Part shown: piece by piece, positions 1 to 64,000 of the stretch | Numbering within the stretch: the first letter of the stretch is position 1 | How the letters are laid out: every line of letters starts with the position of its first letter | Assembly (NCBI GenBank): GCA_041447175.1 | Contig: CP166960.1 | Span: 1,628,519 to 1,692,518 of the forward strand | Source: Candidatus Bathyarchaeia archaeon | GTDB lineage: Archaea > Thermoproteota > Bathyarchaeia > Bathyarchaeales > Bathycorpusculaceae | Direction of reading: 5' to 3' | DNA length: 64,000 bases | Program-made: the position numbers and the translations under genes | Notes under the pieces: generated by a model | What the model saw: only the letters and a program-made list of their open reading frames with translations | What the model was told of the DNA's origin: nothing | Database searches by the model: none

Positions 1-1
1 A

Positions 2-145
2 TTGCAGATGTTTGACATGTCGTTGAGGTATTTGGGGATGGAGTTTGCAGAAAAAATTCGGGTAAAGGCATCAGAAAAAGCACAGGTTAAGGAGCAGCCT
101 GAAGCGTTGGATAAGGCATTTGCATTTGGAAAAGCCTTAAAGTGA
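2..145 (+). CDS. C-terminal end of an unidentified protein (cut by window edge)
   Basis: The reading frame is open from the first bases of the window to a TGA at 143-145 and encodes the last 47 residues of a protein. The tail is rich in Lys, Glu and Ala (for example KASEKAQVKEQPEAL) and looks like a charged, probably helical C-terminus. The next gene is convergent and ends 11 bases further on, so this is plausibly a real 3' end. The family cannot be named from this fragment. Confidence 0.5.
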   Translation: MQMFDMSLRYLGMEFAEKIRVKASEKAQVKEQPEALDKAFAFGKALK

Positions 146-156
146 AAAGGGAAAGA

Positions 157-612
157 CTATGCACTTTTCTTGTAGACGCGAAAGTGGCTGTCGCGTCCCG
201 CACTGACATATTCGCCGCCGACGCTGCGTACGGTTGAGGCGATTTTGGCGAAGTTCTCTGAACCCAAGAACTGTTTTGGTTTAATCATGACGTATTCGCC
301 TTTGTCTTCGAAAAGCAGCAGGTTTGTGAGGTCTGGGGAAAACATCGTCCGTATGTCGTTAACATCCTGCGATTTAGCTTCGGGGGGGGCTTGCGGTGTG
401 GATGCCGCGGAATGTAGAGGAGACTCTGAGGGGACAGGTCTGGGCGTGGGGGAAGCTTGGCTGCTGGTTATTTGGGCGACAGCCATGGATTTGAGGCTGG
501 ACGAGACGGTTTTGAGGTCTTCAGAAACGTTCTTTAAAACCGAAAGGAGGTCATCGATTTTGTGAACCAAATCGTCCATTTTTTCTTTGTCCGCACTCAC
601 ACCAGTCACCAT
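157..612 (-). CDS. Hypothetical protein, coiled coil plus small C-terminal domain
   Basis: This 151-residue protein has three visible parts. Residues about 8-50 form heptad-like helix (DDLVHKIDDLLSVLKNVSEDL). Residues about 52-80 are a Pro/Ser/Ala-rich linker. Residues about 85-150 look like a compact globular domain (FSPDLTNLLLFEDKGEYVM, then VRSVGGEYVSAGRDSHFRVY). It starts at an ATG 31 bases from the divergent rtcA region, so the two promoters must share this short gap. There is no signal peptide or membrane segment. The C-terminal half might bind nucleic acid or a partner protein, but I do not recognise the family. Confidence 0.6.
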   Translation of the reverse strand: MVTGVSADKEKMDDLVHKIDDLLSVLKNVSEDLKTVSSSLKSMAVAQITSSQASPTPRPVPSESPLHSAASTPQAPPEAKSQDVNDIRTMFSPDLTNLLLFEDKGEYVMIKPKQFLGSENFAKIASTVRSVGGEYVSAGRDSHFRVYKKSA

Positions 613-676
613 AGTTGAAAGTACTTAAGGTGCAGCTTATTATTTGAAATTTGCCATAGAAAAAGGCGCATCACTG

Positions 677-1726
677 ATGCTTGAGATTGATGGAAGCAAA
701 AAAAGCGGAAGCGGAACTATACTGCGCTTAGCGGTGGCGTTAGCCGCCATCAAAGGTGAACCCCTTCACATAACCCACATCAGGCAAAATCGCCCCAAAC
801 CCGGCTTAAAACCCCAACATTTAGAAGCCGTTTTGACCACTGCGAAGCTTTGCCGCGCTAAACTGAAGGGCGCCACGTTGGGGAGCAGGGAGCTCTGGTT
901 TGAGCCTCAGGAAATCCGTGGCGGCACCATCCAAGCCGAAATCGGAACTGCAGGCAGCATTCCTATGCTGTTCATGACGGCGCTGCCTGTTTGCCTCTTC
1001 GCCAAAAACCCCGTGCAGCTCCAAGTCTGCAAAGGCGGAACCGACACCCTGCATGCCCCCACCATAAACTACTTGCGGCACGTGTTTTTGCCAACCCTCA
1101 GACACATGGGCGTGAAAGCCCAGTTGGAGGTACAGCGTTATGGGTATTTCCCGAAGGGCAACGGCGCCGCAAGCCTGAATGTGGAGCCAACGCAAAGTTT
1201 GCAGCCTCTTCAACTGGAAGAGTTCAGCAATCTGGCGGCGGTGAAAGGAGTTTCGGTATGTACGTTTTTGGCGGACCGAAAAGTGGCTGAGCGTCAAGCC
1301 GACGCAGCAACCCAGCGCCTCGCCATGGAAGGCTTCAAAGCCGACATCCAAGTTGTAAACGACACCTCCAACACCCTACAGAAGGGCAGCAGCATGGTGA
1401 TGTGGGCAGAAACCGACACGGGAGCAATCTTGGGCGCTGATGCCATTGGAGAATTGAAAAAAACTGCGGAAACCGTCGGAAACCAAGCTGCTGAAAAGCT
1501 CCTTGCCGAAATCTCGGGGCAGGCTACGGTGGACACGTTCTTGGCGGACATGCTGATTCCCTACATGGCACTGGCTAAAGGGGCCTCCGTGTATCTGACG
1601 CGAACTGTTTCGGAGCATTTGGAGACAAACATTTGGCTGGCTCAAGAAATCCTGGGCGTTCGCTTCAATGTTAATAGGGTCGGCGCCCTCTACAGGGTAG
1701 AAAAACAGGCGGAACCAGATGCCTAA
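677..1726 (+). CDS. rtcA: RNA 3'-terminal phosphate cyclase (RtcA)
   Basis: RtcA converts RNA 3'-phosphate ends to 2',3'-cyclic phosphates through a covalent AMP-histidine intermediate. The N-terminus MLEIDGSKKSGSGTILRLA is the family's opening beta strand and Gly-rich loop. The catalytic His is visible near the C-terminus in SEHLETNIW (about residue 314 of 349). I place the start at the ATG at 677 because family members begin with this strand. A TTG 33 bases upstream would add an unconserved extension. The stop overlaps the trm5 start by 8 bases, so the two RNA-modifying genes are probably co-transcribed. Length is normal for the family. Confidence 0.9.
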   Translation: MLEIDGSKKSGSGTILRLAVALAAIKGEPLHITHIRQNRPKPGLKPQHLEAVLTTAKLCRAKLKGATLGSRELWFEPQEIRGGTIQAEIGTAGSIPMLFMTALPVCLFAKNPVQLQVCKGGTDTLHAPTINYLRHVFLPTLRHMGVKAQLEVQRYGYFPKGNGAASLNVEPTQSLQPLQLEEFSNLAAVKGVSVCTFLADRKVAERQADAATQRLAMEGFKADIQVVNDTSNTLQKGSSMVMWAETDTGAILGADAIGELKKTAETVGNQAAEKLLAEISGQATVDTFLADMLIPYMALAKGASVYLTRTVSEHLETNIWLAQEILGVRFNVNRVGALYRVEKQAEPDA

Positions 1727-2792
1727 AGAAGCCCCAAGCCTCACCGTGCCCAAAACGCTGGGTCAAAAAACCCTTAACTTAGCCAACAAACTGGGCTTAA
1801 CCGAAAAGCGGTTGCAGATTCAAAAAGGCGAAAACGGCAATCTCTTCATTCCGCTGGTTCGCAAACCAACCGAAAACGAAGCCGCAGAACTGCAGTTGCA
1901 GGTGCCCCAAGCCCAACTAACAACACATGTTTTTCCCGAGAAAAAACAGCAAGAAAAAACTCTCGCCGAAAGTCTCGCCGACCAGCTCCCACCCAACCTG
2001 CTTGACAGTCTGCCCCGCGCTTTAGATGTTGTTGGGGATATTGCTATAATTGAGGTGCCCCCTGAACTGGAACCTTACAAAGCTGCCATTGGGAAAGCGG
2101 TTTTGCAGGCGCATCGGAGTGCGCGGGTTGTTTTGGCGAAGGCGGGCAAAGTCAGCGGCACGTTTAGGCTGCGGGAGTTCGAGTTTTTGGCGGGAGAAAA
2201 ACACACGCGCACCCTCTACAGGGAGCATGGATGCAGTTACTTTGTGGATATGGCAAAAGCGTATTTCAGCCCACGGCTTAGCCATGAGCATCAACGGGTC
2301 GCGGAGCTTGTCGGGGAGGGTGAATCTGTTGTGGACTTGTTTGCGGGGGTGGGTCCGTTTGCGGTGCCGATTGCTAAAAGCTGCAAAACCGCCCAGGTCT
2401 ACGCCATCGACATCAACGCTGACGCCATTGACCTGCTTCAGCAGAACGCGCGACTAAACAAGGTAGAAGGCAGAGTCCACGCCTTTGTGGGCGACGCCAG
2501 ACGAATCGTGGATGAAAAATTGGCGGGTGCGGCGGATAGGGTTATTATGAATTTGCCTGAAACCGCCGACGCGTTTATTGATGTTGCCTGTAAAGCCGTG
2601 AAATCGGAGGGCGGCATCGTACATTTTTATGGGTTTGTTCGCATGCCCAATACGCTGGAGGAGTTTAGGCGGCTTTTCGCTGAGGGCGTTGCGGCGGCGG
2701 GGAGAAAAGTTGTCAGGTTTGAGGTTGTGAAGACGGTGCGGGAAACGGCTCCGTATGAGTGGCAGGCGGTTCTGGATGCCGAAATCAAGTGA
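1719..2792 (+). CDS. trm5: tRNA (guanine37-N1)-methyltransferase, Trm5 family
   Basis: This enzyme makes m1G37, next to the anticodon, using S-adenosylmethionine. The 357-residue protein has the archaeal Trm5 layout: an N-terminal D1-like region (LTEKRLQIQKGENGNLFIPL), a middle RNA-binding part with LREFEFLAGEKHTRTLYREHG, and a class I Rossmann fold. SAM motif I is VVDLFAGVGPFAVPIA, the acidic motif is VYAIDIN, and the catalytic-loop signature is NLPETADAF. The ATG lies inside the last codons of rtcA (8-base overlap), which suggests translational coupling. It is more likely Trm5b-like than Trm5a-like, but the subtype was not tested. Confidence 0.88.
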   Translation: MPKEAPSLTVPKTLGQKTLNLANKLGLTEKRLQIQKGENGNLFIPLVRKPTENEAAELQLQVPQAQLTTHVFPEKKQQEKTLAESLADQLPPNLLDSLPRALDVVGDIAIIEVPPELEPYKAAIGKAVLQAHRSARVVLAKAGKVSGTFRLREFEFLAGEKHTRTLYREHGCSYFVDMAKAYFSPRLSHEHQRVAELVGEGESVVDLFAGVGPFAVPIAKSCKTAQVYAIDINADAIDLLQQNARLNKVEGRVHAFVGDARRIVDEKLAGAADRVIMNLPETADAFIDVACKAVKSEGGIVHFYGFVRMPNTLEEFRRLFAEGVAAAGRKVVRFEVVKTVRETAPYEWQAVLDAEIK

Positions 2793-2892
2793 AAGAGTAC
2801 TCTAAGTCTTAGAGTTTTGCCTCTAAATGGTAGGACTATAACCCCTGCCCCTGTACAGGATACACAAAGCAAAAGAAACACAGGGGACAACT

Positions 2893-3243
2893 TTGGAGAA
2901 ACTCGACTCCCTTAAAACCGTCACAATCGCGTCATTCACGCTGTTTGGCATCCTCGTCGGCTTAATGTCAATTTATAGAAACCTCGACACCGCGGTGATA
3001 GCGGTTATTATGCTCACTGCCGCGTCATGTTTACTGCTGACCTATTTGGTGATGAAAATAAACAGAACACCAATCGACAAAGAAGACACAAAAGAAGCGG
3101 AATTGCCAGCCAAAGACAAAACCAAAAGTGCCGCAGGTCAGCAGAAGGTTCGCACGGTTAGGATTAGGGTTGCTTGTTGCTTTGGGTCTTTAAGTTTTTC
3201 CACCAATTCACGGTTAAGGTCTTTGGCGGCTTTATCGGCGTAG
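2893..3243 (+). CDS. Small two-helix membrane protein
   Basis: A TTG-started frame of 116 codons. Residues about 8-28 (VTIASFTLFGILVGLMSIY) and 35-57 (AVIAVIMLTAASCLLLTYLV) are clear membrane helices. They are followed by a Lys/Glu/Asp-rich cytoplasmic segment. The last 35 or so codons overlap antisense to the end of the DUF371 gene, and there the sequence loses protein-like character, so the functional part may end near residue 80. No family is recognised. A CTCTAAATGG stretch about 75 bases upstream does not form a convincing promoter. I am fairly sure of the membrane hairpin and less sure of the 3' end. Confidence 0.45.
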   Translation: MEKLDSLKTVTIASFTLFGILVGLMSIYRNLDTAVIAVIMLTAASCLLLTYLVMKINRTPIDKEDTKEAELPAKDKTKSAAGQQKVRTVRIRVACCFGSLSFSTNSRLRSLAALSA

Positions 3244-3578
3244 ACACCCAGAGTGCGCTCGGAGGCAAAGCTGCTTTTCCGCAGCACCATCTCGGTTGGG
3301 TGGGAAAGGGAGAGGTGTGGGGAGCCTTGGGCGTGGATTTCCTCGGAATGGTCAGCCACTTGAATTTTTATGGTGAGTTTGGCGTTGGGGTTTTGGAGCG
3401 CGGCTTTAAATTCGCCGCTCAAGTCGGTTAAGCCTTTGTCAGCGGCTACCACAAGGATGCAGTCGCCATTTTTGGAAAGCTCACGTTCCCGCGTAAACTC
3501 GACGGTTGAATGATGGGTAGCCTGCACGTTCGGATGCCCAAAACCGTGAATTACTTCGGTGAATTCAGCGGCGAACAA
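3138..3578 (-). CDS. DUF371 family protein
   Basis: A 146-residue archaeal protein of the DUF371 family. Recognisable landmarks are the opening FGHPNVQATHHSTVEFT, the GDCILVVAADKGLTDL segment, and the closing VLRKSSFASERTLGVYADK followed by AAKDLNRELVEKL. The function of the family is not known. The gene starts at a TTG immediately after the TAA of the upstream HTH/S-layer-like gene, so the two are almost certainly read as one message with coupled translation. Its 3' end overlaps the convergent membrane-protein frame by 106 bases. Confidence 0.8.
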   Translation of the reverse strand: MFAAEFTEVIHGFGHPNVQATHHSTVEFTRERELSKNGDCILVVAADKGLTDLSGEFKAALQNPNAKLTIKIQVADHSEEIHAQGSPHLSLSHPTEMVLRKSSFASERTLGVYADKAAKDLNRELVEKLKDPKQQATLILTVRTFC

Positions 3579-4544
3579 TTATTCAGGAACCTCTATGGAG
3601 TCAACTTTGCCGTCGCCGTCTAAGTCGTAGCCCTGAATAACCGCCGCAAAATTCTCCTCACCGTGATAGGCATGCAGGGTTTTTTTCCAGAAATTAGTCA
3701 ACGCCAAAACGCAGGCTTTGGTGCCAACTGCCTTGTTTCCCGCTAAAACGATGACGCGTTTGCTGCTGTCCCACGGATTGGGAATATTGGCAATTAACCC
3801 AGCTACGTCTGCGGTGTAGACCAAACCCGTTTTTTGGGAAACTAAACCGCCAAACAAGTAGCCCTGCGCCGTTGATTGCATGTTAAACCGAATCGGCAGA
3901 TGCTCATTGAGTTCCTGAGTTATCAAATTCGTGCCTGGACCGCCCACCAGAAGAAGATTATTTCGTTCTTCTTTCTCAGCCTTCACATCCACGTCCAGTT
4001 TTATGGCGAAATCCTCAGGCATCTTCACAAACTGCCCCAAAAAAAACGTCAAATGCGCCGCATAATGTCCGTCTCGGGCGCTGGTTTTAAAGGGTCCATG
4101 CGGGGTGGGGCTGCCAACCACAATTTTTCCATCAAAAGCGCCGTCAGCGGTAAGGAAACCCGCAAAGAAGTCTTGGATTTGCTGACTTACTGCCAAAAGG
4201 GAAGGGCGCTGCATGGGTTTGTAGCCGTTGGAGAATTCGATGCCAAACGCAGGGGAAACTGTGCGGTAGTATTTGGCGATGGCGCCCTTCTTTTTTTCTT
4301 CCCGCTCTACAAAAATGACCCCTGATCGCTCCAGTTTACGGATATGGTAGTAGATTTTTTGTTCGTGCATGCCCAGTGCGCGGGCAACTTGCATGGGGTA
4401 CATGGCTTTTTCGTTGAGCAAGGTGAGGATGTTCCAGCTGAGGCTGCTTAGGACGAGTTTGAGGTCGCGGGGGTTTTGCATGACGGCGATTTCTTTGACT
4501 TGCTGCTGGGCGCCAGATTCTTTGAGGAGCAGTTTCTTGTCCAT
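3579..4544 (-). CDS. Winged-helix protein with S-layer-like domain and EF-hand loop
   Basis: The 321-residue protein combines parts not usually seen together. Residues about 25-100 form an ArsR-like winged helix (SWNILTLLNEKAMYPMQVAR, then HEQKIYYHIRKLERSGVI). Residues about 120-300 resemble the archaeal S-layer-like C-terminal region: GKIVVGSPTPHGPF, LLLVGGPGTNLITQELNEH, and VIVLAGNKAVGTKACVLAL. The end carries an EF-hand-type loop, DLDGDGKVDSIE. There is no signal peptide or membrane helix, so it should be cytosolic. I use the ATG at 4544 rather than a TTG one codon earlier. It precedes DUF371 with no gap. It is probably a transcription regulator with a ligand- or calcium-binding domain; the S-layer assignment is by motif memory. 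Confidence 0.65.
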   Translation of the reverse strand: MDKKLLLKESGAQQQVKEIAVMQNPRDLKLVLSSLSWNILTLLNEKAMYPMQVARALGMHEQKIYYHIRKLERSGVIFVEREEKKKGAIAKYYRTVSPAFGIEFSNGYKPMQRPSLLAVSQQIQDFFAGFLTADGAFDGKIVVGSPTPHGPFKTSARDGHYAAHLTFFLGQFVKMPEDFAIKLDVDVKAEKEERNNLLLVGGPGTNLITQELNEHLPIRFNMQSTAQGYLFGGLVSQKTGLVYTADVAGLIANIPNPWDSSKRVIVLAGNKAVGTKACVLALTNFWKKTLHAYHGEENFAAVIQGYDLDGDGKVDSIEVPE

Positions 4545-4736
4545 CAAGATTCATCTGAGCATATACCAAGTATAACTGTTATAAAAAATTTTTTCATAGT
4601 ACGCATCGTGTAAGATGAAACATAAAAGACCACATAAAACACATAAAATCAAGACAGCAGTAAAACTGCATTAGTGGCAATTGACTTTTTTTGATAATAA
4701 AAGTTAAGAGTTGCTTGATTCATTAACAACGTGTGA

Positions 4737-5036
4737 GTGGTGGCAACAGTAGTGCAGACAAAAACGGAGCACCCTTATGTTGAAGTTAACCCAAAAGTTT
4801 GCAATGGCGCCCCAGTTATAACTGGGACACGTTTGAGAGTAGTGGATATTGTTGTAGAGTATGAGTACATGAGCGTCACTCCAGACGACATCATAAACGC
4901 GCACCCGCACCTTAGACTAGAACAAATTCACGATGCCTTATCATACTATTATGAACATAGAACAGAAGTGGACAACAGAATAAAAGAGGACAAACAATTC
5001 ATTCAGAAACTTTACAGAAGCACAAAAGGCAGATGA
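4737..5036 (+). CDS. DUF433 antitoxin-like protein
   Basis: A 99-residue DUF433 protein. The signature is HPYVEVNPKVCNGAPVITGT, then RLRVVDIVVEYEYMSVTPDDI and LEQIHDALSYYYEHR. The family has a small helix-turn-helix-like fold and is commonly the antitoxin partner of PIN-like DUF5615 proteins, as here. The start is one of two adjacent GTG codons (4737 or 4740). The gap upstream is AT-rich, with a TATA-like GATAATAAAAG about 40 bases before the start. The partner toxin frame follows directly. Confidence 0.8.
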   Translation: MVATVVQTKTEHPYVEVNPKVCNGAPVITGTRLRVVDIVVEYEYMSVTPDDIINAHPHLRLEQIHDALSYYYEHRTEVDNRIKEDKQFIQKLYRSTKGR

Positions 5037-5070
5037 CCTAATCATTTCGCCAAAAAGTCTAAAGATTTAC

Positions 5071-5379
5071 TTGGACGAAAGCGTAAACGTCGCAGTTGCT
5101 GAAGGACTAAAGAGAAGGGGGATAGTAGCTTTTTCCGCCAAAGACCTTGGCAAACTCGGCATGACTGATGAAGAGCAGTTAAAAACGGCCATCCAAATTG
5201 AGGCAGTGATTTTCACTCATGACACAGATTTTCTAAGAATGGCTATTGATAAGGAACATTTTGGAATAATCTATGTGCATCAACAGAAACTTTCAGTCGG
5301 TGAATGTATATCCAAACTTAAAGTCATAGCCGAGATGACAAAACAACACGAAATGAAAAACAGAATAATTTTTCTTTAG
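5071..5379 (+). CDS. DUF5615 PIN-like toxin of the DUF433 pair
   Basis: A PIN-like nuclease-family protein of the DUF5615 type. The conserved acidic positions are visible: LDESVN at the start, AKDLGKLGMTDEEQL in the middle, and FTHDTDFLRMA with the following HFGIIYVHQQ. Such proteins are the proposed toxins paired with DUF433. Family members normally begin with KIYLDE. Here the matching residues lie in frame upstream of the first standard start codon (TTG at 5071), at 5062-5070. Translation may therefore begin at a non-standard codon such as ATT, or be coupled to the antitoxin, or the protein may be slightly short. Confidence 0.75.
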   Translation: MDESVNVAVAEGLKRRGIVAFSAKDLGKLGMTDEEQLKTAIQIEAVIFTHDTDFLRMAIDKEHFGIIYVHQQKLSVGECISKLKVIAEMTKQHEMKNRIIFL

Positions 5380-5441
5380 TCCAGCAAAATATATCGATTT
5401 TCCTCTTTTTACAAAGTTAACTGTCCTCACTTCTCTGCGAC

Positions 5442-5460
5442 CCTAAAAAAATTTTTTAGG
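5442..5460. terminator. Perfect A/T-rich palindrome, candidate terminator
   Basis: A perfect inverted repeat, CCTAAAAAA / TTTTTTAGG, has 9-base arms around a single central A. It lies 63 bases past the toxin stop and 150 bases before glmS. It reads the same on both strands and supplies an oligo-T tract to a rightward transcript, which is the usual archaeal termination signal. It could equally be a protein-binding site. Confidence 0.4.
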
Positions 5461-5609
5461 TTCCTACTTTAAAACACGTAACCCAACCAGCTATCCCCAT
5501 CAGACCCTTATAAGAATTCTTGTATGTGTTAACGTTTATGCTAAAAATGCTTATAACCGCTCAGAAGCCAATAAAAACTGAATATGTTCAAGGGAGCAAG
5601 TATGTTCAT

Positions 5610-7442
5610 ATGTGCGGAATTTTCGGATGCATCACAAAAGACCAACCCGCGGCGCCCATCATCCATGCGTCGCTGAAACGACTTGAATACCGCGGATACG
5701 ACTCCGTCGGCATCGCCACCATAAACAACGGCGAAGTCGCCATCAAAAAAGACCAAGGAAAAATTGACGAAGTCCACAAACTAATCAACCTCGACGACAT
5801 GCAAGGAACCGTCGGCATCGGGCACACCCGCTGGGCAACCCACGGCGCCCCCCTCAAAGTCAACGCTCACCCCCACACCGACTGCACTGGACAAATTGCC
5901 GTCGTCCACAACGGCATCATAGAAAACTACAACGAACTCAAAGCCGAACTAGAAAACCACGGCCACGTCTTCCATTCAAGAACCGACACCGAAGTCATTC
6001 CGCACCTCATCGAAGAAACCCTCACAAAAAACCCCACCCTAAGCCTCACTGAAGCTGTCGTGGAAACCATCAAAAGACTCAACGGCGCCTACGCGCTTGC
6101 CGTCATTTCCTCTAAGGAACCCGACAAAATCATCTGCGCTCGAAACGAAAGCCCGCTGGTTGTAGGGGTAAATTCTGAGGCGACCTATTGTGCGTCGGAT
6201 TTGACGGCGTTTTTGCCCATGACCAACAAAGCCGTTATGATTAACGACGGCGAACTGGTCATTCTTACACCGGGCAGCTATGAGATTCGCCGCCTCCAAG
6301 ACGGTTCAATTGTCACTCGAGAACCCAAAATCATTGACTGGACACCCGAAATGGCAGTCAAACAGGGATATCCACATTTCATGATTAAAGAAATCCATGA
6401 GCAACCCGAAACCCTGCGCAACACGTTGCGGGCGCAGGAGCACTATTTGGATTTAATTTCAACGTTTCTGGACCGCGCCAACGAAGTTTTCTTGGTCGCC
6501 TGCGGAACCAGCTACCACGCCTGCCTAGCCGCCTCGTACATGTTCTCTAAACTAGCGTTTCTGCCCTCCTACCCCGTTTACGCGTCGGAGTTTGTGGAGC
6601 AGCACGGCAAATCCGTCAACATCGACAGCACCATCCTCGCCGTCAGCCAGTCAGGAGAAACCGCCGACACCCTTGGCGCCGTCACCTGCAGCCAGCAACG
6701 CGCCGCAACCATCCTCGGCTTAACCAACACCATCGGCTCCACCCTCACAAGGGTCAGCCGCGTCTACATTGGGCAACAGTCAGGTCCCGAAATCGGCGTC
6801 GCCGCCACCAAAACCTTCACCTCACAACTGTCAGTTCTTGCGCAGCTGGCATTTGAGTTGGGAAACCGCCGTGGAAAAGTTTCACAGGACGAAATGGATT
6901 TTATAGCAGAAAAACTGGACCAGCTCCCGCAGACGGTGGAAGCTATAATTCTTACGCAGGAAGACAAAGTTAAGCAGCTTGCCAAAAAGTATCGAGACGC
7001 AGAAATCTTCTTTTTCTTGGGCAGGGGCATAAACACCGCCACCGCCTACGAAGGCAGACTTAAACTTATGGAAATTGCCTACGTGCCATCCATTGCGTTT
7101 CCGGCTGGCGAGAGTAAACATGGACCCATAAGCCTCATCGAACCCGGGTTCCCCGTCGTTTTCATTTGCCCAAGTGATGGTCAAACTCACAAGACACTCA
7201 TCGGCAACATACAGGAAATGAAAGCCCGCGGCGCCAGCATAATCAGCATTGTCGAGGAAGGCGACGAAGAAATCAAGGCGATGTCAGATGACTACGTTGA
7301 AGTCCCCAAGGGCATTCCAGAGGTGTTGTCGCCGATTCCGTTTGTGATTCCGCTACAGTTATTGGCTTACTATATGGCAGTTGAGAAGGGGCTTAACCCA
7401 GATACTCCGCGGAACTTAGCCAAATCTGTCACAGTCAAGTGA
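5610..7442 (+). CDS. glmS: Glutamine-fructose-6-phosphate aminotransferase (isomerizing)
   Basis: GlmS makes glucosamine-6-phosphate from fructose-6-phosphate and glutamine, the first step to UDP-GlcNAc. The start is fixed by chemistry: the nucleophilic Cys must become residue 1, so translation begins at the ATG at 5610 (MCGIFGCIT), although the frame is open 30 codons further upstream. The amidotransferase half shows GYDSVGIAT, GHTRWATHGAP and HNGIIENY. Two SIS domains follow, with VACGTSYHACLAAS, AVSQSGETADTL, and FPAGESKHGPISLIE. The end NPDTPRNLAKSVTVK is the family's conserved C-terminus. Length is normal (610 aa). It stands alone, about 16 kb from glmM-glmU. Confidence 0.95.
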   Translation: MCGIFGCITKDQPAAPIIHASLKRLEYRGYDSVGIATINNGEVAIKKDQGKIDEVHKLINLDDMQGTVGIGHTRWATHGAPLKVNAHPHTDCTGQIAVVHNGIIENYNELKAELENHGHVFHSRTDTEVIPHLIEETLTKNPTLSLTEAVVETIKRLNGAYALAVISSKEPDKIICARNESPLVVGVNSEATYCASDLTAFLPMTNKAVMINDGELVILTPGSYEIRRLQDGSIVTREPKIIDWTPEMAVKQGYPHFMIKEIHEQPETLRNTLRAQEHYLDLISTFLDRANEVFLVACGTSYHACLAASYMFSKLAFLPSYPVYASEFVEQHGKSVNIDSTILAVSQSGETADTLGAVTCSQQRAATILGLTNTIGSTLTRVSRVYIGQQSGPEIGVAATKTFTSQLSVLAQLAFELGNRRGKVSQDEMDFIAEKLDQLPQTVEAIILTQEDKVKQLAKKYRDAEIFFFLGRGINTATAYEGRLKLMEIAYVPSIAFPAGESKHGPISLIEPGFPVVFICPSDGQTHKTLIGNIQEMKARGASIISIVEEGDEEIKAMSDDYVEVPKGIPEVLSPIPFVIPLQLLAYYMAVEKGLNPDTPRNLAKSVTVK

Positions 7443-7453
7443 CACCCTCCCCC

Positions 7454-7476
7454 TTGTTTTGTTTGTTTTTGTTTTT
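7454..7476 (+). terminator. Oligo-T terminator after glmS
   Basis: Starting 12 bases after the glmS stop, the coding strand is a run of T tracts separated by single G residues (TTGTTTTG, TTTGTTTTTG, TTTTT). Successive U tracts are the standard termination signal for archaeal RNA polymerase. No hairpin is present. Confidence 0.55.
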
Positions 7477-7520
7477 AAATCCATACATATTAAAAAGGAT
7501 AAACGGCACACCTATACGCG

Positions 7521-8210
7521 GTGTCAGTTTTGGAGAAGGACAACTGGGGAAAACTAATAGAGGGACTTATCAAGCAGGGCACGTTAAAGTCGCCCAGTGT
7601 AATCAACGCCCTCCAGCAGGTTCCTCGAGTGAAGTTCCTCACAAAAGAAGGACAAAAATATGCTGCGGTAGACACGCCTATGCAAATTGGGTTTGGGCAA
7701 TCGGTTTCTGCACCCCACATGGTAGCGATTATGAATGAAGCCCTGCAGCTTGAGGTGGGGTCAAAGGTTTTAGAGGTTGGTGCAGGTTCAGGGTGGCACG
7801 CCGCAACGATAGCAGAGGTGGTGGCACCCAAGTTTGCGCCTCGAAGCGAGTGGGGCCACATCTACACAGTGGAAGTCATCGCCTCATTAGCTGAGATGGC
7901 GCGCAAAAACATCATAAACACCGGTTACGGTGACCGCGTAACCATCATAAATGGCGACGGCGGCAAAGGCTACCCCGAAAAAGCGCCTTACGACCGCATA
8001 CTGGTCACTGCCGCAGCCCCACAAATCCCCACCCCACTAATAGACCAGTTGAAAAGCGGGGGCATAATGCTGGTTCCCGTGGGCAGCCCGTTCTTGTTCC
8101 AAAAACTAGTTAAAGTCACCAAGCAAGTTGACGGAAAAATCGTTGAGGAAAACCTCGGCGGAGTTTCGTTTGTGCCGTTGACCGGCGAATTTGGCCACAA
8201 AATGGGTTAA
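7521..8210 (+). CDS. pcm: Protein-L-isoaspartate O-methyltransferase
   Basis: The enzyme methylates L-isoaspartyl residues in aged proteins so they can revert to aspartate. The 229-residue sequence has the family markers: DTPMQIGFGQSVSAPHMVA, SAM motif I VLEVGAGSGWHAATIAE, the acidic ribose-binding region IYTVEVI, and ILVTAAAPQIPTPLIDQL. The GTG at 7521 is the only sensible start and gives the usual N-terminus before the PRVKFLT segment. It is convergent with the flap endonuclease gene, and the stops overlap by 4 bases. Confidence 0.92.
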   Translation: MSVLEKDNWGKLIEGLIKQGTLKSPSVINALQQVPRVKFLTKEGQKYAAVDTPMQIGFGQSVSAPHMVAIMNEALQLEVGSKVLEVGAGSGWHAATIAEVVAPKFAPRSEWGHIYTVEVIASLAEMARKNIINTGYGDRVTIINGDGGKGYPEKAPYDRILVTAAAPQIPTPLIDQLKSGGIMLVPVGSPFLFQKLVKVTKQVDGKIVEENLGGVSFVPLTGEFGHKMG

Positions 8211-9241
8211 CCAAACCATTTCTCCAGCGTCGTTTTGCCCTTCTGTTTTGCCGCGCCTGCCTGCATCTTCTCCACAGCTTTGCGGACGCGGTCCTCGGAG
8301 AAATCTTTTTCCCGCACCAAAAAGTCCACGATGCCTTCGACGTCGGGGTCATGCCACTCCACCGTAAAGTCGTCGGATACTTGGGGGTGGAGAAAGATTT
8401 CTCGGATTTCCTCGGGGGGATGGGGGAAGGCGGCGTTTTTGATGTGGGGCAACGCGTTTTCTAAGGTTCCGTGTTGCTTGATGAGTTTAATCGCGGTTTT
8501 AGGTCCCAACCCGCGGATGCCATCAGGGTTAAAGTCTGTGCCGATGAGAATGCCTACATCAACAAGCTGTTCTTGGGTTATGTCCATCTCTTTGAGGGCA
8601 TCTTTGAGGGATATGGTTTCGGGCACAATGTCTATGTAGACGTTTTTGCTGGGCAGCTTGCGGCGTCCCGAAATAGTCACGTTCCGCAGCAGCAGAGGTG
8701 TGCCAAAGAGCAGGCTGTCATAGTCTTGGCTGGCACAGTAATCCGCAGCACCCTTACGCGCCATGTACGAGGCTTGAGCTTCACCTTCGCTGGGCGCCCT
8801 AAGCCACGGCAACCCCATCAAATCCAGCAGGCGTTGGCTGTCGGTCTTCATGTAGTCCTTCATGGTGGTGGTTGCCTGCGCAAACGTCCGCATCTTGGCG
8901 GTGTCGCCTTCTGCAGCGGCTTTTTCGTAGTGAACTTGGGCTTGAGCTTTGATTTGTTTACGCCGCTCAATCTCTTCCCGCTTAAACTTGGGTGGAGCAC
9001 CATCAAAGACGTAAATGGGTTTAATGCCCAACTCAACGAGGTTGCTGGTGCGGTAAAATAAGCCGCTAAGGTGGCTGGTAACTTTGCCAGTGCTGTCCAT
9101 GAGGGGGGTGCCGTCAGGTTGGCGGATGATGCTGAGGAACTGATAGATGGCGTTAAAGGCATCTATGGCCACGGTTTTTCCTGCTAAATCTTCGAGTTTA
9201 ACCACGGTTTTTGGTACGATGTCACGTAAGTTTACGCCCAA
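8207..9241 (-). CDS. fen: Flap endonuclease FEN-1
   Basis: FEN-1 removes 5' flaps during Okazaki fragment maturation and repair. Catalytic acidic residues are visible in order: AIDAFNAIYQFL, YVFDGAPPKFK, SEGEAQASYMARKG, CASQDYDSLLFG and ILIGTDFNPDG. The helix-hairpin-helix region follows (IRGLGPKTAIKLIKQHG). The C-terminus QKGKTTLEKWFG is a PCNA-interacting (PIP) box. I place the start at the TTG at 9241, giving MGVNLRDIVPK, because Gly2 of FEN-1 enzymes sits in the active site. A GTG three codons upstream would add Met-Gln-Val and bury it. Confidence 0.92.
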   Translation of the reverse strand: MGVNLRDIVPKTVVKLEDLAGKTVAIDAFNAIYQFLSIIRQPDGTPLMDSTGKVTSHLSGLFYRTSNLVELGIKPIYVFDGAPPKFKREEIERRKQIKAQAQVHYEKAAAEGDTAKMRTFAQATTTMKDYMKTDSQRLLDLMGLPWLRAPSEGEAQASYMARKGAADYCASQDYDSLLFGTPLLLRNVTISGRRKLPSKNVYIDIVPETISLKDALKEMDITQEQLVDVGILIGTDFNPDGIRGLGPKTAIKLIKQHGTLENALPHIKNAAFPHPPEEIREIFLHPQVSDDFTVEWHDPDVEGIVDFLVREKDFSEDRVRKAVEKMQAGAAKQKGKTTLEKWFG

Positions 9242-9436
9242 AACTTGCACCCGTCAACATATTACAAAAAACAAGTTAAATAACTTGCGAAACACCCAAA
9301 CCGTCGATGCCAGGAAAGGACATGAAATTTTCGATGAGCCTGTAGGTGTTAATGTGTATCCACATACCCTTAAACGAGCACCCACCCTTCAGTTCACACA
9401 TCTTTTGCTCAATCAAACAAGTGGAGGTGATGTTAC

Positions 9437-9736
9437 GTGAGGTTTATGCTCATCGTCCACATGCCCACCCAAGCCGGAAACGACCTGCTCCGAGGCGGCA
9501 TAAAACCAATAGAGGACCTCCTTGCCGCAGTGAAACCCGAAGCCGCATACTTTGGCGAGCACTACGGCGAAAGAACCTTCTTTTTGGTGGTTGATTTGCC
9601 CTCCGCCGACGCCATCCCCCGCGTCTCCGAACCCCTCTTCAACATGGGCGCCCGCGTCGAATTTCACATAGCCATGGTTATAGATGACCTAAAGAAAGCG
9701 TTTCAGAACAAACCCCAAATAAGCGCCCCCATATAA
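9437..9736 (+). CDS. Small alpha/beta-barrel-like protein (DUF3303-like)
   Basis: A 99-residue protein beginning MRFMLIVHMP, with ERTFFLVVDLPSADAI and GARVEFHIAMVID. This strand/helix pattern resembles the dimeric ferredoxin-like fold of DUF3303 and related proteins. The start is well supported: a strong Shine-Dalgarno GGAGGTGA (9423-9430) lies 6 bases before the GTG at 9437. No catalytic residues can be named. The fold assignment is by pattern resemblance only. Confidence 0.65.
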   Translation: MRFMLIVHMPTQAGNDLLRGGIKPIEDLLAAVKPEAAYFGEHYGERTFFLVVDLPSADAIPRVSEPLFNMGARVEFHIAMVIDDLKKAFQNKPQISAPI

Positions 9737-9872
9737 CAGCAGCCAACTAACGTTTAGCAACGGTTTGTCAACAACTGTGTAGTCAATGGAACTTTGTCAA
9801 TAAATTTTGACAAAACATTCTAATACAAAAATCAATAAAACCGCAGCCCGCCAAGTTTAGGTGGGAATGCCA

Positions 9873-11957
9873 ATGAAGAAAACACGCCAAAATGCATTCT
9901 TGATATTTGTTATTGGAGGACTCGTTTTCTTTGGCAGCTTACGCCTTGACACGGCACAAACTGGGGTAATAACCATAATCGGCTCAGACACCACATGGAC
10001 CAAAACAAACAGCCCCTACACCCTCACTGGACCAATAGTCGTAAACGAGGGCATAACGTTAACGGTGGAAGCGGGAGTCACCGTGAACCTCAACAACTAC
10101 TACCTATACTTGAACGGCACCCTCAAAGCAATTGGCAACCCAAACGACAGGATTCAATTCTTGGGTGGAGAAATCACTTTTGGAAGCAACCCAGAAGGCA
10201 CCTCTTCTACATTCGAATACGCGGTGATTAATGCCTCAGTATCAAGTAGCCGACCACTTGTACTGGAGAATAATGTGGTTTACCGCCAAGTTACTGCTGG
10301 AGACACCTCAACATTCATGTATAACATCATTTCAGGGGACATCAAAGCTGGAAGTTCAACTACAATTTCTTACAACAACATAACAGGAGCCATTTCTGTG
10401 GGAGACGCCTGCGTGATTTTCAACAACACGATTGGAGGAGACACGTCGACAGGAAAACTCTCCAAAGTTATGAACAACATTATGCAGGCAAGCGTCCTTT
10501 CTACGAATCCGTCAACTGCATTAACCGTTGGTGCCTCATCCGAAGTCAAGAATAACACCATCACAGGTGGACTCGCAGCCACTTCTTCAACAATATCAAA
10601 CAACACTATCTCTGGTGGTTTTCCCTTTACCGATTGGAGCATGGTTAGAGTAACGGATTCTACCTCTGCAGTTATGGTTGATGGGAACTCCACTGTCGCC
10701 TCAAATACAATCTTCAGTACCCGAGGGTACGGGATTCTGGTCAAGGAGGGGTATACAAAGATTTCTGGGAACACTGTAAGTCAAGGCATCAGGGTCGCTG
10801 GTGACGCATTGATAGAGAATAATCTAATCATCAACAGCGGAACGGGAATAAGAGTTGGCGAAATATACGTCCCTGCCTTCTACGAAGCCGATTACGGCAA
10901 CGGCGACTCCGTAATTCGGAATAACATCATCACTAACTGTACCACGGGCATCGGAAGCACACAGGGCGGTGGCACATCAAAAATTGAAAGAAATCTCATA
11001 GCGAATAACATCAACGGCATACTGGTCAACTCAGAGGTAACCATTCAAAACAACACACTTTCCAACAACACCGTCGGCATCGAGTTAAACAAGTGGACCC
11101 GCGAAATAATTTTCAACAACATCGTAAACAATAGCCAGAACGGCATCGTCCTAAAGGACGTATCCAAGGATGTTAATTCGACTTACAACTGGTGGGGAAC
11201 CACCGATATGCAAACAATTAACTTCTCGATACACGATTTCAAGTACAACTTTAACTTGGGCACAGTCAGTTTTGTTCCCTTCTTAACAGAGACAAACCTA
11301 CAAGCCACACCTACCCCCGAAGACGCATTACCCACACCTCTTGAGCCCACCAACCCAACTCCTACGGCAATAACAGTCTCGGTTTCTCCGCCTGCGGCTC
11401 CTATGGGAACATCAGTGACCATAACAGGCACAGCCACAGGAACGAAGGGAATGGAAATAGCAGTGACTACAATTGATCCAAACGGAAATTTCCAAACCAT
11501 CGGCAATTTGCCTCCTCAGCCAGACGGTTCGTACAAGGTCAGTTGGATTCCACCCCTTGAAGGCACCTACACAATTATTGCTGCCCTTGATGCTACAGGG
11601 GTGAAAGCAACCACGAACCTAACCATAACTCACGTAGAATCCAACTCAACACCCACAGCTACTTCGACCCATTCAATCGGGCCTTCTTCAACCGAAACCC
11701 CGACCCAAACCACGCCGCCAACGCCCCAAACGTCCCCGACCGCAGCAGCAAACAATCAGCTAACCACGCAGAGTACGCCCCAAGTAAGCGTCGCTCCAGA
11801 GACCACCCAAACAGGTGGTCAAACAGAGGGGCAACCGCCGCCGTCTGATGCAACGGCAACGGTAACTATCGTGGTAGCAGTAGCCGCAATTGTGGCTGTA
11901 CTTATGATTCTGGCGGTTATGCTCAAAAGAACCAGCCCAGCCAATGCAGCCAGCTAA
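9873..11957 (+). CDS. Secreted right-handed beta-helix surface protein, membrane anchored
   Basis: A large surface protein of about 694 residues. It has a signal peptide (KKTRQNAFLIFVIGGLVFF). Residues about 40-470 are an Asn-rich parallel beta-helix built from units such as IENNLIINSGTGIRVGE and IQNNTLSNNTVGIELN. An Ig-like domain follows at about 500-600 (VSPPAAPMGTSVTITGTATG). A Thr/Pro/Ser-rich stalk leads to a C-terminal membrane helix (TIVVAVAAIVAVLMILAVML) with a short basic tail. Such helices often bind polysaccharide. Three start codons lie in frame; I favour the ATG at 9873, 8 bases after an AGGTGG Shine-Dalgarno. It heads a run of three surface-protein genes. Confidence 0.8.
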   Translation: MKKTRQNAFLIFVIGGLVFFGSLRLDTAQTGVITIIGSDTTWTKTNSPYTLTGPIVVNEGITLTVEAGVTVNLNNYYLYLNGTLKAIGNPNDRIQFLGGEITFGSNPEGTSSTFEYAVINASVSSSRPLVLENNVVYRQVTAGDTSTFMYNIISGDIKAGSSTTISYNNITGAISVGDACVIFNNTIGGDTSTGKLSKVMNNIMQASVLSTNPSTALTVGASSEVKNNTITGGLAATSSTISNNTISGGFPFTDWSMVRVTDSTSAVMVDGNSTVASNTIFSTRGYGILVKEGYTKISGNTVSQGIRVAGDALIENNLIINSGTGIRVGEIYVPAFYEADYGNGDSVIRNNIITNCTTGIGSTQGGGTSKIERNLIANNINGILVNSEVTIQNNTLSNNTVGIELNKWTREIIFNNIVNNSQNGIVLKDVSKDVNSTYNWWGTTDMQTINFSIHDFKYNFNLGTVSFVPFLTETNLQATPTPEDALPTPLEPTNPTPTAITVSVSPPAAPMGTSVTITGTATGTKGMEIAVTTIDPNGNFQTIGNLPPQPDGSYKVSWIPPLEGTYTIIAALDATGVKATTNLTITHVESNSTPTATSTHSIGPSSTETPTQTTPPTPQTSPTAAANNQLTTQSTPQVSVAPETTQTGGQTEGQPPPSDATATVTIVVAVAAIVAVLMILAVMLKRTSPANAAS

Positions 11958-12162
11958 AGCAGCCAACCTATTTGCCGTCTATTAGCATCCAAATAACAAT
12001 TCGATGCAGAACCTATAGAGGGGCAGAGGTCTCTCTGATTCTTACTTCGCTAACGTCATTTTCGTGTAGATAATTTTGGGAACAGAACTTTTTCTTTACA
12101 CAAGAAACCTTTACAATCAGGCTTTTAAGCCACCTCTCTTGTTTAATAAAATGTTGGTCACC

Positions 12163-13153
12163 ATGGGAATCAAAAGCAACCAAACAAGAATAATTGTGTG
12201 GTTCATGCTTGCAATTCTCACTTGGGTGTTTGCTGCTAATTTGGCATACGCAAATCCCCTTCCGCCTCCGCCTGAAAGCTTGCCCACCATTTTAATCAAC
12301 GCCGACGGCAACGTAACACCTCCAACTGACGTAATTGAACGGGATGGCGATGTGTATTATCTAACTCGCGACGTTTTCCAGGAATACACACTGAAAGTTA
12401 ATTGCAGCAACATAGTACTTGATGGAATGAATCATTTGATTGATGGTGCAGGCGCAGGTAGCAATGGCGTTATGTTAACCAGCGTTGCCAACGTCACCAT
12501 CAGGAATTTGCGGCTAAAGGATTTCTATTTTGAGGGACTATCGCTTTTCAACTCTTCAAAATGCACCATAACTGCAGTTAACACACTTGACACCAAATAC
12601 AGGCATTAAACTCAGTGACAGCTGCAATAACACCATAACTGCGAACCAAATAACCAACAACAAACAGTTAAACGGCAGCTCGGGTATCGTGTTTGGTTCT
12701 TCGTATGTGCTTGGCGGAGCCTATCAAAACAGCATCTTTGGCAATAACATAACGGGACTACACTACGTTTTTAGGGTGGAGGGCAACTCTAGCGGCAACA
12801 GCGTTTACGCCAACAATTTTCTAAATTACTCCCAGCCAATGCTTTCAACCACCGACAAGCACATGATGAACTTTTGGGACAACGGCGCCGTGGGCAACTA
12901 CTGGAGCACCTACGACGGGGCAGATGCTAACCAAGACGGAATCGGCAACACCCCGTACATGTTAGATTTGCACGATAAGGACAATTTCCCCCTGATGGTT
13001 CCCGCAAACGCTTCCTCAGCGTCCTCTGCATCAGCAACAACTCCAGAGGTATCGTCTGCGTTGACAACTTCTGAATTTACTCCTGCAGTGGGTGTGGCGT
13101 TGATAGTGATTGTCGTTGTGTTGTGTCTGCTTTTCAGAAAGGAGGTTGTGTGA
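12163..13153 (+). pseudogene. NosD-like beta-helix surface protein, broken by a frameshift
   Basis: Two consecutive frames make one protein when joined. The first (12163 to TAA at 12607) has a signal peptide ending near NLAYANP, then DGDVYYLTRDVFQEY and IVLDGMNHLIDGAG, typical of NosD-like beta-helix proteins. The second continues in the next frame from about 12587 (NTGIKLSDSCNNTITANQ). It ends with NFWDNGAVGNYWSTYDGAD, NQDGIGNTPYMLD, a Ser/Ala stalk, TSEFTP, a membrane helix and RKEVV. The shift lies between about 12560 and 12600 and equals one extra base or two missing bases. It may be a real mutation or a sequencing or assembly error. Both halves are otherwise intact. Confidence 0.75.
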
Positions 13154-13240
13154 CTTCGCCAAAACTGAAGTGAAAAGTTTTTTGTACACAAATTTTCTTT
13201 ACAAACACCCTTTTTAGTTGAGTTGACTTAGAGTGAATCG

Positions 13241-14659
13241 GTGGTGGCTGTGGGTAACAAATCCGTCATAGGGGTTTTATCGACGCATCATGAACGGTTA
13301 TTGTTTTCAGGCAGTCTACTTCTCGTTTTGTGCGTTTTTATTTCAGTCAATTCGGCTAATGCATCTTTGGCGATGTTTAGCCGAACATATGGAGGAACAG
13401 AAACAGACGTGGCTAATTGCATAATCGAAACATCCGACGGAGGATATGCCATAACTGGTTACACATACTCTTTTGGCGCTGGAGGGGAGGATTTCTGGTT
13501 AGTTAAAACAAACGCTAACGGAAATGTAGAGTGGAATCAAACATACGGAGGACCATTAGATGACCAAGCATACTCCGTAGTTAAAACCTCTGATGGGGGA
13601 TACGCCTTAGCTGGCTACACAAGGTCTTCTGGTGCTCCAGGGATTGCGTGGTTAGTTAAAACTGATGCAAGCGGAAACATGCAATGGAACCGAACGTATG
13701 ATGAAACAAAAGAGAAAGAGATTGGCGCCTTGATTGAAACCTCTGATGGGAGCTTTGTGATAGCAGGAAACCACTGGGGGATGAGTTATAGAGTTTTTGA
13801 TTTGTGGCTGCTTAAAACTGATGCCGAGGGGAATGAAATCTGGCAAAAAACTTATGGTGAGTCAATAATGGAATTCGTGCGTTCTGTGGTTGAGACGTCT
13901 GATGGAGGATATGCAATAGCAGGTTGTACTGGTTCGGGGTCAAATGATTTCTGGTTAGTTAAAACAGACGGTGATGGAAATGTGGAGTGGAACCAAACAT
14001 ACGGAGCCATAAAAGAATACCCTAATTCAGCAGTAAAAATTGAGCAAGCTTATTCTCTGGTTGAGACCTCTGATGGGGGCTTTGCTTTGGCGGGATTAAC
14101 AGATTCTTTTGGTGCTGGAGAGGACGATTTTTGGTTAGTTAAAACTGATGCAGAGGGGAATATGGAGTGGAACCAAACATATGGAGGAGTCAAAGATGAC
14201 CAAGCTTATTCTGTGGTTGAAACGTCTGAGGGGGGTTATGCTTTAGCGGGTCGAACGAAGTCGTTTGGCGCGGGCGGGCTTGATTTTTGGTTTGTTAAAA
14301 CGGACGCAAACGGAAATATAGAATGGAACAGAACGTATGGAGGGGCAGAGGCAGACTACGCTAAGTGTGTTATTGAGACCACAGACGGAGGATACGCCAT
14401 AGCAGGATATACATCATCTTTTGGTGCCGGGAAGGGAGACTTTTGGCTAATCAAAACCGACACGGAAGGCAACTACACTCCAGAATCCTTGCCATCACCT
14501 TCAACAACAGAAAGCCCATCTCCAACCGCCTCACCATCACCATCAATTCCCGAATTCACACCCTCAGCCGCCTTAGCGGTGACAGGTACAGTTTGCGTTA
14601 TAGCCTTCATCTGGAAAAAAGCCGCAAAGCAACTTCAGAAGCAGAACAACGCCGACTAA
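13241..14659 (+). CDS. Secreted seven-repeat propeller-like surface protein
   Basis: After a signal peptide (LLFSGSLLLVLCVFISVNSANAS) the protein carries seven tandem units of about 55-60 residues. Each contains ETSDGGYAIAG, a loop with SFGAG, DFWLVKTDAEGN, and MEWNQTYGG. Seven copies strongly suggest a seven-bladed beta-propeller exposed outside the cell. The end is a Ser/Pro/Thr stalk, then SIPEFTPSAALAVTG, a membrane helix and a Lys-rich tail. A paralogue with the same number of repeats lies at 44859-46259. The start is one of two adjacent GTG codons. The ligand is unknown. Confidence 0.82.
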   Translation: MVAVGNKSVIGVLSTHHERLLFSGSLLLVLCVFISVNSANASLAMFSRTYGGTETDVANCIIETSDGGYAITGYTYSFGAGGEDFWLVKTNANGNVEWNQTYGGPLDDQAYSVVKTSDGGYALAGYTRSSGAPGIAWLVKTDASGNMQWNRTYDETKEKEIGALIETSDGSFVIAGNHWGMSYRVFDLWLLKTDAEGNEIWQKTYGESIMEFVRSVVETSDGGYAIAGCTGSGSNDFWLVKTDGDGNVEWNQTYGAIKEYPNSAVKIEQAYSLVETSDGGFALAGLTDSFGAGEDDFWLVKTDAEGNMEWNQTYGGVKDDQAYSVVETSEGGYALAGRTKSFGAGGLDFWFVKTDANGNIEWNRTYGGAEADYAKCVIETTDGGYAIAGYTSSFGAGKGDFWLIKTDTEGNYTPESLPSPSTTESPSPTASPSPSIPEFTPSAALAVTGTVCVIAFIWKKAAKQLQKQNNAD

Positions 14660-14767
14660 CAATACTTAGTAATTGAAGAAAAGACGCAGACTTAGACAAA
14701 CAGTTTTCTTTGCAAACAACATTAAAAACGTAGAGGGATAGGACCTATCAGAAACGTAGCTAACCTA

Positions 14768-14790
14768 CCAAAAAACCCAATAAAAATCTC
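14768..14790 (-). terminator. Oligo-T terminator of the 23S transcript
   Basis: On the minus strand the sequence just beyond the processing stem is GAGATTTTTATTGGG followed by TTTTTTGG: two closely spaced U tracts, as in archaeal terminators. It sits between the 23S unit and the convergent surface-protein gene. Confidence 0.45.
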
Positions 14791-14795
14791 GTTCT

Positions 14796-14868
14796 GACAC
14801 GCACGCATAGGCCAAACTTTTTCGCGAACACTTTTCCGTAAGTTCATCAAATATCGCTCAGATACCAC
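14796..14868 (-). repeat. 23S processing stem, 3' (trailer) arm
   Basis: This arm is complementary over most of its 73 bases to 17891-17963. The best paired blocks on the plus strand are CAGATACCAC (14859-14868) against GTGGTATCTG (17891-17900), the CGTAAG/TTCATCAAA region in the middle, and CACGCATAGGCC against GGCCTATGCGTG at the outer end. Such long inverted repeats around archaeal rRNA genes form the stem cut by the splicing endonuclease. Confidence 0.8.
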
Positions 14869-14875
14869 CGAGGAC

Positions 14876-17880
<3,005 letters not shown>

Positions 17881-17890
17881 CCGAGCCTTA

Positions 17891-17963
17891 GTGGTATCTG
17901 TTTGGCGTTTGATGAAACCTTACGTTATGTGTTGCGCGTCGCTTTTGGCCTATGCGTGGTGTC
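17891..17963 (-). repeat. 23S processing stem, 5' (leader) arm
   Basis: The partner of 14796-14868: the leader side of the long imperfect inverted repeat enclosing the 23S gene. Both arms are 73 bases long and end in the same outer block (GGCCTATGCGTG, followed by GTGTC), so the fold is symmetrical. It implies that the transcript is processed as a unit containing only the 23S. Confidence 0.8.
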
Positions 17964-18621
17964 ATGTGAGCATGTCTTGTGCGTCAAGGTGCTCATTCAC
18001 CCTTCACCCCAATCTGGTTAGGACGGGGGTTGCATCTGTTTTTTCGTTGGCAACTGAATGTTGCTGGAACAGTTAGAAGCGCTTCTCGGCAATATAAGTG
18101 TTGTGTCGAACAGGTTTGAGGTTTCTCCGTTCAACCCCAAGCTGAGCAAAGCACACATTTCCCGTGTTTTTACGTGAATGTTTTGCGTTTTGCCCACATT
18201 CAATCAGCACCGAAGTTGCAAATACGCTTCTACACCGCAAACTTTGTTGCGGCTAAAGGCTTCCAGTTACACAGCCCTAAACACGCTATATGCCCCTGCA
18301 GAATCACCCATTTTTTGGGGAAATCTGCGGCGGGAGCGCGTAAGTCAGCTTCACCATAAGCCCATATAGAAACAATAAACGCGGGCGTAGAAAAATTTTT
18401 TGGCGAGAGCAAAAATTCAACAGGCTCTTAGTGTAAAGCAGATTGGGTTAAAATGTAGCTGGAAGTGCCACATATAACGGCACAAGAAGCACCTCAAATC
18501 AGATGTTCTTGTCGCTTAAAATTAGGCTTTTAGTCTAAATCAGTGTGGTTTGGTTAGAGTAGCTTTAATTATATATGCTTGTTACGTTAACTCCAATATA
18601 TGGAGGAAACGGGCACTGCTG
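17964..18621. other. Divergent intergenic region between 23S and the MBL gene
   Basis: About 650 bases without a credible gene. They hold the 23S leader and promoter (leftward) and the promoter of the MBL hydrolase (rightward). A TATA-like TTTAATTATATATGC at about 18564-18578 could serve the MBL gene. The short frames here have no protein-like composition. I looked for tRNA, 5S or SRP RNA signatures and saw none. Confidence 0.5.
18088..18101 (-). promoter_or_regulatory. Candidate TATA box of the 23S transcript
   Basis: On the minus strand the stretch reads CACTTATATTG, a reasonable archaeal box A. It lies about 125 bases upstream of the outer end of the 23S processing stem, a plausible leader length. 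No transcript data support it. Confidence 0.35.
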
Positions 18622-19254
18622 ATGACTAGGACATTTACAGTGGGCATACTTTCATCGAACTGTTATTTAGTTAACTGTAAGGATACTCTTCAGGCTGCAA
18701 TCATAGACCCCGGGTTTTCAAGCGAACAGGAAATTGACGAGTTAACATCCTATATCGAGAAAAACAATTTGGAACCTAAATTCATAATCAACACCCATGG
18801 ACACCCAGACCACGTCTGCGGGAACCAAGCCCTAAAAGACAAATATCATGTTCCAATCTGCATTCATGAAAATGATGCATATATGCTTGGAGAATCAGGC
18901 AAAGAAACTGCAAGGTACTTCGGTTTTGACACGGTTTCACCCGCGGCAGATATTCTTCTTCGCGAAGGCAGCTACGTAAAATTTGGGGATGTCACTCTAA
19001 GAGTCGTGCACACACCTGGACACAGTTTTGGCAGCATCGTGCTTTTAGGAGAGACCGAAGTTTTCACGGGGGACACCCTGTTTGCGGGTTCCATCGGACG
19101 CACTGACTTCCCCGGCAGCTCGGACCACGATATCCAAGTTTCGTTACGCAAACTGATGACCCTTCCAGACTACTTTGTTGTCTATCCAGGGCATGGACCT
19201 AGAACAACCATGGGTGAAGAGAAACGGGTGAACCCCTTCCTAAGAGTCTTATAA
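18622..19254 (+). CDS. MBL-fold hydrolase, glyoxalase II-like
   Basis: A 210-residue metallo-beta-lactamase-fold enzyme. The metal-binding HxHxDH motif is THGHPDHVCG; further ligands are in VVHTPGHSFGS and VFTGDTLFAG, and the last His in VVYPGHGPRTTMGEE. The compact length, with IGRTDFPGSSD, matches the YcbL/glyoxalase II-like group that hydrolyses thioesters, but the substrate is not fixed by sequence. The start is the ATG at 18622 (MTRTFTVGILSSNCYLV), preceded by GGAGG at a long spacing. A 24-codon upstream extension is probably untranslated. Confidence 0.88.
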   Translation: MTRTFTVGILSSNCYLVNCKDTLQAAIIDPGFSSEQEIDELTSYIEKNNLEPKFIINTHGHPDHVCGNQALKDKYHVPICIHENDAYMLGESGKETARYFGFDTVSPAADILLREGSYVKFGDVTLRVVHTPGHSFGSIVLLGETEVFTGDTLFAGSIGRTDFPGSSDHDIQVSLRKLMTLPDYFVVYPGHGPRTTMGEEKRVNPFLRVL

Positions 19255-19333
19255 ATCAAAGCCCACACCCTCGCTTCAAGTTATCATTTTGACCTACCCC
19301 CCCTCTACGGGTTCTGCATCGAATCAATATTAG

Positions 19334-19555
19334 CATTCAAATAGGATAGCACTGGCGGCAGCGGCTCCTGCACAGGATTTGGGCATGATTCAGACCATAT
19401 TCTTCGCCTCCGTGATTTTCCACAGCTACCTCATCGACAGTGTGGCAGGAAAAATCAGCGATGAATCCATCGCGTCAGGCTTCGAACACGCCAGCATACT
19501 GGTCATAATTGCAGTTATCGCAGCGAAGGTCATTCCTCAATTTGTAAAGTTCTAA
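19334..19555 (+). pseudogene. Remnant: C-terminus of a TadC/GspF-type pilus membrane protein
   Basis: The frame is open from 19334 and reads APAQDLGMIQTIFFASVIFH, then SGFEHASILVIIAVIAAKVI and a final PQFVKF. This matches the last 70 or so residues of archaeal type II secretion/pilus F proteins (FlaJ/TadC), with their last two membrane helices. No upstream part of the gene exists in the window; the MBL gene occupies that place. It is therefore a 5'-truncated relic, and it lies directly before pilin-like relics in the usual pilus operon order. Confidence 0.6.
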
Positions 19556-19569
19556 CAAGGCGAGTAACT

Positions 19570-20433
19570 ATGCAAGTTGAGAAGCAAAGTAAACGTTTCC
19601 GAAGCGACAAACGAGCGTTCAGCCCAGCAATCGTCACCGTCATTGTGACCAGCTCGGTTATCGTTATGGTGTTTGTTGCCATGGTTTACACAGATGGGTT
19701 TTTGAAGATGCTGCTTGCGGAAAACGAGTCACAACTACAAGCAGTTCATGCCTAACCACCGCACTGCAGATTGATGACATCGCATGGACCATTGGACGCA
19801 CTCAAACTGTCAGGTATTTTAGCCGATTTGCGCAAGTGGCATTTGAGCCGAATGTTCTAAGCTACTCGATTGAAGTTAGCCATGACAGCCAACCAGTCCA
19901 AATAGGTAAATGAAACTTTGCCGACAGGCGTTATCCTGTTCAATATGCCCACCACTGACTACACAGTGGGCAACGCTATGGTGAGAACATTTTTCCTGCG
20001 GCCAACAGGTCGTTTGTCCAAATGGCTCTTCCGCCCCTGTGAGCAAAGTCTATGTTATGGAGAAACTGCCAATGGAAGGCGGCAACTATACTCGAGTGGT
20101 TGTTGCACCGACAATTCGGCAACTAAACTCCACTATGGCAACCAAACTACGTGAAGTTTTACCTGCCCCTTTTGACCACCGAAACAAACCCCCTGCTTTC
20201 ACAGTCAGTCACGTTAATTGGCAAAACGGTAACGCAGTACACCAACGACTATGTCGAGCAGGTTTGTTTCAGGATGGAGTTTACTCAATCCGATGAGGGG
20301 GTGATGCGGGTTTCTTCCCATTTAACGACCAGCTACAAGCCGCATACTATGAAACGTGGTTGATTTACCAGAAGACGCCATTGTTGAGTTCTACGTTGGC
20401 ACAGTTTCGGTTTATCTGGGGAAGCATGTATAG
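19570..20433 (+). pseudogene. Decayed pilin-like protein gene with several frameshifts
   Basis: The gene begins with an intact class III signal (KRAFSPAIVTVIVTSSVIVM) but stops after 61 codons. Protein-like sequence continues in changing frames: TALQIDDIAWTIGRTQTVRY, LPTGVILFNMPTTDYTVGNA, VSKVYVMEKLPMEGGNY, LTTETNPLLSQSVTLIGK, and finally EDAIVEFYVGTVSVYLG before TAG at 20431-20433. At least three shifts are needed to join these, so this is a true relic rather than a single read error. The original was a large pilus or archaellum-like subunit anchored by its N-terminal helix. Confidence 0.7.
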
Positions 20434-20451
20434 AATGGAGGTTGAAGACAA

Positions 20452-20532
20452 ATGCAGGTAACCATTGAATACATGATTTTGATTCCAGTTCTCATCCTCG
20501 AGATTTTCCTGTTTCTCATCGCGGTCGACTGA
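20452..20532 (+). pseudogene. Truncated second pilin-like gene
   Basis: An ATG-started frame of 26 codons, MQVTIEYMILIPVLILEI followed by FLFLIAVD, then TGA. The hydrophobic stretch after a Glu at position 5 of the helix is the conserved N-terminal helix of pilin-like subunits that co-occur with TadC in archaea. The rest of the protein has been lost or shifted out of frame (about 20533-20640 shows only scraps). It may be the last relic of a second minor pilin. Confidence 0.5.
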
Positions 20533-20660
20533 GTTGCCGCCGATTGTTGCCGTGGAAACGGAAAATTATCTTTCAAACACTTATTTCAGCTACAGATTTG
20601 CAATTCATACACATTAAAGATCTAAAATGTAGTTGATACAAACTAAGAGGCGAAAAGAGT

Positions 20661-21098
20661 ATGGCATTCAAAAACCTAAAAATGCTAAAATCAAGAAAGG
20701 GCATCTCGCCGATACTAGCAACACTGCTACTCATTGTCATCGCAGTCGCAGCAATATCCGTGACATACGCATGGATCATGACCTACACTGACAGCACAAC
20801 TGAAAAAGCAGGCGTCATGCTGTACAAAGCCAACGTGCTATTTAATTCAACCACCACAGACAGAATCACAATCGACATCGGCAACTCAGGCACATCCGCG
20901 GCTACCCTAAGCAAAATCTACATTGGAACTTCTGCTACAGCAGTTGCGGACCAAGGCACATTATCAAACACTGCGTTAGCTGCAGGCGGCATTATAAGCA
21001 ATACGTTCACATACAACTTTGATTCAGGTGATATGTACTACTTTAAAGTCGTACCAACAACCGGGAACCCATTAGAATTCAATGAAAGAGCCCCATAA
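20661..21098 (+). CDS. Archaeal type IV pilin with class III signal peptide
   Basis: A 145-residue pilin. The class III signal peptide is KSRKGISPILATLLLIVIA, with cleavage expected after the Gly of RKG by the FlaK/PibD-like peptidase; the following helix forms the pilus core. The mature domain is Ser/Thr/Asn-rich and beta-strand-like (RITIDIGNSGTSAATLSKIY). The start is an ATG 8 bases after GAGGCG. The gene is intact, unlike the two relics just upstream, and the prepilin peptidase gene follows 92 bases later, so substrate and processing enzyme are adjacent. Confidence 0.85.
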   Translation: MAFKNLKMLKSRKGISPILATLLLIVIAVAAISVTYAWIMTYTDSTTEKAGVMLYKANVLFNSTTTDRITIDIGNSGTSAATLSKIYIGTSATAVADQGTLSNTALAAGGIISNTFTYNFDSGDMYYFKVVPTTGNPLEFNERAP

Positions 21099-21190
21099 AA
21101 CGACAAACCTTTTTCTATTTTTTATTTTTCAAAACTGAAACCAATTTATCCAGCTGAAGAGAAAAATCACCAATTTGAAGGTGCCGTGAC

Positions 21191-22009
21191 GTGCAGGAAA
21201 TCTTTGCAGCATCCCGAGTAGCCGTATCGTTGGTCTTCCTAATTTACGCGTCTTGGAGCGACTATAAAACCCGCGAAGTCTCCAACCGCGTCTGGGTACT
21301 CTATGCACCCATCGCTTTAGCCTTAACAGTTCCCGAACTTCTGCTCTATGAACCAGCAAGCCTGTGGTACTTCGGTTTAAGCGTTGGCTTAACCGTCAGC
21401 TTTGCGTTTCTATTATTCTACACAGGAGGGTTTGGCGGAGCCGACTCCAAGGCGCTTATGTGCATCGCGGTTGCCTTGCCCTTTTTCCCCACAGTCCTTG
21501 TTAAACCAATTTTAGCTAACGGACTCTCGCCACTTTCGCAAGTCGTGTTCCCCGTAACCATCCTAAGCAACGCCGTGTTAATTGCTGCGTTCAGCGCGGT
21601 AGGTCTGCTCCTCTGGAACGTGGGCACCAAAGCAAAAACCAAAAAACCCCTGTTTGAGGGCACTCTTGCAAGTCAGTCAGTAGGGAAAAAACTGTTGGTG
21701 CTGTTGACAGGAAAAAAGTATCCTCTTGAAACACTAAAACAGAAATGGCACATATACCCCATGGAAGACATAACAGCAGAAGAAGGACCCCCCGAGGTTG
21801 CAAAGAGAAAATTGTTTATTGTACCCAAAGATGAGGGTCGAGATGAAGTTTTGGCGCGGCTTTCTCAGGCGGCTGAGGAAGGTAAAATTGAGTCAGCAGT
21901 GTGGGCTACCCCCGGGTTGCCTATGCTTATTTTTGTGACGGCGGGTTTGGGTGTTGCGCTTTGTTTAGGCGATGTTGTTTGGATATTGGTTGCGCAACTG
22001 TTTGGGTAA
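21191..22009 (+). CDS. Prepilin peptidase (A24, FlaK/PibD-like)
   Basis: A membrane aspartyl protease that removes class III signal peptides from pilins and archaellins. The two catalytic Asp residues are in SWSDYKTREVSNRVW (about residue 24) and in the GxGD-like motif GGFGGADSKALM (about residue 82). Six or more membrane helices are visible, including the final LPMLIFVTAGLGVALCLGDV. A cytoplasmic loop of about 80 residues between helices (KKYPLETLKQKWHIYPMED) is typical of the archaeal branch. The start is GTG at 21191. The pilin just upstream is the obvious substrate. Confidence 0.85.
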   Translation: MQEIFAASRVAVSLVFLIYASWSDYKTREVSNRVWVLYAPIALALTVPELLLYEPASLWYFGLSVGLTVSFAFLLFYTGGFGGADSKALMCIAVALPFFPTVLVKPILANGLSPLSQVVFPVTILSNAVLIAAFSAVGLLLWNVGTKAKTKKPLFEGTLASQSVGKKLLVLLTGKKYPLETLKQKWHIYPMEDITAEEGPPEVAKRKLFIVPKDEGRDEVLARLSQAAEEGKIESAVWATPGLPMLIFVTAGLGVALCLGDVVWILVAQLFG

Positions 22010-22019
22010 CTAATGCCGT

Positions 22020-22253
22020 TTAGAGTTGGGTTTTGCTGCGTTTTGAGTAGGAAACGGAAGCAACCGCCATGAGTGCACTCCCAGAGCCTATGAGTGGCAA
22101 GGCATAGTTGCGGTAGGGGTAGGTAATGAGGGAGAATAGGTCGGTGTTTGCAGCGGCGTAGGAGAAAAGAAACGCACTAATTGCAAACAGGACAATTGAG
22201 GTTAACAGGAGACCGATTTCGATTTTAAATTGCACTTTGATATTGCGCCCCAA
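22020..22253 (-). CDS. Small two-helix membrane protein
   Basis: A 77-residue frame with two membrane helices, IGLLLTSIVLFAISAFLFSY and ALPLIGSGSALMAVASVSY. The N-terminus is short and basic and the C-terminus is KRSKTQL. The first codon is TTG; no better start exists upstream, though a GTG a few codons in would also give both helices. It is convergent with the prepilin peptidase gene (10-base gap). No family is recognised. Confidence 0.5.
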   Translation of the reverse strand: MGRNIKVQFKIEIGLLLTSIVLFAISAFLFSYAAANTDLFSLITYPYRNYALPLIGSGSALMAVASVSYSKRSKTQL

Positions 22254-22333
22254 ACTTGAATTGCATTCGGTAAACTTGTGAGAAAGGTTATTTTAGCTTT
22301 ACGGGAGAAAAGTACAGAAGAGGTTCCAACTCT

Positions 22334-23416
22334 GTGACCGGATGCATAAAAGAACTAACAGCTTTCCTCACCCAACAACCAAAACCACTCAAAGTGGTAG
22401 CGATGCCAGATTTTTTCATGGACCGCCTCATAAATCTGCCCTTCAACCCCCAACAATTCACCACAGAAGTCAACGGTATCGTGGCGCGAAAAGGCGGCAG
22501 TATAGACCGAATCAGCCAGATAGACCAGCATGGAGGAAACGCCATCAACATCACATGTGCCCTGCTAACGTTGGGCACGCAGGTTACACCGATTGTTTGC
22601 ACCAGCGAGTTAGGGTTGGATCAGATACGGTTCCACCTCAAAAAGCACAAAAACGTAGATTTAAGCCACATTAAAATCCACCAAAAAGCATCCGCAACCA
22701 CCGCGTTAGAGTTCAAAACTGACAGCGGAAAAGTAAACGTTATGGTAAGGGATTTAGGTTCGTTGATAGATTTTGGACCAGCCGACCTCACCCAAGAAGA
22801 CCGCACTGCCATTGAGGAGGCGGATTACGTGTGCCTTTTTAACTGGGCTGGAACCCTTAAACATGGCACTGAACTTGCCCAAGCAGTTTGCCAACACGCC
22901 AAAACCAAAGGCACATGCAAAGTTTACTTCGACACCGCCGACCCCCTGCCCAACAAGAAAAAAATGCCTGAGTTCATGGAGAAAGTTCTCAAGAGCAGCC
23001 AAGTTGATGTTTTAAGCTTAAACGAAAACGAGGCGGTCACCTACGCGTCTTTGCTCAGCAGCGAAGTTGAAGAGCAACGCGGAAAAGTCGAATTCAACGA
23101 GTTAGCCCTTTTCTCCGCCCAAATCTTAGCCAAACATCTGCATGCAAGAATTGATTTGCATACGACCAGTTTTGCGGTTTCGATTTCTGGGGGGCGCGCG
23201 GTTTTTGCGCCTGCCTTTAAGGTGGAGGCAAAGCGGGCGACTGGCGCGGGGGACGCGTGGGACGCGGGAAACCTGCTGGGCGACGCCAACGGGTTATCCG
23301 ACGAGTGCCGATTGACGCTGGCAAACGCGGTTGCCGCATGCTACCTCACCGACCCTGCTGGGGAGCACCCCACAAGAGAGATGCTGCTTAAGTTTCTGCA
23401 GCAAACAGAGACGTAG
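22334..23416 (+). CDS. PfkB-family carbohydrate kinase
   Basis: A ribokinase-fold sugar kinase of 360 residues. The C-terminal PfkB signature is clear: KRATGAGDAWDAGNLLG, with the catalytic Asp in GAGD. A substrate-side Gly motif is seen in HGGNAINITCALLTLGT and the middle region has DVLSLNENEA. Family members phosphorylate diverse sugars or nucleosides and the substrate cannot be read here. Acceptors near sugar-nucleotide genes are plausible because glmM-glmU follow 72 bases later. The start is GTG at 22334, with a moderately long N-terminal extension before the first strand (LKVVAMPDFFMDRL). Confidence 0.85.
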   Translation: MTGCIKELTAFLTQQPKPLKVVAMPDFFMDRLINLPFNPQQFTTEVNGIVARKGGSIDRISQIDQHGGNAINITCALLTLGTQVTPIVCTSELGLDQIRFHLKKHKNVDLSHIKIHQKASATTALEFKTDSGKVNVMVRDLGSLIDFGPADLTQEDRTAIEEADYVCLFNWAGTLKHGTELAQAVCQHAKTKGTCKVYFDTADPLPNKKKMPEFMEKVLKSSQVDVLSLNENEAVTYASLLSSEVEEQRGKVEFNELALFSAQILAKHLHARIDLHTTSFAVSISGGRAVFAPAFKVEAKRATGAGDAWDAGNLLGDANGLSDECRLTLANAVAACYLTDPAGEHPTREMLLKFLQQTET

Positions 23417-23487
23417 ATGTTAGGTAGCCAGATTTTTTAAGCCCAGCTCCCTTTAACCAAGCAACGTAATGTATTGAGGACAAGTGG

Positions 23488-24843
23488 ATGGGTAAGCTGT
23501 TTGGAAGCAGTGGAGTTCGAGGTTTAGTTAACGTTGTTTTAACGCCCCAGTTAGCCTGCAAAGTGGGTATGGCAGTTGCCGCCCAAGCAAAAGCGCAACG
23601 TGCAGTGGTGGGGCGAGACACACGGGTTTCGGGACCCATGCTTGAAGACGCCTTAGTGGCGGGTTTAACGGCGGCAGGCGTGGACGTTTCCTTGGTGGGC
23701 ACGGTTCCAACGGGGGCAGTGGCGTACTTGACCAAAACGTTGGGTGCCGACGTGGGGTTCATGCTTACTGCGTCACATAATCCGCCCCAGTACAACGGCA
23801 TCAAGGTGTTCCGCGGTGACAGCCTCTCTTTCACGGACGCAGAACAGAACGCGGTCGAAGAAATCATTGCCCAAAACCGCTATGCACTGGCAGATTGGCG
23901 CAAAGTCGGCGCCGCCTCCAAAATCGAAGCCAGCCACCTGTATATGGATATGCTCAAAAAGGCGGGTGCCCTGCAGAAGCCTTGGCGCGTCGTCGTAGAC
24001 CCAGGTTGCGGCGCAACCTACCAGACCGCACCTGCAGCCTTATCCGCTTCGGGATGCAAAACCACAGCCATAAACGCGCAGCCCGACGGCTACTTCCCCG
24101 CCCGCAAATCCGAACCCACAGCCGAATCCCTCACCAGCCTATCCCAAACCGTAAAGGCACTGAAGGCGGATGTTGGATTGGCGTTTGACGGGGACGGCGA
24201 CCGAGTGGCGTTTGTGGATGAAAACGGGGCGTTTGTGGATTTTGACCGCGCTCTTGCGGCTTATGCAGCGTATGCGCTTAAGCGGAGCGGTGGGGGAACG
24301 GTGGTTACGAATGTTGAGGCTTCGATGTGTGTGGAGACTATGGCGGCACGGTTTGGCGGCAAGGTGATGCGTGTTAGGGTTGGAGATGTTTATGTTTCGG
24401 AGGCTATGGCGGAGGTTGGGGCGGTTTTCGGTGGTGAACCCTGCGGCGCGTGGGTGCATCCTAAGCTGCATTGGTGCCCTGATGGCCCCCTCTCCGCTGT
24501 GCTTATGCTTAAGGCGCTGGAGGAAGAAAACCTCAGCTTAAGCGCGTTCATTGTCCAAGTGCCTCAGTATGTGACTTTGCGCGAGAACCTTACCTGCAAA
24601 AACGAGCAGAAAAAACAAATCGTAGCCGACCTGAAAAAGACAATAACCCAAAGCTTCCCAGACTTCACTGACCTGTCAACGGTGGATGGGGTGCGTTTAG
24701 CCCTCAAAACGGGTTGGCTGCTTATTCGCGCGTCAGGCACGGAGCCGCTGATTCGGCTGACGGTGGAGGGTGAATCGTTAAAAGCGGCTCAAGAGATAAT
24801 GAATCAAGGCGTAACGCTCGTTAAGAGGTACAGTGAGGCATAG
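23488..24843 (+). CDS. glmM: Phosphoglucosamine mutase / phosphohexomutase
   Basis: An alpha-D-phosphohexomutase of 451 residues. The phosphoserine loop is TASHNPPQYNGIKVF, the metal-binding loop is DGDGDRVAFVDENG, the sugar-binding loop is GGEPCGAWVHPKLH, and the phosphate-binding loop is RASGTEPLIRLTVE. The N-terminus KLFGSSGVRGLVN is typical of the archaeal GlmM/ManB group. Context points to glucosamine-6-phosphate to glucosamine-1-phosphate, because the following gene is GlmU-like and overlaps almost directly. Activity on other hexose phosphates is also possible. Confidence 0.9.
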   Translation: MGKLFGSSGVRGLVNVVLTPQLACKVGMAVAAQAKAQRAVVGRDTRVSGPMLEDALVAGLTAAGVDVSLVGTVPTGAVAYLTKTLGADVGFMLTASHNPPQYNGIKVFRGDSLSFTDAEQNAVEEIIAQNRYALADWRKVGAASKIEASHLYMDMLKKAGALQKPWRVVVDPGCGATYQTAPAALSASGCKTTAINAQPDGYFPARKSEPTAESLTSLSQTVKALKADVGLAFDGDGDRVAFVDENGAFVDFDRALAAYAAYALKRSGGGTVVTNVEASMCVETMAARFGGKVMRVRVGDVYVSEAMAEVGAVFGGEPCGAWVHPKLHWCPDGPLSAVLMLKALEEENLSLSAFIVQVPQYVTLRENLTCKNEQKKQIVADLKKTITQSFPDFTDLSTVDGVRLALKTGWLLIRASGTEPLIRLTVEGESLKAAQEIMNQGVTLVKRYSEA

Positions 24844-24845
24844 TG

Positions 24846-26138
24846 ATGAAGGCGGTTTTGTTAGCGGCAGGCGAAGGCTTAAGGCTGCTTCCAGTCACGG
24901 CGACCCGACCCAAACACTTAATTCGTGTCGGCGGCAAACCCATTCTACAACACAGCTTAGACGCGTTGAAAGCCAACGGAGTAACCGAAGCTGTCATAGT
25001 CACCCACTACATGGGCGACGCCATCCGCGGCTACTTCGGCGACGGCACAGAATTTGGTTTTAAGCTGGAGTACGTGGAGCAGAAAGAAGTTTTGGGGACT
25101 GGAAACGCGGCCAGTGTGGCTGAGCCGTTTGTGGAGGGCGATTTCATGCTGGTTTACGGGGATTTGCTGTTTTCCTCGCAAGCCATCAAAACGGTCTTAG
25201 ACGCTTATGGGTCTGGGGAGGCTGCGGCGGCTATGGCGGTTGTCTCTGTGGATAAGCCTGAAAGCTACGGCATCATTGACCCCGCAAAAGACAGAACCGT
25301 TAAACGTATCGTCGAGAAGCCCAGCCGCGAATCTGCCCCCTCAAACTTGGCAAACGCGGGTTTGTACGTGTTTGGCAAAGACGTGTTTGACGCGTTGAGG
25401 CGGGTGGAGCGTTCGCCGCGGGGCGAGTGGGAACTCACCGACGCCGTGACCCTGCTGGTTTCGGAGGGCAAACGAGTTTTGGCGGCGGAAATCTCGCGTG
25501 GTGACTGGTTTGATGTGGGGCGCCCGTGGGATTTGCTGGATGCCAACACGTGGGCACTGCAACGCATGGAGCACAAGGTTCTGGGCAATGTGGAGCAAGG
25601 CGCGCATTTGCTGGGTCCGGTTACGGTGGCGGAGACGGCGCGTGTGCGTTCAGGAGCCTACATTGAAGGCCCATGCTTCATCGACGAAGGCGCAGATGTG
25701 GGACCCAACTGCTTCATCCGCCCCTGCACGAGCATTGGCAAAAAAGCCCGCGTTGGCAATGCCTGCGAAGTCAAAAACAGTATAGTCATGGACGGCACCC
25801 ACGTGGGGCACCTGAGCTACGTCGGCGACAGCATCCTCTGCGAAAAATGCAATCTGGGGGCAGGCACCAAAACCGCGAACCTGCGGCTGGACGATGGGCA
25901 CGTGAAGATGATGGTTAAAGATAAAGTCGTGGATACGGGCAGGCGAAAGTTAGGCGCCATCTTGGGGGACAATGTGAAGACGGGAATAGGCGCGTTACTC
26001 ATGCCGGGTGTGAAAGTTGGCAACGACAGTTGGGTAGGCGCAGGGGTGTTGCTGGAACGGGATTTGCCTGCAAATTCGATGGTGTCTGTGCGGCAGAACT
26101 GGGAAAAGCAGGAAAAAAGAAAACAGCCCACTTCTTAG
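24846..26138 (+). CDS. glmU: Bifunctional sugar-1-P nucleotidylyltransferase/acetyltransferase
   Basis: The GlmU-like enzyme would acetylate glucosamine-1-phosphate and attach UMP to make UDP-GlcNAc. The N-terminal pyrophosphorylase shows MKAVLLAAGEGLRLLPVTA with TRPKHLI, then VLGTGNAASVAEPF and the metal-site VYGDLLFSS. From about residue 255 there is a left-handed beta-helix with hexapeptides (GPVTVAETARVRSGAYIEGP, CFIRPCTSIGKKARVGNACE). Length (430 aa) matches the archaeal type. I use the ATG at 24846, not the GTG one codon earlier that overlaps the glmM stop. With GlmS and GlmM the window covers all steps from fructose-6-phosphate. Confidence 0.88.
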   Translation: MKAVLLAAGEGLRLLPVTATRPKHLIRVGGKPILQHSLDALKANGVTEAVIVTHYMGDAIRGYFGDGTEFGFKLEYVEQKEVLGTGNAASVAEPFVEGDFMLVYGDLLFSSQAIKTVLDAYGSGEAAAAMAVVSVDKPESYGIIDPAKDRTVKRIVEKPSRESAPSNLANAGLYVFGKDVFDALRRVERSPRGEWELTDAVTLLVSEGKRVLAAEISRGDWFDVGRPWDLLDANTWALQRMEHKVLGNVEQGAHLLGPVTVAETARVRSGAYIEGPCFIDEGADVGPNCFIRPCTSIGKKARVGNACEVKNSIVMDGTHVGHLSYVGDSILCEKCNLGAGTKTANLRLDDGHVKMMVKDKVVDTGRRKLGAILGDNVKTGIGALLMPGVKVGNDSWVGAGVLLERDLPANSMVSVRQNWEKQEKRKQPTS

Positions 26139-26161
26139 TCCAGCGTTTAACTGTTGGGCGT

Positions 26162-26746
26162 TTATGGAATGTGGATGTTTGCTTCTTCAAAGCTTTCCGT
26201 TTCAGGATTGAACTGGTAGGCGCTTACGGTTATTGAGTAGCCGACAAGGGGACTGTTTATTCCGCGGATGTTAAAGCGGACTCTCTTTTTGAGGAAGCTG
26301 CAGTCAAAACTCTGAGCATGTTTGCGGGTGTAGGTTTTGGATTCGATGTTCAAAACCAGCTCAAGCCAGTTTGGGGGTTCAACCCCGTTTTTCTTGGAGC
26401 CAAAAACTTCGCCCTTGATGAAGTCCTTGTCGTCCTTGGATAATTCAGGAGGGCTGTTAATGTGGCTGTGGTACTCGCCGATAATCTGGAAACTCATCGA
26501 GTTTATGGTGTCTTTTATTCGGTTGTATGCCGCGCGGTTACTGGGAACCCAGAAAGATTTCCCGCTTTCAGACGTTTGAACAGGGTAGGCAACATCCAAC
26601 ACTAAACAATCAGTTCGCTGCCCCTTCACAAAACGCTTGTCTTCTTTGCCTATCAGAATGCCGCCAGTTTCCTTGTGAGGCGTCTCCAAGCAAGAAGTGA
26701 TAAGGGACGCAAGGCACAATTCCGAAAGGTAAACCGTTTTTCCCAT
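26162..26746 (-). CDS. JAMM/MPN metalloprotease domain protein
   Basis: A 194-residue JAB1/MPN protein. All zinc-site elements are in place: the upstream Glu in KETGGILIGKED and the full JAMM motif in GEYHSHINSPPELSKDDKDF (H-x-H-x7-S-x2-D). It is therefore predicted to be an active metallo-isopeptidase or peptidase, such as those that act on ubiquitin-like tails or sulfur-carrier proteins. The C-terminal part (VRFNIRGINSPLVGY) is less conserved. No ubiquitin-like gene was seen nearby. It starts at ATG and is convergent with glmU. Confidence 0.85.
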   Translation of the reverse strand: MGKTVYLSELCLASLITSCLETPHKETGGILIGKEDKRFVKGQRTDCLVLDVAYPVQTSESGKSFWVPSNRAAYNRIKDTINSMSFQIIGEYHSHINSPPELSKDDKDFIKGEVFGSKKNGVEPPNWLELVLNIESKTYTRKHAQSFDCSFLKKRVRFNIRGINSPLVGYSITVSAYQFNPETESFEEANIHIP

Positions 26747-26828
26747 ATCTCATTCCCGAGTTAAGTTATCATTCACAGCTAATAAATTAATGCAAAACAG
26801 ACCCCCAAAAACTCAAACTGAAACGAAA

Positions 26829-27020
26829 CTACTGTTTAAGGACAATGGCGTTTGCGGGACATTTTGGCACACAGTCGCCACATCCATGGCACAAACGGAC
26901 CTCCACGACAGCAGCTTCGTCGGCGTCAATTCGGAAAATAGCTTTAATTGAGCATGCTTGGGCAGCAACGCATTTTTCGCAGCGCAGGCACTTGTTGGGG
27001 TTGACTATGGCTTTTGGCAT
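26829..27020 (-). CDS. Small 4Fe-4S ferredoxin-like protein
   Basis: A 63-residue protein starting at the ATG at 27020 (MPKAIVNPNKCLRCEKC). The second cluster motif is standard (CHGCGDCVPKCPANAI). The first is unusual, C-x2-C-x2-C followed by five residues before the fourth Cys (CLRCEKCVAAQAC), so its cluster type is uncertain. It lies 40 bases downstream of the DUF362 iron-sulfur protein on the same strand and is probably its electron-transfer partner. Confidence 0.8.
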   Translation of the reverse strand: MPKAIVNPNKCLRCEKCVAAQACSIKAIFRIDADEAAVVEVRLCHGCGDCVPKCPANAIVLKQ

Positions 27021-27059
27021 TGCAAAAACCCCAAGCAAAAAAGGGCAAAAAGGGAGAGG

Positions 27060-28085
27060 TTAGATTTTGATGATTTCTGGTTTTACGTCGCCTTCAATGC
27101 CAATCGCTTTGGCTTCCTGCACCTGCAGCATGCAATCCACATGAGAGGAGTCATTGAGGATTTGATAGTTTGCCATGGACAAAAACGCGCCGTCTATGGA
27201 TACCGCGGAGTCAGAGGCATACACGCCGATGTCTTTCATAACGCGTTCTCCTGCGTTAGGTAAACAGTCACAGTACTGGGCGATGTCTTTTGCAAAACTC
27301 ACAAACGAGACTTTGCCTGGTTTAAACGTGGAAAGCACCCCAAGCGCCGCTGAAGCCAAGGCCCGGCCAAGATTAGGTTTATCCACAAAGCTGATGGCAT
27401 CCATCGGGCAAGCTTCCACACAGATGGGACACCGCATGCAAAGCGGCGAGGTATTTCGGGCTTTGCCCTCAATTATGTCGGGAAAATGGTTGGGGCAAGC
27501 GACTTTGCATTTGCCGCAGCCGACACATTTGCTGGTGTCAATCTCGATGCCTACGGTTCGGTGCTGCCGCAGTTTCCCCACTCCCGGCGTGCAGCCCATG
27601 CCAAGGTTTTTGATTGCGCCCCCAAAGCCGCTGAGTTCGTGTCCTTTGCAGTGGGAGATGACTATCATGGCGTCGGCTTCGGCTATGGCACCTGAAACCT
27701 CAATTTCGTCCAAGATGCCCTTGGTTTTCACTGTACGGTGGCTTTCGCCGCGTAAGCCGTCGGCAACCACGAATGGGGCAACGGTGCCAAAGCCGTTCAT
27801 GAGGGCGGTGTGGGTGTGGTCGATGGCGTTGTGGCGTTGGGCAAGGTAGAGGGTGTTGGAGTCTGTTAGGAAGGGCTTGCCGCCGGCTTCTTTGACTTGG
27901 CGGACAACTTCATGCACGAAGAAGGGCTGCACGTAGTAGGGGTTGCCCAACTCGCCGACGTGTAGTTTGATGGCGACCAAGTCACCTTTCTGGATGCAGT
28001 CGAAGGTGCCTGCTTCGGTGTAGAGCCGTTTGGTTTCTTCAAGCAGGTTATTGGAAGGGTTCCAAGGAACAAAATGGACAGTCAC
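27060..28085 (-). CDS. DUF362 protein with two 4Fe-4S motifs
   Basis: The 341-residue protein has a DUF362 N-terminal domain (VAIKLHVGELGNPYYVQPFF, LTDSNTLYLAQR, SHCKGHELSGFGGAIKNLGM) and two ferredoxin motifs near residues 190-240 (CVGCGKCKVACPNHFP and CMRCPICVEACPMDAI). DUF362 proteins are thought to bind or modify a cofactor-like ligand with electrons from the clusters, but no reaction is firmly assigned. The GTG start at 28085 has a good Shine-Dalgarno, GGAGGT, 6 bases upstream. The small ferredoxin gene follows on the same transcript. Confidence 0.85.
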   Translation of the reverse strand: MTVHFVPWNPSNNLLEETKRLYTEAGTFDCIQKGDLVAIKLHVGELGNPYYVQPFFVHEVVRQVKEAGGKPFLTDSNTLYLAQRHNAIDHTHTALMNGFGTVAPFVVADGLRGESHRTVKTKGILDEIEVSGAIAEADAMIVISHCKGHELSGFGGAIKNLGMGCTPGVGKLRQHRTVGIEIDTSKCVGCGKCKVACPNHFPDIIEGKARNTSPLCMRCPICVEACPMDAISFVDKPNLGRALASAALGVLSTFKPGKVSFVSFAKDIAQYCDCLPNAGERVMKDIGVYASDSAVSIDGAFLSMANYQILNDSSHVDCMLQVQEAKAIGIEGDVKPEIIKI

Positions 28086-28315
28086 ATAAATACCTCCACA
28101 AACAAACCCTAAAACTACGCGGACATTTATAGGGATTTAGCCGCATGAGCAGTATTTGAATTGTTGACAACAGAACTGCAGAGCACCTTCGGCAGGAGGT
28201 AATTAAGTTCAGGATAAACCGCAACAGCGTAGGATAGAAGGGGTGGGGATGTAAGGGATATAGCACTTAAGCTAATCGAAAGAATGTTATACTCGACCAA
28301 AAAGAATCTTCAAAC

Positions 28316-28639
28316 ATGGTATTTCGCCACTTCAAAGCGGGATTTAAAGCATCCATCAAAGGTGCATTTGTCGGAATCATACTTTCGGTTGTTTTCTCCA
28401 CAATAAAACAGTTCACGCCAACATATACAGTATTTGTTGACCTTTTTTTATTGTTGAATCTTGTTGGAAGCGTCCTGCTGATTACTAAACTCAAGTATTG
28501 GGGCTCAGGCTATCTTGTTGGTTACTTATTTGCCATTTGGGTAATGAACTATTTTGGGCTAATCGAAACGTGGCTTGTGATGCTTTATGCCGTTGTAGGC
28601 GTAGCGTATATTATCATTCGGTTTTCACGGAAAATGTAA
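28316..28639 (+). CDS. Small multi-helix membrane protein
   Basis: A 107-residue hydrophobic protein with a basic N-terminus (FRHFKAGFKASIKGAF) and three to four helices (FVGIILSVVFSTI, VDLFLLLNLVGSVLLITKL, YLVGYLFAIWVMNYFGL, LVMLYAVVGVAYIIIRFS). It begins at an ATG with a TATA-like TGTTATACTC about 27 bases upstream, suggesting a leaderless transcript. No family is recognised and the neighbours give no clue. Confidence 0.55.
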   Translation: MVFRHFKAGFKASIKGAFVGIILSVVFSTIKQFTPTYTVFVDLFLLLNLVGSVLLITKLKYWGSGYLVGYLFAIWVMNYFGLIETWLVMLYAVVGVAYIIIRFSRKM

Positions 28640-28873
28640 CATTCTTAAACGATGACGCGAAAAAACATTCATAGACGCAGGTAAAGTAAAATTTCAACAG
28701 CGAAATACTCAAGCAGACAGGGAAACAGGAACACCATGAATTAGCAAGTTAACCTTAAAGGTTCAATCTGTTCAGTAAACTCACTGACAAAACACAACAT
28801 ACTTGTTTACGTTAATCAAAGATAAATAGTTGGAATGCACAATCGTAAGAGATAACAACGGAGTTGAAAGATA

Positions 28874-29296
28874 GTGTCAGTTGCGCAAAGAAAACTCGCA
28901 AGCGAAATCGTCGCGCTGGTAGACAAGCCAGTCACCATTAACACAACCACCAACAAGAAGTTCATTGGCACACTCACAGGCATTAACCCAGATACCCTTA
29001 CCCTCTGCATAGCCGAAGCAAAAGACGAAACCGGCCAAGTCTTCCGCAGACTATTCCTCAACGGCGCAGTCGTCGCCCAAATCGCCAGCACCGAAAAACC
29101 CTTTGACCTCAAAGCCCTCGCCCAAAGACTCGAAAAAGTCTTCCCAACCATGGTTAAACTCTACGAAGATTTAGGCTTCATCTGGGTCATGGACAAAGTC
29201 AAATTGACCGAAAAAGGCGTCGTGGAAGGTTCAGGTCCAGCTGCAGAACGTGTGCAAAGAGTTTACGACTTGTTCATGAGCGAAAACAAAGCCTAA
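28874..29296 (+). CDS. Sm-like protein with C-terminal domain (SmAP3-like)
   Basis: Residues about 1-75 are an Lsm fold: LVDKPVTINTTTNKKFIGTL (Sm1) and LFLNGAVVAQI (Sm2). Residues about 80-140 are an extra alpha/beta domain (FPTMVKLYEDLGFIWVMDKV, GSGPAAERVQRVYDLF) as in archaeal SmAP3 and Lsm12-like proteins. Sm1 proteins bind U-rich RNA as rings; SmAP3 is described as a higher-order ring with its own C-domain, and its RNA role is unclear. The GTG start at 28874 places the Lsm fold at the N-terminus. The gene is convergent with the PAC2 gene, with a 4-base overlap of stops. Confidence 0.82.
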   Translation: MSVAQRKLASEIVALVDKPVTINTTTNKKFIGTLTGINPDTLTLCIAEAKDETGQVFRRLFLNGAVVAQIASTEKPFDLKALAQRLEKVFPTMVKLYEDLGFIWVMDKVKLTEKGVVEGSGPAAERVQRVYDLFMSENKA

Positions 29297-30045
29297 ATGT
29301 ACCAGCGCAACGCCTCTTCCTCTTTCTTCTTTTCTTCAGAGATGTTGCGAATTAGCCCAAATGACTCCAGCAGTCGTTTTGTTTGCGCTGCAGCTGCATC
29401 GACACCAGACAAGTCCAATTCTAACCCCAAATGCTTACCCAACGCCGACAAAGCCACTCTAGTTGCTGCAGCATCAGGAACCATACCCACCGTATCCACC
29501 AACAAAGCGTACGCCGTGAGTCCCCGCAGTTGGCATAACCCAATCACAAGCCCCGCGATGCCAAAAATGTGGCCGACCATAATCTTAGAATCCGCACTCA
29601 AAACCCTCTGCAACGTAGCCTCATCTGAAGCGGCGCAATAAAGCGAAGGCACACCTTTAACCTCATCCTTCTTAAAACCACCCAAAGAAACCGCATCCCG
29701 ACAACCCAAATCCTGCGCTATATCCAGAACTTTACCGCATAACTCGTACTGCCCAGGAGTGGTGAGCGCCTGTGTGTTGCCATACCATATGATAAGGTCA
29801 CGTTCACCCTCGCCACGTTTAACGTAGTAAAGCTCGTTTAAGGGAGAAGTTGCACCGCCAGCTTCGTTGAGGATGGCGAAGTCTTGGAAGCTGCTGGATA
29901 GGATTTCGCAGAATTTTTTGGCTTTCAACTCAGTTATCAGGTGCAGCGCTGCTATGTTGGCGACAAAACCGATTCCGGGCAAGCCTTCAATTAAGAGGGG
30001 ATTGTTAAGTTGAGGTTTCTCGAGGAGTTCTACACTGCAGACCAT
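29293..30045 (-). CDS. PAC2-family proteasome assembly chaperone homologue
   Basis: A 250-residue PAC2 protein. Family landmarks are PLLIEGLPGIGFVANIAALH, CRDAVSLGGFKK and GHIFGIAGLVIGLC, followed by TAYALLVDTVGMVPDAAATR. Archaeal PAC2 homologues (PbaA/PbaB) bind the 20S proteasome. The last residues, RWYI, fit the HbYX tail (hydrophobic-Tyr-any) by which proteasome activators dock between alpha subunits. The tail follows a charged helix, EEKKKEEEAL. This supports a direct proteasome role, although no proteasome gene is in the window. Confidence 0.85.
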   Translation of the reverse strand: MVCSVELLEKPQLNNPLLIEGLPGIGFVANIAALHLITELKAKKFCEILSSSFQDFAILNEAGGATSPLNELYYVKRGEGERDLIIWYGNTQALTTPGQYELCGKVLDIAQDLGCRDAVSLGGFKKDEVKGVPSLYCAASDEATLQRVLSADSKIMVGHIFGIAGLVIGLCQLRGLTAYALLVDTVGMVPDAAATRVALSALGKHLGLELDLSGVDAAAAQTKRLLESFGLIRNISEEKKKEEEALRWYI

Positions 30046-30133
30046 GGTGAATCACTGACGAAGGGATGCTGGTAATAGGCTCGAAATAGGATATAAGGCT
30101 GCCTAACAAAGAAACCTGAAGCCAGCCAAAAGG

Positions 30134-31369
30134 TCATTTAGACGTTTCAGAAGAAGACTTGTCAGCTTCACTTTTGTTGGAACCTTTTTTCTTCTGTTTC
30201 CACTTCACCTCAAACGTGTACTCCTTCTCAGACGCATCAGCAGACTCAGTTTGCTCAAAAACAACCTTGGCACTTGGCTCATGCCCCTCATTTTTCTGCG
30301 CTGCTGGGAGTTCAACTTCCCGCGCTTCCACCGAAGCATTTTGAGGCTCGTTGGTCACAGTCGGTTCATGTTCAGGTTCTTTGGTTTCATGCTCCAAAGC
30401 TTCCGCTTCCTTGCGTTCCACATGGGTTGACGGCTTGGGATTTAGTTTTGACTCCACTTTCTCAAGCTCTTTGGAAATCGCCTGTAGCTCAACAGGGTAC
30501 AAACGGTGCGGTTTACGGTTTGAATGCGAACCAAAAGTGTCAGCGTAACATTTGGAGAATTGAGCCCCATACATCAAAGCTTCGGCTATGACAAAAATCC
30601 ATATCAACAAAACTATAATGGACCCCGCCGCTCCAGTTACAGAAGTGACTGGAAAGGTGCGCAGGTAAAACCCAAACACGTTGTTTAAAATTGTGAAAAC
30701 AACAGCAGTAATCACGGCGCCAATCCAAACATCGCCCCACTCAATTTTTACGTCAGGAATTTCTTTAAAAATTATGCCAAACAGAACCGCAGCGGACGCA
30801 AAAGAAAACAAAAGCTGAACCACAAAGAAAAACGCTAAAGAAACAAAGGTGCCAGTAACTCCGATGGCGTCACTTAAGGAGCCAAAAAGCAAAGTAGTGT
30901 ACTCTAACCAGCCCACCACGATGACTGTGGAAAACAAAACCAGAATAAACGGAGCAAGACGTTCCCGCACTTTTGTTTTCAAACTTCGACCTTTAGGCCG
31001 ATGCACTTCCCAAACAAGGTTAAACGTGTCTTGCAAAACCACAAAAGCGCCCGCTGCACCCGCCAAGGCGAAAACAATGCTAAGCAAGGAGTTGAAAACA
31101 GACGTGAACGTGTTGGTTACGCCTTCCAAAAGCTGCCCCACAAGGTCGGCTATAGTTGCACCTGCGAGTACCTGAATCTGGGAAAGCAATTGCTCTGTGC
31201 CTTGAGTGGTGCCATAAAACTGAGAGTATAAAAGCACCGTGAGAAGCAGAACAGAAGGCAAAGGTAAAATTATAAAAAAAGCCAACGCTGCAGCTCGGAT
31301 AGTGGCGTTGTTAGCGTGCCATTTGTGAAAAGAAGTTTTGACGAGTTCTAAAAACTCTTTACGATTCAT
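30134..31369 (-). CDS. YihY/BrkB-family membrane protein with long charged tail
   Basis: The first 280 or so residues are a YihY-type membrane domain with six helices. Landmarks are HANNATIRAAALAFFIILPL, the FNLVWEVHRPKGRSLKTKVR loop, and SIIVLLIWIFVIAEALMYGA with QFSKCYA. The last 130 residues are Glu/Lys/Ser-rich, low in hydrophobics, and presumably cytoplasmic and disordered. They carry EVEKVESKLNPKP-like repeats and end in KKKGSNKSEADKSSSETSK. YihY proteins have no settled function. The tail is long for the family. The gene starts at ATG and stands alone. Confidence 0.82.
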   Translation of the reverse strand: MNRKEFLELVKTSFHKWHANNATIRAAALAFFIILPLPSVLLLTVLLYSQFYGTTQGTEQLLSQIQVLAGATIADLVGQLLEGVTNTFTSVFNSLLSIVFALAGAAGAFVVLQDTFNLVWEVHRPKGRSLKTKVRERLAPFILVLFSTVIVVGWLEYTTLLFGSLSDAIGVTGTFVSLAFFFVVQLLFSFASAAVLFGIIFKEIPDVKIEWGDVWIGAVITAVVFTILNNVFGFYLRTFPVTSVTGAAGSIIVLLIWIFVIAEALMYGAQFSKCYADTFGSHSNRKPHRLYPVELQAISKELEKVESKLNPKPSTHVERKEAEALEHETKEPEHEPTVTNEPQNASVEAREVELPAAQKNEGHEPSAKVVFEQTESADASEKEYTFEVKWKQKKKGSNKSEADKSSSETSK

Positions 31370-31458
31370 CGCACCATACTTAAGGTAAAAGAAGCATCTA
31401 TGTCTTATGCTTGAAAGCCATCATTCAACGTGAAAAGCTGCATAAAACGCAACTTTCG

Positions 31459-33588
31459 CTAATCAGAAATATCACAAGACAGCAAACAACGGTTGGTTTC
31501 AAACTCATTTTTAGGCTTAGGCATCAACGGAAGAGTGATAATTACTGTTGTTCCTTTGCCTGATGTGCTTTTAAGCTCAATTGTGCCTTCATGCGCCTCA
31601 ACAATACGTTTACAGATTGCCAAGCTGAGCCCCATGCCTTTGGCTTTGGTGGTGTTCAGCGGAGAAAACATTTTGGACAAAACACAGTCAGGTATGCCAA
31701 CACCAGAATCAACAAAAGAAATCTCTACGTTTGAGCCTTTTTGGACCCCCCAAACTTCTATAGTTCCCGCTTCAGGTATAGCCTCAACTGAGTTGCATAA
31801 AATATGTTCGAAGACCTGCTCAATTTTGGGCTCATCCACGGACAACTCGATTGTGTCCTGAACATGATTTTGGATTTCAATACGTGGGGGAATATGAACA
31901 GCAAGCAAAGCTCGCGAAAGCAGAGAGTTAAGCAGAGATTTTGTGATGTTTAAGCGTAAATCACTTGAGTAATCAATTAGGCAATTGATGATTCGGTTTG
32001 AATCGTCAACCGCGTTTTCTATAATGCCCAAAATCATCTTCTGGTCAGCCTTGGTGATTTTGTCGCCTTTCTGCTTTAAGAAATAAGCGCCGCTTTTGAT
32101 TCCCGTTAAGGGATTTCGCAGGTCATGCCCAATCTGCCCCGCCAACTCCCCAATTGAAGCAAGCCGCTCCGACCGCAGGATTTTTTCTTGCATCTGCTTG
32201 CGTTCGGAAATGTCAACAAAGTTTTCAATCAGCAAAAGTCTGCCGTTAGCCTCCAGTTTTGTAACGTTCTTAAGTATCCAGGTTACGTCGCCGTTCGCGG
32301 TGAGAAGCACGCGTTCTTGAATATCTACAGGTAAGCCTAAGTCGGTTATGGGGCATTTTCCTCTTTCGGAGGGACAGATAAACTTGTGGCATATCCGCCC
32401 CAACACTTCTTCCCGAGTAGCTCCAATCATCTTAAGTGCCGTTGTGTTCAAATCAATAATCATATGGGTGCTGGCGTCGATTACTATAATTCCCGAAAGC
32501 ATTGAGTTCAGCAAAGTCTCAAGATAATTCCTGTTATTGGCAAGGTCTTCCTCAGCTTTTTTCCGTTCAGTGATGTTATGCAGAACACAAACTATACCGA
32601 TGTCTCGACCTGTTTTGCTCCGCACCATCGACCCTGAGAACAGAACCTGCTTTTCTCCACCACACTTTGTTTCACAGGTAACTTCACAATTGTTAATTAC
32701 TCTTTTTTCCACCAGGTCCTTTAAGGTGCCCAGACAATGCGCATCGACACATAATTTAGTAATTGATTCCCCGATTAACTCTTCTTCGCGGTAACCAAGA
32801 AAATTCACCAATCGTTCATTTACCCGAATCATCTTGCCTTCAATGTCTGCCAAAATAAGCGAGTCAGGAATTGTGGAGAGAATGCTTTCAGCTGCAAAAG
32901 CCGCATCAAAAGCGAACAAATCGTGTTTCAGAATCGCGTACCCCACCAAACCGCCAAAAAAAATAATGGATATATGCCCTAAGTTGGGCACATCCACGCC
33001 TACCGAACGAAACAGCATGTTAGTAATTACAAAAACAACAACAGGAATCCCAAAGCCTACCGTCACAAACTTTCTTCGCTTTCGTGCAGTTTCCCCGCTG
33101 GTTTTACGGTAGAACCTAAAACATAGAGCAAATGCCAGAAGCGGCAAAATCGCTGACCAAAGTGTGCTGGCAGCGTAAATCCATGTGGCTGCGGGAGCAT
33201 CGGTGTATCCCCAATACTTTAAAACAGGAACAGTGTTTACCCAATCAGTCAAAACCTCAACAAGCCAAAAGAAAACAGCGGGCAGATACAACGCAATAAG
33301 AGTGAATTTGTTTTTTAGCCAGCTACTTTGGGTGAAAACCAACGCGAAATGGACAACCAAAACCACAAAGAAAGGCCAGATGGAGCCAACTTTATTCCAA
33401 AAGTACGCGCTTTCAAGATTGGGTGCTTGCCACATTAGAACAGTGGTTAGGGTGTAAAAAAAACCTGCGATGCTTGCTAAAGCAAAAAGCTTGTTTGACT
33501 CTGCTCTTCGGTTCAAAGAGTAAACAACAAAACCCAGTGCAAGGCAGATAAAACCCGCAAGTAACGAAAGCCCCGAGTACATATCCAT
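31459..33588 (-). CDS. Membrane sensor histidine kinase with two PAS domains
   Basis: A 709-residue sensor kinase. Residues about 1-225 form a seven-helix N-terminal sensor of the HisKA_7TM kind (SLLAGFICLALGFVVYSLNR to VGYAILKHDLFAFDAA). Two PAS domains follow (DSLILADIEGKMIRVNERLV; SGIIVIDASTHMIIDLNTTA), with a Cys-rich patch between them. The phospho-acceptor His is in GQIGHDLRNPLTGIKSGAY. The ATPase has N, G1 and G2 boxes (LCNSVEAIPEAG, DSGVGIPD, KAKGMGLSLAICK). No response regulator gene is adjacent. The stimulus is unknown; the Cys-rich parts of the PAS region might sense redox state or metal. Confidence 0.9.
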   Translation of the reverse strand: MDMYSGLSLLAGFICLALGFVVYSLNRRAESNKLFALASIAGFFYTLTTVLMWQAPNLESAYFWNKVGSIWPFFVVLVVHFALVFTQSSWLKNKFTLIALYLPAVFFWLVEVLTDWVNTVPVLKYWGYTDAPAATWIYAASTLWSAILPLLAFALCFRFYRKTSGETARKRRKFVTVGFGIPVVVFVITNMLFRSVGVDVPNLGHISIIFFGGLVGYAILKHDLFAFDAAFAAESILSTIPDSLILADIEGKMIRVNERLVNFLGYREEELIGESITKLCVDAHCLGTLKDLVEKRVINNCEVTCETKCGGEKQVLFSGSMVRSKTGRDIGIVCVLHNITERKKAEEDLANNRNYLETLLNSMLSGIIVIDASTHMIIDLNTTALKMIGATREEVLGRICHKFICPSERGKCPITDLGLPVDIQERVLLTANGDVTWILKNVTKLEANGRLLLIENFVDISERKQMQEKILRSERLASIGELAGQIGHDLRNPLTGIKSGAYFLKQKGDKITKADQKMILGIIENAVDDSNRIINCLIDYSSDLRLNITKSLLNSLLSRALLAVHIPPRIEIQNHVQDTIELSVDEPKIEQVFEHILCNSVEAIPEAGTIEVWGVQKGSNVEISFVDSGVGIPDCVLSKMFSPLNTTKAKGMGLSLAICKRIVEAHEGTIELKSTSGKGTTVIITLPLMPKPKNEFETNRCLLSCDISD

Positions 33589-33790
33589 GCGGATACCTCT
33601 ATCCTAAGCAGAGGCTTGTTAGCCATCTCCAGTAACGTTTAGATTTTGAACTTTGCTGTTGGCGCATTTTCAACTCAACTTTACTTCAAGTAGAATAGAT
33701 ATAAGATATGTGAAAACAGAATCAGTATTCCATCAGTTAAACCAAGATTTTCACAGTCAATGAACCAGTATAAATGTTATAGAACAGTGG

Positions 33791-33865
33791 CGGGTCCGAT
33801 GGGATTTGAACCCATGACGTTCAGCTTAGAAGGCTGACGCGCTATCCGTGCTGCGCCACGGACCC
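33791..33865 (-). tRNA. tRNA-Arg (anticodon TCT)
   Basis: On the minus strand the gene folds into a standard cloverleaf. The acceptor stem is GGGTCCG/CGGACCC, the D arm GCGC/GCGC, the anticodon stem-loop TCAGC-CTTCTAA-GCTGA, and the T arm ATGGG-TTCAAAT-CCCAT. The anticodon is TCT, which reads AGA and AGG. There is no intron. The discriminator is G, and CCA follows directly at 33788-33790, so the 3' end appears to be gene-encoded. Confidence 0.95.
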
Positions 33866-33892
33866 AACAAGCGGATTCTTCATAGTGAATCC

Positions 33893-33908
33893 ATAAGATA
33901 TAATTTTA
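33893..33908 (-). promoter_or_regulatory. TATA box of the tRNA-Arg gene
   Basis: On the minus strand the sequence is TAAAATTATATCTTAT, an A/T-rich box about 28-43 bases upstream of the tRNA 5' end, the usual spacing for archaeal tRNA genes. Confidence 0.45.
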
Positions 33909-34088
33909 CCTGTCAGCCGCCTATTTTCCCTTCAATCCATGCCTTCAGCGAAGGCGGCTTAGACTTGACACGTTTGCGGCTTCATCCACGTATGCCGCTG
34001 GAACTCAGCCTACAGGATTTGTTGCGAAAAAGTTATTAGCTAAACTTCATGATAGGTTCAACTCAACATCTCACTGGGGAAGGTCCAC

Positions 34089-34829
34089 TTGCCGAATTTC
34101 AATCCAACGGTCTCAGTAATCATCCCAACATACTGTGAAGAGGAAACCATTGAAGGCTGTCTAAAAAGCGTGGTCAACCAACGCTTCGACGGCAACATTG
34201 AAACAATTGTTGTTGACAGCCACAGCCCCGACAACACGCGAACTGTTGCCAAACGCAGCGCCGACAAGGTTCTTGACTTAAGAGCAAGAGGCGTTGGAAG
34301 AGCACGCAACGCAGGCGCCAAAGCCGCGGAGGGACGAATCCTGCTGTTTCTGGACGCCGACACATACTTGGAAACTAATTTTTTGTCAGAAATGTACAGC
34401 AATTTTGCGGACAAAAAAGTTGTCTGCGTTTCAGGCATCTTGAAAAACTTGGAGCATTTAAAGCCGTTGGATAGGCTGTTTGCAGTTTCTCATTATGGGT
34501 TCACCAACAAGTTGGCGATGGTTTCAGCACGAATAGGTGTTCCGCTGTTTCCGTCAGTTTGCTGTGGTGCGCGAAAAGCGGTTTTTTTTAAAATTGGCGG
34601 TTTCCGTGAGGATATTGCCTGCGCCGAGGACATCACGTTTAGCCGTGAAATGGGCAGAGTCGGCAAATGCTTGGTTAACAGCAGAGCCACAGCGTACACG
34701 TCGGTTAGGCGCATCAGCAAATGCGGCAAAGCCGAAATGTACTCGATGTACTTTAAGAATTACGTGAAGCTTTTCCTGATGAAACAGAACCCGTGGGTTC
34801 AGGATTTCCCGCACATAAACACAACTTGA
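34089..34829 (+). CDS. Family 2 glycosyltransferase
   Basis: A GT-A fold glycosyltransferase of 246 residues. The nucleotide-sugar binding strand is VSVIIPTYCEEETIEGCLKS, followed by IETIVVDSHSPDNT and the metal-binding DxD-type motif ILLFLDADTYL. An acceptor-side motif is CAEDITFSREMGRVGKC. There is no membrane helix, so it acts at the inner face of the membrane or in the cytosol. The donor and acceptor are unknown. The first codon is TTG. It is monocistronic, between the tRNA and a DUF5752 gene. Confidence 0.87.
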   Translation: MPNFNPTVSVIIPTYCEEETIEGCLKSVVNQRFDGNIETIVVDSHSPDNTRTVAKRSADKVLDLRARGVGRARNAGAKAAEGRILLFLDADTYLETNFLSEMYSNFADKKVVCVSGILKNLEHLKPLDRLFAVSHYGFTNKLAMVSARIGVPLFPSVCCGARKAVFFKIGGFREDIACAEDITFSREMGRVGKCLVNSRATAYTSVRRISKCGKAEMYSMYFKNYVKLFLMKQNPWVQDFPHINTT

Positions 34830-34950
34830 ACACTCCATGTCTTAAGCATGCAGGCCCCAAAATGCTGAATTTCTTTCTGTTTTTGGGTTCAAAAGTGTAA
34901 GCGGAACCTTGATTAGGCAAGGCTATCCTCTTTTTGTAGGGTTTGTTTTC

Positions 34951-35316
34951 ATGGATAAAAAAGACAGTTTAACCACTTCTGTAGATAAATCTAAAGCCCA
35001 GAGTATACTGCGCTCTGTCCCTTACAGTCAAGGTTTCCACTTTTTTACCGCAGTAGGACAATACACAGGAGAAACGGCGATAGACCTGTTTGCGTTTTAC
35101 GAAGAGCTCCGAGTCATAGACAACGAGGCGGTTAGTTTTCATGTGCCACGCCGCGACTTCCAGAACTGGATTGAAAAAACTTTGGGAGACTTGGAGTTGG
35201 CAGGCGAAATTGACGCGGTGAATCCTCGGCAGCCTGTGGAGCAGTTAAAGAAGCAGTTAGTGGAGGTTGTGGGAGCCCGCCTGACGCAGCTGCACACCGT
35301 AGCCAAAGACCCCTAA
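34951..35316 (+). CDS. DUF5752 family protein
   Basis: A 121-residue archaeal protein that matches DUF5752: GFHFFTAVGQYTGETAIDLF, followed by VSFHVPRRDFQNWIEKTLGD and LELAGEIDAV. The RDFxxW and LGDxELA motifs are the family hallmarks. It is mostly helical and cytosolic, with no assigned function. In other archaea it often accompanies genes for sugar-phosphate or osmolyte metabolism, but here it stands alone. I use the ATG at 34951; a 14-codon TTG extension is possible. Confidence 0.72.
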   Translation: MDKKDSLTTSVDKSKAQSILRSVPYSQGFHFFTAVGQYTGETAIDLFAFYEELRVIDNEAVSFHVPRRDFQNWIEKTLGDLELAGEIDAVNPRQPVEQLKKQLVEVVGARLTQLHTVAKDP

Positions 35317-35385
35317 ATTTTCGGAACCTCAAAAATGCGGGTGAGTACGAAAGTTTAATGTGTACATTTTGAGTATTGACTTCTG

Positions 35386-36003
35386 ATGGTTATGAAGATT
35401 ATCGGCATTTGTGGCAGCCCCCGAGCTTTAGCCACAGAATACATTCTCCAAGAAGCTTTAAAGCAACTCTCAGAGAAAGGCTTTGAAACCAAGTTATGGG
35501 CGGCACAGGGAAAAAACATCGAGTTCTGTGCCCACTGCGACTACTGCCTAACAAACAAAGAATGCGTAATCCAAGACGACATGCAAGAACTCTACACCCA
35601 ACTCACCGACGCTGACGGCATCATCATCGCAACCCCCGTCTACAACGGCGGCGTGAGCGCCCAAACCAAAGCGATAATGGACCGAACGCGCGCAGCCGTT
35701 GCGTGGGACAAAAACTTTTTCAAAGGCAAAATCGGCATGGGCATCGCTGTAGGCGGAGACAGAGCAGGCGGACAAGAACTTGCTCTTATGCAGATTCACA
35801 CATTCTACATCCTAAACGGCATGATTCCCGTGAGTGGAGGCTTTTTTGGCGCAAACTTGGGCGCCACGTTCTGGAGCAAAGACACCTTAGAAGACGCCAA
35901 AGCTGACGAAGAAGGCTTCCGAAGCCTGAAAAAGACCTTAAAAAGATTCGCTGAGTTCCTCAAAGAAAGAGAAAGCAAAGAAGGGGAAAAGCCACATGAG
36001 TAG
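35386..36003 (+). CDS. Iron-sulfur flavoprotein (Isf-like NAD(P)H/FMN reductase)
   Basis: A 205-residue flavodoxin-fold protein. The FMN phosphate-binding loop is IIGICGSPRALATEYILQEA. The compact cysteine motif C-x2-C-x2-C-x5-C (FCAHCDYCLTNKEC) binds a 4Fe-4S cluster, as in Methanosarcina Isf. Further FMN contacts are in ATPVYNGGVSAQTKAIMDR. Isf proteins pass electrons from ferredoxin to small acceptors, including oxygen and peroxide. The gene overlaps the archaeoflavoprotein gene by 8 bases, so the two are translated together. The start is ATG 35386, or the ATG two codons on. Confidence 0.87.
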   Translation: MVMKIIGICGSPRALATEYILQEALKQLSEKGFETKLWAAQGKNIEFCAHCDYCLTNKECVIQDDMQELYTQLTDADGIIIATPVYNGGVSAQTKAIMDRTRAAVAWDKNFFKGKIGMGIAVGGDRAGGQELALMQIHTFYILNGMIPVSGGFFGANLGATFWSKDTLEDAKADEEGFRSLKKTLKRFAEFLKERESKEGEKPHE

Positions 36004-36583
36004 CCAGCCAAGTGAAGCAAAGAAAAGTAAGGTTGCGTGGGGAATCACAGGGGCAGGCGACCGCATTGCCGAATACGTACAAATCATGAAGGAACTCAAA
36101 AAGGAATACGAAGACACCGTGGACATTCAGGTGTTTGTGTCCAAAGCAGGCGAAACCGTGCTCAGATTCTACAACCTTGAAAAGGAAGTGAAAGAAAACT
36201 TTTCCAAATACACCGTGGAGCAGAACGCGAATTCGCCGTTTCTGGCGGCTTGGATGCAGATGCGCAAATACGAGTTTTTGCTTATTGCTCCTGCTTCTTC
36301 AAACACGGTGGCAAAAATCGCTTACGGCATAGGCGACACCATGATTACCAACGCGGCAAGCATGAGCCTCAAAGCGTTTGTGCCCATCTACATTTTGCCC
36401 GTGGATTTTGAAGAAAAAACCCTCATCACCAAGCTACCCAACGGCAAAGACATGAAGCTACGGGTGCGCAAAGAAGATGCGGAAAACGTCCGAAAACTTG
36501 AACACATGGAAGATGTTCATGTTCTTTCGGAACCAGAGAAAATCCGAACAGCCTTCAAGGAGCGGTTCGGGCAAAAACCATAA
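35996..36583 (+). CDS. afpA: Archaeoflavoprotein AfpA
   Basis: A 195-residue flavoprotein of the UbiX/DmrB-like fold. The fit to AfpA is good: VAWGITGAGDRIAEYVQIMK, FVSKAGETVLRFYNLE, YEFLLIAPASSNTVAKIAYG with IGDTMITNAA, and FVPIYILPVDFEE. AfpA binds FMN and accepts electrons from ferredoxin. In Archaeoglobus fulgidus it is encoded beside an Isf-type protein, as here. The related dihydromethanopterin reductase is an alternative reading, so a pterin role cannot be ruled out. The start overlaps the Isf stop by 8 bases. Confidence 0.85.
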   Translation: MSSQPSEAKKSKVAWGITGAGDRIAEYVQIMKELKKEYEDTVDIQVFVSKAGETVLRFYNLEKEVKENFSKYTVEQNANSPFLAAWMQMRKYEFLLIAPASSNTVAKIAYGIGDTMITNAASMSLKAFVPIYILPVDFEEKTLITKLPNGKDMKLRVRKEDAENVRKLEHMEDVHVLSEPEKIRTAFKERFGQKP

Positions 36584-36619
36584 TTTTTGGCTGGACCCCG
36601 TGCTTTGGATGGCGGCGTG

Positions 36620-37558
36620 TCAAAACACCAACGAAAGCCCAGCCAATCCGCCTGTTAGAATGAGGCTTGAGATTACGTAGCCTATGATGGCGCCTGGGCA
36701 GAGGAAGGGCAGCCCCGCTTGGGGTTTTCCTTTAATCACCAGCAGCATGAGCAAGGCAAAACCCACCAAGGTTCCTGCGAGGACAGATAAGCCTATGGTG
36801 AAGCCGTAGTCGGGGATGTTGTGGAAGGCGGCTGCGGCGAGGATTCCGGGGATGATTATGTCGCCTGCGCCCATAAAGAAGGCGTCACGTTTTTCTCCTT
36901 CGCTAAGCGACTCTTTCAGCCCCTTGGTTTGTTCGACAAGGGAGTAGCCGCGAGTTTTGGGTACGACAAACAAGATGGGCAGCTTGAGGTCTATGAGGGT
37001 GTCAGCTAAGTCTATCATGTGTTTGGTTTTGTAAACGGATATGGCGTCGTAAAGTGCCATGCCTATGAGTAAAATCAGCACTATGAGGATGGTTAAGGAG
37101 ATGCCTAGCATGGCGATTGCGCCGACGGATGTGATTATGCCGCTTAGGTCCACTATGTACCATTCAGGGTACTTCACCAGCAACGCCACAATGACCGACA
37201 TTATAGCCACCGAAAGCGCCAAGGAAATCTCCCAAGGGAAAAGGTAGCTCAGCAAGGGGTCAAACACGTAGATGCCAAGCAACCCTGTGGACCCGAGAAA
37301 GATGGCTTGGATGATTTTGGTTTTGCCCCACTTTGCAATAAGCAGGATTAGTGCTGTGAAGACGATGAGCACCGAAAAAAAGAACAACAGGTTTGAAAAG
37401 TCGCCGGGGTTCTCAAAGGCAACTTGACCTGCAGCTTCAAAGGGTCCAGATATCCAGAAAGCCAGCAAATCGATTAAAACAAACAGTCCGCCCATTACGA
37501 AAATGGGAAAGACATCGCGGGTGGTGGTCTTTGGGGCTACAGGTGTCTTGGAGCTCAT
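36620..37558 (-). CDS. Presenilin-like intramembrane aspartyl protease
   Basis: A 312-residue membrane protein with about nine helices. The two catalytic Asp motifs of the presenilin/signal peptide peptidase clan are present: YD in GMALYDAISVYKTK (about residue 170) and GxGD in FFMGAGDIIIPG (about residue 230). The third motif, usually PAL, appears as a GLPFL near the C-terminal helix (QAGLPFLCPGAIIGYV). It is therefore predicted to cleave substrates within the membrane; archaeal homologues are active on model substrates. The gene starts at ATG. Its downstream neighbour on the same strand is 58 codons away across a convergent junction, so no operon is clear. Confidence 0.85.
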   Translation of the reverse strand: MSSKTPVAPKTTTRDVFPIFVMGGLFVLIDLLAFWISGPFEAAGQVAFENPGDFSNLLFFFSVLIVFTALILLIAKWGKTKIIQAIFLGSTGLLGIYVFDPLLSYLFPWEISLALSVAIMSVIVALLVKYPEWYIVDLSGIITSVGAIAMLGISLTILIVLILLIGMALYDAISVYKTKHMIDLADTLIDLKLPILFVVPKTRGYSLVEQTKGLKESLSEGEKRDAFFMGAGDIIIPGILAAAAFHNIPDYGFTIGLSVLAGTLVGFALLMLLVIKGKPQAGLPFLCPGAIIGYVISSLILTGGLAGLSLVF

Positions 37559-37673
37559 GAGCCTTTTAAACTGGAAACTACCTATTTATGGCTATTCCAA
37601 AATTCACAATAAGTTTTCATTTGAACCAACAAAAGCCAAAAAGGTAGGGGTGGAGCCGATTTTTCTGGTCAGG

Positions 37674-38930
37674 TTAAATTTCGAATTTGTCACCCGTTTT
37701 AGGCGCCACAGCATCCAAACCCAGCTCAGTGTTAGCCCATTTTGCCAGGGTTTCACAGTTACCTTCTGCGCCGTGCACAGCAAAAATCTTGGGTTTACCA
37801 CCGACCTTTTTGATGGCTTCTCGAAGTTGAGTTGCGCCACAGTGGCTGGAAAAGTCGAAGTGCTGCACTTTGGCTTTGATTTTGCGGACTTTTCCGTCGA
37901 TTGTGCAGATGCCTTTTTCCAGAAGCTGCCTGCCAGGCGTACCTGGAATCTGGTAGCTAACCAGGAACACGGCGTTGTTGGCTTTTTTGCCGACTTTGCT
38001 TATGTAGAATTGGCTTGGTCCACCTTTGAGCATGCCTGCAGGAGAAATGATTACGCCGGGTTTGCGTAGGGATTTGCGGCGGTCTCGCCAGCCTTCCACC
38101 CATTCAACTTCACGCATGGCTTCGGTGAACAGTTTAGGGTCGCGCAAGAACTCTTTCTCGTTCAGGATGACTCGGCTGGCTTCGCGTGCCATGCCATCAA
38201 AGACGACGTTGTGGGCGAATTTGTGTCCTGCCAACGTACAGGCGATTTCTTGGGCGCGTCCAACCCCGAAAGCTGGAATGAGGACGATGCCGCCTTTTTC
38301 AACCACCTCGGTGCAGGCGTCCACGAATTTCTTTTCCAGTTCGGGACGGGGGGTGTGGTCTTCGGTTGCGTAGGTGCTTTCGGTTATGATGGCGTCTATG
38401 TTGCCGTAGTCCATGGAGGCACCTTTGAGAAGCATGGTGTCTTCCATGTTAAAGTCGCCTGTGAACAGTAGGCGTTTGCCTTCGGTTTCTACGATTACGG
38501 AGGCGCTGCCTGGAGTGTGCCCCGCGTTTAGCAACTGGAAACTCATGTCGCCTACAGTTTCTGATACGCCAAAGTCCAAGTGTTTGTTGCTGCGGACCAT
38601 GGTTCGTAGTTCCAAGTATTCGAAGGGCAGGTAGTAGCCGGACAGGTGGATGAAGTCTTGGATAAGTAGCTGGGTTAGCTCCAAGTTAAGCCTGTTTGTG
38701 TAGAGGGGGCGTTTACCTTCGATGTAGAAAATGGGAATTGCACCCGAATGGTCTAAGTGGCTGTGAGTAAGAATTACTGCATCAACATCTTTTGGGGGCA
38801 CATGCATTGGAAAGCCAGGTTGCCGTTCAAGCATCACGCCATAGTCAAGGAGAACCTGAGTTTTCTGAGACTTAACTGAGATGCCCATTCTGCCAACTTC
38901 TCGTGCTCCGCCTAAAAATTCAATCTGCAA
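37674..38930 (-). CDS. Beta-CASP ribonuclease, aCPSF2 type
   Basis: A 418-residue metallo-beta-lactamase/beta-CASP nuclease. The MBL motifs are DYGVML, THSHLDHSGAIPIF, NAGHTPGSAS and FTGDFNMED. The beta-CASP motifs are TESTYATEDH, the FDGMAREA region, and HFDFSSHCG with AVHGAEGNCE. The start LGGAREVGRMGISV and the lack of KH domains point to aCPSF2 rather than aCPSF1 (about 630 aa, KH-bearing) or archaeal RNase J. It should act in RNA 3'-end processing or decay. The start is TTG (MQIEFLGG). Confidence 0.87.
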   Translation of the reverse strand: MQIEFLGGAREVGRMGISVKSQKTQVLLDYGVMLERQPGFPMHVPPKDVDAVILTHSHLDHSGAIPIFYIEGKRPLYTNRLNLELTQLLIQDFIHLSGYYLPFEYLELRTMVRSNKHLDFGVSETVGDMSFQLLNAGHTPGSASVIVETEGKRLLFTGDFNMEDTMLLKGASMDYGNIDAIITESTYATEDHTPRPELEKKFVDACTEVVEKGGIVLIPAFGVGRAQEIACTLAGHKFAHNVVFDGMAREASRVILNEKEFLRDPKLFTEAMREVEWVEGWRDRRKSLRKPGVIISPAGMLKGGPSQFYISKVGKKANNAVFLVSYQIPGTPGRQLLEKGICTIDGKVRKIKAKVQHFDFSSHCGATQLREAIKKVGGKPKIFAVHGAEGNCETLAKWANTELGLDAVAPKTGDKFEI

Positions 38931-38991
38931 TTAGGACCAATCCTTTTAGAGTATATGAAAGCTTTCGCAGATATCATGACATGGTAGTCTT

Positions 38992-39597
38992 TTAAAAATG
39001 TATTGACGATTCAAAAGCAAAAGCGGACACAAAGCCCTTCTTGATAGCATTTAAAATGTCATCCACCGTGAGTTCCGCTTGAACTTGATTGTAAACCGAA
39101 AACAAATCAGTGGGGTAATGTGAATCACTGCCACCAACCCCGACCATCCCAGCGGACTTGGCGAGGTCACGCGCCAGCCTGTTGGCCGCAGCTGAAGAGC
39201 CCCCGTTTAGTACTTCGATAGCGTCCACGCCGCTGTCTTTGGCGTACTCACCTAAACCTAATTCACGAAACGGATGCGCAGCAATTGAAACGCATGAATT
39301 GTCTTTGGCAAAGTCCACGACATTCTCAACAGACCAAGGCGTTGGCGGCAACACTTCCGTCCCCAACACAAGCACGTCACCTTGTTGGGTGGTGATTTCC
39401 ACTCCGGGGATGATGAGCACGTCGGGGTAGGGTGCGGCGAGTTGCTGTACGGTTTTGACGCCTCGGACGGTGTTGTGGTCGGTTACGGCGACTGCTTTGA
39501 CTTTAGGATGAGAGACCAGTTTCTCCACGAGGGTACGAGGGGTAATTTGGGAGTCAAACGAAAAAGTAGTGTGAAGATGAAAATCTGCGTAAATCAA
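38992..39597 (-). CDS. PHP-domain phosphoesterase
   Basis: A 201-residue PHP-domain protein. The metal-binding motifs are in order: DFHLHTTFSFDSQITP, VAVTDHNTVRGV, IIPGVEITTQQGDVL, SIAAHPFRELGL, and VGGSDSHYPTDLFSVYN. Related small PHP proteins hydrolyse phosphate esters or nucleotides, but the substrate is unknown. It begins at TTG within the stop of tgtA (the bases TTGA contain both), so translation is probably coupled to the archaeosine enzyme. Confidence 0.85.
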   Translation of the reverse strand: MIYADFHLHTTFSFDSQITPRTLVEKLVSHPKVKAVAVTDHNTVRGVKTVQQLAAPYPDVLIIPGVEITTQQGDVLVLGTEVLPPTPWSVENVVDFAKDNSCVSIAAHPFRELGLGEYAKDSGVDAIEVLNGGSSAAANRLARDLAKSAGMVGVGGSDSHYPTDLFSVYNQVQAELTVDDILNAIKKGFVSAFAFESSIHF

Positions 39598-41225
39598 GGC
39601 GTCCCCTTCAGGTTCTCCCTAAGAATAGACTCCAGCCGCGCTAAAAACTCTTTAGTTGCCTGCGCATACAAACCCAACACCTCAAAGGGCACGTTCTTTT
39701 TGGCGCAGGCGGCTTTGCATTTCTGCTTAACCGCGTTGCCCCATGTTTGTGGGTCATCAAGCAAAACCACCGCCTGATAGTTTGAGCGCTGGATGTATTC
39801 TGAAGTTTGATTTGCCACGTAATTGACGACGTCGCAGTCCAAGGGCAGGGCGGTTTCGTGCTGGCTGAGCGGGTAAACCTCATCCAACTCCAATGGAACC
39901 ACCCCAAACGGCGCCGCATAAAAACAGACATGCACATAGCCAGCGGCGTCTTCGCCTACACGGTTGACCATGCGGCGGACATCCTTGAATTCCTCGCTTC
40001 GGTGGAACGGTTTGTTGCGGGTTTGAGGAATCAGCACCAGAACCTTGGCGTCTTTAGGCGGCTGGTAACGGCTGGTTAGGCGGTGTCGGTAATGGGTGAT
40101 TTCGGGGCGTGAGAGCCCGATGCTGTCAAGAAAGAAAAAGCCGCTCGGCTTCACGGTTGGGCTGAGCTTTTCAATGTATCCCTCATAGTCTTTAACCCGC
40201 TTCAAAGCTGTAAGTAGTGCGGGGTGGGCGTGGGCACGCATTTCAACGTGTTCCCAGAGCCTGCCGTCGCGGATAGCCTGTTTAATGCGCTTTAGCTCCG
40301 CCACACAAACATGCAAATTATGCTCCGCAAGAAACTGCTCCCTCTGAGCCTTAGGCAAAGCCATCACCTGCTTTGGCGTAGAAACGGCGCATCGGGGGCA
40401 TTGACAGGGGAAGTAGTCCATTTCGGGAAGACGCCACGTTCCGTTTTCAGTCATGTAACGGTTTTCTCGGGCGTACAAGGCGTAGGCGGCGCTGTCAAAG
40501 AGGTCGCATCCTAACGCCACGGCAAGAGCCATCATGTGCGGGTGCCCAGCGCCGAAAAGGTGCAACGGACGGTCAAGGGGCAGGTTCATTTTCGCCGTCA
40601 TAATCATGTCCACCAGCACGTCGTACCGGTAGCTTTCCATGACTTCGGTGGGGCTGCCCAAAGCGTGAATCGGAAACGGCAGTTTGCCCATGGCTTTGGC
40701 GGATTTCGCGACAAGGTCCAGATGCCTGCCGCCTTGGACGGGCCCGACCCAGAGGGTGTCGGGGCGGGTTTTGAGTTTGAAGAAGGCTTCGGCGCGTTTG
40801 AGGGTTTCAGCCACTGTTTCTTGGGCTTGCTCTTTGGGGACATGCCAACCGGTGGGTATGTCCAGAATGGTGGCGATGTCGCTGCCGATGCGTTCCTGAT
40901 AGTCCACGATTTCGGCTTGAGTGACCTCGACGTTGCCGTAAACCAGAATCTGGTATGCACCGGAGTCAGTCATTATGGCGCCGTCGTAGTTGAGGAACTC
41001 ATGCAGACCTTGCTGTGCAGCTTGGTCGTGGTGGCGTTTCCAGAGGATATAGCTGTTGGTTATTATGGCTTCGAAGCCGAATTCTTCTTTGAGCCGCTTG
41101 GGCGGGACAAGTTGGATACGAGGGTTTATCACGGGGAAAAGCAGCGGTGTTTCCACAGTGCAGGTTTTGGTTTTGAGTTTGCCGATTCGTCCCAGCAGGT
41201 CTTTTTCTTTAACTTCGAAGCTCAT
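39594..41225 (-). CDS. tgtA: tRNA-guanine(15) transglycosylase (archaeosine)
   Basis: The enzyme exchanges G15 of archaeal tRNAs for preQ0, the first step to archaeosine. The TIM-barrel part has the catalytic Asp region MTDSGAYQILVYGNVE, VGPVQGGRHLDLVAK, and the second Asp in ALGCDLFDSAAYALYARE. The zinc site is CQCPRCAV with a following His. Residues about 330-543 form the C-terminal RNA-binding extension (FFFLDSIGLSRPEITHYRHR). No PUA domain was recognised; the TGT of some archaea carries one as a separate protein. I start at the ATG at 41225 (MSFEVKEKDLL). The PHP gene overlaps by 4 bases. Confidence 0.92.
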   Translation of the reverse strand: MSFEVKEKDLLGRIGKLKTKTCTVETPLLFPVINPRIQLVPPKRLKEEFGFEAIITNSYILWKRHHDQAAQQGLHEFLNYDGAIMTDSGAYQILVYGNVEVTQAEIVDYQERIGSDIATILDIPTGWHVPKEQAQETVAETLKRAEAFFKLKTRPDTLWVGPVQGGRHLDLVAKSAKAMGKLPFPIHALGSPTEVMESYRYDVLVDMIMTAKMNLPLDRPLHLFGAGHPHMMALAVALGCDLFDSAAYALYARENRYMTENGTWRLPEMDYFPCQCPRCAVSTPKQVMALPKAQREQFLAEHNLHVCVAELKRIKQAIRDGRLWEHVEMRAHAHPALLTALKRVKDYEGYIEKLSPTVKPSGFFFLDSIGLSRPEITHYRHRLTSRYQPPKDAKVLVLIPQTRNKPFHRSEEFKDVRRMVNRVGEDAAGYVHVCFYAAPFGVVPLELDEVYPLSQHETALPLDCDVVNYVANQTSEYIQRSNYQAVVLLDDPQTWGNAVKQKCKAACAKKNVPFEVLGLYAQATKEFLARLESILRENLKGTP

Positions 41226-41508
41226 GTAAATCAAAACGTATCAGTGGATGCGGTTATAAAAAACGTTAGTTTCCCGAAAACTAAAACATTGGTTAAGGGA
41301 GCAGCCAAGGTTTCCGTGGAGTACAGCAGTGAAGGCTCATTTAAAACTGATTTTGGAATGATTATGGGAAACCATTTAACGGTTAGGCAGCCAAACCCCA
41401 AGTAGGGAATTTAGCCACATTTTTAACGGAAAGTTATAAATTTCAAGAAGTAATATTAAGATATAACTCAATATTTGACTTATAGATGTAAAAAAGGGAA
41501 GCAACGGT

Positions 41509-42255
41509 ATGAGTACACACGCAGAAGACCTAAAACTCAGGTTAATGACCATTGAGCTATTACGAACAGCAAAGTACAAACGCAACATCACCTACCGCGA
41601 ATTAGCCAACAAAACAGGGCTCCCCGTAACCGTACTCAGCCGCTACGCCAAAGGCCACGTCCTACCCAACACCACCCGCGCACGCCAACTCTGGCGCGTC
41701 CTCACCAAACTTGTCGGCTTAGAAACCGAACTCCGCAACCGCATCAAATTCGACGACACAGGCTACTTTGACAACACCGAAATCGTCGGCGACTACAACA
41801 TCCTGCAACAAGCCGCCAACCACGCACTGGCAAATTTCGCGGGCAAACGCGTCACCAAAGTCCTAACCGCAGCCACCGACGGCATCCCACTGGCAACCAT
41901 GGTAGCAAACGCGTTGGGCGTAAACCTCATCGTGGCAAAACGCAACAAAGAAGTGGGCGTAAAAGCCTTCCTTGATGAAACCTTCATCCTCGGCAAAGAC
42001 AGCGGCGTAACCGTAACACTATACATCCCCAAGGACATAATCAAGAAACGCGACAGCGTTCTCATCGTGGATGACATGATTAAAAGCGGCGAAACCCAAG
42101 AAGCCCTCGTCAACCTCGTAAAGAAGGCAAAGGCAGAAATCTCAGGCGTCTTCTCACTCATAGCGGTGGGGGATAACTGGAAGAAGCGGCTGAAAATCGG
42201 CGGCGACGCCCCAGTTGAAGTGGTCACGTACCTAAAGTCACCCTTCGACACCTAA
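41509..42255 (+). CDS. gfcR: GfcR-like regulator: HTH plus phosphoribosyltransferase-like domain
   Basis: Residues about 10-75 form a helix-turn-helix domain (ITYRELANKTGLPVTVLSRY, then AKGHVLPNTTRARQLW). Residues about 95-248 are a type I phosphoribosyltransferase fold whose PRPP-binding loop is SVLIVDDMIKSGETQEALV. This architecture is that of GfcR, a regulator of sugar catabolism in haloarchaea, and of PurR-type regulators in bacteria; both sense phosphoribosyl ligands. Which genes it controls here is unknown. The ATG start follows AT-rich sequence with GTTATAAAT and GATATAAC boxes. Confidence 0.82.
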   Translation: MSTHAEDLKLRLMTIELLRTAKYKRNITYRELANKTGLPVTVLSRYAKGHVLPNTTRARQLWRVLTKLVGLETELRNRIKFDDTGYFDNTEIVGDYNILQQAANHALANFAGKRVTKVLTAATDGIPLATMVANALGVNLIVAKRNKEVGVKAFLDETFILGKDSGVTVTLYIPKDIIKKRDSVLIVDDMIKSGETQEALVNLVKKAKAEISGVFSLIAVGDNWKKRLKIGGDAPVEVVTYLKSPFDT

Positions 42256-42355
42256 ACCTACCTTTTCCAACTCTTTTCAGTATAGATTTTAAGAAAATCT
42301 TAAACAGAGCCCACCCAAGTATAACCTAAACATCAAACCGTATGAGGCGCTCTGT

Positions 42356-43369
42356 ATGCGAATGATTAAATGGCAAAACGGAACCGTTTTCACCCCTGAC
42401 CAAACCAAACTTCCCCTCCAAGAAGTAACCCTTGAAATTAAAACTGTGGAGCAAATGTGTGAAGCCATCAAAGTCCTCCGTGTACGAGGCGCTCCTCTGC
42501 TTGGGGCTGCGGCAGCCTTCGGATTAGCCTTGGCAGCGTACCATTCCGAGGCGGGCTGTAAGGGTGAGCTTTTGGCTGAGCTTGAAGAAGCCGCCGACCA
42601 AATCAAAAGCCAACGCCCCACCGCCGTGAACCTGTTCTGGGGCGCCGACCGCGTCCTCAACAAAGCACGAAACGTTGCAGGCGAAATGCAGGAGGTAAAA
42701 GACGTGGTTTTTGCTGAAGCGCAGCTAATCGCCGATGAAGACGCTGCCCAAAACCATGCAATAGGCAAGAACGGCGCGGAACTCATCAAGGACGGCGACA
42801 CCATCCTGACTCACTGCAACGCAGGCGAGTTGGCAACGGTGGAGTATGGAACGGCTTTGGCGCCAGTTCGGGTTGCGTGGGAGCAAGGAAAAAAAATCAA
42901 AGTCATCGCCGACGAAACTCGCCCGCTGCTGCAGGGAGCACGGCTCACCACCTACGAGCTGATGCGCGATGGCATACCAGTGACTTTGATTACGGACAAC
43001 ATGGCAGCCCACATCATGCATCGGGGGCTTGTGGATTTGGTGATTGTGGGTGCGGACCGTATTGTGCAGGATGCGGTTTTTAATAAAATCGGAACCTATG
43101 GCGTCGCGGTCTTAGCCAAAGAGCATGGCATCCCGTTTTATGTGGCTGCCCCCAAGTCCACGTTTGATTTGACCCGCAGAGCCGCGGACGTAACAATCGA
43201 GGAGCGCAAACCCGACGAAGTAACCCACATCGGCGGGGTTCAGATTGCGCCTACCGGAGTACCTGTGTTTAACCCTGCGTTTGATGCCACACCGCTAAAG
43301 TATGTGTCGGGGATAATTTGTGAAACCCAAATCATCTACCCCAAAGACTACGCTCAACTTAAATCCTGA
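42356..43369 (+). CDS. mtnA: S-methyl-5-thioribose-1-phosphate isomerase
   Basis: MtnA isomerises methylthioribose-1-phosphate in methionine salvage. The signature motifs are VRGAPLLGAAAAFGLALAA, ILTHCNAGELATVEYGTAL, ADETRPLLQGARLTTYEL, LITDNMAAHIM, and VGADRIVQDAVFNKIGTY. The related ribose-1,5-bisphosphate isomerase of the archaeal AMP pathway has the same fold, but these motifs and the 337-residue length fit MtnA better. The gene starts at ATG 42356 (a second ATG two codons on). It lies downstream of the GfcR-like gene on the same strand with a 100-base gap, so co-regulation is only possible. Confidence 0.88.
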   Translation: MRMIKWQNGTVFTPDQTKLPLQEVTLEIKTVEQMCEAIKVLRVRGAPLLGAAAAFGLALAAYHSEAGCKGELLAELEEAADQIKSQRPTAVNLFWGADRVLNKARNVAGEMQEVKDVVFAEAQLIADEDAAQNHAIGKNGAELIKDGDTILTHCNAGELATVEYGTALAPVRVAWEQGKKIKVIADETRPLLQGARLTTYELMRDGIPVTLITDNMAAHIMHRGLVDLVIVGADRIVQDAVFNKIGTYGVAVLAKEHGIPFYVAAPKSTFDLTRRAADVTIEERKPDEVTHIGGVQIAPTGVPVFNPAFDATPLKYVSGIICETQIIYPKDYAQLKS

Positions 43370-43386
43370 AACTGGGAGCACGTAAG

Positions 43387-43938
43387 TTAAGCCGTTACTT
43401 TCGAGGAAGCAGCAAAATCCACCCGCACATCTGAGCCCTCAGAGGGACCCATTCCTGTTGTAACGGTTTCTTTGATTTTTTCTAAAAGGTTACGGTGAAT
43501 TTCACCTTCAGCAAGCAGGTCGGTTAGGAGGTTTTCGATGTGTTCCAAGTTGACCCGTGAAAGCGTGCTTTTGGCTTTTTGCCTGAGATCTTTGGCGTTA
43601 AGCTGCAAACCCAAGTATTTTTCGGAGAGAGTTTTTTCCAGAACATCCAGCTTGTCCACAAAGGAAAGCAGCATGTCGAGGTTAAATTGGTCTTTTGCGA
43701 TGATTCTTTGGTAGAGAAGGTCAGTTATGGCGAAGACTTCTTGGACTTCTTTGGCGGATTTGTTGCTTTCAAGGTTCAGGTTATCTTCTTCGAGTCTTTG
43801 GCTAACGTTTCGGAGAATCATGGAGCGTTTTTGGCTGTCAGCCGCAACTTCATGCAGGGAAACCTTTGCTCCGTCCAGGTCTGTGCGGTCAGCTAACGCC
43901 GTGTATAGCACGGATGCATTGCTTTCCAGAAGGCTCAA
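43387..43938 (-). CDS. Hypothetical helical protein
   Basis: A 183-residue, almost wholly helical, Leu-, Glu- and Lys-rich protein (VFAITDLLYQRIIAKDQFNL, LLTDLLAEGEIHRNLLEKIK). Its layout recalls ferritin-like or other four-helix bundle proteins, but no metal-binding ExxH pair is convincing. The TTG at 43938 is the first start. In-frame protein-like sequence (FYSHLETLS) continues about 15 codons upstream with no usable start codon. The function is not recognised. It is convergent with mtnA. Confidence 0.6.
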   Translation of the reverse strand: MSLLESNASVLYTALADRTDLDGAKVSLHEVAADSQKRSMILRNVSQRLEEDNLNLESNKSAKEVQEVFAITDLLYQRIIAKDQFNLDMLLSFVDKLDVLEKTLSEKYLGLQLNAKDLRQKAKSTLSRVNLEHIENLLTDLLAEGEIHRNLLEKIKETVTTGMGPSEGSDVRVDFAASSKVTA

Positions 43939-44188
43939 GGTTTCTAGGTGGGAATAGAAGGCTTTTGAGTTGTCGCTGTCTGGCGTGTTTTTTATCCCTC
44001 AATTGGCGGTTTAGAATTGTTAACCGCATAAAAACGTTCCGACACGTTGCTTGAATTCGGTAAGGAAGACTAACGGGAAATTGTACGGCAAGTTTTAGTT
44101 TTAAAAACTAAAATTCACATCCACAGGAAACGGAGAAAAATGTTAATTAATAAACCCCCAGCATTAGAAAGCAGACAGTGAAAACTCG

Positions 44189-44743
44189 ATGACCCAAAAA
44201 GAAACCCCCATCCAAACCCCCGAGTTCAACGCAAAAAGCCTCCTCACCAACAAAGGCGTCAAAGTCACCGACCAAAGCAGCATTGACTCGCTAAGCCAAC
44301 GAGGCTACGGCACATCCGACGCAGAAGGCTTCACACTGACATTTTATGAAGCGCTCTTTTTGCAGGAAAAGGGAATGCTGGAAGTTGAAGACAAAAAAGG
44401 CAGCCAACTTGACTTCCAAAGCCTTCTGCAAGCTTACGAGGCAGCCGACGAGAACGCATGGATGCATTACCTTGTTTACCGTGACCTGCGCAGCCGCGGC
44501 TACGTGGTGCGTGAGGGGTTTGGGGCGGCGATTGATTTTCGCATTTACGAGCGGGGCAGCTACGGCAAAGGCGCCGCCACCTCACTGGTGCTAAGCACGC
44601 AGGAAGGCAAACCCCTGTCCATGGAGGACTTGACCAACGCGTCGGTGCAGACGCAGAGCCTCAAAAAGGAAATGGTGCTGGCGGTTATGAATCGACGGGG
44701 CGAAATAGTCTACTACTCCGTGTCGCCACTGACTTTCAGGTAG
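44189..44743 (+). CDS. endA: tRNA-splicing endonuclease EndA-family subunit lacking catalytic His
   Basis: An EndA-type protein of 184 residues with an N-terminal domain (FTLTFYEALFLQEKGMLEVE) and a C-terminal nuclease-fold domain. Of the catalytic Tyr-His-Lys triad, Tyr is kept in DFRIYERGSYG and Lys in QTQSLKKEMVLAV. The position of the His (family motif EHSxYLV) reads GAATSLV, so His appears to be replaced by Ala. This matches the structural (non-catalytic) subunit of alpha2-beta2 type archaeal splicing endonucleases. A second, active subunit should be encoded elsewhere. The gene is alone on its strand, ahead of a surface protein. Confidence 0.82.
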   Translation: MTQKETPIQTPEFNAKSLLTNKGVKVTDQSSIDSLSQRGYGTSDAEGFTLTFYEALFLQEKGMLEVEDKKGSQLDFQSLLQAYEAADENAWMHYLVYRDLRSRGYVVREGFGAAIDFRIYERGSYGKGAATSLVLSTQEGKPLSMEDLTNASVQTQSLKKEMVLAVMNRRGEIVYYSVSPLTFR

Positions 44744-44858
44744 AGGCTACAAGCCCACAAGGTTTAGCCTTGTTTTGCTTGCTTAGTTTTTTTGTGTCAA
44801 GAAATCTTTACAAACAAGCTTTTAGCCGAGTTGCACCAATAATTAACTGCTGAGGGCT

Positions 44859-46259
44859 ATGGGTTACAAAGTAGTCAAGGCAGTAATCATTGTATCCCTA
44901 ATTTTATTTTCATTACCTATTACCACCTTAACCACAGCCTCCGAAGTTTCAAATGAATGGAACAAGACATATGGCGAAAACGCCACAGCCTCCTCAATCA
45001 TTCAAACCAACGATGACGGATATGCATTGGCAGGTTCAGTCATTTCTACTGGAACAACTAATCGAAGCTTCTACATAATCAAAACTGACAAAAACGGCAA
45101 GTTACAGTGGAATAAAACGTTTAGCGGAGAAGGTAACGAATATGAGTATTCCCTTATCCAAACAAATGATGGCGGCTATGCATTAGCGGGGTCTATTGAT
45201 GCAGGCGGAGTTGAAAAGAGGGATTGTCTTTTAATTAAAACAGACTCTAACGGCGATGTTGTTTGGAACAAGACTTACGGTGAAGCAGGCATTAATGATT
45301 GCCATTCAGTTATTCAAACAAAAGATGGCGGGTATCTGTTGGCAGGTTATATGAGTTTTAGCCCCCAGCTTTGGAGTTGTTGGTTAGTTAAGACAGATTC
45401 GGTCGGTAACCAGATTTGGAATAAAACATACACACTTGGAGGAATCTACGAGTCAGTTGTTTATAATTCAGTTATCCATTCAGTTATTCAAACCAGTGAT
45501 GGAGGATACGTATTCGCTGGGAGTTCAACTGCCGTTGTTTCTTCTGGTTTTGGTGGCAATTCATGGTTAATCAAAACTGATTCAGAGGGTAATCAAGTAT
45601 GGAGTGAGATGTATGTAGGAAAAGGCATAAGCGCAGCTAGTACAGTCTTGCAGACCAGCGATGGCGGTTATGCCTTAGCTGGAAACACACGTGAACTTAA
45701 TGGAAGCATTTCTTATTCGTGGTTGGTTAAAACAGATGTTACTGGACATGTTCAGTGGGATAAAACATATGGAGGAGCAGCAATTGATTACGCAGCTTCT
45801 TTTGTACAAACAAGGGAACAAGGCTATGCATTGGCGGGCTTCACACTTTCTTCTAGCAACAACAGAAATAATCAAATTGCTTCGCTATCGGAGACTGATG
45901 CAAATGGTAACGAGTTATGGCATAGAAGATACGGTGGAACAGGCGATTATGCAGCATCGGCAATTGTGCAAACAAATGACGGCGGATACGCAATAGCTGG
46001 AACAGCAAACCCTAACCTTTCAGGCAACTTGGTTTGGTTCATAAAAACGGATGAGAATGGCAATGCTCCATCTACGCCTGCAACTGATTCAATTCAGCCT
46101 CAAACTCCTTCACCTTCGCCTACATCAACAGGAAGTTTCTCTCCCAAGCCTTCGCCTTCAATCCCCGAGTTTTCCTCAACATCCCTAACAGCAACATTCC
46201 TTGTTGTAATGACGTTACTTGGAGTTGTGGCTCTTGGAAGAAAGAAAAACCTAAGATAG
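44859..46259 (+). CDS. Secreted seven-repeat propeller-like surface protein, paralogue
   Basis: A 466-residue relative of the protein at 13241-14659. It has a signal peptide (AVIIVSLILFSLPITTLTTA) and seven tandem units built on QTNDGGYALAG, SWLIKTDSEGNQVW and NKTYGEAG. A Ser/Pro/Thr stalk follows, then SIPEFSSTSLTATFLVV, a membrane helix and GRKKNLR. Unit six is the most diverged (QTREQGYALAG). The sequence differs enough from its paralogue that the duplication is not recent. It starts at ATG 44859. Confidence 0.82.
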   Translation: MGYKVVKAVIIVSLILFSLPITTLTTASEVSNEWNKTYGENATASSIIQTNDDGYALAGSVISTGTTNRSFYIIKTDKNGKLQWNKTFSGEGNEYEYSLIQTNDGGYALAGSIDAGGVEKRDCLLIKTDSNGDVVWNKTYGEAGINDCHSVIQTKDGGYLLAGYMSFSPQLWSCWLVKTDSVGNQIWNKTYTLGGIYESVVYNSVIHSVIQTSDGGYVFAGSSTAVVSSGFGGNSWLIKTDSEGNQVWSEMYVGKGISAASTVLQTSDGGYALAGNTRELNGSISYSWLVKTDVTGHVQWDKTYGGAAIDYAASFVQTREQGYALAGFTLSSSNNRNNQIASLSETDANGNELWHRRYGGTGDYAASAIVQTNDGGYAIAGTANPNLSGNLVWFIKTDENGNAPSTPATDSIQPQTPSPSPTSTGSFSPKPSPSIPEFSSTSLTATFLVVMTLLGVVALGRKKNLR

Positions 46260-46326
46260 AACTGTTCTTTCTGCGGAACAGAACGTTCTCAGAGGAGAGT
46301 TAAATATTGTTAGCGATTTGAGAATA

Positions 46327-47298
46327 ATGGTTAGCATGAAGGGAATATACATAGCAGCAATCGTGCTGTTGATGCTGGTTATTCCGTCATTCGCAGGCGC
46401 ACAGCCAACTCCCCCAATTGTGTCAACCTTGGGTCCAGCCATAATTTGCTCAACGGGAAACAACGTCAGAATTCTTTCCCCCCAAAACAACCAAAGCTAT
46501 TCAAGCAATCAAGTTCAACTGAATTTCACGGTCCAAGCAGTTGGAATGTTTGGACAATTTGGCAACATCGGATACAGCGTGGATGATGGAGTGATTTACA
46601 GCGTAAACACCTTCATCAACAAAACAGTAGACCACCCCACGGATGCCCCAGACTGGTATTGGAATAGAACAACAGTATTTGCAAGCGTAGTTTTAGCTAA
46701 TCTTTCTGAAGCAGTTCATAATGTTACGGTCTACTATGGATGGCAGTACTTAGGAACAAACAATCCAAGTTTAGAAAGATTTGAAGTATTTGACTACGAA
46801 AGTGCTATTTTCACCGTTAGCACCGAACTTCCACCGATACCAACGCCCAGTCCGCTCACCATAGATTTGGCTGACGGAAATTACCTGAACAATGTTTCCG
46901 TTGGTGAAGCTGTGCATTTTTCAGCAGTTGTCACCGACGGAGTACCGCCTTACAGGTATCAATGGTACTTTAGGCCGTACTATGTTGGGTCTGCCATAGG
47001 CGACTTCTATCCCACAGGAAACACAACCGAAGGAGCCAACACCCAAGACTTCTCGTTCACACCTAACGCAACAGGACACTACCTCATAACAGTAAGAGTC
47101 TGGGACTCCTCGGGAGCGGAAGGGTACTTCATGAGTCTGCCACCGGGAATATGGGTCAACGCACAAGAAGCTACCCCCACACAATCGCCCACAACTATGC
47201 CTTCACCTACAATCCCCGAGTTTCCTTTATGGGTGGTTCTGCCTTTGCTGACTGCAGCATCAGCGCTTCTGTTCTTAGGAAAGAAGTGCAAGAAGTGA
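46327..47298 (+). CDS. Secreted protein with PKD/Ig-like domain and PEF-type C-terminal anchor
   Basis: About 323 residues with a signal peptide (GIYIAAIVLLMLVIPSFAGA). An N-terminal beta domain (VRILSPQNNQSYSSNQVQLN) resembles archaeal surface Ig-like domains. A PKD-like domain lies at about 185-285 (VSVGEAVHFSAVVTDGVPPY, YQWYF, GHYLITVRVWDSSG). The Thr/Pro/Ser stalk ends in TIPEFPLWVVLPLLTAA, a membrane helix and KKCKK, close to the PEF-CTERM type. It follows the propeller paralogue after 67 bases and is probably surface-displayed with it. The start is the ATG at 46327, or ATG 46336. Confidence 0.78.
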   Translation: MVSMKGIYIAAIVLLMLVIPSFAGAQPTPPIVSTLGPAIICSTGNNVRILSPQNNQSYSSNQVQLNFTVQAVGMFGQFGNIGYSVDDGVIYSVNTFINKTVDHPTDAPDWYWNRTTVFASVVLANLSEAVHNVTVYYGWQYLGTNNPSLERFEVFDYESAIFTVSTELPPIPTPSPLTIDLADGNYLNNVSVGEAVHFSAVVTDGVPPYRYQWYFRPYYVGSAIGDFYPTGNTTEGANTQDFSFTPNATGHYLITVRVWDSSGAEGYFMSLPPGIWVNAQEATPTQSPTTMPSPTIPEFPLWVVLPLLTAASALLFLGKKCKK

Positions 47299-47457
47299 AA
47301 CACGGCACAACGGCAACATTGTCGCTGTGGGATGCGTTGTTGCTTTTTATAGGGGGAGGGGTATAGACGGAAACGCACGACAGACCAGAAATGGAAACGC
47401 ACCTAAAAAGTTGATATACAACAACCCCCTACACTCACACCAAACGGATGAACAGCC

Positions 47458-48732
47458 ATGTCTACGTTTCAGCCTGTGCGCGGAATGCGCGACCAAACCG
47501 CCCAAGACGCAGAAACCCTAACCTACATCATTACCCAAGCCCGTCAAACCGCACAGCTATTCGGCTTCCAAGAAGTCATCACCCCCGTCGTCGAGCCCTT
47601 AGAGTTGCTTAGCGCAAAGTCTGGGGAAGAAATCCGCCAGCGCATGTTCATCTTTGAAGACATGGGCGGCAGAAAAGTCGCTCTGCGCCCCGAATTCACC
47701 GCCTCCATCGCCCGCCTAACAACCACCGCCCTAAAAAACGAGCCTAAACCGCTACGGCTGTTTAGCGTGGGCAGCGTCTACCGATACGATGAACCCCAAA
47801 AGGGCAGGTACCGGGAGTTTTGGCAGGCAAACTTTGAGCTTATGGGCTCAGCCAAGCCTGAAGCCGACGCTGAAGTCATCTTGCTGGCTAACAGCCTGCT
47901 CAAGAACGTGGGGCTGAAAGACTACGCGCTAAAGCTTGGGCATGTAGGCGTGCTCAAAGGCATCATGACACAGGAAGGCATCGACGACAAAACGCAGAAT
48001 GCGATTCTGCAAAAGATGGACAAAAAAGAGTACGACGCGGCGTTGGCGTTGGTGGCTTCCGAGAAATGCAAAGCCGCCCTGCAGGGACTAATCGACCTGA
48101 AAGGCAGCGACGTGTTTGATACGGTGGAGAAGATGAAGGTGCAGGTGCAGAGTTACGAACAAGCGCTTGCCGCCGTAGAGAACTTGGCTGCGGTTTTGAA
48201 GCTGGCTGCGGAAAGCGGCTGTCCCATTGAAACTGTGGAGCCTGCGTTTGCGCGGGGCTTAGAGTACTATACGGGCGTGATTTTTGAGTTGTATGTGCCG
48301 CAGTTGGATATTGCGTTGGGAGGCGGCGGACGCTACGACAAGCTTATCGAGGCGTTTGGCGGGGAACCCACCCCCGCGGTAGGCATGGCGTTGGGTATTG
48401 ACCGTACAGCCTTGGCGTTGCAGGCGCAACAGACTGCCCTCAACAAGCCCGTGCAGAAAAGGGTGCTGGTTGTGCCCATTAAAGCCGAGCAGAAAGCCGA
48501 GGCGCTCAAGATTGCACAGATGCTTCGGGATGCGGGTGTTGCGGTGGAGTTTGAGGTTATGGGCAGGAAAATGGCTAAGGCATTGGAAGATGCGGATAAG
48601 CGGAAGATGGATTTTGCCGTTATAGTCGGGGAGCGGGAGCTGAAGGCGGGCAAAGTGGTTTTGAAGAACTTGGCGGAACGTACCCAGACAGAAACGGAGA
48701 TTTCAAAGTTAGCGCAGGAAATCAAGGTTTAA
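47458..48732 (+). CDS. hisS: Histidine-tRNA ligase
   Basis: Class II aminoacyl-tRNA synthetase of 424 residues. Motif 1 is in TPVVEPLELLSAKSGEEI, motif 2 is VYRYDEPQKGRYREFWQANF, the HisA signature is FARGLEYYTGVIFELY, and motif 3 is GGGGRYDKLIEAFGG with VGMALGIDR. The C-terminal anticodon-binding domain follows (RVLVVPIKAEQKAEALKIAQ, FAVIVGERELKAGKVVLKNL). It starts at ATG 47458. It is convergent with glnA, with a shared hairpin terminator between them. Confidence 0.93.
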   Translation: MSTFQPVRGMRDQTAQDAETLTYIITQARQTAQLFGFQEVITPVVEPLELLSAKSGEEIRQRMFIFEDMGGRKVALRPEFTASIARLTTTALKNEPKPLRLFSVGSVYRYDEPQKGRYREFWQANFELMGSAKPEADAEVILLANSLLKNVGLKDYALKLGHVGVLKGIMTQEGIDDKTQNAILQKMDKKEYDAALALVASEKCKAALQGLIDLKGSDVFDTVEKMKVQVQSYEQALAAVENLAAVLKLAAESGCPIETVEPAFARGLEYYTGVIFELYVPQLDIALGGGGRYDKLIEAFGGEPTPAVGMALGIDRTALALQAQQTALNKPVQKRVLVVPIKAEQKAEALKIAQMLRDAGVAVEFEVMGRKMAKALEDADKRKMDFAVIVGERELKAGKVVLKNLAERTQTETEISKLAQEIKV

Positions 48733-48752
48733 AGGGAAAAAGAAGTTTTGGA

Positions 48753-48774
48753 GCCTCAAAAGAGGCTTCTTTTC
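48753..48774. terminator. Hairpin terminator between hisS and glnA
   Basis: GCCTC-AAAA-GAGGC forms a 5-base-pair stem with a 4-base loop, followed by TTCTTTT. It lies 20 bases after the hisS stop and 5 bases before the end of glnA, so it could end hisS transcription and may serve both directions. Confidence 0.5.
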
Positions 48775-48778
48775 GGGT

Positions 48779-50143
48779 TTAGAGTCGGTTGATGTATCTT
48801 TCGACTTCCCATTCGGTAACCTGTGTTCGGTACAGGTCCCATTCTGAGCGTTTCTCTTTAAGGAAGTTCTCGAAGGTGACTTCGCCGAGGGTTTCCTTCA
48901 TGAGTTCGCTGGTTTCCATTTCGTCGAGGGCTTCTTTGAGTGATTCAGGCAGGGAGACTATGCCGCGGTCTTTGCGTTCTTCGTAGCTCATGTGGTAAAC
49001 GTTGAGCTCCACTGGGTCGCCGGGGTCTATGTGGTTCTTCACGCCGTCCAAGCCTGCTGCCAGAAGCACCGCGAACTGTAGGTAGGGGTTGCCTGCGCCG
49101 TCGGGGCAGCGGATTTCGCATCTGGCTGCGCCTTTGCGTCCGCCGAAGTTGGGTACGCGGATGAGGGGGCTGCGGTTTTTGTGTGCCCACGCAAGGTACA
49201 CTGGGGCTTCGTAGCCTGGGACCAAGCGTTTGAAGCTGTTTGGCCAAGAGTTGAGGACGGCACACATTTTGCGTCCGTGAGCGAGTTGTCCGCCGATGAA
49301 GTGTCGTGCGATGTCGGAGAGGAAGTCGTTTTTGGCGTCGTCGGCGTAGAAGAGGTTTTGGGTCATTTCTTTGTTCCAGAGGCTTTGGTGAGTGTGCATG
49401 CCGCTGCCGTTGATGCCGCCAAAAGGTTTGGGCATGTGAGTGGCGATGTAGCCGTTTCGGGCAGCCACAACTTTGGTGAGCATTTTCATGGTTACCGCAC
49501 GGTCAGCTGTGACGAGGGCTTCGTCGTATTTGAAGTCAATTTCGTTTTGACCTAACGCGACTTCGTGGTGGCTGATTTCGATTTCTATGCCGAAGGGTTC
49601 AGCGGTGTCGGCGATTTCACGTCGGAGGTCGTCGGTTACGTCTCCAGGGTGGAAATCAAAGTAGCCAGCCATGTCGATGGGTGTGGGTAAGCCGCCGGTT
49701 TCGCTTTCTTTGACTAGGAAAAATTCAAGTTCAGGAGCACAAAGGTATGAGAATCCTTCTTTGTTGGCTTTACCGATTGCCCTCTCCAAGATGTACCTTG
49801 GATCACCGTCGAAGCGTTTATTCTGTGGGGTGAATATGTCGCAGATGAGTCTGCATGACGATTTTTCTTTTGGTCGCCAAGGAAGCACAGCAAAAGTTGT
49901 GGGGTCAGGATACAGGACCATGTCGGATTCTTCGATTGGTCGGTATCCGGTGATGGATGAACCGTCAAAGGGTTGACCGTTTTCGAAGATGTTTTCAATG
50001 TTTTTGGAGGCAACTGCAAGGTTTTTGATCATGCCGTTTATGTCAGTGAATTGCAGTCTTACGAATTTGATTTCGTTTTCTTGGATTTGCTGGACGACGT
50101 CGGTTACGTTCTTATTCCAGACTGCGTCTTTGAAATTTTTCAA
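48779..50143 (-). CDS. glnA: Glutamine synthetase type I
   Basis: GlnA joins ammonia and glutamate. Motifs of class I are clear: QPFDGSSITGYRPIEESDMV, PELEFFLVKES, the substrate region GGINGSGMHTHQSLWNKEM, and LVPGYEAPVYLAWAHKNRSP. The 454-residue length and the C-terminal region (ELMKETLGEVTFENFLKEKR) with no recognisable adenylylation-loop Tyr suggest the GS I-alpha type, regulated by feedback or transcription rather than adenylylation. The start is TTG at 50143 with a GAGG a few bases upstream. A candidate operator lies in the 200-base leader. Confidence 0.93.
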   Translation of the reverse strand: MKNFKDAVWNKNVTDVVQQIQENEIKFVRLQFTDINGMIKNLAVASKNIENIFENGQPFDGSSITGYRPIEESDMVLYPDPTTFAVLPWRPKEKSSCRLICDIFTPQNKRFDGDPRYILERAIGKANKEGFSYLCAPELEFFLVKESETGGLPTPIDMAGYFDFHPGDVTDDLRREIADTAEPFGIEIEISHHEVALGQNEIDFKYDEALVTADRAVTMKMLTKVVAARNGYIATHMPKPFGGINGSGMHTHQSLWNKEMTQNLFYADDAKNDFLSDIARHFIGGQLAHGRKMCAVLNSWPNSFKRLVPGYEAPVYLAWAHKNRSPLIRVPNFGGRKGAARCEIRCPDGAGNPYLQFAVLLAAGLDGVKNHIDPGDPVELNVYHMSYEERKDRGIVSLPESLKEALDEMETSELMKETLGEVTFENFLKEKRSEWDLYRTQVTEWEVERYINRL

Positions 50144-50217
50144 TTTTGCCCATTCCTCACATTAAATTGTTAATCTTTCTTTTCATATGTTATTAGAAAA
50201 CACATCTCCCATAAACA

Positions 50218-50251
50218 TATTTAAGTTTATCGCTGAATCGTTTCGATAAAC
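50218..50251 (-). promoter_or_regulatory. Candidate glnA promoter with overlapping palindromic operator
   Basis: On the minus strand the leader holds a box A, CTTAAATATG, at about 50216-50225. Touching it is a perfect inverted repeat, GTTTATCG at 50225-50232 and CGATAAAC at 50244-50251, separated by 11 bases. A second A/T-rich box lies further out (TTTTAAAAATATT, about 50258-50270). The palindrome covers the position where the TFB recognition element would be, which suits a repressor of nitrogen assimilation. It does not match the methanogen NrpR site I know of, so the regulator is unknown. Confidence 0.45.
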
Positions 50252-50365
50252 GTTCAGAATATTTTTAAAACTCTGAAACTGTGTGCTGCCTTCCTAAGGG
50301 TTACCTGTGCAAGAAAAAACGCAAAAACCTTTCGTTAAGACAAACGAAAAGCCCAAAAAGACTCA

Positions 50366-50827
50366 TCAACCTTCGCGACGCAGAAAATCGCCCACATCCA
50401 AAACGTTTCTAACCACAACCTTACCCTCCAAACCAACCAGACCACCCGTAACCACGCCATAACCCAAGCATTCCCCATACTCATTCATCACCAACACATA
50501 ATCCCCACTACACAAACCACCCCTCGCCTGCACAATGCCTTCACGAAAAATGTCCCTGCCACATATGAAAAGCCAAGCCGCCTTCCGCTTCAAAACCACC
50601 TGATTCGCCGCAACAGGAACCAGCATATTCAAAAAGTTAAAACTTGGAAAAAACACCCCATCTTTCACTTTGCCCAAGTACAACCCAGCATAAAAAAAGC
50701 CGCCCTTAGCAACCTTTTGCAGCGCAGGGCTCAGAAAGTAAAACCGATGCGCCCGCTCCACAATGAATTGGGGGTTAAGGGCGATTTTTCCGCCAAACCG
50801 CGACGCAAACGCCACCAACACTTTCAT
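50366..50827 (-). CDS. NIP7-like pre-PUA/PUA protein
   Basis: A 153-residue protein whose order of motifs follows NIP7. A pre-PUA part comes first (RFYFLSPALQKVAKGGFF, YLGKVKDGVFFPSFNFLNML), then a PUA domain (AWLFICGRDIFREGI, SGDYVLVMNEYGECLGYGVV, VVVRNVLDVGDFLRREG). NIP7 binds pre-rRNA during large-subunit assembly. The ATG overlaps the upstream RNA methyltransferase stop (ATGA), so the two are co-translated. Together they may act on the same RNA. The alternative is a general PUA protein; the DVGDFLR ending favours NIP7. Confidence 0.72.
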   Translation of the reverse strand: MKVLVAFASRFGGKIALNPQFIVERAHRFYFLSPALQKVAKGGFFYAGLYLGKVKDGVFFPSFNFLNMLVPVAANQVVLKRKAAWLFICGRDIFREGIVQARGGLCSGDYVLVMNEYGECLGYGVVTGGLVGLEGKVVVRNVLDVGDFLRREG

Positions 50828-51726
50828 GGCTGCTCCGCCTTCAGTTTAAGCTTACAAACAAAAAAGCCCTGCGTACTTTCGGGCCAGATTCGCCGGCAAA
50901 ACGCAACGGACCAGTCAAGGGTTTGCCCAAAAACCTCCGTCAACCCTTCTTCGCCGGCGCAGTCCACGGCTTGAATTTGCACGCCAAGGTTCTGCACGGC
51001 CCAATCCATGTTCAACTCGTCCTCTTCCGGCTCCAAAGAACAAGTCGAATAAACAAGCTCGCCGTTTGGTGCTAAGCATTTGGCGGCTTGGGTGAGGATT
51101 TCCCGCTGCATCTGAGCATTCCGTTTGATGTCGGTGTGGGCTCGACGGCTAAACCATTGGGGGTCAGAGGCAAAGTTGCCCGAGCAGGGAGCATCCAAAA
51201 GAATCCTGTCAAACTTTGTGTCCAACGTGGAAGCCTTCCGCGCGTCCAAAGCGTAAACCACACAGCAACGCACATGACAACGCTCCAAATGATTAGTCAA
51301 AGCGGTTAACCGCGTTTTGTTAACGTCCAGAGCCACCACGGCGCCTTTGTTGTCCATTTGGTCGGCGAGCTGCGTGGTTTTTCCGCCCGGAGCCGCACAC
51401 GCATCCAGCACGGTTTTGTTTTTTAAGCCCCGAAACAGGGTGACAGGAATTTGGGCGGCGGCTTCCTGAATAGAGTACAACCCCAAGAGGTATTCTGCTG
51501 TGGCGCCTGCTGAGACGCGGGATTTGCCGACCCAGTAACCCGAGTCAAGGAAGGGTACCTTCTCAAGTTCTACGCCTATGCTGCGGAGGCGTTCGGGAAG
51601 GTTTTTGGTTTTGGCGTTGGCTTGGTTTATGCGGATGGCTTGTCTGGCTTTTGTTGGTTTGTATTGCCAGCCGAGTTGTCGGTAGCGGTTGACGAAAAAT
51701 TCTTTGCCAGACATCAACCCGTACAT
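50824..51726 (-). CDS. NOL1/NOP2/Sun-family RNA cytosine-5 methyltransferase
   Basis: A 300-residue m5C methyltransferase. SAM motif I is VLDACAAPGGKTTQLADQM, the acidic loop is VVALDVNKTRL, and the two catalytic Cys regions are ILLDAPCSGNFASDP and GELVYSTCSLEPEEDELN. The N-terminal RNA-binding part (VPFLDSGYWVGKSRVSAGAT) is normal. The PUA domain often found in archaeal relatives is absent from this protein but is encoded by the overlapping next gene. Target, tRNA or rRNA, is not fixed by sequence. The start is ATG 51726, or the ATG at 51714. Confidence 0.88.
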   Translation of the reverse strand: MYGLMSGKEFFVNRYRQLGWQYKPTKARQAIRINQANAKTKNLPERLRSIGVELEKVPFLDSGYWVGKSRVSAGATAEYLLGLYSIQEAAAQIPVTLFRGLKNKTVLDACAAPGGKTTQLADQMDNKGAVVALDVNKTRLTALTNHLERCHVRCCVVYALDARKASTLDTKFDRILLDAPCSGNFASDPQWFSRRAHTDIKRNAQMQREILTQAAKCLAPNGELVYSTCSLEPEEDELNMDWAVQNLGVQIQAVDCAGEEGLTEVFGQTLDWSVAFCRRIWPESTQGFFVCKLKLKAEQP

Positions 51727-51817
51727 TGGAGGGCTGCAGATAAAAACCTTTCAAGACAAAGTTGCTACATAGGTTACTCTTATCAGAAAGGTTCACAAGA
51801 ATATTCTTGGTGAGTTT

Positions 51818-52729
51818 ATGATTACAATTATTGGTGCAGGACGGGTAGGGAGCGAATATGCCTACAATATCCTGCAAGACACCATCGGCGACGTAACCCT
51901 CATCGACCTGCAAGCGGACTTGGCGAGGGGTGAGGCGTTGGATATGATGCAGGCGGCGCCCGCCATCGAGTTTGATGGTTTCGTTCGTGGGTCAGGCGAC
52001 TTCAAGGACATGGAAGGCAGCGAGCTGGTTATTGTTATGGCGGGGCAAGCCCGCAAGCCCGGCATGACCCGCATTGACCTCATGAACGTCAACGCCAAAA
52101 TCATCCGCAGCATCGTCAAAGAAGTCGCCACATACGCGCCTAACTGCAAACTCATGGTGGTCACCAACCCTGTGGACATCATGACTTACATCGCCCGCAA
52201 AGAATCGGGGCTGCCTAAAAACCGCGTTTTCGGCATGGGCAACATTTTGGATACGATGCGGTTTCGCAGCTACATCGCACAGGAGTTGGGGGTTTCCCGC
52301 GAAGACACTCATGCATTAGTCATTGGCGAGCACGGCGACAGCATGGTCCCCCTTGCTGAACACGCCAGCGTCTCAGGCATACCCGTCACAAACCTGCTGG
52401 GCAAAGAGCAAATCGACAAAATCATCCACCAGACCATAACCAGCGGCGCCGACGTCATCAAACTCAAAGGCGCAACCATCTACGCTCCCGCGGCAGTCAT
52501 CGCGTTAACGGCAGATGCCATTGTGAAGGACCGTAAACGGGTCATGAGCGTCTCCACCTGTCCAAGCGGGGAATACGGCTGCAGCGACTACTCCATCGGC
52601 GTGCCTGCCGTTATGGGCAAGGACGGCGTGGAGAGGATTTTGGAGTTGAAGCTGTCGGCGGAGTCGCAGCAACGGTTCGAGAATTCGCTAAACGCAGTAA
52701 AGCAGGCGATTTCACAACTCACGCCATAG
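51818..52729 (+). CDS. mdh: Malate dehydrogenase
   Basis: A 303-residue LDH/MDH-type dehydrogenase. The NAD-binding loop is MITIIGAGRVGSEYAYNILQ, and Asp after strand beta-2 (VTLIDLQADLARGEALDM) favours NAD. The substrate loop reads GQARKPGMTRIDLM, with the Arg pair typical of malate rather than lactate enzymes. The catalytic Asp and His are in NPVDIMTYIA and ALVIGEHGDSMVP. It provides oxaloacetate/malate interconversion. The ATG follows a GGTGAG Shine-Dalgarno (TTGGTGAGTTT). The upstream gene is divergent. Confidence 0.9.
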   Translation: MITIIGAGRVGSEYAYNILQDTIGDVTLIDLQADLARGEALDMMQAAPAIEFDGFVRGSGDFKDMEGSELVIVMAGQARKPGMTRIDLMNVNAKIIRSIVKEVATYAPNCKLMVVTNPVDIMTYIARKESGLPKNRVFGMGNILDTMRFRSYIAQELGVSREDTHALVIGEHGDSMVPLAEHASVSGIPVTNLLGKEQIDKIIHQTITSGADVIKLKGATIYAPAAVIALTADAIVKDRKRVMSVSTCPSGEYGCSDYSIGVPAVMGKDGVERILELKLSAESQQRFENSLNAVKQAISQLTP

Positions 52730-52810
52730 CGAACCAGAACCGTATCCTGCCATCTGGCGCCAAACGCTACCTTTCTACGCCTTTTTAAGACGCGAGAAGA
52801 AACCAAAGCG

Positions 52811-52882
52811 GTGCCTAAATCAAAAAAGCAAAAAGAAACGGGCCCCGCAAAAAACGAGGAGGATAGCACACCGAAGGCTTAG
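52811..52882 (+). CDS. Possible 23-residue Lys-rich peptide, leaderless
   Basis: A GTG-started frame encodes PKSKKQKETGPAKNEEDS plus TPKA and ends at TAG, overlapping the end of the convergent ATPase gene by 4 bases. A TATA-like CTTTTTAAGA lies about 25 bases upstream of the GTG, which would suit a leaderless archaeal transcript. The composition (nearly all charged, Pro or small residues) is unlike random shadow frames. There is no homology I can name. It could be chance. Confidence 0.22.
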   Translation: MPKSKKQKETGPAKNEEDSTPKA

Positions 52883-55677
52883 GTGTGGTCGTGTTGTTTG
52901 AGGCTTTTGGTTGTGGCTTTGGAGAATCTTCGGCTGAAGAACTTGCGGATTTCCTCTGCCAAAACCACCACCACTGCCAGTCCAAGCAGAAACGCCCAGT
53001 CGCCCAAACCTAAGGGCATGGTTCCAAAAACCGCCTGCAGCGGGGGAACATAGATCAGCACCGCCAAAATGGAGAGTTGCGCGATGATGCCTATGATTAT
53101 CCATTTGTTTTGTTTGAGGCTGGTTTTGAAGATGGACTGTTTGCTGGTTCGGCAAGCCAGAACGTTGCCTGCCTGCGCCACAACGATGCCTGCAAACGCC
53201 ATGGTTACGCCTTTGAGGTAGATTGGGTTGTTGTTGGGCAAGCTTTGTCCAAAGTGCCAGTCAACTGGAACGGGCATGCCAATGGTCCAGCCGCCAGCTG
53301 CCCACGCGTTTAGGCACCCAATCATGGCTCCAGCAGCGATGATTACGCCTATGAAAACTGACCGCAGCAGAACACGCCGGGTAAACAGTCGTTCGGTGGT
53401 GCTGCGGGGGGGTTCCTGCATGATGCCTGCTTCGGGGGGTTCGCGGCTTAAAGCCAACGACGGAATAACATCGATGGCTAAGTCGATGGCTAAAACCTGA
53501 AGCACCAGCAGCGGCAGCGGAATCCCCAAAGCCGCATAGAGCATAAAAGGAATCAGCTCTGCCCAGTTGTGCGAGAACACGTAAACGATGAATTTGCGGA
53601 TGTTTTCGTAAATTGCCCTGCCTGACTCGACTGCCTTCACTATGGAGGCGAAGCTGTCGTTTAACAGGACAATGTCGGCTGCTTCCCTAGCCACATCTGT
53701 TCCAGAAGCCCCCATGGCAACGCCAATGTCAGCTTCCTTCAGCGAAGGCGCATCGTTGGCGCCGTCCCCTGTGACCGCCACAACTTCCCCGCTGCCTTTG
53801 ATTACCTTCACGATGCGGAGTTTCTGTTCAGGCGAAACCCGAGCAAAAATCACGTTGCCCTTTTTAACCTCGTCAACGACGGTTTGGTCACTTAACTCGG
53901 TCAGGTCTACGCCGCGAATGATCTTGCAGGATTCGCGCTCAACAATGCCTACCTCTTTGGCGACAACTTCCGCAGTGGGACCGTAATCGCCTGTTATGAT
54001 GACTGTTCGGATTCCTGCCTGTTTTGCCTTGGAAACGGCGTCTTTAACTTCTTTTCGGGGTGGGTCACGCATACCTGCTAAGCCGACAAAAATCAAGTCG
54101 TTCTCAACATCTTGGTCTTTGTTGTATTCGCCGTCGGGAAGCTTCTTGTAAGCAACCGCGATAACACGCAAACCTTTTTTGGCGAACTCGTCAATTCGGG
54201 CTGCAACCAAGTCGTACTTTTCCTGAGTTAAATCCTCAACTTTGCCGTCAATATAGAGCCGAGTGCACAAGTCAAGAATTACCATAGGGGCACCTTTGGT
54301 GTAAACGTAAAGGTCGCCCTCGAACTTGTGGAGGGTCGTCATCCGTTTGCGCTCAAAACTAAACGGCAAAACATCCACCGTTGGCTTCTCAACGGAAGCA
54401 TCCTGCAAGTTCACACTTGATTTAAGGGCAGCAACAAGCAACGCGCCGTCGGTGGGGTCGCCAATTACGCTCCAATTGCGGTTTCGGTCGGAAGGAGGAT
54501 CAAGTTTAGCGCCGTTGCATAGCCCCGCAATTTCAATGAGCTTATCTAAAGCAGCGGTTTGTCCTTCTTTTAGGGGTTCACCGTTTATTGTGAAGTCGCC
54601 TTCAGGCTTGTAACCTATACCCGCAACCCTCACCACATGGTCGTAAAACCACATGCGGTTAACGGTCATTTCACCCTTGGTTATGGTTCCCGTTTTGTCC
54701 GTGCAAATCACGGTTACGCTACCCAGTGTCTGCACCGAAGACAGCCGCTTCACCAAAACATTCTGCTTAACCATCTTCACAACGTTGATTGCTAACGCGC
54801 TGGAAACGGTGACCTGTAAACCTTCAGGCACACAGCAAACCATAACTCCAATCATGAAGAGGATGCTGTTTCCGATTTCAACGTGCAGCCAGAAAAAGCT
54901 TGCCAAAAAGAAAACTGCACCCACAATTACTGCGATAATGAAGTCGTATTTTGCGGTTATGGCGATTTCTTTCTGCAGGGGGCTATCTTCCTCGCGTATG
55001 GTTTGGGTTAAACTGGCGATTTTTCCAAACTGCGTTTTCATGCCAGTTGCATAAACAACCGCTTTCCCCTGACCCTTAGCCACACTGGTACTCATGAAAA
55101 CCAAGTTAGGAGAGTACAGGTATGCTTTCTCCACGGTTTTCACAGTCTGCACCACACGCGGCTGCGGCTCAGATTCCCCAGTCAAAGGAACATTGTTAGT
55201 CCACAAGTCAAAAGCTTCAACTAAGCGGGCGTCCGCGGGAACCCGGTCACCTTCCTCCAAAAGGATGATGTCGCCTGGAACCAGCTCCTTCACCAAGATT
55301 TTTGCAAGTTCCCCATCCCTTAGAACTTTAGCGTACTCAGGCATCCAGTTTTTCAATGTTTCTACAGCTTTTTCGGCGCGGGATTCCTGAAAGAGGCTAA
55401 CGAAGATGTTTAGAAAAACAACTGCGAGGATGATGAGGGTTAATTCTGGGTTTCCACTTATGTAAGAGAGAAAACCAGCAAAAAGAAGCAAGATACCAAA
55501 CAGGTCCCGCAGGTGCCTGACGAATTTATGAACCAGAGGAATTTGCCTTTTCTCGATGAGGCTGTTGAAGCCATACTGTTTTAGCCGGTTTTGGGCTTCT
55601 TCGCTGGTAAGTCCGTCAGGCGACGTATTCAAGTCAGCCATAACGTCTTTGAGTTCTTGAGAAGCAGCTTTTTCCAA
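52879..55677 (-). CDS. Type II cation-transporting P-type ATPase
   Basis: A 932-residue ion pump with about ten membrane helices. The phosphorylated Asp is in VICTDKTGTITKGEM, the actuator motif is VPLTGESEPQPR, the nucleotide-binding region has KGAPMVILD, and the hinge is VTGDGANDAPSLKEADIGVA. Helix M4 carries the ion-site motif CCVPEGLQVTVSSAL, with PEGL as in Ca and Na/K pumps. The N-terminus (LNTSPDGLTSEEAQNRLKQY) and the C-terminal ELAEEIRKFF-like end fit this group. The transported ion (calcium, or sodium/potassium) is not fixed by sequence. The start is TTG, MEKAASQELK. Confidence 0.9.
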   Translation of the reverse strand: MEKAASQELKDVMADLNTSPDGLTSEEAQNRLKQYGFNSLIEKRQIPLVHKFVRHLRDLFGILLLFAGFLSYISGNPELTLIILAVVFLNIFVSLFQESRAEKAVETLKNWMPEYAKVLRDGELAKILVKELVPGDIILLEEGDRVPADARLVEAFDLWTNNVPLTGESEPQPRVVQTVKTVEKAYLYSPNLVFMSTSVAKGQGKAVVYATGMKTQFGKIASLTQTIREEDSPLQKEIAITAKYDFIIAVIVGAVFFLASFFWLHVEIGNSILFMIGVMVCCVPEGLQVTVSSALAINVVKMVKQNVLVKRLSSVQTLGSVTVICTDKTGTITKGEMTVNRMWFYDHVVRVAGIGYKPEGDFTINGEPLKEGQTAALDKLIEIAGLCNGAKLDPPSDRNRNWSVIGDPTDGALLVAALKSSVNLQDASVEKPTVDVLPFSFERKRMTTLHKFEGDLYVYTKGAPMVILDLCTRLYIDGKVEDLTQEKYDLVAARIDEFAKKGLRVIAVAYKKLPDGEYNKDQDVENDLIFVGLAGMRDPPRKEVKDAVSKAKQAGIRTVIITGDYGPTAEVVAKEVGIVERESCKIIRGVDLTELSDQTVVDEVKKGNVIFARVSPEQKLRIVKVIKGSGEVVAVTGDGANDAPSLKEADIGVAMGASGTDVAREAADIVLLNDSFASIVKAVESGRAIYENIRKFIVYVFSHNWAELIPFMLYAALGIPLPLLVLQVLAIDLAIDVIPSLALSREPPEAGIMQEPPRSTTERLFTRRVLLRSVFIGVIIAAGAMIGCLNAWAAGGWTIGMPVPVDWHFGQSLPNNNPIYLKGVTMAFAGIVVAQAGNVLACRTSKQSIFKTSLKQNKWIIIGIIAQLSILAVLIYVPPLQAVFGTMPLGLGDWAFLLGLAVVVVLAEEIRKFFSRRFSKATTKSLKQHDHT

Positions 55678-55955
55678 AATAACTCCGCCGAATCTTGTTA
55701 ACCTAAGACAAACCTACATACATCTAGTAGGCAGTGGATAATAATAGAATTTGCCGTCTCCTTGATGAGCATTAAGTGGTGCATACAAGTTGGAGCGCAC
55801 CGAAAATCCATTGACACCGATTTTGACAATGACTATTTTCGCCTTAAGTTATGCCTTAGATTTATTGTTCTCCCTAAAGGTTCCGCTCTGAGATTTAAAT
55901 CAATCGGAAAACAATAACCCTTCACCTATAAAGCAATACATAACCCGCATCCAAT

Positions 55956-57284
55956 TTAGAACACTTTGTTAATACCTGATTTTCTTTTGACAACTAGCAC
56001 CAAAACCAAAATAGCAGCTAAACCCACCACCAAAACAGCCAACACACCAACGACAGACGCATCAACAAAGGACACATTCTCGCCCGCAGGCTGCATAGAA
56101 GGCACCCCAGACGGCTCAACTGAAACAAAAACATCAGATGGACTCGACTCAGGCGCCTGCGAAGCAAAAGCAGGTGACGCAGGCAAAGACGATTGCGAAG
56201 GCAAGCAAGGCAAAGCAGAAGACGCTGGCAAAGAAGCAGGCACAGACTGCAACGGAACCGCCGTTGGCACCGGGGAGGGGGGTACAGAAGCAGACGGCTG
56301 GGCAGGTACTACACTTGAAAAGTTTGATTCAACCTCGGGAATGCCAGAGAAACCCGTTGCCTGACAGAAACTAACCTCACCAGTATCCGCCCAAATACCC
56401 ACTTCAATACCGTCTGCCGTGCCATAAAGCCTATCAAAATAAAGCTGCACCTTCCAAAACGGATACAACACCAAAGGCTCCCTCACAAAATCAAAAAACT
56501 CAACACCCACCAGCTCCTCCCGCAACGAAAAATTCATAGCCACATACTCACCACCCTGAAAAATCCGCAACACATACTCACCAGCCTGCTTTCTAGCAAT
56601 CTCAACCGCATCCTCCCTAGAAACATTCACATCAGAACAACCAACCGAATACAAACCCCAACTATTACCAAATGAGGATAAGAAGCCATTTTCAATTTTG
56701 AAACTAACTTTTTTTAGTGAAAAGTCTACGCCATCAACTGAAGCTACCCATTCAAATCGTGTTGCGTTGCCTTGAATAGTGGATATAGTGAGCTTAATGT
56801 TGTCGTTTTTTAGTTCGATTGGTGAGGTATTGTTAAGCATATCCAACATCGTGTTCATTGTTTGGGCGTAATCAGCTTTTGAGAAATCCTGATTCTGACG
56901 TAAAGCATTCTTCGCTATAGCTAATGTGTTATCGGCTTGGGCAGCACTTAGAATAGGCGAACCTTTGTTCAACCAGACAATGCAGCCACATAATGTTTTA
57001 TTTACAAAGGTACAAAGTATGTCTAATTCACTTGAATCTTCATGGTTAAAACGGTATTCTATGCGCTCTTCAGCTAGACCACCCAGCCGTGAGGGATACT
57101 CAATGCGGTTAGCCATTAGAGTTATGTCATATTTTGTTAGGTCAAGACCAACCACGTCCCCTATAAAAAACAACGCCCGCTGCTGAGCGTTCCATTCGTC
57201 AGCATTCACAGGAGAAATTGCCGAGAAAGATAGGAGTAAAACAAAAATGACTACAGTTGAAAGCAGTTTAACAATTTGTTTCAA
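55956..57284 (-). CDS. Secreted PepSY-like protein with Ser/Pro stalk and membrane anchor
   Basis: A 442-residue protein with signal peptide (VVIFVLLLSFSAISPVNAD), two copies of a domain suggestive of PepSY (NTLAIAKNALRQNQDFSKAD; VSREDAVEIARKQAGEYVLR with VGIWADTGEVSF), a Ser/Pro/Ala stalk of about 70 residues, and a C-terminal helix (ASVVGVLAVLVVGLAAILVL) ending in VKRKSGINKVF. PepSY-like domains can inhibit secreted peptidases, which fits the upstream gene. It starts with TTG directly after the TGA of that gene, so they are co-translated. No PEF tag is present. The PepSY resemblance is weak. Confidence 0.65.
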   Translation of the reverse strand: MKQIVKLLSTVVIFVLLLSFSAISPVNADEWNAQQRALFFIGDVVGLDLTKYDITLMANRIEYPSRLGGLAEERIEYRFNHEDSSELDILCTFVNKTLCGCIVWLNKGSPILSAAQADNTLAIAKNALRQNQDFSKADYAQTMNTMLDMLNNTSPIELKNDNIKLTISTIQGNATRFEWVASVDGVDFSLKKVSFKIENGFLSSFGNSWGLYSVGCSDVNVSREDAVEIARKQAGEYVLRIFQGGEYVAMNFSLREELVGVEFFDFVREPLVLYPFWKVQLYFDRLYGTADGIEVGIWADTGEVSFCQATGFSGIPEVESNFSSVVPAQPSASVPPSPVPTAVPLQSVPASLPASSALPCLPSQSSLPASPAFASQAPESSPSDVFVSVEPSGVPSMQPAGENVSFVDASVVGVLAVLVVGLAAILVLVLVVKRKSGINKVF

Positions 57285-58427
57285 TCAATACCCTCCTTCT
57301 TGTGGTAATACCATATCTCCATTACCTAATACAAGCAGTTTACACTTCCAAGTCTCATCACCTGGAAGCGGATGCTCAGGATCATAAACCTCATACCCTT
57401 GATATAAATCCAAATCACTGAAGCTTTTCTCATAATCATTTAGTACATATTGTGAAGCGATATCTAAAGCGTCGTTTATTGAATGATTATCGCTTAAGGC
57501 TTCTTGGTAGAATTTCATGAGGAAGTCAGTATAGGTGTAGGCTGTTCCCGGGATTGTTCCGTTTAGCCATCTTGAGTGGTTGAGGAAGCTTATGAAACAA
57601 TAGTCATTCGGTGAATCATTGGCATAGCCATCAATGGTCCACCCATATTCTTCACCATGATGCGTCCAAGCATAAGGCAGCCCAACCGCACCAGTACCAC
57701 TAACTGAATCCCAATAACCCAACTCTTCTGCCAACACACAAGTCCAAAGAAAAACAAAATAATGCTTTCCTAAAGAAGTCGAACAAAACAACTCAGTATC
57801 CCAAACAGAGTCACCGAGACTATCGTAGTAGCCCCAGTGCTTTGTTTGAGGCACCCCAGGCACGTCAGGTAAACTAGTGAAGTTATAATGCCCATAATGG
57901 AATACTGTTACATAGGCACAAGTTGCCTCATAAAAACTGGCATTTTGATAAACACGTGCCTTTGCGGTGCTCCCTCCATACTCGTTTGGCGCATAGGCAT
58001 ATACAGTTGATTGCTGCCCGAAAGAACCAGCAATGCTAGAAGCAGCTATTGCGGAAGCAAGATTCGACTCATAGCCCTGATCATAAGTAGAAACATACAC
58101 AGGAGCAGCCGCAACCATTCTCTCCTCAGCACCCCAACTGCCATGGATAGGTTCAGGAGATACGTATTTTCTCATTAACCCATAATCGCCATAACCCCAA
58201 TACTCTATCAATCCTAAAGACTGTGTAAAATCTACCCTGGCAATGTTTCCAGAGCCCCCACTCCCCGAATTAATCTCCACAAAATCCCACATACCAACCA
58301 TCCAATGCGCAATCCAACCATCTCGCAACAACAAGAAAACCGTAACGCTATCACACTGAGCAGAGTCCACATTAACCAAAAACTCAACCTGCCTCCAGAC
58401 CAAAAGGATAGCCAACAACCTATTCAT
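57285..58427 (-). CDS. Exported protein, possibly a caspase-fold peptidase
   Basis: A 380-residue protein rich in Tyr, Trp and Asn. I see a possible caspase-like catalytic pair: a His in VTVFHYGHYNFTSLPDVPG and a Cys in HYFVFLWTCVLAEELGYWD, in the right order and spacing, with a hydrophobic strand before each. Two further conserved-looking parts are GLPYAWTHHGEEYGWTIDGY and NDALDIASQYVLNDYE. The N-terminus (LLAILLVWRQVEF) is a weak signal and may be incomplete. Its next gene on the strand is a PepSY-like protein starting 0 bases later. This is inference; a plain surface protein remains possible. Confidence 0.5.
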   Translation of the reverse strand: MNRLLAILLVWRQVEFLVNVDSAQCDSVTVFLLLRDGWIAHWMVGMWDFVEINSGSGGSGNIARVDFTQSLGLIEYWGYGDYGLMRKYVSPEPIHGSWGAEERMVAAAPVYVSTYDQGYESNLASAIAASSIAGSFGQQSTVYAYAPNEYGGSTAKARVYQNASFYEATCAYVTVFHYGHYNFTSLPDVPGVPQTKHWGYYDSLGDSVWDTELFCSTSLGKHYFVFLWTCVLAEELGYWDSVSGTGAVGLPYAWTHHGEEYGWTIDGYANDSPNDYCFISFLNHSRWLNGTIPGTAYTYTDFLMKFYQEALSDNHSINDALDIASQYVLNDYEKSFSDLDLYQGYEVYDPEHPLPGDETWKCKLLVLGNGDMVLPQEGGY

Positions 58428-58824
58428 GATGTTTCATAAATCAACATTCAGCACATTTAGCTTAAAAGTTTATCTTTAAACACCAACAGACAATTGAGTT
58501 GTAATTTATTCAGGACTTTTCAATTTCATATTCAACACGACGATTGAGCGACCATAAATCGCGTTACCATGTTAGATTATATGTCGTTCCTTTTTCACCT
58601 CAGGTGTGTTGCCAGCTTTGAGTGCTGAAGTAGGGGGCTAAATGGCAAAAACCGGGGGTTTTGTTGACCAAAGCGTTGGTTGAACAGTTGCCATAAAGTT
58701 AATAGGTGACAGTCTCAATTTCCCTGTAGCTCACCACTTTAAGAGAGGCATAAATGCTTCAACCAGTTAAAAATGGTACATTACAGGTTGATAATGATTC
58801 ATAAAAAAAGGAGAATACACAGTT
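58428..58824. other. Intergenic region upstream of EF-2
   Basis: About 400 bases between divergent genes with no credible frame. The EF-2 side has a Shine-Dalgarno AAGGAGA (58807-58813) 11 bases before the start and a TATA-like GGCATAAATGC at about 58747-58757. A small hairpin (AAAACC/GGTTTT) sits at 58648-58662. The rest, including the long upstream part, shows no RNA gene I can recognise. Confidence 0.5.
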
Positions 58825-61041
58825 ATGGCACGTTATAGACAAACCGAAGAAATCGTCAAACTGATGAATAACCCAAAAATCATAAGGAACACCAGCATCA
58901 TTGCGCATGTTGACCACGGAAAAACCACTCTTTCCGACAGCCTTCTCGCACATGCAGGCATCATCAGCACCCAGACTGCTGGCCAGAAACTGTTTTTGGA
59001 CTCATGGGATTTGGAACAGAAACGTCAAATGACCGTTTTCGCATCTAACGTCAGCTTGGTTCACACCTTCAATAACGAAGATTACCTCATCAACCTCATC
59101 GACACCCCCGGACACATCGACTTTTCGGGCGCAGTCACCAGAAGCCTAAGAGCCGTTGACGGGGCATTGGTGGTTGTCGACGCAGTTGAAGGACCCATGA
59201 CACAGACCGAAACTGTGCTCATGCAAGCACTACGAGAACGCGTCAAGCCACTTTTATTCATCAACAAAGTCGACAGACTCATAAAAGAAATCAAACTCAC
59301 CCCCCAAGAAATTCAACGCAAATTCGCCAAGATTCTACTCCGCGTAAACACCCTCATCGAGAAATACGCACCCCCCGAACATAAAAAGGACTGGCAAGTC
59401 AAAATTGAAGACAGCCGCGTAGCATTCGGCTCAGCCCTCCACAAATGGGGTCTAAACCTTAACCACATGAAACTCAAAAAAGTCAGCTTCCAAGACATCA
59501 TCGACGCATACACAGGCGAATATCAAGAAGTCGGAAGAAAAGTGGACGCCCTCAGCAAAAAAGCGCCCCTGCCAGAACCCATTCTGGACATGTTCTGCGA
59601 ACACCTTCCAAGCCCACTTCAAGCACAACCATACCGACAATCTCAGATTTGGCCAGGCGACGTTAATAGCCCAACGGGTCAAGGCATGGCAAAAGTTGAC
59701 CCCAAAGCACCTCTGCTCATGTGCATCTCAACCATCGAAGTTGACCCCCACAGCGGCACAGTCGCCATCGGCAGAATCTTTAGCGGTGAAATCGTCAAAG
59801 GCAAAACCGTTCAGCTAGTCAGCGGTCACAGTAAGGGCCAAATTCAGCAGGTCTTCATGAGCATGGCAACCGACCGAGTCATCATCGACCGTGTCCCAGC
59901 AGGCAACATCGGCGCCATTTCAGGACTACCAGCCATTCATGTAGGCGAAACCATCGCCGAAGACGGCATCGAAGTCCACTCATTTGAAGGCTTACGTTAC
60001 GTTTCTGACCCAGTCGTAACCGTAGCCGTTGAACCTGAAGACGTCAAAGACCTGCCAGCATTTGACAAGGTCATGCATAAACTGACCACCGAAGACCCGA
60101 ACCTGCACTTTGTCATGAACAAGGAAAGCGGCGAATTCCTGCTCTCAGGTATGGGTGAACTTCACTTGGAAATCACTGCTTACCGTCTGCAAGAAGCAGG
60201 CTTAAAAGTGAAGCTTAGCAAGCCCATTGTGATTTACCGCGAAACCATCAGCCACGACTACAAAGGCCCAGCAATCATGGGCAAAAGCCCCAACAAACAC
60301 AACAAACTCTGGATAACCATCGACAAACTCTCTGACGAAGTCATTGAAGCCATCAAAGCCGAGAAAATAACGGACATGCAAAGCAAAGATGAACGAACCA
60401 AGACTCTGAAAGAGTTAGGCTGGACACCCGACGACGCCAAAGGCGCAGTCGCAGTGGAAGAAAACAACATCCTGGTTAACCGCATCAAAGGACGCCAGTA
60501 CGTAGAAGAAATTCTTGACCACATAAAAACTGGGTTCCACGAAGCCGTCCACACCTCGCCCCTGGCAAAGGAGCCAGCTTACGGCTTAAAGATAAACCTG
60601 GAAGACATCACCCTCCACGAAGACCCAGTCCACCGAGGCCCCGCACAAGCCATACCCATGACTTGGCGCCCCATATACTGTGGCATTCTGCTCAGCGACC
60701 CCAAGTTGCTTGAGCCCCTGCTCAGCTTCGAATGCAAGGTTCCAAGCGAATTCGTCAGCTCCGTCATTACACTGCTCAATAAACGACGCGGCAAAATCAT
60801 CGACATGCCCAGCGAAGAAGACATGATAACTGTCAAAGCCGAAATGCCCGTTTCCGAAAGCTTCGGCATCGCTGACATTCTCCGCAGCAGCACCCAAGGC
60901 AGAGCCTTCTGGGCAACCCAGTTCAGCCGTTGGGCACCTGTCCCAGAACAGATGCAGGCAGACACAATCAAAGCCATTCGCGAACGCAGAGGACTCTCAC
61001 CGACACCGCCAAAACCCGAAGAATACTTCGAAAGCGAATAA
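58825..61041 (+). CDS. fusA: Elongation factor 2
   Basis: A 738-residue translocation GTPase. G motifs: IIAHVDHGKTTLSDSLLAHA (P loop), LIDTPGHIDFSGAVTRSLRA, and LLFINKVDRLIK. Domain IV carries the diphthamide site region ITLHEDPVHRGPAQAIPM, with the target His kept in the HRG motif. The domain V/C-terminal end (ALFWATQFSRWAPVPEQM-like, then GLSPTPPKPEEYF) is standard. One oddity is switch I, which reads RQMTVFASNV where most archaeal EF-2s have RGITI. Start ATG with a strong Shine-Dalgarno. Confidence 0.95.
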   Translation: MARYRQTEEIVKLMNNPKIIRNTSIIAHVDHGKTTLSDSLLAHAGIISTQTAGQKLFLDSWDLEQKRQMTVFASNVSLVHTFNNEDYLINLIDTPGHIDFSGAVTRSLRAVDGALVVVDAVEGPMTQTETVLMQALRERVKPLLFINKVDRLIKEIKLTPQEIQRKFAKILLRVNTLIEKYAPPEHKKDWQVKIEDSRVAFGSALHKWGLNLNHMKLKKVSFQDIIDAYTGEYQEVGRKVDALSKKAPLPEPILDMFCEHLPSPLQAQPYRQSQIWPGDVNSPTGQGMAKVDPKAPLLMCISTIEVDPHSGTVAIGRIFSGEIVKGKTVQLVSGHSKGQIQQVFMSMATDRVIIDRVPAGNIGAISGLPAIHVGETIAEDGIEVHSFEGLRYVSDPVVTVAVEPEDVKDLPAFDKVMHKLTTEDPNLHFVMNKESGEFLLSGMGELHLEITAYRLQEAGLKVKLSKPIVIYRETISHDYKGPAIMGKSPNKHNKLWITIDKLSDEVIEAIKAEKITDMQSKDERTKTLKELGWTPDDAKGAVAVEENNILVNRIKGRQYVEEILDHIKTGFHEAVHTSPLAKEPAYGLKINLEDITLHEDPVHRGPAQAIPMTWRPIYCGILLSDPKLLEPLLSFECKVPSEFVSSVITLLNKRRGKIIDMPSEEDMITVKAEMPVSESFGIADILRSSTQGRAFWATQFSRWAPVPEQMQADTIKAIRERRGLSPTPPKPEEYFESE

Positions 61042-61051
61042 ACCCGCACCC

Positions 61052-61076
61052 CTCCCCTTTTGGGGACCCATTTTTG
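61052..61076 (+). terminator. Terminator after EF-2
   Basis: The sequence CTCCCCTTTTGGGGACCCATTTTTG forms a 4-base-pair CCCC/GGGG stem with a 4-base loop, followed by a run of five T. It lies 11 bases after the fusA stop. Confidence 0.55.
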
Positions 61077-61183
61077 TTAAGCATCTTGTTTCTTGAAGCG
61101 GCAACTTAAGGCAGCCCAAAACCCCGTTTAAAAGAAAGGTAGACTGCTAACATTGAATATTTTTAAGTTTAACTGTGCACGTT

Positions 61184-61939
61184 ATGAGGCGACGGGACAT
61201 GCGGGACTTACTGGTAATGTGGAAAAACCCGAAAATGGTTGCCATCGTCGCCATAACTGCCCTGCTGTATTTTGGCTCTCTTTTCCCGTTTCGGGGACTC
61301 ACAGCGTTTGGCGGATACGCTGACTTTGGACGCGTGGGTGTAGGCATACCCGTGGCGTTTTCCTTCCTGTTTGGTCCAGCCGCGGCGTGGGGAGCAGCAA
61401 TAGGCACCGTTTTACGCGACATCGCCGAAGCACAACTTGACGCGTCAAGCGTTTTCGGGTTCTTTGGAAACCTGATTCTTGGCTACTTGCCGTTCAAGTT
61501 GTGGGGTATGTTGACCAAGGAAAAACCTGACTTGCGCAGTGTAAAGAAACTGCTCCTGTTTATGGGCGGCGGGGTTTTGGCATGTGCCGTATGTGGGCTC
61601 ACGATTGGTTGGGGGCTGTTCTGGCTGGGTTTCACGCCGTTCATGCCCACCGCCGCCATAATTGCCTTGACCAACGCCCTCTGGGTCGTCACTGTAGGTG
61701 CATTAGTCTTGGCGTTATCCTATAATTTCGTGAGCAACCATAAACTACGCTACCAAGACATACTCAAACCAGACCAACCCCAAGAAAACGACGAAAAAGG
61801 CAAAAAGGCTACAGTTTTAGCATTGGTAGCTGTTTCCGTGTGCTGTTTTCTTTTAGGAGTGGCGTTTGAGTGCAGTCCCCTGATGTTGTTGCCTTTTATC
61901 GCCGTAACCCTTGCGTTAACGGTGACAGCAATGCGTTAG
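61184..61939 (+). CDS. ECF-transporter S-component-like membrane protein
   Basis: A hydrophobic protein of about 251 residues with six or more helices. The segment ITALLYFGSLFPFRG, then FGRVGVGIPVAFSFLFGPAA followed by AWGAAIGTVLRDIAE, resembles the N-terminal half of ECF-transporter S components (vitamin or precursor binding). The C-terminal part adds two helices (LALVAVSVCCFLLGVAFECS). No T or A component genes are adjacent. The start is the ATG at 61184 (or GTG 61175): TATATTTTTAAG-like sequence about 30 bases upstream suggests leaderless initiation. Ligand unknown. Confidence 0.55.
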   Translation: MRRRDMRDLLVMWKNPKMVAIVAITALLYFGSLFPFRGLTAFGGYADFGRVGVGIPVAFSFLFGPAAAWGAAIGTVLRDIAEAQLDASSVFGFFGNLILGYLPFKLWGMLTKEKPDLRSVKKLLLFMGGGVLACAVCGLTIGWGLFWLGFTPFMPTAAIIALTNALWVVTVGALVLALSYNFVSNHKLRYQDILKPDQPQENDEKGKKATVLALVAVSVCCFLLGVAFECSPLMLLPFIAVTLALTVTAMR

Positions 61940-61958
61940 CATCCATCGTGGTTGAATG

Positions 61959-62501
61959 TTAATTTTTAGGGGATAAAAGAGAGAGCTGCTTGTTTGCTTC
62001 ATCCGGCGCGAAGGGACCTATACGGTAGAGGACTTCTGCTTCGTGCCCGTCATTCTCAAAGTCTTCCTCGGTGAACATCATGCTTCTTTCGCATTTAGCT
62101 TTGAGCATTTCGGCAAGGGAACAGAAGCTTTTTTCAGAGGCTTTGTTGGAGGGGTTCACGGTACCTTCAAAATAGGAAACATGCGCCTGACTAATCTGGT
62201 GCAGAAGCATACGTTTCTGCAAGCCGCAGCCGCGATAATTATTTTTGACAACTGCTTCCCAACTGAAAAAAGTGTCAGGACGATTTCGCGGGACATACCC
62301 CGAAGAGAAAGCCACAATTTTATGTTTGTGCTCCACCACCACACAGGTGTCGGAGAAGTCTTTGGCTAAAAGAAAATAGGTGTAGCGGGAATTCAACCCG
62401 ACGTAGGGGCGATTTGCAATCAGCAACGCGTAAACATCTTTAACATCTTTACGGGTGAAGCTTCTCACATGGAACTGCAAGTTTTCGTCACTATTAGACA
62501 T
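61959..62501 (-). CDS. ablB: GNAT acetyltransferase, EctA/AblB-like (beta-lysine acetylation)
   Basis: A 180-residue GNAT enzyme. The acetyl-CoA motif is [17 protein letters not shown], preceded by [10 protein letters not shown]. The N-terminal half ([40 protein letters not shown]) is strikingly like diaminobutyrate acetyltransferase EctA. No ectB or ectC is near. The gene overlaps lysine 2,3-aminomutase by 8 bases, so its substrate is most likely beta-lysine, giving N-epsilon-acetyl-beta-lysine, a known archaeal osmolyte. The start is ATG. Confidence 0.75.
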
Positions 62502-63846
62502 CTACAACACTTTTAGGCGTCTTTTTTTCTCTCCGTTTAAGGCGCTTGTTTCCCTGCGGTATGAGGGAAATCACCTGCTCCGTGTCAGCCAGCAACCTTT
62601 CAATACCTATGGGGGGTCGCTCGTCGGCTTCATCTAGTTTCAACTGCAGAACACAATCACGACAGTTGCGGTCACAAAAGACGGGCTCGTAGCTGTCAGG
62701 TTCCTTATAGGTGGTGATAACCCCTTCATAGTTGCGCAAAACCACCTTGTTAGTAGACCACGAAATGATATAATTCGGCATAACGGGGATTTTTCCTCCA
62801 CCGCCGGGAGCATCAATAACGTATGTGGGGACAGCAAACCCGCTGGTGTGCCCAACCAAGCTCTCAATAATTTCGATGCCCTTTCCAACGGGCGTTCGGA
62901 AATGAGTCAACCCTTCAGAAAGGTCACACTGGAACAAGTAATAGGGACGCACACGGTTCTGGACAAGTTTTTGGTTTAGTTTTTTGATGATTTGGGGACA
63001 GTCGTTAACGCCCGCAAGCAACACAGATTGATTGCCCAGGGGTATGCCTGCGTCGGCGAGTTTTCGCAGAGCTTCCTGCGCTGAGTGGGTGAGTTCGCGA
63101 GGATGATTAAAATGCGTGTTCAACCAGAGCGGGTGGTGTTTCTTGAGCATGTTGACAAGTTTGTCGGTTATGCGGTACGGCAAAACAACAGGGGTCCGCG
63201 TGCCGATGCGCACAACTTCTACGTGGGGGATTTTTCGCAGTTCGGTAAGGATCCAGTCTAAAAACTCGTCAGGCAAAAGGAAGGGGTCGCCGCCTGAAAG
63301 CAGCACATCGCGGATTTGATGGTTTTCTTTGATGTATTGTATGCCTTCTTGGATTTGTTCTTTAGAGGGGATATGGTCGGGGTCGCCGACTTTTCGTTTG
63401 CGAGTGCAGTGCCGACAGTACATGGAGCATCGGTTGCTGACCAAGAACAGCACGCGGTCAGGGTAACGGTGAGTGATGCCCGCGACAGGACTGTCTTTAT
63501 CTTCATGCAAGGGGTCAGCCATGTCGCATTTAGAGATAATCAGTTCCGCGGGGTTGGGAAAAGACTGCTTAAAAATAGGGTCATTAACGTAGTTTTCTCG
63601 GTCAATCAACGAAGCATAGTAGGGAGTTATACTCATCGGAAATTTCTTTACGGTTTCTTCGAGTTCTTTGCGTTCGTTTTCGGTGAAAGTGATGCCAGTT
63701 AGCTTCTCAAAAGCAGCTATTGTTCTGATTGAATTTTCCAACTGCCACTTGTAATCCCGCCAATTGCTGTCCAAAATTGTTTTGGGCGCATTTACTGTCA
63801 TAAGTTGAGGATTACGAGCAGAGGTTTTGTTTTTTTGAGGGTTCAT
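62494..63846 (-). CDS. ablA: Lysine 2,3-aminomutase
   Basis: A radical-SAM, PLP-dependent enzyme that converts L-lysine to beta-lysine. The cluster motif is [22 protein letters not shown] binding continues with [20 protein letters not shown]. The PLP Lys is in [15 protein letters not shown]. The C-terminal zinc Cys cluster is [10 protein letters not shown] place the start at the ATG at 63846 ([12 protein letters not shown]), with GGAG 9 bases upstream, giving 450 residues. The open frame runs 47 codons further but that part is not conserved in type. The next gene overlaps by 8 bases and probably acetylates the product. Confidence 0.92.
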
Positions 63847-63949
63847 AATTACAACTCCAAGTAACACAAGCAAGCAAAAGTAGGCTGTCCCAAAGCCTGC
63901 GAGCTTGTTCTTTACACTTTTATCGCTGTTTTGCAGGTATAACTTATCG

Positions 63950-63959
63950 CATATATAAG
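63950..63959 (-). promoter_or_regulatory. Candidate TATA box of the ablAB operon
   Basis: On the minus strand the sequence reads CTTATATATG, a strong archaeal box A, 104 bases upstream of the ablA start, so a leader of about 75 bases is expected. A second TATA-like stretch (GATAAGTTATAC) follows directly downstream. Confidence 0.45.
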
Positions 63960-64000
63960 TTCCGCAATACGAAAAACAAAACGGCAAAAACAGTTTTTTA

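Follow-up and report, generated by a model that had tools for sequence, protein, structure and literature searches.

The window, a 64-kb stretch of a Bathyarchaeia genome, encodes an EndA-family protein that, judging from its sequence, very probably serves as beta, the structural subunit, in a tRNA-splicing endonuclease of the (alpha-beta)2 type. The gene for the proposed catalytic (alpha) partner, which carries the Tyr-His-Lys triad and the Crenarchaea-specific loop, lies elsewhere in the same genome. The window gene and the codons at its three catalytic columns are as follows:

44189..44743, + strand: gene for the EndA structural (beta-type) subunit, assigned from PF01974, PF02778, a 1a79 match and an AlphaFold2 model
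44546..44548, + strand: codon for Tyr120, which shares an alignment column with the catalytic Tyr and is invariant in a 12-row alignment
44573..44575, + strand: codon of Ala129, at the catalytic His column of the alignment
44663..44665, + strand: codon for Lys159, which shares an alignment column with the catalytic Lys and is invariant in the same 12-row alignment

The open frame starts with ATG and encodes 184 amino acids. Its product matches two Pfam families, PF01974 (tRNA_int_endo) at E 2.3e-20, scoring 72.9 bits where the cut-off is 27, and PF02778, which covers the N-terminal domain, at E 1.7e-13. With both EndA domains present, it is a full-length EndA. Residues 18-179 match Methanocaldococcus jannaschii EndA 1a79 (phmmer, E 9.8e-26), which together with the Pfam scores places family membership far beyond chance. 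An AlphaFold2 model built with 35 aligned sequences as input (pLDDT 88.4, pTM 0.84) has a predicted fold closest to 1a79_A (VIA-align Z 24.0, rmsd 2.4, 169 residues), followed in the fold list by EndA-family chains from Sulfolobus tokodaii, Aeropyrum pernix, human and Pyrobaculum aerophilum. Holliday-junction resolvases, found in the same list at Z 8-10, were rejected as functional relatives, the similarity being that of a shared nuclease core.

Two of the three catalytic residues are retained. The Tyr column reads FRLYERG in 1a79 and FRIYERG in the window protein (Y120), and the Lys column SVRKK and SLKKE (K159), whereas at the His column KEHSVYLV of 1a79 is matched by KGAATSLV, with Ala (A129) in place of His. 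The sequence-only reading had proposed exactly this, namely that Tyr and Lys were kept and the catalytic His lost, and had called for alignment to structurally known EndA proteins; that alignment confirms it, with Ala129 rather than His in the catalytic column.

The same reading predicted a second EndA with an intact Tyr-His-Lys triad, which was found as the sole further PF01974 match in the genome. The genome is a single contig of 2,733,033 bases (97% complete) and contains exactly two such matches, the window gene and C1:1395823-1396080. The latter belongs to a gene for a protein of 190 amino acids (L001:1213-1785, genome C1:1395535-1396107) about 277 kb from the window gene. Its protein, 28% identical to the window protein, contains VYKYGPGVEHAPYMV and TTVRKR and keeps the whole triad (FAVYKYG, GVEHAPY and TVRKR). 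It also carries an insert, YGKPLGIAKPKIPEF, that is missing from the window protein and holds the Crenarchaea-specific loop motif YGKPLGIAKPK, its Lys included; the window beta has no such motif. The loop is typical of crenarchaeal members of the family, and in A. pernix its Lys has been linked to broad specificity (PMC6379350, PMC12397907).

This arrangement resembles that of the known (alpha-beta)2 enzymes of A. pernix (3P1Z/3AJV), P. aerophilum (2ZYZ) and S. tokodaii (alpha, 2CV8), which likewise come from a pair of paralogues: one carries Tyr-His-Lys together with the Crenarchaea-specific loop, and the other has no His. The S. tokodaii loop, YGKPIGISKPK, is nearly identical to that of the Bathyarchaeia alpha. 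The beta subunits differ: the window beta has both EndA domains, whereas that of P. aerophilum is described in part of PMC6379350 as having no N-terminal domain. The window beta is closest in sequence to the M. jannaschii enzyme. In a profile search it is nearer to that enzyme (E 1.2e-37) than to the structural subunits of A. pernix or P. aerophilum (E 0.00024), and orthology with the crenarchaeal beta is therefore not established, a point against the proposed assignment. The alpha4 homotetramer of M. jannaschii (1A79) shares the fold and length of the window subunit and, like it, has no Crenarchaea-specific loop, but it has the His that the window subunit does not, and the present genome holds a second, catalytic gene. 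An alpha4 enzyme, which needs the triad in every subunit, was rejected given the Ala at the His column. Fused alpha'2 and epsilon2 forms were rejected since both proteins, of 184 and 190 amino acids, are single EndA units rather than fusions of two or three. Methanopyrus kandleri also pairs a structural unit, an EndA-like protein, with a catalytic EndA (5X89), and is the second-best phmmer match and the best profile match of the window protein. As described in part of PMC6379350, however, the M. kandleri enzyme has no Crenarchaea-specific loop and a constrained broad specificity, whereas the Bathyarchaeia alpha has the loop. A literature search for splicing endonuclease and Bathyarchaeia found, in the portions of the papers it covered, none on the Bathyarchaeia enzyme in itself.

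The two-gene pattern is widespread. A PF01974 match occurs in 148 of 151 genomes of the class (two matches in 110, one in 34, three in 4 and none in 3) and in all 121 genomes of a phylum-wide draw, set to at least 90% completeness by the search (two in 106, one in 14, three in 1); both tallies are hand counts from the result tables. A window-type protein is present in 131 of the 151 class genomes, and in 84 of the 87 with at least 90% completeness and at most 5% contamination. In one congeneric genome (G034; 95% complete, 160 contigs) only the alpha gene is seen, which counts against the two-gene model.

The residues separate the two types cleanly across 160 distinct sequences. All 51 alpha-type sequences have Y-H-K (30 best-scoring loci, 20 chosen ones and the source genome's own, hence not a random sample), and none of the 109 beta-type sequences has the His (30 plus 80 loci from genomes with a window-type match, less one identical row). 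Beta-type sequences keep Tyr in 98 cases and Lys in 92, and their His column is occupied by Ala, Pro, Thr, Ser, Val, Met or Gln (Thr or Ser in 43) or is gapped (22). Among the best 80 of 193 named relatives, mostly titled Candidatus Bathyarchaeota, His is again absent from the column, which reads Thr in 60, Ser in 10, Ala in 5, Val in 4 and Pro in 1. The search patterns that retrieved these relatives all leave out the His column, but one of them covers Tyr, so Tyr retention in this set is partly selected. Every alpha-type row carries the Crenarchaea-specific loop motif (48 of the 52 with KPK or KPR, the other 4 with RPK or RPT) and none of the 110 beta-type rows does, the source genome's own alpha and beta each being counted twice in these totals. 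With His kept in every alpha and in no beta among the sequences compared, the alpha/beta split is evidently old and fixed.

By analogy with the characterised (alpha-beta)2 enzymes, alpha and beta would assemble into a tetramer with two copies of each. Alpha is proposed to cut RNA at the bulge-helix-bulge (BHB) and at relaxed motifs using Tyr-His-Lys in RNase A-like chemistry, and beta to keep the fold and the interfaces by which the two active sites are positioned. Because its His is gone, beta would be unable to finish the reaction by itself. Likely substrates are tRNA introns at standard and other positions, with the 23S rRNA processing stem a probable further one.

Beta-type sequences keep Tyr and Lys to an extent that a purely structural role does not obviously call for, and this counts against the structural assignment. 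It might mean that beta pairs with alpha but mainly binds substrate through its Tyr/Lys remnant, which would make it a specificity subunit instead of a passive scaffold. We regard this as unlikely, though worth considering: both residues are conserved without the His, but they could be kept for fold stability, and deeper branches of the class lose the His segment (the gapped sequences above) and sometimes the Tyr. On an equally tentative footing, we speculate that the remnant of the Bathyarchaeia beta, with Thr or Ser common in place of His, has been kept since it binds RNA and helps to accept unusually placed introns. If true, the remnant would be a pseudo-active site under selection and not a passive relic.

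The same conservation could suggest that the window protein is itself active as a nuclease that dispenses with the canonical His and uses Tyr, Lys and the Thr or Ser that usually lies nearby, whether alone or at a second kind of active site. Of the 109 beta-type sequences, 43 do have Thr or Ser at the His column, as do 70 of the best 80 of 193 named relatives. Thr and Ser, however, are not general bases like His; the column varies freely, to the point of being a gap in 22 of 109 sequences, and is Ala in the window protein; and the genome has a sister gene that keeps the full triad. We consider such activity very improbable. Scarcely credible is a decaying, functionless extra copy, to which the loss of one catalytic residue might point: the frame is open, the protein shares 35-73% identity with 34 relatives and 19 invariant columns over the 35 sequences, and the gene's occurrence in 84 of 87 high-quality class genomes contradicts decay. 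A structural beta role in an (alpha-beta)2 enzyme remains the best explanation.

The sequence-only reading further suggested that the intron and BHB range of the enzyme may be broad, which the loop in alpha and tRNA insertions, some apparently outside the anticodon loop, support indirectly. Introns or intron-like insertions occur in at least eight tRNA genes of the source genome, and in four of these the place is apparently non-standard (both figures rest partly on reading by eye). Introns lie at the standard place in Ser(CGA), Ser(GGA) and Leu(CAA) (ARAGORN). In Rfam alignments the variable region of a CAT tRNA holds an insert of 30 nt, and Trp(CCA) and Tyr(GTA), whose anticodons were read by eye, hold long ones. 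Provisionally, also by eye, the Tyr gene seems to have two introns, and D-loop inserts seem to be present in Leu(TAA) and Arg(CCT). A BHB search of the tRNA genes gave a clean canonical 3-4-3 motif in Leu(CAA) and a 3-4-2 motif in the CAT tRNA, and no convincing splice sites in the remaining intron-bearing genes. Two further ARAGORN calls, a Leu(tag) with a 1003-nt intron (L038) and a Phe(aaa) (L204), were judged spurious. As set out in part of PMC6379350, (alpha-beta)2 enzymes cleave introns outside position 37/38 with relaxed motifs, and the tRNA intron set fits such a broad substrate range by association.

Several other tRNA-related features of the genome were noted. Leu(TAA) and Arg(CCT), both in L204 (genome C1:1720000-1723500), fall below the gathering score of the Rfam tRNA model, apparently because of their D-loop inserts. 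The 3' half of tRNA-Arg(CCT) is repeated about 9.2 kb from the full gene (L218, L204; C1 about 1711127 and 1720336), and that of tRNA-Leu(CAA) about 5.6 kb from its full gene (L211, L207; C1 about 507735 and 502147); these repeats look like attachment sites of integrated elements. Two tRNA-Sec genes lie outside the window (L205:1501-1587 and L206:1365-1451; RF01852, 69.7 and 68.0 bits), one adjoining SepSecS and the other near a selenium-metabolism-type LysR gene (250.4 bits, cut-off 250). A selenocysteine locus, also outside the window (L364, genome C1:2502000-2521000, at 4071-13449), encodes SepSecS (TIGR03531, 474 bits), a 732-aa PSTK-SelB fusion and an hdrA-like frame that continues across two in-frame TGA codons (DCSI-U-IEGP and FMCNW-U-GYAGAD). 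SepSecS scores above its cut-off in 2 of 101 class genomes. Selenocysteine in Bathyarchaeia was dismissed as a novelty: it is absent from the portion of PMC11227280 consulted, yet its use, together with the PSTK-SelB fusion, is already reported for Bathyarchaeota in part of PMC9499178.

The window also contains a 23S rRNA gene, the sole rRNA gene found there by Rfam, and it therefore stands outside a local 16S-23S-5S operon; a 5S gene is located elsewhere (C1 about 858875-858994, L213:539-658). The features relevant to its processing are:

14871..17887, - strand: 23S rRNA gene, a possible second substrate context (Rfam RF02540, 2812.9 bits)
17893..17908, - strand: 5' strand of a BHB-like element in the predicted fold (central helix CGCC, bulge AAA)
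14843..14866, - strand: 3' strand of the same predicted element (AGCG, bulge ATA)

The predicted pairing of the gene's flanks has an energy of -99.0 kcal/mol, whereas 200 shuffles average -43.0 +/- 4.7. Within the stem, a 3-bp CGC/GCG central helix, extended by one C-A juxtaposition, is adjoined by another helix and by AAA and ATA bulges. This element was read from the predicted fold after a strict scan and is thus a post-hoc reading. The strict 3-4-3 BHB scan of the window's 23S flanks did not pick it up, and gave one match, out of stem register, against 1.4 expected from shuffles. Splicing endonucleases cut two bases into each bulge, and by this rule cleavage at the BHB-like element would make the 23S some 32 nt longer than the Rfam prediction.

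Parts of the element recur in relatives. Strong 23S stems are present at all seven loci compared, the window's included, each below the lowest of 50 shuffles, although the predicted duplex of one of them (L335) has no central helix. CGC[CT]AAAC occurs in 14 of 20 5' flanks tested, and the strict G[AG]CGA[AT] in 10 of 15 3' flanks, the other five, the window's among them, reading GAGCGAT by eye; both patterns were written after seeing seven flanks and miss 6 of 20 and 5 of 15, respectively. Strict-scan matches at two of the seven loci (L332, L333) were not counted as support, and looser settings for the window's own 23S flanks, which gave many matches and had no control, were set aside. Part of PMC12918454 describes circular 23S rRNA with canonical BHB motifs in all archaea studied, Bathyarchaeia included, EndA in all circularised and near-complete genomes of its survey, and a circular Methanosarcina acetivorans 23S 33 bp longer than predicted. 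The earlier suggestion that this enzyme type would also cut the 23S stem is plausible in view of the stem, the recurring BHB-like parts and that survey, with the strict scan at chance level.

The same alpha/beta pairing is usual among relatives, and the window gene is therefore an ordinary one: splicing endonucleases of crenarchaeal type, encoded by two genes, are standard in Bathyarchaeia. The finding opens no long-standing question, but it is useful for annotation and offers a partner pair for structural work. It provides a clean case of divided labour following duplication, the His being always in one copy and never in the other among the 160 sequences compared.
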